From: Rhizobacter sp.
Lineage (GTDB): Bacteria; Pseudomonadota; Gammaproteobacteria; Burkholderiales; Burkholderiaceae_C
NCBI GenBank assembly: GCA_021153565.1
Contig: JAJKJU010000212.1
Coordinates: forward strand, 1-40,009
Direction: 5' to 3'
Length of the DNA stretch: 40,009 nt
Shown here one piece after another: positions 1 to 40,009 of this stretch. The notes below the pieces were generated by a model. It did not search any database, was not told the DNA's origin, and worked only from the letters and a program-made list of their open reading frames with translations. The translations under genes and the position numbers were made by a program. Numbering within the stretch: position 1 is the first letter of the stretch; every line of letters starts with the position of its first letter.

Positions 1-504
1 AGTGACGAGGGTTTTCTATTCATCGGCAATCTGGATCGATACGACTGGAAGCTGGTGGGCAAGAAGGAGATGTTCGTGCCCTATAACACCCAACGCTTTC
101 ATCTGGCGAAGGTGAATCAGGTGCTCGGGCCACGGCATCTCAATCCGGACCAGATGCGATGGGAGTTGCATCGGGTGTGGGTGGTGGAGGCCACCTTGGC
201 GCCAGGCAAACGTCATGTGATGCCGAAGCGGCGCTTCTATCTCGATGAAGACAGCTGGCAAGCATTCCTCTCCGATGGCTGGGATGCGGGTGGTCAGCTG
301 TGGCACGTCGGGCACGTCATCCCTGTGCTGGCCCCCGAACAGCCGGGTGCAGTTGTTGTGACGCACGTCTTCTATGATCTGTTAAAGGGCGGATACGCGG
401 CTATCAACCTGTCCAATGAGCAACAACAGCAATACCGAGTCGTCGTGCGTCGGCCGGAAGATTATTTTTCCCCGGCCGCGCTTGTATCCGAAGGAATTCG
501 GTAA
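1..504 (+). CDS. DUF1329 family protein, C-terminal part (5' end outside window)
   Basis: The reading frame is open from base 1, so this is the C-terminal 167 residues of a longer protein. The segment carries the pattern I associate with the DUF1329 family: KKEMFVPYNTQRFHL, then HLNPDQMRWELHRVWVVEA, then KRRFYLDEDSW. DUF1329 proteins are usually exported proteins of about 400-450 residues found in proteobacteria, often near RND or outer-membrane lipid genes. Their biochemical role is not settled and I assign none. An internal ATG at 64 lies inside the conserved block and is unlikely to be the start. The next gene begins 108 bp downstream on the same strand and need not be functionally linked. 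Confidence 0.75.
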   Translation, partial: SDEGFLFIGNLDRYDWKLVGKKEMFVPYNTQRFHLAKVNQVLGPRHLNPDQMRWELHRVWVVEATLAPGKRHVMPKRRFYLDEDSWQAFLSDGWDAGGQLWHVGHVIPVLAPEQPGAVVVTHVFYDLLKGGYAAINLSNEQQQQYRVVVRRPEDYFSPAALVSEGIR

Positions 505-612
505 TCTGGCATTTCTTCGTTCGTCGAACCGGTATGCGGACAGTCAGTTCAAGTTTGTTGGTGGATTCGAATCAAAGTCGTAAGCCTGACACGAACCCGT
601 TGAACGGCGGCC

Positions 613-3600
613 ATGACTGAAAGTTATCAAGTACTGGAACACCTTGGCACGACAGCGGATGCCCATCTGTATCGCGCCCGGCATCTGGACACCGGCAAGC
701 CGGCCCTGCTCAAGCGCTTCGATCCGGACAATGGCAGCGCCATCACCCCCACCCATTTCAGGGATGAATACGCGCTGCTGCAATCGCTCGATATTGTCGG
801 CCTCATCCAACCGGCTGCCTTGATCAGTGAGGGCGAACATCTGACGATGACGCTGGACGCGCTGGACGACTTCGCAGGCGAATCGCTGGAGTTGTTTCTG
901 GGGCGGCATCCGCGCCTGGCATGGCCCGTCTGCGTGGATATCGCCGGCCAACTCGCGCAGACCCTGGCCGGCGTGCATGCGGCCCGCATAATCCATCGCG
1001 ATATCCGCCCCGCCAACCTCCTCGTGGCCCGAGAGAGTCATCGCGTCCTGCTGGCCGATGTCAGCCTCGCCACCCGCGAGGGTCAGGCTTTTTCATCCGA
1101 GGGTCGCGCCGCCCGACCCACCGACTGGGCTTATCTGTCACCCGAACAAACCGGACGCATGCATCGCGAGGTGGATTACCGTACCGATTTCTATTCGTTC
1201 GGCATCACGCTGTATCGCATGCTGACCGGCCAGTTGCCGTTTGCCGCGAACGATGCGCTGGAGTGGACGCATTGCCATATCGCCCGCATCCCGACTCCCC
1301 CGCACGACATCGCACCCGACGTGCCGCAGCCGATCTCGGACATTGTGATGAAGTTGCTGGCCAAGCTGCCGGAAGACCGGTATCAAAGCATGCACGGCGT
1401 GCACGCCGATCTCGATCGGTGTCTGGCGCAGGAGCGCTCATCCGGACGCATCGTCCCCTTTCCGCTGGGAGCCGAGGATTTTTCAGACCGGTTCCAGATC
1501 CCGCGCAAGCTCTATGGGCGCGAGCAGGAAATCGCGGTGCTGCTGGCCGCGTTCGATCGCATGGCGGCAACCGGCCAGGCGGCGCTGATCACAGTCTCGG
1601 GCTACTCGGGCATCGGCAAGTCCGCGCTCGTCGGTCAATTGCATCGACCGATCAAGGAACAGCGCGGCTACTTCGTTGCCGGCAAATTCGACCAGTACCA
1701 GCGCGACATCCCGTACGCCACCCTCGCGCAGGCATTGCGCGACCTGGTGCAGCAACTGCTGGCCGAGAGCGAGGAGCGCATTGCCGGCTGGCGGCAACAG
1801 ATTCAGGCCGCCGTCGGCGTCAACGGCCAGTTGATCGTCGATGTCTTGCCGCAGGTCGAACTCATCATCGGCTCGCAGGCGCCGGTCGCGGCGCTGCCGC
1901 CGGCCGAGGCGCAAAACCGATTCCGCCTCGTGTTTCAGCGCTTCGTGGCAGTGTTCGGCAACCAGGAACACCCGCTGACGCTCTTCCTCGACGACATGCA
2001 GTGGGCCGATGCGGCCAGCCTGCAATTCATCGAGCACCTGCTAACTCAGCCGGACACGCGTTTCCTGCTGTTGATTGCGGCCTACCGCGACAACGAGGTC
2101 AATGCCGCCCATCCGTTGACGGGCACGCTGGAAGCGATCCGCGACAGCGGCGCCACCATGGTGGGCATCCGGCTTCCGCCGCTGTCCTGCATGGATCTAA
2201 ACCAACTGATCGCCGACACGCTGCATGCGCCATTGTCCTCCTGCGAGCCGCTCTCGCGGGTGGTCTTCGAGCGTACCGAGGGCAACCCGTTCTTCTTTAC
2301 CCAGTTCCTCGATGCCTTGCACAAGGAAGGGGTGTTGCGGCACGATCCACAAGCGCATGCGTGGCGCTGGGATCTCGATCAGATCAGGCGCCGGGATTTC
2401 GCCGACAATGTGGCCGACCTGATGGCCGGCAAGCTGCGGCGGCTACCCCAGCCGGCGCAGGAAACGCTGCAACTGGCCGCCTGCCTGGGCAACAAGTTCG
2501 ACCTGCGCCATCTCGCGCTGGTCGGCGCACTGGCCGAAGACGAGACCGGGCAGCGCCTGTCGGCGGCGGTCCATGAAGATTTGATTGTGCTTGCCAACGG
2601 TCATGGCAAATTCCTGCACGACCGGATTCAGCAGGCCGCGTATGCCTTGACACCCGAAACGCGCCGTGCCGAAGTCCACCTGCACATCGGCCGCACGCTC
2701 GCCGCGCGCCTGACCGCCGACGAAATCGACCGCCATCTGTTCGACTTGGCAAATCAATTCAACCGGGGCGCCGAGTTGCTGACCGACCCGGACGAAAATG
2801 CGCGGGTGGCCGAAATTCATCTGCGCGCCGGGCGCAAGGCCAAGGCGTCGGCGGCGTACGCATCGGCCTGCAGCTATCTGTCGGCCGGCATGGTCTTGTT
2901 CGACGAGGCGGATTGGAAAAGCCGGTATGAACTGCAGTTTTGCCTGTGGCTCGATCGCGCGGAATGCGAACTCTTGCGAGGCGACTTCGACACCGCCGAG
3001 CGGCTCATCGCCACGCTGCTGCGCACCGCCACTTCGAAGCTCGATCTGGCAGCTGCCTACCGGCTGAAAGTCGACCTGCACCTCATCAAAGCGGAGAACA
3101 CGCAGGCCATCGAAAGCGGACTGGCGTGCTTGCGCGAATTCGGGATCGACCCGCCGTCGCATCCGACCCAGGATCAGGCCCGGCGCGAGTATGAGCAGGT
3201 GTGGCAAGCGCTGGGCGAGCGGTCGATCGAGAGCCTCATCGACTTGCCGCTGACAACCGATCCGGAGATCCAAGCCGCCATGGATATCCTCGCGGTGCTG
3301 GCACCCGCGATAAACTTTCTTGACCCCCAATTGCTTTCCCTGCTCACTAGCCGGGTGATGAACCTGGGCCTGCGTCACGGCATCACCGGTGCATTCGCAT
3401 GGGCCTGCGGCAGCTTCGCAGCGCTCTGCGGCCACTTTAAGCGTTACGCCGAAGGCTATCGTTTCAGCAAGCTCGGCTGTGTACTTGTCGATAAGTACGG
3501 TTTCGCTAGCTACAGGGCAAAGGCCTACCTCATTGCGGCGATCAATGCCGGGTGGACCCAAGCGCTCAACGTGCCGATCGAATTGTCTTCGGTGGCTGTC

Positions 3601-6195
3601 CGGGCGGGGATCGAGACAGGAGATTTTTTCTACGCTTGCAACGCCTGGGTCAATATTGCCCAAACATATCTCCTGCAAGGCGCTCCCCTCGACGCCGTAT
3701 GGCATGAGTCGGAAAAGTGCCTGGAATTTGCTCGAAAAGTGAAATTCCAGGATGGGGTGGACATGATCGTCAGCCAACAGCGCTTCATCGCCAGTCTGCA
3801 GGGCAAAACCGCAGGCCTGTCCTCCTTCGACGATGTACGGGCGCAACCGGAGACGTCGGGCGGCAAGTCGTTCGATGAAGCGGCGTTCGACGAGGCGGCG
3901 TTCGAGGCGAGACTGGCCGAGGGCCGGACCTCCAGAGTGGTTTGCCGGTACTGGCTCCTCAAGATGCAGGGATGCTTCCTATCGGGCGACCATGTCGCCG
4001 CTCGCGTGGCGGCCGAAAAGACGGAAGCGCTGTCGTGGAGCATGACCTCCATGTCCGTGTTATTGCTGGACTACCATTACTACGCCGCGCTGGTCATGGC
4101 AGCCCGCTACGAGAGCGCGTGCGCCGACGAGCAGCGCGAATGGCGCGCACTGTTGGCGGCGCATCAGGCGCAGTTGCGCGCTTGGGCGCAGACCTATTCG
4201 CCCACGTACCACGACAAGTTCGCGCTGGTCTCGGCCGAGATCGCCCGTCTCGAAGGGCGCGATGCTGAAGCGATGCGCCTCTACGAAGACGCCATGCAAT
4301 CGGCCCGCGAGAACGGCTTCGTGCAGAACGAGGCGATCGCCAGCGAAGTGGCCGCAAGGTTCTATCTGGCGCGCGGGCTCGCGCGGCCCGCCCATCCTTA
4401 TCTGGAACAGGCGCGCAGCTGTTATGCGCGCTGGGGCGCCGACGGCAAGGTACGCCAGCTCGACGAGCGCTATCCGCAATTGCGCGAACGCAGGGGGCGC
4501 CCTCCCGCCACCCCGGCCGAAGGAGAAACCCAGCTGGATCTGCTGTCGGTGACCAAAGCCTCGCAAGCGATCTCCGGCCGCATCGTGCTCGACGAAGTGA
4601 TCGACACCCTCATGCGCATCATGCTCGAAAGCGCAGGAGCCCAGACCGGCCTCCTGCTGCTGGCCCACCATGACGATCTGCTGCTTGCTGCCGACGCAAA
4701 CGTCGCGCAGCAGAGTGTGCAGGTGCGGCTGCATTCCGGGCCAACGTCACCTGAAATTGCCTTGCCCACGGCCATCCTCAACTACGTCCGGCGCAGCCTG
4801 GAACAGGTGTTGCTGATGGATACTTGCGCTTCCCATCCCTTTTCAGCAGACCCTTACTTTTCACAACACCACCCCAAATCCCTTCTGTGTCTGCCCATTC
4901 TCCGGCAATCCGAGCTGATCGGCGTACTCTACCTGGAACACAACCTCGCCACCCATGCCTTCTCCCCGGACCGGGCCAAGGTGCTGGAACTGCTGGCCAG
5001 CCAGGCCGCCATCTCGCTCGAAAACGCCCGGCTCTATACCGACGTGCGTGAACGGGAAGCACGGGTCCGGCAACTGGTCGAATCCAATATCATCGGCATC
5101 CTTTTCTTTGATGTGCACGGCGGCATCAGCGAAGCGAACGATGCACTGTTGCACATGCTCGGCTATAGCCGCGACGACCTGTTGTCCGGAACATTGCAAT
5201 GGACCTTCCTTACTCCGGCGACCTACCGCTCCCTTGATGAACAGAAGACGGCCGAAATGCGCGCCACCGGCAAATGCACGCCGTACGAAAAGGAATACAT
5301 CCGCAAGGACGGCAGCCTGGTCCCGGTGTTGATCGGTTTCACCCTCCTCGAAGGCTCGCAAGAACAAGGCTTCGCGTTCGTGCTCGACCTGACCGAACGC
5401 CGGCAAGCCGAAGCCGAACGCACCGCCCGCAAGAGCGCCGAAGCGGCCAATGCCGCCAAGAGCGCGTTCCTGGCCAACATGAGCCACGAGCTGCGCACCC
5501 CGCTCAACGGCATCCTGGGCTATGCCCAGATCCTTCAGCGCGACCAGACACTGGGCGAACGGCAGCGAGCCAGGGTGAACGTGATCCGGAAAAGCGGCGA
5601 TCACCTTCTCAGACTCATCAATGACATCCTGGATCTGGCCAAGATCGAAGCCGGCAAGATGGAGCTCTACTTCACCGACCTGGAGCTTCCCAAATTCGCG
5701 CGCACCATTGTCGAGATCGTTGACGTCAGAGCGGCACAGAAGGGTCTGGCGTTTGTCTGCGACATCGCGCCGGAGGTCCCCCTGTGGATCCGGGCTGACG
5801 AAGGACGGCTGCGACAAGTGCTGCTCAATCTGTTGTCCAATGCCGTCAAGTTCACCGATTGCGGCGAGGTCGCGCTGCGGGTGCGCGCCGTGTCGCCTTC
5901 GCGGCTGCGCTTCGAGGTGCAGGATACCGGGGTCGGCATCGAAGCTGCGCAATTGGACGCGATCTTCCTGCCGTTCGAGCAAGTGGGCGAGGAACAGCGA
6001 CGTCTGGGCGGTACGGGTCTGGGCATGGCGATCAGCCAGCAATATGTACGCCTGATGGGGGGCGATATCCGAGTCGCGAGCCAGCCCGGGCAGGGCAGCA
6101 CCTTCTGGTTTGAGCTGGAGCTGCCTGTGGTGGGGGCGGGAGTTTCGGCGAAGGCTGACCAGATTGTGAGCGGCAGTCTTGCCAATGAGGTGTGA
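613..6195 (+). CDS. Multidomain Ser/Thr-kinase-like / AAA ATPase / GAF-PAS sensor histidine kinase
   Basis: A 1860-residue signalling protein of the 'trifunctional' family. Residues about 5-275 form a Ser/Thr kinase-like domain with Lys34 (ALLKRF), catalytic-loop HRDIRPAN (Asp130, Asn135) and Asp149. The glycine loop is degenerate and DFG reads DVS, so kinase activity is doubtful. An AAA/STAND-type ATPase follows, with Walker A GYSGIGKS (330-337) and Walker [11 protein letters not shown] (457-466), then a long helical, probably TPR-like stretch to about 1300. GAF is at about 1305-1475 and PAS at about 1484-1600. The histidine kinase core has His1625 in [13 protein letters not shown], an N box near [18 protein letters not shown] and GGTGLGMAI. 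There is no receiver domain, so an external partner regulator is expected. No transmembrane segment is obvious, so it is probably cytoplasmic. ATG 613 directly precedes the kinase fold. Confidence 0.9.
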
Positions 6196-6724
6196 TCCTG
6201 AATACGAGAGTGCGCTGCGGCGCGGCAGGCATGGCGGTTCTGCGCCGGCTGCTTGAGGGCTACAGCCCGAAACAGGTGGTCGAAGTGAAGACTTGAGCGC
6301 CGGTGGAGGACTGCGCTCAACGCCTAGAAGTCAATGGCGGATCGCCGGCATCCGAGTCGCTGCCAATTGCAAGTTCGAATTGGCGAACGCTGCTGGAACC
6401 TACGACGGGGCGAACACGCGAAGTGACCGAAGTATTGCCGGCCGACGTCCGCGCTGGCCGTGCCCGCTAACAGTTCAGCGCAGGCCGCCAACTTGTGCAG
6501 GTCACGAGGGGCGTTGGAGCGGAAGCTGTGGCCACTGACAGCGTCGGCGCACAACTCCATTCGGCTCACTCGCGTCACCTTCCCCGCATGATCGAGGGGA
6601 TCCGGGATTCTGCCGCCACGCTGTCCGGCACCTGGCTGGGGTTGCAAAGCCTCGCGGACCCGAGCAAAGTCGGCTCCGCGATTGCGTTCTTCAGAGAGGC
6701 GGTGGTGAAGGGAAGACCACCCCC
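6196..6724. other. Intergenic region without a convincing gene
   Basis: About 530 bases between the giant kinase and the first palindromic repeat. Short open stretches exist on both strands. One around 6589-6711 (+) reads protein-like (LSGTWLGLQSLADPSKVG), but none has a ribosome binding site, recognisable domain or sustained coding character. A small hairpin (GGTGGT with ACCACC, about 6703-6722) lies at the right edge. It may hold decayed gene remnants. Confidence 0.4.
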
Positions 6725-6828
6725 TAGGCGCAAAGCGCAGCCATAGCCCTGGCTATGGCGAGCATTTGCAACGACGAGCAGGGGGCTTTTGGCGTGATGA
6801 GCGGGCATGATCGAAATACTCTCAGCCT
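6725..6828 (-). repeat. Palindromic repeat family P1, copy A (one arm only)
   Basis: On the minus strand this begins with the family end GGCTGAGAGTATTTCGATCA and runs to the central palindrome around CATAGCCAGGGCTATG, then GCTGCGCTTTGCGCCTA. It matches copies at 32545-32708, 38372-38492 and 38643-38803. The far arm of the palindrome is missing. Its end abuts the fliE stop codon (6830-6832). The short open frames inside (for example one starting MASICNDEQG) recur with the repeat and are not genes. Confidence 0.85.
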
Positions 6829-6829
6829 T

Positions 6830-7156
6830 TTAGATCGACATGTTCATGATGTCCGAATAAGCCTGCACCAGCTTGTTGCGAACCTGCAGCGTCGCCTGGA
6901 ACCCGATCTGCGCTTTTTGCATCGCAACCATCGTCTCTTCGATGGACACCGTCGGGTTGTCCATCTGGACTTGCCGCTGCATCTCAGCCGCCTGGTTCTG
7001 TGAAGAACTCACGCCTTTCAGCGCCTGGGTCAGGGCGGAAGAGAAGTCGGCGCCTTGCACCGCCTTGCCCTTGTTGACGGGCAATCCGTTCGTGTCGAGC
7101 CCGGCGCGGGCGACGGCTTGCGCGAAATCGAAGGGTTTGAGGCTGGTGACGTTCAT
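6830..7156 (-). CDS. fliE: Flagellar hook-basal body complex protein FliE
   Basis: A 108-residue protein with the FliE C-terminal signature SIEETMVAMQKAQIGFQATL followed by VRNKLVQAYSDIMNM, at normal family length. FliE joins the MS ring to the proximal rod and is among the first export substrates. The ATG at 7156 is chosen over an upstream in-frame start because AGGAG lies six bases before it and the protein then begins MNVTSLKPFDFAQ. It is divergent from fliF; the 205 bp between them must hold both promoters. The stop codon touches the edge of palindromic repeat copy A. Confidence 0.95.
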   Translation of the reverse strand: MNVTSLKPFDFAQAVARAGLDTNGLPVNKGKAVQGADFSSALTQALKGVSSSQNQAAEMQRQVQMDNPTVSIEETMVAMQKAQIGFQATLQVRNKLVQAYSDIMNMSI

Positions 7157-7361
7157 GACGTGCTCCTGAAGAAGGCTTCTTCGGGTGTGCAAATGCTACT
7201 GGAGCCCTGCCCCGGCCATGGCCGCGAACTGGGGCCAGTTTGTCGGGCTGTTCACGGCTTCTTACACACTCAAGTTGCGAATAATCGACTCATCCAAGGG
7301 GTCGCTTCGCAGCGGCTTATTCGGGCCGATATTTCGGCTCACAGAGCAAGCAGCCAGGCAG
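7157..7361. promoter_or_regulatory. Divergent fliE/fliF intergenic region
   Basis: This 205-bp spacer separates fliE (-) from fliF (+), so promoters for both transcripts should lie here. A TCAAGTT motif (about 7271-7277) resembles a FliA-type -35, but no GCCGATA-like -10 sits at the right distance. GCCGATATTTCGGC (about 7327-7340) is a perfect 5-bp-arm inverted repeat of unknown role. No clear sigma-54 element was found. The regulatory role follows from layout, not from a strong motif. Confidence 0.35.
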
Positions 7362-9017
7362 ATGGACAACGCAATCGCCATAAAGAACCCGACAGCTGTG
7401 ATCGCAAGCGACAGCTTCGGTGCACGGCTGCAAGCTTTGCCGGGTCGCAGCAAGTTCGCACTTGGCCTCGGCCTGATCTCCCTGGTGGGCGTCGTGCTCG
7501 CCATGACGATGTGGAGTAGCCAGGGCGACTACAAGGTTCTCTACGCCAACCTGTCCGACAAGGACGGCGGCGCAATCATTGCGCAGTTGTCGCAGATGAA
7601 CGTCCCCTACAAGCATGCAGACGGCGGATCGGCCATCCTCGTGCCTGCGGCCAAGGTCTACGACGTGCGACTCAAAATGGCCGCTGCCGGGTTGCCAAAG
7701 GGATCGGTTGCCGGCTTCGAACTGATGGACGGCGCCCGTTTCGGCCAAACGCAGTTTCAGGAACGCCTGACCTTCCAACGCGGCCTCGAAGGCGAATTGA
7801 CCCGCTCGATCACAGCGCTGGCTGCAGTGCAAAGTGCGCGAGTCCACCTCGCGCTGCCTAACCAGAACGGCTTCTTTCGCGAACAGCAAAAGCCAAGCGC
7901 TTCCGTGCTGTTGACTCTGCACCCAGGCCGCACGCTCGACCGCTCGCAAATCGCGGGCATCGTGCACCTGGTCGCGAGCAGCGTGCCCGAGATGAACCCG
8001 AAGGCGGTGAGCGTACTGGACCAGACCGGCGCCCTGCTCTCGTCCTCGGAAGGCAACAACGGAGCAGGCCTCGACGCGCAGCAATTGCAGTATGTGAATC
8101 AGATCGAGTCGGGCTACAGCAAGCGCATTTTCGACTTGCTCGAGCCCGTGATCGGTCGCGAGAACCTGCGTGCCACCGTGACCGCCGACGTCGACTTCTC
8201 TCAAACCGAAGCCACCTCGGAAGAGTTCAAGCCCAACCAGGGCCAGAACGCGAGCACGTCCATCCGCAGCCAGCAGACCACCGAACAATCGGGCGGGACG
8301 GCGGCACAGCCGAGCGGCATTCCCGGCGCGGCATCGAACCAGCCGCCGGTACCCGCCACCGCTCCCCTCACAGGCGCCGCACAGCCGCTGCAGGCCGCGC
8401 AAGGCGGTGGTGCAACGAACAACAGCCGCCGCGACGCCGTCACCAACTACGAAGTCGACAAAACCGTTCGCGTGACACGCAATGCGACGGGGACCGTGAA
8501 GCGTTTGAACGCCGCGGTGGTCGTCAACAACCGCAGCGTCACGGATGCCAAGGGCAAGACCACGCAGGTCGCGCTCACTGCCGACGAGATGGACAAGCTC
8601 ACCGCCCTCGTGCGCGAAAGCATCGGCTTCAGCAAGGATCGCGGCGACTCGGTCAAGGTGATCAATGCGCCCTTCAAGCTCGACCCGACCACGAAAAACG
8701 ACTTGCCCTGGTGGAAGCAACCCGAGGTGGTCGACATGTTGCGCGCTGCCGCCGTGCCGGCCGCCCTGGCACTCGTTGCCATGCTCGTGTTCTTTGGTCT
8801 GATCCGCCCAACCATGAAAGCCTTGCTGTCAAGGCCAGAGCCGATACCCGGCGAGAACCTGAACGTGGTGGCCGATGACCTCGTGCTGCCGGCGCCTCCT
8901 CGCATCGAATCGCCGCGCTCGACCGAGCAACTTCTTGGCGCGCGACAACTGGCCAAGGAAAACCCTGCGGCGGTGGCGAGCATCGTTCGCGGTTGGGTGA
9001 GTGGCGAGAGCACATGA
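7362..9017 (+). CDS. fliF: Flagellar M-ring protein FliF
   Basis: A 551-residue protein forming the MS ring in the inner membrane. Transmembrane segments are visible near residues 31-50 (FALGLGLISLVGVVLAMTMW) and 460-482 (VPAALALVAMLVFFGLI). Between them are the ring-building motifs, including DYKVLYANLSDKDGGAI and GFELMDGARFGQTQFQERL. A Gln/Ala/Pro-rich disordered stretch lies at about 300-355. The ATG at 7362 gives the usual family length; an open extension back to 7185 overlaps fliE upstream DNA and has no membrane-protein character. It is the first gene of the fliFGHIJK run and ends 19 bp before the fliG start. Confidence 0.96.
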   Translation: MDNAIAIKNPTAVIASDSFGARLQALPGRSKFALGLGLISLVGVVLAMTMWSSQGDYKVLYANLSDKDGGAIIAQLSQMNVPYKHADGGSAILVPAAKVYDVRLKMAAAGLPKGSVAGFELMDGARFGQTQFQERLTFQRGLEGELTRSITALAAVQSARVHLALPNQNGFFREQQKPSASVLLTLHPGRTLDRSQIAGIVHLVASSVPEMNPKAVSVLDQTGALLSSSEGNNGAGLDAQQLQYVNQIESGYSKRIFDLLEPVIGRENLRATVTADVDFSQTEATSEEFKPNQGQNASTSIRSQQTTEQSGGTAAQPSGIPGAASNQPPVPATAPLTGAAQPLQAAQGGGATNNSRRDAVTNYEVDKTVRVTRNATGTVKRLNAAVVVNNRSVTDAKGKTTQVALTADEMDKLTALVRESIGFSKDRGDSVKVINAPFKLDPTTKNDLPWWKQPEVVDMLRAAAVPAALALVAMLVFFGLIRPTMKALLSRPEPIPGENLNVVADDLVLPAPPRIESPRSTEQLLGARQLAKENPAAVASIVRGWVSGEST

Positions 9018-9036
9018 GAACGCCAAGGTTGCCCAA

Positions 9037-10041
9037 ATGAACTCCATGGACAATCAAGGCGTTGAGGACGCAGCCATTCTGCTGATGTCGCTTGGCGAGG
9101 AAGAGGCTTCCGAGGTCTTCAAGCATCTCGCGCCGAAAGAGGTACAGCGCCTGGGCGAAACCATCGCCAAGATGAAGGCCGTGACGCGTGAGCGCGTCGA
9201 CAATGTGCTCGAGAAATTCTCGGTCCTGGCCGGCGATCAGAGCATGCTCGTTGCCGACACCGACGAATATGTGAAGACTGTGTTGCGCAAGGCGCTGGGT
9301 GACGACAAGGCCAATTTGCTGCTCGATCGCATCCTGCAAGGCAGCGACATCAGCGGCATCGAGAGCCTGAAGTGGATGGACGCGAATTCGGTGGCCGAGT
9401 TGCTGCGCAACGAACACCCGCAGATCGTGGCGGCCATCCTCGTGCACCTGGACCACGACCAGGCGTCTCAGGTGCTGAAGGTCTTCACCGAACGCCAGCG
9501 CAACGAAGTGCTGGTCCGCATTGCCACGCTCGACGGCATCCAGCCCTCGGCACTGAAAGACCTGAACGAAGTGATGAGCAAGGTGCTCGCCGGCGGCGAC
9601 AAGCTGCGCAAGACCTCGCTGGGCGGCGTGAAACCGGCCGCTGAAATCATCAACATGATGGGTGCAAGTGTCGAGACTGCCGTGCTCGACTACATCCGCG
9701 AAGCCGACAACGAGCTCGCGCAGAAGATCATGGACAACATGTTCACCTTCGACGATCTGGAAAAGGTGGACGACAAGGGCATCCAGGCTCTGCTGAAGGA
9801 AGTGCAGTCCGAGTCGCTCGTCATCGCGCTCAAGGGCGCCACGCCCGAAATGCGCGAGAAGGTGTTCAGGAACATGTCGACGCGTGCGGCCGAAACGCTG
9901 CGCGAAGACCTCGAGTCGCGCGGCCCGGTGCGTGTGTCCGAAGTCGAATCGGAACAGAAGGAAATGCTGAAGGTCGTCCGCCGCCTGGCAGACGAAGGGC
10001 AGATCGTGTTGGGCGGCGGCAGTGACGATGAGTACCTCTGA
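9037..10041 (+). CDS. fliG: Flagellar motor switch protein FliG
   Basis: A 334-residue rotor protein that links FliF to FliM and interacts with the stator. The N-terminal region reads DAAILLMSLGEEEASEVFKH; the middle domain has the EHPQ motif (residues 126-129); the C-terminal domain has the charged torque helix around MFTFDDLEKVDDKGIQ. The start is the ATG at 9037. A GTG at 9001 overlapping fliF would add twelve residues that FliG proteins normally lack. Confidence 0.96.
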   Translation: MNSMDNQGVEDAAILLMSLGEEEASEVFKHLAPKEVQRLGETIAKMKAVTRERVDNVLEKFSVLAGDQSMLVADTDEYVKTVLRKALGDDKANLLLDRILQGSDISGIESLKWMDANSVAELLRNEHPQIVAAILVHLDHDQASQVLKVFTERQRNEVLVRIATLDGIQPSALKDLNEVMSKVLAGGDKLRKTSLGGVKPAAEIINMMGASVETAVLDYIREADNELAQKIMDNMFTFDDLEKVDDKGIQALLKEVQSESLVIALKGATPEMREKVFRNMSTRAAETLREDLESRGPVRVSEVESEQKEMLKVVRRLADEGQIVLGGGSDDEYL

Positions 10042-10127
10042 CCTCGTCGTCACTGCCCTCCTCCCTTGCGCCCTGGAAGATGGGCAGCGTGTTGTGTGTC
10101 ATAGAAAAGATTGCCCCCGGGCTATGA

Positions 10128-10871
10128 ATGGTCGCCGTGAATAAGCCTAAGTCGTCAGTCAGGAATGTGCCTGCGCCGGAGGGTGCAAAGCCTTCGGTGT
10201 ATGCCCGCTTCATTCCGCGTGAGGAGTTGGGCTCATTCGCGACGTGGAGCCCCGGCACGATCGGTGGCGCGGGCAAGGAGACGCCGCAGTCGGGCGTGTT
10301 CCGCGCGCCGCCGCCGGAGCCTGAAAAGCCGCCGATGCCGGACATCGGTGCACAGCTGCACGCAGCGCGGCAAGGCGGTTATCAAGATGGGTACCGCGAC
10401 GGACTCGCGGCACTCGAACAGTTCAAGCAAAGCTTTGCTGCGCAGATGTCGACACAGATCGGGCAGCTCGTGCAGTCGTCCGGGCTGGCGCTCGATGCAT
10501 TGGAGCAGGACATGGCGCACGCGCTGGCCGTGACTGCCATTCAGCTCGCGCGGCAGATCGTGCGCAGCGAATTGATGGCTCAGCCGCAAATGGTGGCGGG
10601 AGTCGCGCAGGAAGCGCTCGACAACTTGCTGATGAGTGCGCGGCAGATCACGGTTCGCGTGCATCCCGACGATCACGCTCTGGTGGCGCAAGGCGCAGCG
10701 GAAGTGTTGGCTTCGCGCGGGGCGAGGTTGTTGGCCGATGTGTCGATTGCGCGCGGTGGTTGTCTTGTGGAGTCGGACATCGGCGTGGCCGACGCGAGCA
10801 TCGCGGCAAGGTGGAAGCGGGCCCTGGTGTCGCTCGGGCACGAAGAGCCTTGGGAGACGCCGGATGAATAG
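10128..10871 (+). CDS. fliH: Flagellar assembly protein FliH
   Basis: A 247-residue protein between fliG and fliI. A Pro-rich N-terminus (about 1-75, ending PPPEPEKPPMPDIGAQL) is followed by GYQDGYRDGLAAL, typical of FliH N-terminal helices, then a long helical region and a C-terminal half with VRVHPDDHALV and LLADVSIARGGCLVES, as in the FliH/HrpE/YscL family. FliH forms a stator-like dimer that holds the FliI ATPase at the export gate. A GTG at 10137 is an alternative start. An 86-bp gap separates it from fliG. Confidence 0.92.
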   Translation: MVAVNKPKSSVRNVPAPEGAKPSVYARFIPREELGSFATWSPGTIGGAGKETPQSGVFRAPPPEPEKPPMPDIGAQLHAARQGGYQDGYRDGLAALEQFKQSFAAQMSTQIGQLVQSSGLALDALEQDMAHALAVTAIQLARQIVRSELMAQPQMVAGVAQEALDNLLMSARQITVRVHPDDHALVAQGAAEVLASRGARLLADVSIARGGCLVESDIGVADASIAARWKRALVSLGHEEPWETPDE

Positions 10872-10950
10872 CGCAGACATCCAGGGTGATATCCGGGGAT
10901 GTGCTTTCCCGCCAACGCCCAAGATCTGAATTCACCACGGCCACGAAGAC

Positions 10951-12375
10951 ATGATCACATCCCCGCTTGAATCGCGCGCCCTCGCCACCGCAGAGAAATG
11001 GCACCGCTATCTCGCGGACATGCAACGCTTCTCCGCCGATCCGAATCCGCTCGAAACGCAGGGCCTGCTCATTCGAGTGTCCGGCCTGGTGCTCGAAGCT
11101 GCAGGCATCCGCGTCCCCGTCGGCTCCGTCTGCGAAGTTCGTCAGCCCGGCCAGCCGCCCGTGCTTGCCGAAGTCGTGGGCTTCAACGGCGAGCGCACCT
11201 ATCTCATGCCCACGAGCGACGTTCACGGCCTCGCAAGCGGCGCCCGCGTCGTGCCCAAGCAAGCCCCCGTCGTTCCCATGCGCCTCGGCGCGCCGCACCA
11301 CCCCTGGCGCCGCAGCGAAGACCGCACGCTTCATCTACCCGTCGGCGACGGGCTGCTCGGACGTGTGGTCGATTCCACCGGCCACCCGATCGACCGCAAG
11401 GGCCCGATCGAGGCAGTGCACAACGAACCCCTCATACGCCGCCCGATCAACGCCATGGACCGCGACCCGGTTCGCCGGCCGTTGGACACCGGCGTACGCG
11501 CGATCAACGCAATGCTCACCGTCGGGCGCGGCCAGCGCATCGGCCTGTTCGCCGGCACCGGCGTCGGCAAGTCGGTGCTCCTGGGCATGATGGCCCGCTA
11601 CACCGAAGCCGACGTGATCGTGGTCGGGCTGATCGGCGAGCGCGGCCGTGAAGTGAAAGAGTTCATCGAGGACATCCTCGGCGAAGAAGGCCTGCGCCGT
11701 TCCGTTGTCGTGGCTGCTCCTGCCGATGCGCCGCCGCTGACTCGCATGCAAGGTGCGAACTACGCGACCGCGATTGCCGAACATTTCCGCGACCGCGGGG
11801 CCCACGTGCTGCTGCTGATGGATTCGCTCACCCGTTATGCGATGGCGCAACGCGAAATTGCGCTGGCCATTGGCGAGCCGCCGGCCACCAAGGGTTATCC
11901 ACCGAGCTGCTTCGCTAAGCTGCCCCAACTCGTGGAGCGCAGCGGCAACGGACTCGAAGGCGGCGGATCGATCACCGCCTTTTACACCGTGCTGTCCGAA
12001 GGCGACGACCAGCAAGACCCGATCGCCGATGCGGCGCGAGGCATTCTCGACGGTCACATCGTGTTGTCGCGCGAACTGGCCGAAGCTGGTCACTACCCGG
12101 CCATCGATGTCGAGAAATCGATCTCCCGCGTGATGACCAACGTGGCCGATGGCCCGCATGTCGATGCGGCCCGCCGTTTCCGCCAGCTCCATGCCCGACA
12201 CAACAAGGCGCGCGACCTGATTCAACTGGGCGCCTATGTCCCGGGCCATGACGCCGAACTCGACATGGCCGTGCGGCTGAACCCGCTGATGATGGGTTTG
12301 CTGCAGCAAGACATGAATGAATGTGCCCCGTTGACGATGTGCGTGAGCCAGCTTCGTGCCGTCGTCCAGGCCTAG
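10951..12375 (+). CDS. fliI: Flagellum-specific ATP synthase FliI
   Basis: A 474-residue P-loop ATPase of the flagellar type III export apparatus, related to the F1 beta subunit. Walker A is GTGVGKS (202-208, Lys207) after [21 protein letters not shown], the Walker B-like [18 protein letters not shown] and [18 protein letters not shown] follow. It acts with FliH and FliJ at the cytoplasmic face of the export gate. A strong hairpin starts at its stop codon, before fliJ. Confidence 0.96.
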
Positions 12376-12403
12376 TGCAGTGTTCCACGCGGGAACACTG
12401 CAC
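12375..12403 (+). other. Perfect 12-bp-stem hairpin between fliI and fliJ
   Basis: GTGCAGTGTTCC (12375-12386) is the exact reverse complement of GGAACACTGCAC (12392-12403), with a 5-base loop ACGCG. The left arm includes the last base of the fliI stop codon. No T-run follows, so intrinsic termination is unlikely; mRNA processing or differential stability within the operon is more plausible. Confidence 0.75.
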
Positions 12404-12437
12404 CAGAGGCTGAACCCAACCACCAGTAAAGAGAGAC

Positions 12438-12914
12438 ATGAACCCTATGCAACCGCTGATGGCCCTGCTCGCACTGACCGAACGCGAACGCGACGAGGCC
12501 TGGGCACAAATGCAACAAGCATCGCAATCGCACCAAGCCGCTGTCGCACAGTTGGACCAGTTGCTGGCCTATCGCCGCGAGTACGAATTGCGCTGGGCAA
12601 CGCAGTTCAAGAGCGAGGGCCGCATGGAACTCGTGCACTGCTACCGCGGTTTCATGGAGCGGCTGACACAGGCCGTCGAACAGCAGCAGCGCGTGTGCAG
12701 CCATGGGCAGACGCATGTGCAGCGCACACGCGCCAAACTTGCGGAAGAGGAAGTGCGTGTGGCTTCGGTGCGCAAATTGATCGAGCGCCGCGCGCGGGAG
12801 TTGCGCCTGGCGGCCGATCGCCAGGACCAGAAGCAGACCGATGAATTCGGCTCGCGCATGGCCTGGGGCTATGCGGGTTCGGCCTTTGGCATGGGCACGT
12901 CGCACGCCGCCTGA
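12438..12914 (+). CDS. fliJ: Flagellar export chaperone-like protein FliJ
   Basis: A 158-residue, highly charged, almost wholly alpha-helical coiled-coil protein (ALTERERDEAWAQMQQASQS at the start), matching FliJ in length, position after fliI and composition. FliJ sits in the centre of the FliI ring and helps open the export gate. Residues after about 135 (GSRMAWGYAGSAFGMG) are non-helical. The ATG at 12438 follows AAAGAGAGAC, a modest ribosome binding site. Confidence 0.88.
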   Translation: MNPMQPLMALLALTERERDEAWAQMQQASQSHQAAVAQLDQLLAYRREYELRWATQFKSEGRMELVHCYRGFMERLTQAVEQQQRVCSHGQTHVQRTRAKLAEEEVRVASVRKLIERRARELRLAADRQDQKQTDEFGSRMAWGYAGSAFGMGTSHAA

Positions 12915-12944
12915 TCATTCACTGAAAAACTTCGACGAGCAGCC

Positions 12945-14234
12945 ATGCAAATCGCCAGCACCACGAACGCGTCACCCCTTGCGGTGGCCCCTGCCATGCC
13001 AGGCGCGAACGGACTGACCGGCGAAGACAGTCCGTTCGGCAAGATCCTGTCGGCGCAGAAGCAGCCGGCGGCAAAGCTCGGACATGCACAGTCGACTCGC
13101 TCGGACAGCAAGCCTGAAGCGAAGGTGGAGTCGGCCTCCAAGGGGAATGAACCTGCCAAGACCGAGGTCCCGGAGACTGATGCCAGTCAGGCGCCTGCTG
13201 CTGCGCGTCGCGGCACGGCACGCAATGCGCCACGGCTGTCCGCTCATGGCCGGGACGCGGCCAAGCCGCAGGCACACGCGAACCCTGTCGAAGGCAACGC
13301 TCGCGGGAAGGACAGCGCGAAAGACGTCGACAAAAAGGACACGGACCCGAATGCGGCTGCCTCGATGAATCTCCCCCCGGCGATGCCAGCGGCGATGCCA
13401 CCAGCGTTGCCGCAGACTGCCGGCGACTCAGCGTCAGCGACGGCCATGCCAGGCGCGGGAGCGTTGCCTTTGAGCACATCCACGGCCACCGCGCTTCCCG
13501 CCGATGAGGCGGTTCAATCCACTGCCACTGCAGCGCGTGGTGCGCAAGAGGCGGCACGCGTCGATGCGGACGATGCCAAGCGAGACCTCAAATTCGCCGA
13601 CGCAGCGGCCTCGGTCGCCGAAGCTTCCGAATTGGCGCGACGCGTGTCCGGCGACGAACAGCTCATCGGCCGCAAGGACTCGCAAGAACGCGTGGAGCAA
13701 CGCCTGGAAGTGCCGTCACTGCGCGAGCTGGCGAGCACGAGCCACGTGGCTGCGGCGCACAGTGCACCCCAGGTCGAATCCGCTGCACCGCCCGTGTCGG
13801 TGACGGTAGTCACACCCGCGACATCGCCCGAATTCAACGAAGCGCTCGGAGTGCAGGTGGGCGTGCTCGCCCGCGACGGGGTTCAGCATGCAGAGCTGCA
13901 CCTGAACCCTGCCGACATGGGTCCTATCTCGGTACAGATCGCGCTCGACGGCACGCGGGCGCAGGTCGATTTCGGTGCCGATTCGCTGGCGACGAGGCAG
14001 ATCATCGAGTCCGGGTTGCCGGAGCTGGCGTCGGCGTTGAGGGATGCAGGTTTCACGCTGGCCGGCGGCGGGGTGTCACAGCATTCTCGCGGGCAGGCGG
14101 ATCGAAAAGGCGGGGAACTCCGGCCCGGTGCGTCTTCGTCGCGCCGGGTGAATGGCTCGAACGACGTTCAGTCGGCACCGACCCGCCGCTCGACCGTGAG
14201 GATGTCACAGGGCGGCGTCGACCTCTACGCATAA
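12945..14234 (+). CDS. fliK: Flagellar hook-length control protein FliK
   Basis: A 429-residue protein with a long Ala/Pro/Lys-rich, low-complexity N-terminal region (about 1-290), serving as the secreted ruler, and a folded C-terminal domain at about 300-380. That domain holds the Flg_hook signature AELHLNPADMGPISVQIALD followed by GTRAQVDFGADS. FliK measures hook length and switches the FlhB export gate to filament substrates. The tail beyond 385 is basic and probably disordered. It follows fliJ by 30 bp. Confidence 0.92.
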   Translation: MQIASTTNASPLAVAPAMPGANGLTGEDSPFGKILSAQKQPAAKLGHAQSTRSDSKPEAKVESASKGNEPAKTEVPETDASQAPAAARRGTARNAPRLSAHGRDAAKPQAHANPVEGNARGKDSAKDVDKKDTDPNAAASMNLPPAMPAAMPPALPQTAGDSASATAMPGAGALPLSTSTATALPADEAVQSTATAARGAQEAARVDADDAKRDLKFADAAASVAEASELARRVSGDEQLIGRKDSQERVEQRLEVPSLRELASTSHVAAAHSAPQVESAAPPVSVTVVTPATSPEFNEALGVQVGVLARDGVQHAELHLNPADMGPISVQIALDGTRAQVDFGADSLATRQIIESGLPELASALRDAGFTLAGGGVSQHSRGQADRKGGELRPGASSSRRVNGSNDVQSAPTRRSTVRMSQGGVDLYA

Positions 14235-14467
14235 GAATCCGCGCACGCTAGTGTCGCGTCAAGCCTGTGTTCCACGCTATGCAATAAGACCGATGGATTT
14301 GTGTATTGCTCCGTCTCCACGGAGGAAGCCATACCGATCCCGACACAGAGCCCTGATTCCCCCCCTTATCCCTCAATCCGTTTCGGCGCCCAAAGCGACA
14401 ATTTCTCCATATCACCTGCCCGTGGATGGCCAAGGCCATGCGCAGGCGACGCCCCCAAGGAGAAACC
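14235..14467. promoter_or_regulatory. fliK-fliL intergenic region, possible promoter for fliLMNOPQR
   Basis: A 233-bp gap, the first wide break in the fli run, so a promoter for the fliL-R block could lie here. TCAAGCC near 14258 and ACCGATGG near 14288 vaguely recall a FliA promoter but the spacing is wrong. No terminator-like hairpin was seen. The assignment rests on layout only. Confidence 0.25.
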
Positions 14468-15079
14468 ATGTCAGCTGCTGCCGCCGAGACCGTCGTTGAA
14501 GACGTCGGCGCGACTTCGCCTCGCAAAAAGAAGAAACTTGTCATCCTGATTGCCACAGCCGTGCTGCTGGCCGGGGGCGCGGGTGGCGGCGCCTTGGTCT
14601 GGAAGAAAAAACGCGCTGCGGCCGAAGCTGCGGCCAACAGCGACGAGGTCGAAGAGGGCGCGGCAGCCCACCACGCCGCGCACAAGAACGAACATGGCAG
14701 CCCGCCCGCCTTCTTGCCGCTGGACCCCTTCGTCGTGAACCTCGCCGACCACGAGGCCGAGCGCTATGCGCAGATCGGCCTCACGCTCGAGCTCTCAGAC
14801 CCCAAGTTCGCCGACCAGTTGAAAGCCTACATGCCCGCGATCCGCAATGGCGTGCTGCTGGTGCTCGCGCACAAGACTTCGCAAGAACTGCTGACACGCA
14901 ACGGCAAGGAAAAGCTCGCCGCTGAAATCATGCGCGAAGCGGTGAAACCGCTGGGCATTGAACTCGATGGTGAGTCTGAAGGCGACAAGGGCGAACCGGC
15001 CGAGGGAAAAGGCAACAAGGCCTCGATGGAGGACAGTCCCGTGCGCCACGTCCATTTCTCGAGCTTCATCATTCAGTGA
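14468..15079 (+). CDS. fliL: Flagellar basal body-associated protein FliL
   Basis: A 203-residue inner-membrane protein: basic cytoplasmic start (PRKKKK), one transmembrane helix at about residues 23-43 (LVILIATAVLLAGGAGGGAL), then a periplasmic FliL domain with FLPLDPFVVNLAD and YAQIGLTLEL and the usual ending HVHFSSFIIQ. FliL surrounds or supports the stator. The ATG at 14468 is preceded by AAGGAGA at 14457-14463, the strongest ribosome binding site in this cluster, so an in-frame upstream ATG at 14426 is rejected. The linker at 170-188 is Glu/Gly/Lys rich. Confidence 0.94.
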   Translation: MSAAAAETVVEDVGATSPRKKKKLVILIATAVLLAGGAGGGALVWKKKRAAAEAAANSDEVEEGAAAHHAAHKNEHGSPPAFLPLDPFVVNLADHEAERYAQIGLTLELSDPKFADQLKAYMPAIRNGVLLVLAHKTSQELLTRNGKEKLAAEIMREAVKPLGIELDGESEGDKGEPAEGKGNKASMEDSPVRHVHFSSFIIQ

Positions 15080-15087
15080 GCCACTGA

Positions 15088-16092
15088 ATGAACCAGCAAA
15101 TCCTTTCGCAGGACGAAGTTGATGCACTCCTGCAGGGCATCACCGGCGAAAGCCAGAAGCTCGAAACCGAAGAGGTCGAGGCCGGGGGCATACGCGACTA
15201 CAACATCGCGAGCCAGGAACGCATCGTTCGCGGGCGCATGCCCACGATGGAAATCATCAACGAGCGATTCGCGCGCAACGTGCGAATTGGCTTGTTCAAC
15301 TTCATCCGCAAGAGCCCGGAAATCTCCATCGGCGCGACCAAGGTGCAAAAGTACAGCGCCTTCCTGCGTGAGATTGTGGTGCCGACCAACTTCAACATCG
15401 TGAGCGTGCGGCCCTTGCGCGGCTCGGGCCTGATCGTGTGCGATCCGACGCTTGTGTTCGCCGTCATCGACGCGCTCTTCGGCGGTGCCGGCAAGTACCA
15501 CACTCGGATCGAAGGCCGCGATTTTTCACCGACCGAGCAGCGAATCATCACGCGCCTGGTCGAGGTGGTGACGACCGAATACCGCAAGGCCTGGACGGGC
15601 ATCTACCCGCTGGAACTCGAATACCAGCGTTCGGAGATGCAGCCACAGTTCGCCAATATCGCAACGCCCAGCGAAATCGTGGTGGCCACCTCGTTCACAC
15701 TGGAAATCGGCGACACGACGGGCACCATCCACTTCTGCATTCCGTATTCGACGCTCGAGCCAATCCGCGACGTTCTTTACTCAACGATCCAGGGCGACAG
15801 CAACGAGCCCGATCGCCGCTGGGTGAACCTGCTCAAGCAGCAGATCCAGTCGGCCGAGGTGGACCTGGTGGCAGAACTTGCCACCGCACCCGCCACCGTC
15901 GAGCAGCTGCTGTCGTTCAAACCTGGTGACTTCATCGAACTCGATCTGCAACCCGCCATCCACGCGAAGGTCGCAGGGGTGCCCATCCTCGAATGCCACT
16001 ACGGCACCTCCAACGGCAAGTACGCCTTGAAGGTCGATCAACTGTTGACCAGCTCGAACCTCGGCTGGCTTGGAGACCAGAATGCCACCTGA
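15088..16092 (+). CDS. fliM: Flagellar motor switch protein FliM
   Basis: A 334-residue switch protein. The N-terminal peptide ILSQDEVDALLQG is the CheY-P binding segment. A central CheC-like domain contains RPLRGSGLIVCDPTLVFAVI and ALFGGAGKY, and a C-terminal SpoA domain ends the protein. FliM receives CheY-P and, with FliN, forms the C ring that reverses rotation. It starts 8 bp after fliL and its stop overlaps the fliN start by 11 bp. Confidence 0.97.
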   Translation: MNQQILSQDEVDALLQGITGESQKLETEEVEAGGIRDYNIASQERIVRGRMPTMEIINERFARNVRIGLFNFIRKSPEISIGATKVQKYSAFLREIVVPTNFNIVSVRPLRGSGLIVCDPTLVFAVIDALFGGAGKYHTRIEGRDFSPTEQRIITRLVEVVTTEYRKAWTGIYPLELEYQRSEMQPQFANIATPSEIVVATSFTLEIGDTTGTIHFCIPYSTLEPIRDVLYSTIQGDSNEPDRRWVNLLKQQIQSAEVDLVAELATAPATVEQLLSFKPGDFIELDLQPAIHAKVAGVPILECHYGTSNGKYALKVDQLLTSSNLGWLGDQNAT

Positions 16093-16543
16093 CAATTCCG
16101 CCCTGCCCAGTGGAGAGATGAGCGCCGAGGACGCGATGGCGGCCGAGTGGGCTGCCGCGCTCGCCGAAGCCCCCCCCGCCCCCGCCGGCTCTTCGGGCGG
16201 AATGCAGACACAGGCCGAACAGGTCGCACCGGCGTCGTTCACCAACTTCGCGCCCACCAGCGGCTCGACAGCGGGCAACGACATCAACATGATCCTGGAC
16301 ATCCCCGTGCAGCTCACGGTGGAGCTGGGTCGCACGCGCATTCCGATCAAGCACATCCTGCAATTGGCGCAAGGCTCGGTGGTTGAGCTCGAAGCCATGG
16401 CCGGCGAGCCCATGGACGTGCTGGTGAACGGCTACCTGATCGCGCAGGGCGAAGTGGTCGTGGTGAACGACAAGTTCGGCATCCGCTTGACGGACATCGT
16501 GACGCCGAGCGAGCGCATGCGCCGATTGAGCCGGGGTGGGTGA
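16082..16543 (+). CDS. fliN: Flagellar motor switch protein FliN
   Basis: A 153-residue protein with an Ala/Pro-rich N-terminal extension (1-65) and a C-terminal SpoA/FliN domain: DIPVQLTVELGRTRIPIKHI, then LVNGYLIAQGEVVVVNDKFG. FliN forms the lower C ring and docks FliH-FliI. The ATG at 16082 overlaps the end of fliM; a TTG twelve bases earlier is possible but less likely. It is followed by 274 bp of repeats before fliO, unusual within this otherwise compact operon. Confidence 0.95.
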   Translation: MPPDNSALPSGEMSAEDAMAAEWAAALAEAPPAPAGSSGGMQTQAEQVAPASFTNFAPTSGSTAGNDINMILDIPVQLTVELGRTRIPIKHILQLAQGSVVELEAMAGEPMDVLVNGYLIAQGEVVVVNDKFGIRLTDIVTPSERMRRLSRGG

Positions 16544-16624
16544 ATCATTTCCATGGGCACACCGTATGCGTTCACACCAGCCGTTGGCCTTCTCTCACTT
16601 TGGGGTGAACTTATCTTCTTCCGG

Positions 16625-16686
16625 CTCACCCTCACCCCGTTCGCGCTCACCTTCACCCCGTTCCGCTCACCTTCACCCCGTTCGCG
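16625..16686 (+). repeat. Tandem repeat, three units of 20-21 bp, between fliN and fliO
   Basis: Units are 16625-16645, 16646-16665 and 16666-16686 with consensus CTCACCTTCACCCCGTTCGC. The second unit lacks one base and the first has one C/T change. It is non-coding and the copy number may vary between strains. Confidence 0.85.
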
Positions 16687-16764
16687 CTGAGGTATCGAAG
16701 CGCCCGCCCCCTTGGTGACGGCTTCGATACCTCAGCCGACCCTTCGATACCTCAGGGCGAACGG
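16687..16764. repeat. REP-like palindrome between fliN and fliO
   Basis: CTGAGGTATCGAAG at about 16687-16700 is answered by CTTCGATACCTCAG at 16722-16735 and again at 16742-16755, followed by GGCGAACGG, which mirrors CCGTTCGC just upstream of the first copy. These resemble the short CCGTTCGCCCTGAGG-type palindromes scattered in Comamonadaceae genomes (from general knowledge). They could fold the fliN-fliO spacer into a stable stem in the polycistronic mRNA. Confidence 0.8.
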
Positions 16765-16817
16765 TCGTTTGGGCGCAGCTCGAACGGATCCAGACACAAC
16801 ATGACAAGCGAAATCAA

Positions 16818-17177
16818 ATGAATTCCTCCGGCCTCTCCTCTCTCATCTGGTTCTTCGCCATCGTTGCGATGATTCCCGTCGCCCTGCGGCTGCTCAAGCG
16901 CACACACATGGGCGGCACCACCGCGCCTGCCGTGATGCGCAGCATTGCCGTTCTGCAGATTTCGCAGAACCAGAAGCTGGTGACAGTGGAAGTGGGCACG
17001 GGCGAAGAGCGGCGCTGGCTGGTTCTTGGCGTGACGCCACAGCAGATTTCCACCTTGCACACCATGGCGCCCCAAGACGAAGCCATTTCCATCCCTGTGC
17101 GCGCAATTCCCCCGATGCCGTTCACACAGTTGCTCGACAAGTTGCGTCAGTACAAGGGATCCGCACGTGACCGCTGA
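16818..17177 (+). CDS. fliO: Flagellar biosynthetic protein FliO
   Basis: A 119-residue protein with an N-terminal transmembrane helix (residues about 5-24, [20 protein letters not shown]) and a cytoplasmic domain with [17 protein letters not shown] and [17 protein letters not shown], the conserved FliO core. FliO helps assemble the FliPQR export gate and is lost from the mature complex. Its 3' end overlaps fliP by 11 bp, suggesting translational coupling. Confidence 0.9.
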
Positions 17178-17949
17178 GACCCAGCTTTTTTCTCTGCGCG
17201 CCCGCCGCACACTAGTGGCCGGCTTGTCGTTGTTGTCGGCCATTCCTTGCGCGGCTTTAGCGCAAACCAGTGGCGGCGCGAGTCTTCCCCTGGTGATCGG
17301 CCAAGGCGCGGGCGGCACGAGCTATTCGGTGCCGGTCCAGACGCTGCTGTTCTTCACCGCCTTGAGCTTCCTGCCTGCGGTGCTGCTGCTGATGACGGGG
17401 TTCACCCGCATCGTGATCGTGCTCAGCCTCATGCGCCAGGCCATCGGAACTCAAGCCGCACCGCCCAATCAGGTGATCGTGGGCCTGAGCCTCTTCCTCA
17501 CCTTCTTCGTCATGGGCCCGACCATCGACAAGGTGTACGCCGAGGCCTACCTGCCGTATTCGGAAAACAAGATCGCCTTCGACGAAGCGCTCAAGCGTGG
17601 CGAGGTGCCGATGCGTGCCTTCATGCTCAAGCAGACTCGCCAGGCCGACGTGATGCTCTTCGCCAAGCTCGCCAAGGTCGACCCCAGCGTGAAGTCAGCC
17701 GACGTGCCCTTCAAGGTGCTGGTTCCTGCCTTCGTGACGAGCGAGCTCAAGAGCGCATTCCAGATCGGCTTCCTGATCTTCATTCCATTCCTCGTCATCG
17801 ACATGATCGTGGCAAGCGTGCTGATGAGCCTGGGCATGATGATGTTGAGCCCCGTGCTCGTGGCCCTGCCCTTCAAGCTGATGCTGTTCGTGCTGGCTGA
17901 CGGCTGGAACCTGCTGCTCGGGTCCCTTGCTGCCAGCTTTGCTGTCTAG
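17167..17949 (+). CDS. fliP: Flagellar export gate protein FliP
   Basis: A 260-residue core subunit of the FliPQR export gate. It has an N-terminal signal peptide (cleavage probably after Ala32, in CAALAQ) and several transmembrane helices. Conserved stretches are [37 protein letters not shown] and [19 protein letters not shown]. Translation starts at GTG 17167 inside the end of fliO. An ATG is absent nearby, and starting here keeps the signal peptide whole. Confidence 0.96.
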
Positions 17950-18014
17950 TACTGCGTTTCACTGCGGCCCGCCCCACTCAACGACACATTCCCTCTGCAC
18001 CTTTCATACACAAC

Positions 18015-18284
18015 ATGGACTCACAAGCCGTCTTCACCTTCGGTCAGCAGGGCCTCTATTTGCTGCTCATGGTTTCCGCCCCGGTGCTGATCACCGTGCT
18101 GCTGGTGGGCCTCGTGGTCAGCATCTTCCAGGCGGCCACGCAGATCCATGAAGCGACCTTGTCGTTCGTGCCGAAAATCGTGGCGGCGGTGGCAGTGTTG
18201 GCCATCGCAGGACCGTGGATGTTGACGACCCTGGTCGAATACATCCAGCGGACCTTGCAGTCGATTCCGGGTGTCGTCGGCTAA
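18015..18284 (+). CDS. fliQ: Flagellar export gate protein FliQ
   Basis: An 89-residue protein with two hydrophobic helices (about residues 14-40 and 50-72) and the family signature GLVVSIFQAATQIHEATLSF followed by VPKIVAA. FliQ packs on the outside of the FliP-FliR core of the type III export gate. It lies 65 bp after fliP and 61 bp before the preferred fliR start. Confidence 0.95.
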   Translation: MDSQAVFTFGQQGLYLLLMVSAPVLITVLLVGLVVSIFQAATQIHEATLSFVPKIVAAVAVLAIAGPWMLTTLVEYIQRTLQSIPGVVG

Positions 18285-18345
18285 AAGCCAGGGAATCGTC
18301 CCCACCTTCCGCACTTCACCTCCGCATTTCATATTTCACCGAGAA

Positions 18346-19107
18346 ATGCTGACCTTTACCGAAGCGCAAGTCCTCGCTTGGGTCAGCCCGGTGTTGTGGC
18401 CGTTCCTGCGCGCGCTGGCGCTTTTCGGGGCGATGCCGGTGCTCGGGCAGCGGGGCGTGCCGATCCGAATTCGCGTTGCGCTCTCCTTCCTCATCGCCAT
18501 CTGCGCGCAGGCTTCGCTGCCCGCGATGCCGGTCGTGCCGCTCGACACCGGTCTGGCCATGCTGCTGCTCATCCAGCAAATGCTCATCGGCCTCACCCTC
18601 GCCTTCGCCGCACGCATCGTCTTCGCAGCCGTTGAATTCGCCGGCGAATTGATCGGCCTGCAGATGGGCCTGAACTTTGCCGGCTTCTTCAACCCAATGA
18701 CGGGGGGCGAAGCCACTGCGGTCAGCAGGTTCTTCGGCATCTCCATCAGTTGGCTCTTCATCGTGATCAATGGGCACTTGCTGTTGATCTCGGCCGTGGT
18801 GCAGAGCTTCAGCGTCTTTCCGGCCGGGCCCGAACCTTTTGCTTTTCTGCGTGCGCTGCAGCCGCAGACGTGGGGCATCGAAATCTTCCGCCTGGGTCTG
18901 TGGATCGCGCTGCCGCTCGTGGCGATGTTGCTGTTCGTCAACCTGGTGCTGGGCATCATCTCGCGTGTCGCGCAGCAGATGAACATCTTCGCGATCGGCT
19001 TCCCGATCACCTTGGGCGTCGGCCTGGTGGGGGTGCTCCTGACGCTGCCCTTGATGCAGATGCCGTTCACGATGGCGCTGGAACGCCTGCTCTCGAATTT
19101 CCAGTAG
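18346..19107 (+). CDS. fliR: Flagellar export gate protein FliR
   Basis: A 253-residue polytopic inner-membrane protein closing the fliLMNOPQR block. It shows SPVLWPFLRALALFGAMPVL, ELIGLQMGLNFAGFFNPMT and a hydrophobic C-terminal half, as in FliR. The single FliR subunit completes the FliP5-Q4-R1 gate. ATG 18346 after CACCGAGAA gives the family-typical start MLTFTEAQVLAWVSP; a GTG at 18271 inside fliQ would add 25 non-conserved residues. flhB is not in the window. Confidence 0.95.
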   Translation: MLTFTEAQVLAWVSPVLWPFLRALALFGAMPVLGQRGVPIRIRVALSFLIAICAQASLPAMPVVPLDTGLAMLLLIQQMLIGLTLAFAARIVFAAVEFAGELIGLQMGLNFAGFFNPMTGGEATAVSRFFGISISWLFIVINGHLLLISAVVQSFSVFPAGPEPFAFLRALQPQTWGIEIFRLGLWIALPLVAMLLFVNLVLGIISRVAQQMNIFAIGFPITLGVGLVGVLLTLPLMQMPFTMALERLLSNFQ

Positions 19108-19223
19108 CAAATGCAACCATAGATTTTCTTTGACACACCTCGGGAATTCCCGATGCGGACGGCACGACCGGAGGGCGTCATCATTGGCGCTTCAATGTGT
19201 CTTTTCGAGGACAGTCCACCCGC

Positions 19224-20255
19224 ATGAACATCGTCATCGTCGACGACAACGCAGTCAACCTGATGTTGATGGCCGCACTCGCGCGTTCTGCGACGGGCCT
19301 GGAGCCGGTTCGCTTCGACGACCCGATCGCCGGACTCGAATGGTGCAAGAAGAACGGCGCCGACCTCATCGTCGTGGACTTCATGATGCCGCGCATGGAC
19401 GGCCACCAGTTCATCGAGGGCGTGCGTGCCACGCCAAATCTGGCCGACGTTCCGGTCGTGATGGTCACCGCCACCGGGCAAAGCGCCGTGCGGCGAAAAG
19501 CGCTCGAGATCGGCGCCACCGACTTCCTCACCAAGCCGGTTGATTCCACCGAGATCAAACTGCGCCTGCGCAACCTGCTGCAGCTTCGCAATGTGCAAAA
19601 CCTGCTGCGAGACCGTGCCGCCCACTTGGCCGATGAAGTGCGCAAGGCCACCGAGGTCATCGTGTTGCGCGAGCGCGACCTCATCGTGCGACTCAGCCGC
19701 GCGGCGGAGTTTCGCGACCCGGAAACCGGCGGCCACATCCAGCGCATGGCCTATTACGCAGCGTCGATCGCGAGGCACCTGGGCGAGCCCGAGAGTTATG
19801 CAGACGCCTTGCTCACCGCGGCCCCCATGCACGACGTGGGCAAGCTCGGCACGCCCGATCACATCCTGCTCAAGAAGGGCCGTCTCGACGCGGTGGAACT
19901 CGTGGAGATGCATCGCCATGCCGAGATCGGCGGACGCATCCTGGCCGACACGGAGTCACCGCTGCTCAGACTGGCTTGCGAAATTGCGGAAACACACCAC
20001 GAGAAATTCGACGGCAGCGGTTATCCGCGCGGGCTGAAGGGGCACGAGATCCCCCTCGGCGGCCGAATCGTGGCCGTGGCGGACGTGTTTGACGCGCTTA
20101 ATTCCAAACGGCCCTACAAGATTGCCTGGACCATGGAAGACTCACGCGCCTACGTCGAGCAGCACAGCGGCAGCCACTTCGACCCGCGTTGCGTGGAGGC
20201 CTTCGTCCGGGGCTGGGACGACGTTGTCGCGATCCGCGCGCGTTTTCCGAACTGA
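19224..20255 (+). CDS. Response regulator with HD-GYP domain (predicted c-di-GMP phosphodiesterase)
   Basis: 343 residues. An N-terminal receiver has Asp7/Asp8, phosphoacceptor Asp52 (IVVDFMMPRMDG) and Lys104. A C-terminal HD-GYP domain (about 155-343) has His171, the HD pair 203-204 (PMHDVGKLG), HHE at 258-260 and a full GYP motif GSGYP at 264-268. HD-GYP enzymes hydrolyse cyclic di-GMP, usually to pGpG or GMP, and so favour motility. All metal-binding motifs expected for the family appear present, so activity is likely. The ATG at 19224 starts the receiver directly (MNIVIVDDN). A perfect palindrome CGGGAATTCCCG (19141-19152) lies upstream. The hybrid kinase gene starts 31 bp downstream and is a plausible phosphodonor. 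Confidence 0.92.
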   Translation: MNIVIVDDNAVNLMLMAALARSATGLEPVRFDDPIAGLEWCKKNGADLIVVDFMMPRMDGHQFIEGVRATPNLADVPVVMVTATGQSAVRRKALEIGATDFLTKPVDSTEIKLRLRNLLQLRNVQNLLRDRAAHLADEVRKATEVIVLRERDLIVRLSRAAEFRDPETGGHIQRMAYYAASIARHLGEPESYADALLTAAPMHDVGKLGTPDHILLKKGRLDAVELVEMHRHAEIGGRILADTESPLLRLACEIAETHHEKFDGSGYPRGLKGHEIPLGGRIVAVADVFDALNSKRPYKIAWTMEDSRAYVEQHSGSHFDPRCVEAFVRGWDDVVAIRARFPN

Positions 20256-20286
20256 CGACAGGACCCCTGCAGTTGCCACGCCCACC

Positions 20287-23200
20287 ATGCACAGCACGCT
20301 TTCGCGCCAGATCAGAGACCTCTGGGGCGTGAGCGAACCCGAGCTGGCGCAACTGCTGCAGCTTGCCCGCGACAGTGCCGAGAATGCCCCGGTCGATCCG
20401 CAGCTTCGCATCGTGCTGCGCACGCTCGACGCGCTGCTCGATCGGGTAAACACCACCTACGAACAAGCGGACCGGGATCTGCACTTGCGCACGCGCCGCC
20501 CGGGTATCAGCTCCGACGAGTTGATTGCGAGCAACCTGCGCCTCGAACGAGACCTCGCCAGCCGCAACCGCGCCATCGCCGCGATGAAGGCGCTGGTGGA
20601 GCCGATGGCCGTCGCTGCGCGAGGGGCCGATGACCTTGACACCTTGTCGATGTCCATCTCGGCCCTGGTTGAGCAACTGCAGACTGAACGTGCCGAGTTG
20701 CGCAACCTCAAGAGTGCAGTGGACGATCACGCCATCGTGGCCGTGACCGACACCCAGGGCGTCATCACCGACGTCAACGATCGCTTTTGCGACATCAGCG
20801 GCTATACGCGCGACGAGTTGATCGGCAAGACCCACCGGGTGGTCAACTCCAGCTTCCACACGGCCGACTTCTTCGACGAGGTCTGGAACGTCGTCCGCGC
20901 GGGCCAGGTGTGGCGCGGCGAGTTTTGCAACCGGGCGAAGAGCGGTGAACTCTTCTGGGTGCAGTCGACCATCGTGCCCTTCGTCGACGCATTCGGCAGC
21001 ATTTCGAAGTTCATTGCCATCTGTACCGACGTGAGCGAGCGCAAGTTCGTCGCGGACAAGCTGACAGAGCAGTTGGCCTTCATCGATTCCCTGGTGGAGA
21101 GCATTCAGGTTCCGATCTACGTGAAAGATCGCGAGCGCCGCTACGTGCGAGTCAACCGCGCCTACTGCGAAATGTTCGGCATTCCATCCGAGCGGCTGAT
21201 TGGCCGCACGGTGGAGGACGCGCACACGGCGCCGGTGAACATGCTGCATGCGCAATCAGACAGCAGGGTGCTGGGCAGCGGAAAGAGCGATACCTACGAG
21301 TTCCGCATGCAGCTTCGCACTGGCCGCGACCTTGACTGCGTGGCCAGCAAGGCGGCCATCAAAAACAGCCGCGGCGAGATCAGCGGCCTGGTGGGCACGC
21401 TCATGGACATCAGCGACCAGAAGCAGGCCACGCGCACGCTGGTGCAAGCCAAGGAAGCCGCCGAGAGCGCGAGCCGCATGAAGAGCGAGTTTCTCGCGAA
21501 CATGAGCCACGAGATACGCACGCCGATGAACGGCATCATTGGCATGACAGACATCGTGCTCGACACCTCCCTGGATGCGGAACAGCGCCAGTACCTGGGC
21601 ATCGTGAAGTCCTCGGCCAACTCGCTGCTCAACGTCATCAACGACATTCTCGATTTTTCGAAGATCGAAGCGGGCAAGCTGAGTGTGGAGCACGTGCCTT
21701 TCGACCTCGAACGGCTCCTGCTTGAATCGCTCAGGCCAATGGCGCCTTGCACGAATGGGCGCGGCGTGGCGCTGGCGCTCGACATTGATCCAGTCGTCCC
21801 GTCGACCCTCGTGGGAGACCCGGGGCGCTTGCGGCAGATCCTGAACAACCTGCTGAGCAATGCGGTGAAGTTCACCGCGGCCGGAGAAGTGGTCGTGTCG
21901 GTGCAAGAAGGTGCGAACAAAGCCGCACCCGGCCGGCTCCACCTGCGCCTTCGCGTGCGCGACACGGGCATCGGCATTCCGCCTGAGAAGCAGCTCCAGA
22001 TCTTCGCGCCCTTTGCGCAGGAAGACAGCTCCATCACGCGACGATTCGGCGGCACGGGACTGGGCCTCACCATCACGCGGGGTTTGTGCGACCTGCTGGG
22101 CGGGACGATCACGATGAAGAGCGAGCCCGGCCGCGGATCGGAGTTCGTGGTGGATCTGCCGTTCGAGGCCGCCACGCACGCGGCCACCACTCAAGGCAAC
22201 GCATTCGTCCAGGACGACCTGGACGGACGACGCGTACTGGTGGTCGACGACAACACCACCAACTTGCGCATTCTTGATCGCAATCTGCACAGTCTCGGCT
22301 GCGAGACGATGTGCGTGGGCAGCGGTGACGAAGCGCTGGCAACATTGAAGAGCGGCGGTGCGCCCTTCGATGCAATGATTCTCGACTTGATGATGCCCGG
22401 TCGCAGCGGATTCGACGTGGCAAAGGCGATGGCGATCGAACTGCGTTCGCCGCCACCGATCGTGTTGCTCACGTCATCGGGCCTGCCCGGCGAGATCGAA
22501 GAATGCCGGCGTGCAGGGATCCGGGCCTACCTGCTCAAGCCCTGCACGCGGCGCGAAATCGAATCTGCCCTGCACCAGGTGCTCGCACTGGCTGACCCGG
22601 CTGCATCGGCCGCGCCCACCCTGCTCACCCGAAGCAGTCTGCCCGTGGCCAGCCGGCGCACCCAGGTGTTGTTAGTGGAAGACAACGCCATCAACGAATT
22701 GCTGACCGTGGCCTGGCTGCGGCGTTGGGGCCACGATGTGACGGTGGCGATTGACGGCGCGCAGGCGGTCACGCTGCATGCGCAGCGCGCCTTCGACGCC
22801 GTGCTGATGGACGTTCAGATGCCCGGCGTCAGCGGACTCGATGCCACGCGCCAGATGCGCGATGCAGAACGTCGTGACGGCCGCATGCGCACGCCCATCA
22901 TTGCCCTGACTGCGGGCGCGATGGAGAGCGATCGACGCGCCTGCATCGACGCTGGCATGGACGACTACCTCAGCAAACCCCTGGACTCGGGCAAGCTCTG
23001 GCACGCCCTGGAGTGTCACTTGGCGCGACGCGCCGCGACCTGCGAGCGCAGCAGCGCGTATCGCGCTGCCTTGTTGCAGGCCGACAAGCAGACGGTGGAG
23101 ATCATCGCGGCACCCTTCCTGCAGGAACTGCCCCGGGAGATGCGGGCGATCACGCAGGCCATCGAGTATGTAGACGTGCAGACACTCGCACGCCACTCGC

Positions 23201-23397
23201 ATTCGATGAAAGGCCTGCTGCTGGCGTTCGCCGCTGAGCCTGCGGCAAGCCTCGCGGCCCAGCTGCAGCGGATCGCGGAAGCAGGCACAGGATTCGATCA
23301 GTCGCGTGCACGCGCATGTCTCGCGGAACTGGACATGGAAATCGCGTTACTGGCGCCGCACTTGCGTGAAGTGGGCAAGAGAGTGGGCGCGTCTTGA
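20287..23397 (+). CDS. Hybrid sensor histidine kinase (2 PAS, HisKA, HATPase, 2 REC, HPt)
   Basis: 1036 residues. A helical N-terminus (1-140) is followed by PAS1 (about 140-255: DTQGVITDVNDRFCDISGY), PAS2 (about 265-380), HisKA with His408 (ANMSHEIRTPMNG), HATPase (about 510-630: [25 protein letters not shown]), REC1 with Asp700, REC2 with Asp842 (VLMDVQMPG) and a C-terminal HPt-like domain with His972 in HSMKG. No transmembrane helix is evident, so it probably senses a cytoplasmic signal. The phosphorelay could run His408 to a receiver to His972 and on to a separate regulator. The neighbouring HD-GYP receiver is the nearest candidate, by position. ATG 20287 is preferred; the upstream open frame is a shadow of the HD-GYP gene. 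Confidence 0.93.
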   Translation: MHSTLSRQIRDLWGVSEPELAQLLQLARDSAENAPVDPQLRIVLRTLDALLDRVNTTYEQADRDLHLRTRRPGISSDELIASNLRLERDLASRNRAIAAMKALVEPMAVAARGADDLDTLSMSISALVEQLQTERAELRNLKSAVDDHAIVAVTDTQGVITDVNDRFCDISGYTRDELIGKTHRVVNSSFHTADFFDEVWNVVRAGQVWRGEFCNRAKSGELFWVQSTIVPFVDAFGSISKFIAICTDVSERKFVADKLTEQLAFIDSLVESIQVPIYVKDRERRYVRVNRAYCEMFGIPSERLIGRTVEDAHTAPVNMLHAQSDSRVLGSGKSDTYEFRMQLRTGRDLDCVASKAAIKNSRGEISGLVGTLMDISDQKQATRTLVQAKEAAESASRMKSEFLANMSHEIRTPMNGIIGMTDIVLDTSLDAEQRQYLGIVKSSANSLLNVINDILDFSKIEAGKLSVEHVPFDLERLLLESLRPMAPCTNGRGVALALDIDPVVPSTLVGDPGRLRQILNNLLSNAVKFTAAGEVVVSVQEGANKAAPGRLHLRLRVRDTGIGIPPEKQLQIFAPFAQEDSSITRRFGGTGLGLTITRGLCDLLGGTITMKSEPGRGSEFVVDLPFEAATHAATTQGNAFVQDDLDGRRVLVVDDNTTNLRILDRNLHSLGCETMCVGSGDEALATLKSGGAPFDAMILDLMMPGRSGFDVAKAMAIELRSPPPIVLLTSSGLPGEIEECRRAGIRAYLLKPCTRREIESALHQVLALADPAASAAPTLLTRSSLPVASRRTQVLLVEDNAINELLTVAWLRRWGHDVTVAIDGAQAVTLHAQRAFDAVLMDVQMPGVSGLDATRQMRDAERRDGRMRTPIIALTAGAMESDRRACIDAGMDDYLSKPLDSGKLWHALECHLARRAATCERSSAYRAALLQADKQTVEIIAAPFLQELPREMRAITQAIEYVDVQTLARHSHSMKGLLLAFAAEPAASLAAQLQRIAEAGTGFDQSRARACLAELDMEIALLAPHLREVGKRVGAS

Positions 23398-23424
23398 ACT
23401 AAAGGGTGATGCCCGGGCTGTGCC

Positions 23425-24060
23425 TCATGAACCCACCAGACCGTTGCGAATCGCGTACACCGTCAACTCGGAATTGTTCGCCAGCCCGAGCTTCTCCAAC
23501 ACTCGCGCGCGATAGACGCTCACAGTTTTCGGACTCAACATCAAGTCATCCGCGATGTCCGACAGGCGCTTGCCCGATGCAATCATCACGAGCGTCTGAA
23601 GCTCGCGGTCCGACAGTTTCTCGTGTGCGTTCTCGGTCTGCGGCGCAGTCAGACTCTCGACCAGCATTTGCGCGATCTCGGGCGTGACGTATTTGCGCCC
23701 CTGGGCCACCGTGCGCACGGCGGCCACAATCACCGCCGGGTCGCCACCCTTGTTCACGTAGCCGAAAGCCCCTGCACGCAAGGCGCGGATCGCATACTGG
23801 TCTTCGGGGTACATCGACACCACCAGCACGCGCATGGTCGAGCCTTCATCTTTCAGCACGTGCAGCACGTCCAGGCCGCTTCGCCCGGGCAGGTTGATGT
23901 CGAGCACCAGCACGTCGCACGGCGTGGCGCGCATCAAAGTTCGCAATTCGCCGTAATCGCCTGCCTCGCCCACCACCTGGATGTCGGGCGCGTCAGAAAG
24001 AGTGTCTCGAATGCCGCGACGGATCAGAGCGTGATCATCGCAAAGAATCACTTTGATCAT
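23425..24060 (-). CDS. NarL/FixJ-type response regulator
   Basis: 211 residues. A receiver with Asp8/Asp9, phosphoacceptor Asp54 (VLVLDINLPGRSG) and Lys near 104 (GYVNKGG) is followed by a LuxR-type helix-turn-helix (KLSDRELQTLVMIASGKRLS, then LSPKTVSVYRARVLEKLGL). It is a transcription factor. Its start codon overlaps the stop of the kinase gene 24057-25214 by four bases (ATGA), so the two are translationally coupled and almost certainly cognate. It converges with the hybrid kinase, 27 bp apart. The target genes cannot be read from this window. Confidence 0.93.
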   Translation of the reverse strand: MIKVILCDDHALIRRGIRDTLSDAPDIQVVGEAGDYGELRTLMRATPCDVLVLDINLPGRSGLDVLHVLKDEGSTMRVLVVSMYPEDQYAIRALRAGAFGYVNKGGDPAVIVAAVRTVAQGRKYVTPEIAQMLVESLTAPQTENAHEKLSDRELQTLVMIASGKRLSDIADDLMLSPKTVSVYRARVLEKLGLANNSELTVYAIRNGLVGS

Positions 24061-25214
24061 ATTTCTCCCCAGCCCGTCGGATCTTCGATCTCATGTGTCG
24101 CGGGTAACTCTTTGACCTGCGTTCCATCGAGTTCCTGCAAGGGTACCGAGAGAATGAGCGTTGTGCCAGCAGGGCCACTGCTCAGGTCGACCCAGCCGTC
24201 GACCGTGCGTGCACGCTCGTGCAGCCCGCGGATGCCGAAAGACCGTGCCTTCTCAAGATCTTCCGGGCTCAAACCGCGGCCGTTGTCGCTGACTTCGAGC
24301 GACAGCACACCACCCGCCAGCGCCAGGTCGATCTCGACCCGCGTCGCGTGTGCATGCTTGGTGATGTTGGTCAGCGCCTCCTGAGCCATCCGGTAGGCCA
24401 CGAGCGGCACACCTGCGGGCAAATTCTGCAGGGCCGGCAGCGTCGACTGCGGCGTGCGCAGCACGCAAGCCACCCCCGTGCGGCGCTCGAATCGGCCTGC
24501 CATCCACTGCAGAGCGGCAAGGAGACCTTGTTCGAGGATGGCCGGCCGCAGGTTGTGCATGATTCGCTGGCTCGCCTCGATGGCATGCGTCACCGTCTCG
24601 AGCGCGCCATTCACGCGCGCCTGCACGTCGGCTTCCTTCGAATGCCGCGCAATCCATGCGAGATCGAACTTGAGCGCGGTGAGCGAGCCCCCGACGTCGT
24701 CATGGATCTCCCGCGCGATGGCGGCCCGTTCCATCTCGACGCTGGTCTGCAAGTGCTGGGCGAGTTCGTGCAGTCTCTGCTTCGACACGCCCAGCTCCAT
24801 GTCGGCCTGTTCGCGCGCACGCCGGGTCTCGGCCGCCTCGATAGCGTGCAAGAGCGCCGGGACGAGCCGCGCCAGGTTGTTCTTGAGCAGATAGTCGCTC
24901 GCGCCATTGCGCATCGCCTCGACGGCGGTGTCCTCGCCGATCTCGCCCGACACCAGCACAAAAGGAATGTCGTGGCCATGCGCCTTGAGCAAGTCAAGCG
25001 CCATCAGGCCGGTAAACCCCGGCAGGTTGTAGTCGGAGACGATGACATCCCAGTCTTCGTCGAGGGCACGCAAGTATTCGGACTCGGTTTCCACTCGCAC
25101 CGCCTCGGCGTTGACCCCTCCGCGCCGCAGGTGCGCGAGCGTCAACTCGTGGTCGAGCTCCGAGTCTTCGATGTGCAAAAGACGCAAATGCCGCTGGGGC
25201 GAGGAATACGTCAT
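24057..25214 (-). CDS. Receiver-HisKA_3 histidine kinase (NarX/UhpB-type core)
   Basis: 385 residues. An N-terminal receiver (1-125; Asp61 in VIVSDYNLPGFTG) is joined by a coiled linker to a HisKA_3 dimerisation domain with His171 in AREIHDDVGGSLTALKFDL. A HATPase domain follows, with MAQEALTNITKHAHAT as N box, DNGRGL and SFGIRGLHERA. No membrane segment or sensor domain is seen, so it probably takes phosphoryl signal from another kinase through Asp61 and passes it to the downstream NarL-type regulator. ATG 25214 gives MTYSSPQRHLRLLHIED; open sequence further upstream belongs to the divergent region. Confidence 0.92.
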   Translation of the reverse strand: MTYSSPQRHLRLLHIEDSELDHELTLAHLRRGGVNAEAVRVETESEYLRALDEDWDVIVSDYNLPGFTGLMALDLLKAHGHDIPFVLVSGEIGEDTAVEAMRNGASDYLLKNNLARLVPALLHAIEAAETRRAREQADMELGVSKQRLHELAQHLQTSVEMERAAIAREIHDDVGGSLTALKFDLAWIARHSKEADVQARVNGALETVTHAIEASQRIMHNLRPAILEQGLLAALQWMAGRFERRTGVACVLRTPQSTLPALQNLPAGVPLVAYRMAQEALTNITKHAHATRVEIDLALAGGVLSLEVSDNGRGLSPEDLEKARSFGIRGLHERARTVDGWVDLSSGPAGTTLILSVPLQELDGTQVKELPATHEIEDPTGWGEI

Positions 25215-25254
25215 TCGCGAAGTATGCCCCTGGCCTGATGTTCGTCCACTGTAG

Positions 25255-25485
25255 ATGTGGGGATTGCCAGACAGTTCACTCGGGAGAACGCTTGAAGTTC
25301 CCGAACACGTCCACCTTGATATGCAGGGTGAATTGCCTCGTGATTGGACTAATGTCCTCGGCCCCAGTGCCGAAAATCCTCGTGTGCGCAATGACATGCG
25401 CCGTTTCAAGTGTCCCGCGTCGTTTCGACGCAAGGCCCGGGATGCCGAATCAATGTCTTTCGTGGAGCACGAAGCCGATGAATGA
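25255..25485 (+). CDS. Small hypothetical protein, possibly translated
   Basis: A 76-codon open frame ending in the overlap GATGAATGA with the start of the CheZ-like gene. It lies in the spacer divergent from the kinase. The product is hydrophilic (DWTNVLGPSAENPRVRNDMR, then a basic stretch). An internal ATG at 25321 would give a shorter form. Support is the stop/start overlap typical of coupled genes. Against it are no recognisable family, no clear ribosome binding site and lower GC at third positions than its neighbours. It could instead be leader DNA carrying the promoter of the chemotaxis operon. Confidence 0.35.
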   Translation: MWGLPDSSLGRTLEVPEHVHLDMQGELPRDWTNVLGPSAENPRVRNDMRRFKCPASFRRKARDAESMSFVEHEADE

Positions 25486-25936
25486 AGCCACCGAGCAGAT
25501 TGATGGAGGCGGGATCCCGCTGCCCCTGCTTGCGGCTGCCGACCTCCAAGACCATCTGATGACGGCCACGAACGACCTTGACCGCCTTCAGACCTTGCTG
25601 GCCGACGCCTGCGACGCGCTAGCACAAAGCTTTTACGGCGCCTCTGAGCAACTCCGCGCCTTGATGGACGAGCAGCAGGCCGCCGCCGGCCGCGCCGATG
25701 TCTATCCACGCCTGATGCAACAACTGGGCGGCGCGGTCACCGCGCTGCAGTTCCAGGACATGGCATCCCAATTGATCAATCACACGAACCGGCGTCTTCG
25801 CAGTTGCGCCGACCAGATCGCCCGCGTGGCGATGGGCGATGACGAAGACGGCGTAGCAGTGGTGGAAGAAGCACCCCTGCGACCCAATCCTGTGACTCAG
25901 GATGAGATGGACGCCGGTTCCATTGAATTGTTTTAG
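25478..25936 (+). CDS. CheZ-like chemotaxis protein (predicted CheY-P phosphatase)
   Basis: A 152-residue, mostly helical protein. The segment ALQFQDMASQLINHTNRR resembles the CheZ active-site helix, whose Asp and Gln are spaced DxxxQ; here they are Asp94 and Gln98. An acidic C-terminal region ends in EMDAGSIELF, comparable with the acidic CheY-binding tail of CheZ. It is shorter than enteric CheZ (about 214 residues), mainly because the N-terminal helical hairpin is reduced. Its place directly before cheY and cheA supports a role in CheY-P removal. The alternative is a chemotaxis accessory protein that only shares the helix. ATG 25478 has GGAG ten bases upstream. Confidence 0.65.
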   Translation: MNEATEQIDGGGIPLPLLAAADLQDHLMTATNDLDRLQTLLADACDALAQSFYGASEQLRALMDEQQAAAGRADVYPRLMQQLGGAVTALQFQDMASQLINHTNRRLRSCADQIARVAMGDDEDGVAVVEEAPLRPNPVTQDEMDAGSIELF

Positions 25937-26000
25937 CAGCCCGCGCTCAAGACCCCGCTGCACGTACCGACATAACCAATCGAGACCTTCGGAGAACGCT

Positions 26001-26363
26001 ATGCATTCAATCCTCGCCGTGGACGACTCCGCATCCATGCGCCAGATGGTGACTTTCACGCTCAAGAGTGCGGGCTACAACGTGGTCGAGGCGGTTGACG
26101 GGCAAGACGCCTGGGAAAAGGCGGGCGGCCGCGACTTCGACCTCGTGCTGACAGACCAGAACATGCCCCGCATGGACGGCATCAGCCTGACCAAGAAGCT
26201 GCGGGACAACCCGAAGTTCAAGGCCACGCCCATCCTGATCCTGACCACCGAGTCCAGCGACCAGATGAAGCAGGCAGGCCGCAGTGCAGGCGCGACCGGC
26301 TGGCTCGTCAAGCCCTTCGATCCAGCCAAACTTCTGGAAGTCATCAAGAAAGTCGTGCGCTGA
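26001..26363 (+). CDS. cheY: Chemotaxis response regulator CheY
   Basis: A 120-residue single-domain receiver: Asp8/Asp9, phosphoacceptor Asp52 (VLTDQNMPRMDG), Thr82/Thr83 and Lys104 (WLVKPFDPAKL). No output domain is present, as expected for CheY, which carries the signal from CheA to FliM. ATG 26001 is preceded by CGGAGAACGCT. cheA follows 47 bp later. Other CheY paralogues may exist outside the window, so whether this one drives the motor or acts as a phosphate sink is not visible. Confidence 0.93.
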   Translation: MHSILAVDDSASMRQMVTFTLKSAGYNVVEAVDGQDAWEKAGGRDFDLVLTDQNMPRMDGISLTKKLRDNPKFKATPILILTTESSDQMKQAGRSAGATGWLVKPFDPAKLLEVIKKVVR

Positions 26364-26410
26364 TTTTGAGCCGCACGACACGACGACACCGAACACGGAG
26401 AACACCAGCC

Positions 26411-28534
26411 ATGGGCGAGATGACTTCTGAAGGCGCGAGCCTGAGCGCCGGCATCGATCTGAGTCAGTTCTACCAGGTCTTTTTTGAAGAGGCCGGCGAG
26501 AACCTGGACCGCATGGAGCAGCAGCTCCTCGAGGTGAACCTCGAAGCGGCCGACGACGAAGAACTGAACTCGATCTTTCGCTGCGCACACTCGGTCAAGG
26601 GTGGCGCGGCAACGTTCGGCTTTGGGGACGTCGCCGAACTCACTCACCAGATGGAGACGCTGCTGGACAAGCTGCGCCGCCATGAACTGCAACCGACGCC
26701 GGCCATGGTGGACGTTCTCCTGCAAGCCGGCGACGCCCTGCGCGCACAGCTCGCGCGCCATCAAGGCGGCGGTGGCCCGGAAATCGACACCACTGAGCTG
26801 CTCGTCAGCATCAGCGCGATGGCCGCCGGCGAAGAGCCCGTCGCGGCAATCAAGCACGTGACCAAGACGTCGGTGCTGGCCGAGCCGGTGGTGGAACCTG
26901 CCACGCCTGCCGTCCACGGCGTGACGACCGTTCGCATGCTCGAAGTCCGGGTGGGCCCGCTCGAGAACCCGTCGCAAGCCGACAACCTGGTCGATCTTTT
27001 CCAGGAAATCGTCGACCTCGGCACCATCGAGCCCATCGACGGCGGCCAGTCCGTCGACGGCATGCGTCGCTTCAAGATCACGACGACCAGCACCGACAAC
27101 GACCTGCTGGACCTCTTCACCTTCCACGTTGCCCGCGAGCACGTGCAACTGCTGCCCTTCGGCGACGGCTACGGCTTTCACGAAGGCGCACCAGGCGCAC
27201 CGCCAAAAGAGGCGCCCACTCTTGGCTACGGATTCTTCGATGATGCGCCCGGGGCGCCGTCGACGAAGGCTGACGACAAGTCCACAGCCGCGACCGCAGT
27301 GGTCGCGCCGCCCGCTCCCGTCGCACGCGCGTCCACCGCAAAGGCTGAGAAGGCACCGGCTGCCGCGATCGAAGCCTCGACCCTGCGGGTGTCGGTCGAA
27401 AAGGTCGATCAACTGATCAACCTCGTCGGCGAACTCGTCATCACGCAAGCCATGCTGGCGCAGAACAGCAAGCAGGTGGACCCCGCGCTGTACCAGCAGA
27501 TGGCCGCCGGCCTCGCCGACCTGGACCGCAACACGCGAGATCTGCAGGAATCGGTGATGTCGATCCGCATGATCCCGATGTCGGTGGTGTTCAATCGCTT
27601 CCCGCGCATGCTGCGTGACCTCGCCAACAAGCTCGGCAAGAAGGTCGAGTTCGTGACGCAGGGTGAAGCGACCGAGCTTGACAAGGGGCTGGTCGAGAAG
27701 ATCACCGACCCGCTGACCCACCTGGTCCGCAACTCCTGCGACCACGGCATTGAAATGCCTGCAGACCGCCTTGCCAAGGGCAAGCCGGAACACGGCACCA
27801 TCACACTGTCGGCCTCGCACCAGGGCGGCAGCATCGTCATCGAAGTTCGCGACGACGGCCGCGGCTTGTCGCGCGAGAAGCTCCTGAAGAAGGCCCGCGA
27901 GCGCGGCATCGCCGCACCCGACAGCCTGACCGATTCAGAAGTCTGGAGCCTGATCTTCGAACCCGGCTTCTCCACCGCCGACGTCGTGACTGACGTGTCC
28001 GGACGCGGCGTCGGCATGGACGTTGTCAAGAAGAACATTGCCTCGCTGGGCGGCACGGTCGAGATCGACTCCGCCGACGGCTACGGCATGCGCGTGTCGG
28101 TCCGACTGCCGCTCACGCTGGCCATCATGGACGGCATGAGTGTCGGTGTGGGAGACGAGGTCTACATCCTCCCGCTCTCCTCGGTGGTCGAATCCTTCCA
28201 GGTCGAAGACCAGACGATCAAGACCATCGGCGGCAGCGGCCGCGTGGTGGAAGTGCGCGACGAGTACATGCCGGTCATCGGCCTTGAAGACGTTTTCCAG
28301 GTGCCGCGATTCGACTTCGAGCACGTGGCCGGAATCATGGTCGTCGTGGAGGCCGACGGCGGCCGCGTCGCCCTGCTCGTAGATGCATTGCTCGGCCAGC
28401 AGCAGGTGGTGGTGAAGAACCTCGAAGCCAACTACCGCAAGGTCTCCGATGTCTCAGGCGCCACCATCATGGGAGACGGCCGCGTGGCCCTCATCCTCGA
28501 CGTGGGCAGCCTGGTTCGCAGCTCCCGGCACTGA
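26411..28534 (+). CDS. cheA: Chemotaxis histidine kinase CheA
   Basis: 707 residues. P1 HPt has His60 (FRCAHSVKGGAATFGF); a P2-like domain lies at about 172-250; P3 dimerisation at about 325-395; the P4 kinase has N box HLVRNSCDHGIE (437-448), DDGRGL (481-486) and GRGVGMDVV (531-539); the P5 CheW-like domain is at about 570-705. It autophosphorylates under control of MCP/CheW and phosphorylates CheY. The P2-P3 linker contains a small duplication: GYGF then APGAP at 253-264 and again at 272-283. ATG 26411 is taken over ATG 26420 and over a TTG at 26366 because CGGAGAA lies upstream at suitable spacing. Confidence 0.96.
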   Translation: MGEMTSEGASLSAGIDLSQFYQVFFEEAGENLDRMEQQLLEVNLEAADDEELNSIFRCAHSVKGGAATFGFGDVAELTHQMETLLDKLRRHELQPTPAMVDVLLQAGDALRAQLARHQGGGGPEIDTTELLVSISAMAAGEEPVAAIKHVTKTSVLAEPVVEPATPAVHGVTTVRMLEVRVGPLENPSQADNLVDLFQEIVDLGTIEPIDGGQSVDGMRRFKITTTSTDNDLLDLFTFHVAREHVQLLPFGDGYGFHEGAPGAPPKEAPTLGYGFFDDAPGAPSTKADDKSTAATAVVAPPAPVARASTAKAEKAPAAAIEASTLRVSVEKVDQLINLVGELVITQAMLAQNSKQVDPALYQQMAAGLADLDRNTRDLQESVMSIRMIPMSVVFNRFPRMLRDLANKLGKKVEFVTQGEATELDKGLVEKITDPLTHLVRNSCDHGIEMPADRLAKGKPEHGTITLSASHQGGSIVIEVRDDGRGLSREKLLKKARERGIAAPDSLTDSEVWSLIFEPGFSTADVVTDVSGRGVGMDVVKKNIASLGGTVEIDSADGYGMRVSVRLPLTLAIMDGMSVGVGDEVYILPLSSVVESFQVEDQTIKTIGGSGRVVEVRDEYMPVIGLEDVFQVPRFDFEHVAGIMVVVEADGGRVALLVDALLGQQQVVVKNLEANYRKVSDVSGATIMGDGRVALILDVGSLVRSSRH

Positions 28535-28545
28535 AATTGCCCCAT

Positions 28546-28572
28546 CCGTGAATCTCGCGTGGCGATTCACGG
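28546..28572 (+). other. Hairpin downstream of cheA
   Basis: CCGTGAATC (28546-28554) pairs exactly with GATTCACGG (28564-28572) around a 9-base loop. It starts 11 bp after the cheA stop. No T-run follows, so it may protect the mRNA 3' end or attenuate transcription into the damaged MCP gene rather than terminate it. Confidence 0.6.
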
Positions 28573-28623
28573 AATCAGGGCTGCATCGAATAGATGATTA
28601 CCCGCAACGGACGGGAACGCTTC

Positions 28624-29970
28624 ATGAAACTCAACGATGTCAAGATCACGACGCGCCTGATGCTGGGCTTCGGCCTGGTGCTTGCCCTGCTTCTTGTGAT
28701 CGCCGCGACATCATTCGCACGCCTCGTGCAAACCCAGGCCGACCTGGACGCGGAAGTCACCACCGAGAAGGGCAAAGCCCTGCTGGCGACGATTGCTGAA
28801 AAGCGTGCCGACTATCTCGAATTGCGAGCCAAGCTTCAGCAGCACCTGACCTCTTCGGACCAGTCCGCCGTCGGCGCCTTGCTGAAAGAAAAGCTGCTGC
28901 CCAGTGTCGAGACTTACCTTGGCGCGATGAGCAAGCTGAAAAACTACGAGGACGCGCAGGCCGCGGAGCATGCCGGCGAAGTTCGCGCGCGCGTGCAAGC
29001 CGCCAAGAGGACCATGCTGATCCTTGTCATCGCAAGCCTTTTCGTGGGCATCGGCGGCGCGGTGGTCATCACACGTTCGGTGACGGGCCCGATCGGCGAA
29101 GCCGTGGAAGCCGCGCGTGTCATCGCCGACACCGACCTGTCGCACACGCTTGAATCCAGCCGCAAGGACGAGCTCGGCGAACTGCTGCACACCCTCGGCC
29201 AGATGCAGATCTCGCTGCGCCAGATCGTGGGACATGTCCGCCCGTCCACTGCCGACAGCATCACCACCGCATCCACGGAGATTGCACCGGGCAATCAAAA
29301 TTTGAGTGTCCGGACCGAACAGACTGCGTCCAACCTGCTGATGGCTGCCTCGTCAATGGAGCAACTCACGGTGACCGCCAAGCAGTCCCCCGACTCGGCC
29401 CGCCAAGCCAACCGGCTTGCCGCATCGGCTGCCGAAGTCGCCGCCCGCGGCGGCTTGGTGGAATCGCGTGTGGCGGCAACCATGGACGACATCAACGCGA
29501 GCTCGAAGAAAATCTCGGACATCAGCGGCGTCATCGACGGCATCGCATTTCAGGCCAACATCCTCGCGTTGAATGCTGCCGTGGAAGCAGCAAGAGCCGG
29601 CGACCAAGGCCGCGGCTTTGCGGTCGTGGCCGGCGAAGTACGCCGTCTCGCCCAACGCTCGGCGCAAGCCGCCAAGGAAATCAAGGGACTGATGGGCGCC
29701 AGCGTTGACACGGTCGAGGGCTCCACGCTCGTGGCCGACGCCGGCCACACGATGCAGGAAATCATCGGCTCGGTGCAACGAGTGACGAACATCATCGACT
29801 CGATCACCACCGCATCGTCCGAGCACAGTGATGGCATGCCCCCCGCCGCGTCAAGATGGTCGGCACGTTTCGCCTGGAGCACTCGGCGGGTGAGTCTGGG
29901 GCTGCACATGCACCGATGCCACAACCGGCGGCGTCAGTCCCGAAGGCCGCGAAGCCGAAGCCCGTGCTGA
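28624..29970 (+). CDS. Methyl-accepting chemotaxis protein, probably damaged (truncated sensor, frameshifted C-terminus)
   Basis: 448 codons. TM1 about 12-32, TM2 about 131-151, HAMP, then a signalling domain with the conserved tip [20 protein letters not shown]. Three departures from an intact receptor are visible. The periplasmic part is only about 98 residues, against about 155 in the neighbouring MCP. Prolines 207, 222 and 256 fall in segments that are helical coiled coil in MCP2 (for example [14 protein letters not shown]). After EHSDGM (residue 405) the frame changes: the usual [15 protein letters not shown] stretch is missing, and a normal-looking tail ([11 protein letters not shown]) continues in another frame from about 29847. 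The stop coincides with the first base of a long palindrome. ATG 28624 starts the canonical [17 protein letters not shown]; 28594 is possible. Function is doubtful. Confidence 0.85.
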
Positions 29971-30128
29971 GGACATGGCCCGAAACAACTTACCGATTTG
30001 GGGGGGCTGGGCGGGCGCGCTGCGGCGTTGCTCCTCACTTATGTGGCTCGCCACACAAGTGAGGAGCGCCTTGCATCGCATCCCGCCCAGCGCCCCCCAA
30101 AACGGGAACTTATTCCGGATCATGTCCT
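29970..30128. repeat. Palindromic repeat family P2, long copy (159 bp)
   Basis: AGGACATG at 29970-29977 is mirrored by CATGTCCT at 30121-30128. Inner arms also match: GCTGGGCGGG with CCCGCCCAGC, and GCTCCTCACTT with AAGTGAGGAGC, meeting around GTGGCTCGCCAC. The whole is one imperfect palindrome with arms of about 78 bp. The outer sequence is shared with the short hairpin at 32502-32543. It occupies most of the 309-bp gap between the two MCP genes. The remaining 30129-30279 has no recognisable gene and supplies the MCP2 leader. Confidence 0.85.
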
Positions 30129-30279
30129 GAAGGAAGCCAATGAAGACGCCTGTTCTGTGGCTGCTGCCGTGCCCGCCTTTGTCGAACGTCGGGAAGACGC
30201 CGCGCCACGACGGACGACTGGGAAGACTTCTGCCTCCCCGGCGGTACTCGCGTCTCGTTTGCTTGGATAGAAAGAGACC

Positions 30280-31881
30280 ATGGGCATGTTGATGAACCTC
30301 TTGCGCCGCATGCCGATCCGACTGCGCATGATCGGCATGCTCGTCGTCATGCTGTTCCTGGTCTGCGTCGTGGGTGCCACCGGCATGCTCACGCTGGAGC
30401 ATCAGCGCGAGCAGGCTGACACCTTCATTGCACGGTCCATGACGCAATCGCGCCTGCTGACTGATATCCATCGCCTAGTCGGTGACATCAACCGTCTTGA
30501 AAAAGACATGGTCATCAACTACGAGAAACCGGAGATCGTCGCCAAGCACAAGGAGCGCTGGATCGTCGCGGTGACCGGCGCAAAGCGGACGCTCGCCTCC
30601 ATGCTCGATGCGGCGACCGAACACGAACGCCCCTTGGCGACCGAAGCGCTCAAGAACCTCGATGCCTACACGAGCGACACCGAGCGCGTGATCAAACAAG
30701 TCGAGAGCGGCGCCTACGACAACTCGCGCACGGCCGACATGATGCTGACCAGGGCCAAGGGCTCGATGGCCATCGTTGAAGACATGGTGCAGAAGATCGG
30801 TGCCGCGCTGGACGAAGGCATGGCACGAGCCAAGACGGCGCGCGAAGCAGCTGCACGAAACGCCTTCATGGCCGATGCAGCCGTCATCGCGCTCGCGGCA
30901 TTGATCATGATTCCCTTCACGCTGCTCAACATGCGCAGCATCTGCCGCCCGCTCGACGAAGCGCGCGAACTTGCAGCCACCATCGCCGAGGGCGACCTGA
31001 GCCACGAAGTGAAGGTCGAAGGCCGGGACGAAACGGCCGCGATGATGCGGGCCTTGCACGCCATGCAGAAATCGCTGCAGCGCATGGTGGAACAGGTGCG
31101 CAAGTCGAGCGACAGCATCACCATGGCATCGACCGAGATCGCCACTGGAAACCTGGACCTGTGCCATCGCACCGAGCAGACTGCCGCCAACCTCCAGCAG
31201 GCAGCGTCGTCAATGGAACAGTTCACGGGCACCATACGGCAGAGCGCAGATTCGGCACGGCAGGCCAACCAGCTCGCGACCTCGGCCGCCGAAGTGGCCG
31301 CCCGCGGGCAGAACGTGGTGTTTCAGGTGGTGAGCACCATGGACGAGATCAATGCGAGCTCGAAGAAGATAGCCGACATCATCGGCGTGATCGATGGCAT
31401 TGCGTTCCAGACCAACATCCTCGCGCTGAACGCCGCGGTGGAAGCAGCACGCGCCGGCGAACAAGGCAGCGGTTTCGCGGTCGTGGCGGGCGAAGTGCGC
31501 AGCCTTGCACAGCGCTCGGCCGAAGCCGCCAAGGAAATCAAGTCACTGATCGGGGCGAGCGTCGAACGTGTCGACGCCGGCTCGAAACTGGTGAGCGACG
31601 CCGGCCACACGATGACGGACATCGTGAATTCAGTGCAGCGCGTCACGGACATCATCGGCGAGATCACCACCGCGTCGTCGCAGCAGAGCGACGGCATCGG
31701 CACGGTGAACACATCGGTGGTGCAACTCGACCAGATGACGCAGCAGAACGCCACGCTGGTGGAGCAAAGCGCCGCAGCAGCCGAATCCTTGAAGGAACAG
31801 GCCCTGAAGCTCACCGAGCTGATGAGCAAGTTCAAGCTCGACGCGGAGCAAGCGCTTGTCGCGCCTCGCCCTCAAATTTAG
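30280..31881 (+). CDS. Methyl-accepting chemotaxis protein with 4-helix-bundle sensor
   Basis: 533 residues. TM1 about 17-38, a periplasmic 4HB_MCP-like helical domain (40-195), TM2 about 197-218, HAMP (218-270) and a full cytoplasmic coiled coil with tip [20 protein letters not shown] (372-391) and a complete return helix including [20 protein letters not shown]. It senses an unknown small ligand in the periplasm and controls CheA through CheW. The C-terminus (LVAPRPQI) lacks a CheR-binding pentapeptide. It is intact in every region where the preceding MCP is damaged, so it is probably the functional receptor of this cluster. A FliA-type promoter begins two bases after its stop. Confidence 0.95.
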
Positions 31882-31882
31882 G

Positions 31883-31909
31883 TTCAATTTTCGGCAAACC
31901 TGCCGATAG
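31883..31909 (+). promoter_or_regulatory. Predicted FliA (sigma-28) promoter upstream of cheW
   Basis: TTCAATTT (31883-31890), an 11-base spacer, then GCCGATAG (31902-31909). This fits the enterobacterial FliA pattern TAAAGTTT-N11-GCCGATAA, with seven of eight -10 bases and exact spacing. The cheW ATG is 34 bp further on. TCGGCA and TGCCGA within it can also form a 6-bp stem. Confidence 0.6.
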
Positions 31910-31942
31910 CAAAGATCATCCCGTGTCCGAAAGGCAACCACC

Positions 31943-32461
31943 ATGAACATGATCCACGACGCCACCCAGGTGGCACGCCACGAAGCAGCCCGTGAGGCGG
32001 CAGCCGCAGGCGGCGAGTTCCTGACCTTCCGCCTCGGCGCGGAGGAGTACGGCATCGACATCCTGAAGGTGCAGGAAATCCGCTCCTATGAGCAGCCCAC
32101 CCGCATCGCCAACGCGCCCGCGTTCATCAAGGGCGTCGTGAACCTGCGCGGCGTGATCGTGCCGATCGTGGACTTGCGCGTGAAGCTCAATTGCGAATCG
32201 GTCGACTACAACAGCTTCACCGTCGTAATCGTCTTGAACGTCAAGGGCCGTGTGGTCGGCGCCGTCGTGGACTCCGTCTCCGACGTGCTCGAACTCGGCG
32301 CAGGCACGATCAAGCAAGCCCCCGAGATGCACACCTCAATGGATACCAGCTTCATCACCGGCATCGGCAGCGTCAACGACCGCATGCTGATCCTGATGGA
32401 CATCGAAGGGCTGATGACGAGCGCCGACATGGGGCTCATCAATTCGGCCACGACGCACTGA
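31943..32461 (+). CDS. cheW: Chemotaxis coupling protein CheW
   Basis: 172 residues: a short helical N-terminal extension, then a CheW domain with [39 protein letters not shown] and [15 protein letters not shown]. It bridges MCPs and the CheA P5 domain. It probably has its own FliA-type promoter. Its last 166 bases recur at 35456-35621 with about 93% identity. The cheR/cheD/cheB genes that often follow cheW in related clusters are absent; an accessory island follows instead. Confidence 0.96.
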
Positions 32462-32501
32462 GCGTTCTTGAATCGCCTTCCGCAATCGGGCGGGCAGGCC
32501 G

Positions 32502-32543
32502 AGGACATGACCCCGGAATAGCTTCCGGTTTTGGTCATGTCCT
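32502..32543. repeat. Palindromic repeat family P2, short copy
   Basis: AGGACATGACC (32502-32512) and GGTCATGTCCT (32533-32543) are perfect inverted repeats, with an inner stem CCGGA/TCCGG. The sequence AGGACATGACCCCGGAATAG is close to the reverse complement of the right end of the P2 element at 29970-30128, so this looks like the same family with its middle deleted. It lies 40 bp after cheW and could also act as a transcript-end hairpin. Confidence 0.75.
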
Positions 32544-32544
32544 G

Positions 32545-32708
32545 AGAGGCTGAGAGCATTTCGATCATGCCCGCTCATCACGCCAAAAGACCCCCTGCTC
32601 GTCGGTACAAATGCTCGCCATAGCCCGGGCTATGGCTGCGCTCTTTGCGTCTAGATCAGGCGCCTTTTGACGTGCTGGTCGGTCACGCTCGAAAAACTCT
32701 CAGCCTCT
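32545..32708 (+). repeat. Palindromic repeat family P1, copy B (full length)
   Basis: A 164-bp element with ends AGAGGCTGAGAG and CTCTCAGCCTCT and the 16-bp centre CATAGCCCGGGCTATG. The two arms (about 80 bp) are imperfect reverse complements over their whole length. It directly abuts the short P2 element, one base apart. The open frames it contains are by-products of the repeat. Confidence 0.9.
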
Positions 32709-33009
32709 GAGCTGCAGGTGAGCGGAGGATCTGAAGATCTTCTTGACGCACACTTGGCTTGGTTATCGCTGATGAAATTTGCGCTGCCCTTCAAGCTATA
32801 GGAAGTTCGAGCGGCTCGGCACCCGGGTGGCCTCGAGTGGTTCTCAAACGAGCCCGTGACAAAATTGGCGGCCTGCGATGATGGAAATCATCGCGGCAGG
32901 CTCGACCTCTCACAGTGTCAGGTTCGATCACATCGAATCAACGAAGAGCCAATTTTTCGATCGCCCCGAGTCGCGGCAGCCTTTCTTCATCCGAAAAAAA
33001 CCAGAGCCA
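32709..33009. other. Intergenic region with hairpin upstream of lipoprotein
   Basis: About 300 bases with no gene. GCCTGCGATGAT pairs with ATCATCGCGGCAGGC at 32871-32901 around a GGAA loop, with a 3-base bulge. AAGATCTT near 32744 is a small palindrome. GC is lower than in the flagellar genes. The lipoprotein promoter should lie here but I see no convincing -35/-10 pair. Confidence 0.45.
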
Positions 33010-33588
33010 ATGAAAACCCTTCACTCAATCAACAACATCCACCGTTTTGCCCTCCCGCTCGCCATTAGCGCCATGCTCGCTTCCTGCGGCGGCGGCGGCG
33101 GGGAAAGCGGAACTGGAACTGCCGGCCTCTCGGCACAGAGCAACTCGTTCAGTGCACTGGTGGGTACGTATGTGTTGCATTGCACCGCCGGCACCAATGA
33201 TTCGGAACAAGGCACCCTCGTCGTGTCTATGCCGCAGGGCTCCGATAAGGCAAGCGCCACGATTCACAGCCAGTACTACGCAAGCAGCACGACCTGTGAG
33301 GCCAACAAGCTCGATACCGACGTCACTATTACCGGCCAGATTCGCGACTTGGCGAGCACGGTCAATCGCACGCTGGGCAGCAACACCGTGTCGGCGAAGG
33401 TGGTCGAGTTTCGCTACGACTCGCTGACCCTCTCCAATGGCACGCTGAGTGGATCGCTGCCGGCTTTCGGCGGGATGACCAAGGTGGCCTACGTCGTGAA
33501 TGGCAGCAACGTGTACTTCACCAAGGGCGCACGGCTGGCCGACGGACTGGGCGACAGTCTGACGTCGACCCCTCTAACGAAGCAGTGA
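33010..33588 (+). CDS. Predicted lipoprotein of unknown function
   Basis: 192 residues with a lipoprotein signal peptide: basic start, hydrophobic FALPLAISAMLA and lipobox LASC with Cys26, then a Gly/Ser linker (GGGGGESGTGT). The mature part is Ser/Thr-rich, probably beta-structured (FSALVGTYVLHC, VVEFRYDSLTLSNGTLSGSL), and contains two further cysteines that could pair. I recognise no family. ATG 33010 is chosen because it gives a correct signal peptide. It lies on the plus strand next to the minus-strand cassette array and seems not to belong to it. Confidence 0.75.
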   Translation: MKTLHSINNIHRFALPLAISAMLASCGGGGGESGTGTAGLSAQSNSFSALVGTYVLHCTAGTNDSEQGTLVVSMPQGSDKASATIHSQYYASSTTCEANKLDTDVTITGQIRDLASTVNRTLGSNTVSAKVVEFRYDSLTLSNGTLSGSLPAFGGMTKVAYVVNGSNVYFTKGARLADGLGDSLTSTPLTKQ

Positions 33589-33822
33589 CCCGGGCCAGAG
33601 CGCGCAAAGCCAAGAGTCTCATGAGACTGAACTCTCACGCGCGTGCTCGGCCACAAGAGCATCCACAATGCAACGGTTCGCCTGCCTTGACGCCTCGGGA
33701 TACGGGTCTTGCAGGAACTGCGCTCGTGCGCAGGGTCAGACAGGTGCACCGGGGATGTGGGGTACATAGGGGGTAGCAAGCCCTATCGGCCGGAGAGCCG
33801 CATGTTTGCCAAGGGTCCGAGG
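33589..33822. other. Gap between lipoprotein and cassette array; possible degenerate attC
   Basis: On the minus strand the HD-gene stop codon lies inside GTCTAAC (33823-33829), a correct attC 1L core, so an attC should extend leftward. No clean partner core or long pairing arms were found; ATGCAAC at 33668-33674 is the best but weak candidate for the far core. A short stem (ATAGGG with CCCTAT) is present near 33765-33787. No gene was seen. Confidence 0.35.
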
Positions 33823-33823
33823 G

Positions 33824-34333
33824 TTAGACCTTTGCATCGATGGCACCTTCAGAAAGCAACGAGTCCAACTCGACCCACAACGGGTCGCAGAGACCAACTC
33901 GGTAGGCCGAAGTTCTGAAAACCTGGTGCTCGCTCCGATAGAGCTGCCACAGGCTTTGCCTGCAGTCAGCGAGGCAAGCACGGACGTTTGCCAGCCGATC
34001 TGCTGCCTTGACCACCAGTGCTAGTTCATTTGGCCCATGCACCTGAGCCAGCTTGGCATACGTTTTGGCCTTTCGTTCTTTCCGATTGGCACCGGGCTCG
34101 TCGGTGAGCAAGCTTACGCAGGCTGCGATCTTTGGACCGAACTTGTCTTCGATTTCCGCAATGGTCGCGTCTGTGTCTTCGGCGGTGTCGTGGAGATATG
34201 CGACAACAACTGCCTCTTCACCGTAGGGCGCCGCCAGGGCTGCCACAGCATCGAGGTGAAACGAGTATGGGTGATCGCCGTACTTCTGCTCGGCATGAGC
34301 GTGGATAGCGAAGGAGCGGGCTTGTTGCTGCAT
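33824..34333 (-). CDS. HD-domain phosphohydrolase, RelA/SpoT hydrolase-like (MESH1-type)
   Basis: 169 residues. Motifs of the (p)ppGpp hydrolase fold are His11 (AIHAHAEQKYG), His26 (YSFHLDAV), the HD pair 48-49 in AYLHDTAEDTDAT with Glu52/Asp53, ERKAK at 86-90 and Asp112 in KAADRLANV. Single-domain enzymes like this remove the 3' pyrophosphate from alarmones; the substrate here is not proven. No synthetase domain is present. ATG 34333 lies 12 bp after the core end of the upstream attC, as in other cassettes; open sequence further upstream is translated attC. The stop TAA is within GTCTAAC, the 1L core of a following attC. Confidence 0.8.
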   Translation of the reverse strand: MQQQARSFAIHAHAEQKYGDHPYSFHLDAVAALAAPYGEEAVVVAYLHDTAEDTDATIAEIEDKFGPKIAACVSLLTDEPGANRKERKAKTYAKLAQVHGPNELALVVKAADRLANVRACLADCRQSLWQLYRSEHQVFRTSAYRVGLCDPLWVELDSLLSEGAIDAKV

Positions 34334-34345
34334 GGAGTCAGGGAA

Positions 34346-34471
34346 GGTCAACGTTTGAGCTGAGGGGCGAGCTCCGGCATGGCGCTTGGCCCGCCGGACG
34401 GATGATGTACCACACCGGTAGACGGGCCAAGTACCATGCCGGAGCGAGTCCACTCGAGCGAAAGGTTAGGC
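34346..34471 (-). other. attC recombination site A
   Basis: Minus strand 5' to 3': 1L GCCTAAC (34465-34471), 2L CTTTCGCTCGAG, long arms GCTCCGGCATGG and CCATGCCGGAGC with GGGCCAAG/CTTGGCCC, then 2R and 1R GTTGACC (34346-34352). It is 126 bp. The order of 2L and 2R matches known attC top strands (AATTCGTTCAAG at left, CTCAAGC-type at right). Confidence 0.8.
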
Positions 34472-34491
34472 ATCGCTCGGCCACGCGCACC

Positions 34492-34785
34492 CTAGCGGCG
34501 AGATTCGCCGTGCGCTGGATCTCGGGACTGCCCCCGTACAACCAAGACCCGGATGTGACCGTTCAACTCGCGATAGATCACGGAGTACGGGAAGTCGTGC
34601 AGTGGATGGACCCGGCGAAGGTCGTCGGCGGGTGTGCCTATACCTGGAAACTCCACCAGCAACTCGGCCACGCGCTCGAACTCGTTCAGGAAGCGGTTGG
34701 CGAGCTTCGCTCCCCCTTCGCGCCGGTAGAACCGCGCGGCTTCAAGTAAATCAAGTTCGGCTCCGCGGTGGAGGCTGTACGTCAT
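34492..34785 (-). CDS. RelE/ParE-family toxin
   Basis: 97 residues. The pattern EAARFYRREGGAKLANRFL, FPGIGTP, then FPYSVIYRELNGHIRVLVV and a basic C-terminus (RGQSRDP) fits RelE/ParE toxins, which cut mRNA at the ribosome or poison gyrase. The ParE-type ending suggests gyrase, but the target cannot be fixed from sequence. The start overlaps the antitoxin stop by four bases (ATGA). It ends 20 bp before attC site A, so the pair forms one cassette. Confidence 0.85.
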   Translation of the reverse strand: MTYSLHRGAELDLLEAARFYRREGGAKLANRFLNEFERVAELLVEFPGIGTPADDLRRVHPLHDFPYSVIYRELNGHIRVLVVRGQSRDPAHGESRR

Positions 34786-35006
34786 TCGAGGCTGGCACGA
34801 ATGCGGGCAATGGCCTCGGGGCCCGACACAAGCGTCGAGGGGTCTGCGTCGGCCTCGGCATCACGCTTAGCGGCCAGTTGGTTCCAGCGAGCGTCACGCT
34901 CGTAATCGGCATCAAGGCTGGTGATGACTTGATCCAGGAGGCGTGCACGGTCGGCTGCTGGCAACTGCAGCACCTGCTGTGCAAGGAGTTCTACGGGTAC
35001 AGGCAT
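34782..35006 (-). CDS. Addiction-module antitoxin (TIGR02574-like)
   Basis: 74 residues, acidic and helical, beginning MPVPVELLAQQVLQLPAADR and continuing RARLLDQVITSLD, the pattern of the short 'addiction module component' antitoxins that pair with RelE/ParE toxins. The C-terminal half is the expected toxin-wrapping region. ATG 35006 has GGAGAA seven bases upstream. It lies 74 bp after the end of attC site B; that spacer (35007-35080) may hold the module's own promoter, since cassette genes often lack one but TA cassettes usually carry it. Confidence 0.82.
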   Translation of the reverse strand: MPVPVELLAQQVLQLPAADRARLLDQVITSLDADYERDARWNQLAAKRDAEADADPSTLVSGPEAIARIRASLE

Positions 35007-35080
35007 GGTGTTCTCCGGGGCTCAAGGCTATAGCTTGCCACAACGCCGGAGCCGCCTCGACCACGGTGGGTGTTTGCGAG

Positions 35081-35206
35081 GCCGAACGTTTGACCTGAGC
35101 GGCCGGAAGCGGCAAGGCGCTTGGGCCGCGAGGCGCATGATATGCCTGAGCGCTTCGCGGCCCAAGTGCCTTGCCGGTGGAGGTCCGCTCAAGCGAAGGG
35201 TTGGCC
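35081..35206 (-). other. attC recombination site B
   Basis: Minus strand: 1L GGCCAAC (35200-35206), 2L CCTTCGCTTGAGC, arms GGCAAGGCACTTGGGCCGCG and CGCGGCCCAAGCGCCTTGCC, 2R GCTCAGGTCAAA and 1R GTTCGGC (35081-35087). It is 126 bp, the same length as site A, and shows strong pairing. It starts 15 bp after the stop of the small gene at 35222. Confidence 0.8.
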
Positions 35207-35221
35207 TCAGTCGCGGCCTGG

Positions 35222-35446
35222 CTACCCCTTGCACACCTTCTCGGTCACGGCGTTCTTCGTTGCGGCGTCAACGATCCAGACACACGACCTCTCCTTCTTG
35301 AGTTCTCCGGTCACTTGATAGGTGGTGCCTTCAACAGGCTTGAACTCGACGTATCCATCGACGCTGAAGAATGTTCCAGCCATCTTGCTGGCCATCTCGT
35401 GAATCGGAGCACCGGTCTGATGAGTACCAACTAGCTTCAGGCGCAT
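35222..35446 (-). CDS. Small unknown cassette gene, possibly 5'-truncated
   Basis: 74 codons from ATG 35446. The product contains GTHQTGAPIHEMASKMAGTF, then VEFKPVEGTTYQVTGELKKE and ends TEKVCKG; it looks beta-rich and small, like many cassette products. I do not recognise the family. The start lies 10 bp from the junction with cheW-derived DNA and lacks a clear ribosome binding site, so the true N-terminus (perhaps a signal peptide) may have been lost at the junction. GTTGGTA just inside the frame resembles a decayed core site. An internal ATG at 35395 is an alternative start. Confidence 0.55.
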   Translation of the reverse strand: MRLKLVGTHQTGAPIHEMASKMAGTFFSVDGYVEFKPVEGTTYQVTGELKKERSCVWIVDAATKNAVTEKVCKG

Positions 35447-35455
35447 TGGGCGGAC

Positions 35456-35621
35456 CGGCGCAGGCACGATCAAGCATGTCCCCGAGATGCACACCTCGGT
35501 GGACACCAGCTTCATCACCGGCATCGGCAGCGTCAACGACCGCATGCTGATCCTGATGGACATCGAGGGGCTGGTGACGAGCGCCGACATGGGGCTCATC
35601 AATTCGGCCGAGACGTTCTGA
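35456..35621 (+). pseudogene. 3' fragment of a second cheW
   Basis: 166 bp aligning without gaps to the end of cheW (32296-32461), with 11 differences by my count (about 93% identity), including the stop codon. It would encode the CheW C-terminus ending GLINSAETF rather than GLINSATTH. The 5' two thirds of the gene are missing and replaced by cassette DNA. The base changes suggest a diverged paralogue rather than a fresh duplication. Confidence 0.88.
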
Positions 35622-35645
35622 ACGGGAATCTGCCACCCAGCCGAA

Positions 35646-35665
35646 CACCGGGGTTCGACCCGGTG
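35646..35665. other. Hairpin between cheW fragment and permease gene
   Basis: CACCGGG (35646-35652) and CCCGGTG (35659-35665) flank loop GTTCGA, a perfect 7-bp stem. On the minus strand it lies 66 bp past the end of the permease gene and may stabilise or end that transcript. No T-run is present. Confidence 0.5.
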
Positions 35666-35730
35666 GCCGGCGGGTCACCTCGTCTGGCGGCCAGGGGTGA
35701 AGGCGAGGGGTCCACTCAATTCGAGCTCCT

Positions 35731-38283
35731 CTATTCCTGCGCGGCCCTGCGCAAGGTCTCGACCACCGGCCGTCGCAGCACGTCGCGCAACCCCCACCAT
35801 CCCGCGGCCAAGGCCAGCAGGGCACCTGCCACGCCGCCTGCCAGGGGCACCATGGGCGAGGCGTTCCAACTGAACTCGAAAGCGTACCGAGCCAACGCCC
35901 AACCCACTGCGATCGCGGCCAGCGATGCGAGCACGCCGGCCAATGCGCCTACACCCAGAAGCTCCGCCCGCTGCACTTGCGCGAGCAGCTTGCCGCTCGC
36001 ACCCAGGGCGCGCATGACGGCAAACTCGCGGGCTCGCGACTCACGCGTCGCAGTGACAGCCGCGAACAGCACGACCAGGCCCGCCGCTAGCGTGAAGCCG
36101 AACAGAAACTCCACCGCCCGGATCACCTGGTCCAGCACGCGCTGGACCTGCCCGATGGAGGCCGACACGTCGATGTTGGTGATGTTCGGAAACTCACGAC
36201 TCAGGGCGTTGTCGAATCCCGGTTTGGAAGGCGCCCTGAATGCGGCGATGTAGGTCACAGGCACGTCCTTCATCTGCGCAGTCGGGAACATCACGAAGAA
36301 GTTGACGCGCATCGAGCTCCAATCCACCTTGCGCAGGCTGGTGATGCGGCCTTCCGCCGCTTGCCCACCGATGTCGAAACGAAGCCTGTCGCCGAGCTTG
36401 AGATTCAGCGTCTGCGCGAGGCCATCTTCGACGCTCAGGCCATTGGCTTCATCCACGGTCCACTTGCCGCCGCTCAATTGGTTGTGCGACGGCAGCGTGC
36501 CCGAATGGCTGAGGTTGAACTCGCGGTCCAGGAGGCGCTTGGCGCGTTCTTCGACCATGTCGTCCGGAGTCACGTTCCGACCATTGATTGCGACCAGACG
36601 GCCGCGGATCATCGGGTACCAGTCGTACTGCTTCACCCCCGCGCCGCCGAGCGCGTTGCGGAATGCCTGCCCCTGCTCGGGCTGGATGTTGATGATGAAG
36701 CGATCGGGCGCATCGGGCGGCGTGGCCTTGCGCCAGCTTCCGATGAGGTCGGTGCGCAAGAGCACAAGCAGCACCAGCGCGAGCAGGCCCACGCTGAGCG
36801 CCGACACCTGCAGCACCGCGAAGCCGGGGCGCGCGGCGATCTGCCGCGTGGCAAGCACCAGCCATCGAGGCGCACGGGCCTGCGGCACCGCACGGCGCAA
36901 AACGATGACGGCAAGCCAACTCAAGAGCGCGAAGAGAGCGATGGCGCCAGCGAATCCGCCGACCACGATCAGTCCAAGTCTGAGGCTGGACGACACCGAC
37001 AACAGCAGCGCGACAAAACCCAAGGTTCCCGCCGCCAGCACGGCGATCGACGCGGGCTTGAGCCCCCCCACGTCGCGCCGGATGACGCGCAGCGGCGGCA
37101 CGCGCGACAACTGCAGCACCGGCGGCAGTCCGAAGCCCATCAGCATGGTGATGCCCATGCCGGCAGCAAAGAGGGCAGGCCAGATGGTAGGCGCGGGCAG
37201 CGACGCACTGACCAGCCCCGCGAGCAGCCAGACGAACATGTAGTGCACGGAGAAGCCCAGCACCACGCCTGCGGCGCTCGCGATGACGCCCGCCAGCATG
37301 AACTCAACGAGGTACTGCAAGGCGATGCTTCGCTGCGACTGGCCGAGCACGCGCAACATCGCACAATCGTCGAGGTGGCCGTTGGCGAAATCGCGCGCTG
37401 CAATGCCGACAGCCACGGCAGCCAGCAATGCCGTCAATAGCGCGACGAGGTTCAGGAATTTCTCAGCCCGGTTCAAGGTCTGCTGCATCTCCGGCCGTCC
37501 GGAGGCGAAGGATTCCACCCTCATGCCGCGCAGGTTCTGGCTCTTGATCTGCGCCTCGGACCAGTTGGTGAAGTTGCGCACCACCTCGTCGTTGCCGCCG
37601 GGGGACGCGACCGCGACGCGATAAGTGACGCGGCTCGCGGGCTGGACGAGGCCCGTCGACGCGAGGTCCGCCTCGTTGAGCATCACGCGCGGCGCAAAGC
37701 TCGTGATGCCGGTGCCACGGTCGGGTTCGATGACGATGATCTGGGTGATGCGCAGTGCCGCATCCCCCAGTAGAAGCAAGTCGCCGACCTTGAGGTTGAG
37801 TCCGTCGAGCAGCGCCGCGTCGACCCACGCGGTTCCCGGGTCGGGGGGGCGTGCCACGTTATGCGCAATGGAGCCCGCGCCTGCTCGCACACTCAGTTCG
37901 CCGCGCAAGGGGTAGCCCGAGCTCACCGCCTTCACGCCCACCAGCCGCGTCGCACCGCCCTTGGCGTCAGGTGCTCGGCCCATGCTCGGGAAGACGGCCG
38001 TGGTCGCCACGGTCAGCCCCATCTCGCGCGCCTTGGCGGCAAACGATTCGGGCGCGGGCTGGTCGCTCGCGATGATTGCGTCGCCGCCCAGCAGTTGCCG
38101 CGCGTCGCGCGCAAGGCCATGGTTGAGGCGGTCGGCAAAGAAACCCACGGCGCTCAGCGCGGCGACGGCCAGCGTCACGGCCACCATCAGCAGCCGCAAT
38201 TCCCCGGCACGGAAGTCTCGCGTCAGTTGACGCCAGGCGAGATGCCAGAGGGAGGCGGGGCGAAGCGGCTTGGGCGTGTCCAT
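35731..38283 (-). CDS. ABC transporter permease, FtsX-like (YbbP type)
   Basis: 850 residues. An N-terminal transmembrane helix (LRLLMVAVTLAVAALSAVGF) is followed by a large periplasmic domain (about 50-265), a helix cluster at about 270-375 (first FtsX domain), further helices to about 500, a second periplasmic domain (about 520-715) and a final FtsX domain of three helices (about 725-840, with ATRESRAREFAVMRALGAS). This double-FtsX layout and length match E. coli YbbP, which works with the ATPase YbbA, possibly with the esterase TesA. The partner ATPase is not next to it here. Substrate is unknown; lipid-related or toxic compounds are guesses from family knowledge. ATG 38283 gives MDTPKPLRPASLWHLAWRQL. 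Confidence 0.9.
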   Translation of the reverse strand: MDTPKPLRPASLWHLAWRQLTRDFRAGELRLLMVAVTLAVAALSAVGFFADRLNHGLARDARQLLGGDAIIASDQPAPESFAAKAREMGLTVATTAVFPSMGRAPDAKGGATRLVGVKAVSSGYPLRGELSVRAGAGSIAHNVARPPDPGTAWVDAALLDGLNLKVGDLLLLGDAALRITQIIVIEPDRGTGITSFAPRVMLNEADLASTGLVQPASRVTYRVAVASPGGNDEVVRNFTNWSEAQIKSQNLRGMRVESFASGRPEMQQTLNRAEKFLNLVALLTALLAAVAVGIAARDFANGHLDDCAMLRVLGQSQRSIALQYLVEFMLAGVIASAAGVVLGFSVHYMFVWLLAGLVSASLPAPTIWPALFAAGMGITMLMGFGLPPVLQLSRVPPLRVIRRDVGGLKPASIAVLAAGTLGFVALLLSVSSSLRLGLIVVGGFAGAIALFALLSWLAVIVLRRAVPQARAPRWLVLATRQIAARPGFAVLQVSALSVGLLALVLLVLLRTDLIGSWRKATPPDAPDRFIINIQPEQGQAFRNALGGAGVKQYDWYPMIRGRLVAINGRNVTPDDMVEERAKRLLDREFNLSHSGTLPSHNQLSGGKWTVDEANGLSVEDGLAQTLNLKLGDRLRFDIGGQAAEGRITSLRKVDWSSMRVNFFVMFPTAQMKDVPVTYIAAFRAPSKPGFDNALSREFPNITNIDVSASIGQVQRVLDQVIRAVEFLFGFTLAAGLVVLFAAVTATRESRAREFAVMRALGASGKLLAQVQRAELLGVGALAGVLASLAAIAVGWALARYAFEFSWNASPMVPLAGGVAGALLALAAGWWGLRDVLRRPVVETLRRAAQE

Positions 38284-38371
38284 CGTCGCGACCTTACACG
38301 CGATTCCTATCCCGGGCGAAACCAGGGAATGTGCGCGCGCGGGAGGCCAATCGGGATTGCATCAGCGTCTC

Positions 38372-38492
38372 AGAGGCTCTCTCAACTAGGCGCAAAGCGC
38401 AGCCATAGCTCGTGCTATGGCGAGCATTTGCACCGACGAGCAGGGGCCTTTTGGCGTGATGAGCGGGCATGATCGAAATACTCTCAGCCTCT
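38372..38492 (-). repeat. Palindromic repeat family P1, copy C (shortened)
   Basis: Minus-strand orientation. One arm and the centre (CATAGCACGAGCTATG) are complete, but most of the other arm is missing, leaving AGAGGCTCTCTCA at the far end. It lies 89 bp from the permease start and is inverted with respect to copy D, 150 bp away. Confidence 0.88.
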
Positions 38493-38642
38493 CAGTACGG
38501 GTCTCGCGAGGTTGACGTCGGGCGGTCTGAATTGGTTCCATTCCGGCGCTCCAGTAGGAGCGCAGCCGTCGTTCCGTCTTTCGCCTTTTCACACATGCCT
38601 TCGCAGGCGCGCACAGGCACGTGTCATCCCTGGGGTCAACTG

Positions 38643-38803
38643 AGAGGCTGAGAGTATTTCGATCATGGCCGCTCATCACGCCAAAAGACCCCTGCTCGTC
38701 GTTGCAAATGCTCGCCATAGCCCGGGCTATGGCTGCACTTTGCGCCTAAATCAGGCGCCTTTTGACGTGCTGCTCGGACACGCTCGAATTACTCTCAGCC
38801 TCC
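38643..38803 (+). repeat. Palindromic repeat family P1, copy D (full length)
   Basis: A 161-bp element with end AGAGGCTGAGAGTATTTCGA, centre CATAGCCCGGGCTATG and far end CTCGAATTACTCTCAGCCTC. It is closely similar to copy B. Together with copy C it forms an inverted pair around 38493-38642, which contains no gene. The 574-bp gap between the permease and the AraC gene is made up of these two repeats and short flanks. Confidence 0.9.
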
Positions 38804-38857
38804 GAGGAAGGCCGAGCGCAATGCCCGGCATACGGCCGGCACATCTACCAATGCATC

Positions 38858-39871
38858 ATGCAAGCGACGACTGATCAGAAATCACACCACTCCGTCGTAA
38901 CGAGTCGGTCAATGACCACGGCGTCGGTGCCTCAGCGGCAACGCCTCGAGTACTGGCTAGAAATGGTGTGTTCCACGTACTGCCATCTCGAATGCGACCC
39001 CCCCGAGGACATGCAAATCTTCGGCGACATCCGGTTCGGCCAGGTCGGCGCCGTTCAGTTCACGGAGTTGTTATCCAATTGCCGGGGAGTTCGGCGAACG
39101 CAGGAGCGCATTCGCAGCAGCGACGAAGACGACTATCTGGTCCTCGTTCAGCGCGAGGGAAGCGCAGTGATGCAGCAGGACGGCCGCACGGCAATCTTGA
39201 ATCCCGGCGACTTTGTGTTTCACGCCTGCAGCAGACCCTACGAGTTGCACTTTGACCAACCACGCCATCACTTGAACGTGTTGCGGCTGAAGCGTTCTCA
39301 ATTGGAGAATCACGTCGGCGACCTGGACGAATTGACCGCCACGACGGTTTCACGGCAGGAGGTGGCGAGTCAACTGCTGCTGTCGATGATCGAAACGCTT
39401 CACCGCAACGCCGATCAGTTGCATCCTTCGTCGGCGCCCGGCGTCTCGGACGCGATCACCAGCATCATCGGCGCTGGGCTGCGCAGCCTGCCGAAGGCAA
39501 ACTTGCGCAAGACTTCGAACCTGACGGCTTACCACTTGGCGCGCATCAAGGCTCACGTGCAGAAGCACTTGCACGACCCAAATCTGTCTGTCGGGTCCAT
39601 CGCGTCGGCGATGCAGCTCTCGCCGGATCATGTCTGCAAGCTATTCCGTGGCGAACCGACTCCCCTGTCTCGCCTGATCTGGCGGATGCGTCTCGACGCA
39701 TGTCGCCGCGATCTGGCCGATCCACGCCAGGCGACGCGCAGCATGAGCGACATCGCCTTCTCTTGGGGCTTCAACGATGCCGCACACTTCAGCCGCACCT
39801 TCCGCGAACGGCTGGGCATGTCTCCCCGACAGTGGCGCAATCAAGAACTTCTTGCCAAGAACAACAAGTAG
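38858..39871 (+). CDS. AraC-family transcriptional regulator
   Basis: About 337 residues. The N-terminal half resembles the AraC_binding_2 (cupin-like) ligand domain: PQRQRLEYWLEMVCS near the start, then YLVLVQREGSAVMQQDGR, LNPGDFVFHACSRPYELHF. The C-terminal half (about 240-335) is a double helix-turn-helix with LSVGSIASAMQLSPDHVCKL and the AraC signature MSDIAFSWGFNDAAHFSRTF followed by RERLGMSPRQWR. It is a DNA-binding activator or repressor of unknown target. The start is uncertain: ATG 38858 is chosen to keep residues before the PQRQRLEYW motif, ATG 38912 is the alternative; neither has a strong ribosome binding site. Copy D of the P1 repeat ends 54 bp upstream. Confidence 0.88.
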   Translation: MQATTDQKSHHSVVTSRSMTTASVPQRQRLEYWLEMVCSTYCHLECDPPEDMQIFGDIRFGQVGAVQFTELLSNCRGVRRTQERIRSSDEDDYLVLVQREGSAVMQQDGRTAILNPGDFVFHACSRPYELHFDQPRHHLNVLRLKRSQLENHVGDLDELTATTVSRQEVASQLLLSMIETLHRNADQLHPSSAPGVSDAITSIIGAGLRSLPKANLRKTSNLTAYHLARIKAHVQKHLHDPNLSVGSIASAMQLSPDHVCKLFRGEPTPLSRLIWRMRLDACRRDLADPRQATRSMSDIAFSWGFNDAAHFSRTFRERLGMSPRQWRNQELLAKNNK

Positions 39872-39888
39872 CCTGCCTTGCAGGCAGG
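39872..39888 (+). terminator. Hairpin after the AraC-family gene
   Basis: CCTGCCT, loop TGC, AGGCAGG: a 7-bp GC-rich stem immediately after the stop codon. The following GCGCAAAACC is not a T-run, so termination strength is uncertain. Confidence 0.45.
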
Positions 39889-40009
39889 GCGCAAAACCTC
39901 CAGCCTCTTAAGGATTTGGATCGCGGTAGAGACACCCATTGCTGGACGCCCCCCGCACAGATCCCAGCGGGCGTAATTCACGCACTGGGCTCCTACCTTG
40001 GGTGTGTGA
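39889..40009. other. End of window, nothing identified
   Basis: The last 121 bases contain no complete gene, repeat copy or RNA gene that I can recognise. Confidence 0.3.

Follow-up and report, generated by a model that had tools for sequence, protein, structure and literature searches.

A single junction in the draft genome of a Rhizobacter sp., between positions 35455 and 35456, truncates two unrelated genes at once: the third gene of a short integron cassette array and a second cheW gene (cheW2) of the chemotaxis cluster. The reading that we favor, with a probability of roughly three in four, is that a deletion fused cheW2 with a piece of an integron array, each being cut at that point. 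At its edge, the array has the appearance of a scar left by non-homologous deletion, rather than that of a clean cassette insertion or of recombination between two cheW genes. The window, i.e., the whole stretch of 40,009 nucleotides that was analyzed, corresponds to the complete contig C212 of a draft assembly of 381 contigs (5.4 Mb, 92% complete). Its relevant features are as follows.

31943..32461, plus strand: intact cheW1 of 172 aa, preceded by cheA and two MCP genes (Pfam CheW, 1.5e-36)
32542..32711, no strand: dispersed palindromic repeat (genome search)
33013..33588, plus strand: lipoprotein-like gene, 191 aa from the ATG at 33013 (matched in 3 further genomes out of 299 of the family)
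33820..34345, minus strand: HD-domain cassette, ORF from about 34333 to 33824 (Pfam HD_4, 1.7e-11)
34346..34471, minus strand: putative attC site 1 (similarity to site 2, inner motif, fold)
34492..35006, minus strand: toxin-antitoxin cassette, antitoxin 34782-35006 and ParE/RelE-like toxin 34492-34785
35081..35206, minus strand: putative attC site 2 (box scan, inner motif, fold)
35222..35455, minus strand: third cassette gene, truncated, last 77 codons and stop (homologue comparison)
35455..35456, no strand: junction from the interior of the cassette gene to the interior of cheW2, exact base uncertain by a few bases
35456..35621, plus strand: 3′ end left of cheW2, its final 166 bp out of about 519, with the stop codon (alignment, BLAST, tree)
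35731..38283, minus strand: FtsX-type permease gene, found beside the che cluster in relatives (Pfam FtsX, 1e-17)

The repeated cheW end

The 166 bp at 35456-35621 align with the tail of cheW1, stop codon included, with 11 substitutions and no indels, the starts of the two tails being 3160 bp apart. A repeat search of the window paired 32296-32464 with 35456-35624 at 93% identity without gaps, and BLAST of the fragment against its own genome returned an E value of 7.7e-67, by which chance is excluded. Alignment and BLAST therefore bear out the original prediction that the end of cheW recurs about 3.2 kb away; its placement of the fragment at the edge of the array also holds, the left end abutting the truncated cassette gene. 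The cheW reading frame is kept over 54 codons and the stop, nine codons being changed (three synonymously and six nonsynonymously). The CheW domain, complete in cheW1, is incomplete in the fragment: of 172 codons it keeps 54, it lacks a start, and the 353 bp that open cheW2 are missing. The tail has probably lost its function. cheW1, which shares 86-91% of its amino acids with the full copies of the same genus, is the sole intact cheW left at the che locus of this contig. Elsewhere in the genome, contig C331 carries a more distant intact cheW (69%), while C227 and C188 carry weaker relatives.

Gene order in relatives

The loci of relatives were taken from a named-genome scan, in which the 79 most similar of 551 confirmed cheW relatives were kept. 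Of these, 78 (L068, a duplicate of L020, was left out) and five loci of genus genomes made up a set of 83. Gene orders were read by tblastn with five window proteins only, with a floor of 60 bits for the counts over the 83 loci, other genes being invisible to this approach. Two full cheW genes were present in eight of the 83 loci, including those of G002 and G003, the best assembled genomes of the genus, where the full copies are about 4.2 kb apart with two MCP genes in between. In G004, a full cheW was accompanied by a piece of another at a contig end, and G001 had a contig-end piece. These two pieces (L037 and L036, respectively) were the only partial cheW genes in the 83 loci among hits of at least 80 bits; they were considered as further cheW fragments and rejected, since both stop at a contig end and represent assembly breaks. 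Both cheW and the homologous permease were found in 42 loci, and cheW was the last searched gene before the permease in nine of them, two of which have gaps of 642 and 1667 bp that could hold another gene. The order in L074 was cheW-cheW-permease. In the window, the fragment and the permease gene are 109 bp apart. Since some relatives carry two cheW genes and since cheW can precede the permease, the fragment is best read, on this comparative basis, as the 3′ third of a second cheW at the place where relatives carry one. Two of the arrangements proposed in the original prediction as a check, strains with two full cheW genes and strains with cheW directly before the permease, were found among the relatives. 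The case named there as contrary, a cheW fragment without cassettes, was seen in none of the 83 loci among hits of at least 80 bits, although a short diverged remnant could score lower. As a side observation, locus L083, titled as a Bordetella parapertussis metagenome-assembled genome, resembles these Burkholderiales in che gene order and similarity, and its title may be wrong.

Kinship of the two cheW copies

The fragment and cheW1 share 93% of their bases over the tail, and none of the 17 other tabulated copies exceeds 87% identity to the fragment; a local alignment with the G001 copy gave 89% over 147 bp. In a FastTree phylogeny of the tail with 91 copies from relatives, the fragment was sister to cheW1 with a support of 0.984. 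Such proximity is shared by the relatives: in all seven genomes tested (L020, L021, L071, L074, L075, L087 and L104), the two similar cheW copies were each other's nearest, so that the pairs are either recent or kept alike. This pattern points to gene conversion or to repeated recent duplication within the che cluster. Nothing on such a junction was found among the matches listed in a literature search on cheW duplication with gene conversion. The intact pairs of the seven relatives were 90-100% identical over the same tail, and the 7% divergence of the fragment falls inside this range of 0-10%; the event is thus not dated by it, and an old split is not required. From the substitutions, it had been concluded that the copies were already diverged. 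The 7% difference stands, but 93% identity is normal for a working pair and does not call for an ancient separation. The fragment also departs from the relatives at two near-invariant sites (A in 87 of 91 copies changed to V, and M in 88 of 91 changed to V), which suggests that it no longer works, these being just two events. At a third site, where 69 of 91 copies have V, the changed copy is cheW1, and a fourth site is altered in both.

The cassette array

The cassette genes occupy 33.8-35.45 kb and are all on the minus strand. The toxin-antitoxin cassette (Pfam Unstab_antitox, 1.5e-7; ParE_toxin, 5.6e-11) is the only one lying between two attC sites. These two sites, which we read as attC from their motif and predicted fold, are 126 bases long each, 73% alike over 118 nt and 735 bp apart, and each contains one exact copy of the inner motif CTCANNTCAAACGTT. 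Compared with 200 shuffles, the fold z values were -5.9 and -6.3 for site 1 and -6.6 and -8.9 for site 2. The box scan found site 2, missed site 1, and gave a further weak candidate at 88-171.

In the own genome (G000), five exact copies of the motif are spread over three contigs (C212, C144 and C217), and sequences like site 1 are found on C144 and C217. With one mismatch allowed, the motif gave 11 matches against 3 for a control pattern, the inexact ones being doubtful. At the same stringency, it was found 39 times in the single contig of G003, 34 of them in an array at 5.054-5.0715 Mb that ends 0.6 kb short of intI, and 38 times over several contigs of G002, whereas the control pattern was found 0 times in both genomes. 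The other two own-genome contigs with the exact motif both carry group II intron matches, at 1258-1578 and 4478-4750 on C217 (L186) and at 11636-11708 on C144 (L187).

A search with the integron integrase model TIGR02249 gave 27 matches in the own genome, none of them on C212, the best reaching 76 bits against a cut-off of 265; 14 control genomes likewise gave matches under the cut-off. An intI above the curated cut-off was found in four of the five genus genomes and not in this draft. No intI lies beside the array, as it would in a complete chromosomal integron; the locus instead combines at least two close attC sites with no integron integrase nearby. IntegronFinder 2.0 reports a CALIN, a cluster of attC sites lacking an integron integrase, from at least two attC sites (PMC9024848), and by this rule two attC sites without integrase make the array a small CALIN, i.e., an integron remnant with three cassettes and two putative attC sites.

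Both edges of the array are cut

Relatives of the third cassette were found in 20 other of 399 family genomes. Loci were available for 19 of the 22 non-own matches, three being without locus, and in all 19 the open frame, counted without regard to start codons, continues upstream of the match for at least 88 codons, the part missing here amounting to at least about 85 residues. Most of these homologues have a lipoprotein-like start, and the full gene has about 165 codons. When the full frame of the closest homologue was compared with the own genome, only residues 99-176 matched, at 35222-35455. The alignment continues for 12 bp past the junction into cheW-derived bases, and the breakpoint is therefore not exact. 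No long homology was seen at the breakpoint; V-P-A, encoded by the antisense cheW bases, also appears in homologues of the cassette protein, though shifted by two residues. In the own draft, which is 92% complete, neither a match to the N-terminal part of the third cassette nor a close 5′ part of cheW2 was found. An antisense fusion protein of cassette and cheW was also considered. Its frame, 35222-35602, is open, but it has no Pfam match and no sign of being a gene, and antisense frames in G+C-rich genes are often open.

The opposite edge of the array is cut inside the attC of the HD cassette. This cassette is 93% identical to G002:C2:680-1230 (L185), and the homology ends at 33820. In G002, an attC with the exact motif comes after the cassette, and further attC-like sequence was read by eye on the cassette's other side; here the HD cassette has lost its own attC except for the R'' box (33823-33829). 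A second G002 relative of the HD cassette, 69% alike, lies at 6733-7199 of C12 (L190). With both edges cut, the array does not look like a clean insertion made by an integrase. This bears on the first scenario of the original prediction, in which a paralogous cheW lost its 5′ part as the array arrived: the loci of relatives support the paralogue, whereas its loss upon a clean arrival is not supported, the same junction truncating a cassette gene as well.

Region between cheW1 and the array

Within the intervening 1358 bp (32462-33819), the recognized contents are the dispersed repeat and the lipoprotein-like gene, whose longer ORF has no Pfam match. The repeat, of about 172 bp, has ends CTGAGAGGCTGAGAG and CTCTCAGCCTCTGAG and inner sequence GCCATAGCCCGGGCTATGGC, with further copies at 38387-38496 and 38639-38808. 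At least 40 copies, 91-95% alike, are present in the own genome (40 of 584 candidates scored), while it occurs twice at 74% in G001 and is absent from G002-G004 at E<=1e-10; these counts suggest a recent burst. Inspection of 30 copies by eye revealed no clear target duplication, and Rfam matched nothing within the window at gathering scores. Another suspicion raised by eye, that 33589-33819 holds what is left of a group II intron or of a tyrosine recombinase, was dropped: Rfam gave none there, and local scores against the intron-bearing contigs C144 and C217 were 21 and 27, with shuffle maxima of 26 and 29. The recombinase idea was examined as six-frame translations only.

Origin of the junction

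According to the scenario that we favor, the che cluster of this bacterium, which its relatives assign to the Albitalea/Rhizobacter group, would once have had a second cheW beside the permease gene, an arrangement that some relatives show. Part of an integron array of the genus type would then have been placed between cheW1 and cheW2 by rearrangement or transfer. A deletion, later than the arrival or concurrent with it, would have ended inside the outermost cassette gene and inside cheW2, removing at least the 5′ portion of the third cassette gene together with the initial 353 bp of cheW2, and the cut 5′ ends would have been fused together without long homology. The other end of the array would have been trimmed too, leaving the small CALIN. 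With the paralogy, the position, both truncations, the attC structure and the absence of the lost parts from the draft all observed, we infer the order of events and deletion rather than another kind of breakage. No intermediate state was seen in the loci of relatives. A review lists off-target insertion, intI loss and rearrangement among the origins of CALINs (PMC8618304), and the present edges fit rearrangement.

Other explanations were weighed against this one. The second scenario of the original prediction, that recombination within a cheW pair carried the island, was not supported: an exchange between cheW genes would give a full-length hybrid, and the breakpoint shows no long homology. 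Off-target, attG-type insertion by an integrase, as the event that put the cassettes beside cheW and alone made the edges, appears highly improbable. A clean integrase insertion should leave whole cassettes with a full attC at their 3′ end, whereas the array is cut at both outer ends, within a cassette gene on one side and within an attC on the other. Off-target insertion is nevertheless a proposed origin of CALINs (PMC8618304), and it could have been an earlier step in the arrival of the cassettes.

Donor DNA comprising the cassettes, the cheW2 tail and the permease flank could have been integrated by homologous recombination in that flank and by an illegitimate event on the other side. Cassettes do move between strains, and the HD cassette is 93% identical to G002 compared with about 82% for the surrounding chromosome. 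However, the permease flank is itself about 82% identical to G002, equal to the left flank, and the fragment is nearest to the genome's own cheW1 (93%), the next copy reaching 87% over the whole tail; we consider this origin unlikely. Somewhat less likely still is a misassembly joining non-adjacent cassette and cheW sequences. It would be favored by a draft in 381 contigs, by the coincidence of cheW copies with contig ends in G001 and G004, and by the 40 or more copies of the dispersed repeat. Against it, the flanks are as expected, with cheA-MCP-cheW on the left and the permease, a near neighbor in relatives, on the right. Moreover, the array side, attC aside, matches nothing else in the own genome at E<=1e-5 (38 of 38 candidates scored), and thus no long stretch shared at the junction has come to light.

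What the junction records

The deletion scar can be seen as a snapshot of a cassette array stranded and trimmed away from its integrase, and a single junction records the joint loss of part of a core-gene paralogue and part of a cassette gene. It illustrates that a CALIN can end in a deletion scar and that its edge is not to be taken as an insertion site. The scar is an ordinary one of genome rearrangement, of a known kind, and opens no new mechanism; what is new here is that the junction cuts both a cassette gene and cheW2. As far as sampled, this junction occurs in the own genome only. No such junction appeared in the titles and abstract openings of the matches listed in the literature on cheW with integron cassettes, and nothing on one was found in the literature on Rhizobacter integrons. 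A bolder proposal, which we regard as very unlikely, is that the integrase scatters the integron cassettes of the genus and that a landing in the chemotaxis cluster switched off a cheW paralogue, changing signaling. If true, integron activity would alter chemotaxis signaling besides adding genes.

Comparison with known systems

As in the tandem cheW/MCP clusters of Burkholderiales, some of which contain a second cheW, cheA, MCP and cheW genes follow one another here and the permease comes next; of cheW2, however, only the last 166 bp remain. The chromosomal integrons of the genus, as in G003 and G002, share the inner motif CTCANNTCAAACGTT of the attC sites, present there in tens of copies, whereas this draft has five exact copies and no intI above the cut-off. 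In Xanthomonas, CALINs away from the main integron are described in about half of the genomes (PMC12444791). They resemble the present array as cassette clusters at other chromosomal places, but the positions reported there recur across species and strains, whereas this site is found in one genome only. Like CALINs in general, the array combines a pair of attC sites with cassette genes in the same orientation and no integrase in the window; it differs in its very small size, in the damage to both outer cassettes and in the fusion of one edge to the interior of a chemotaxis gene.
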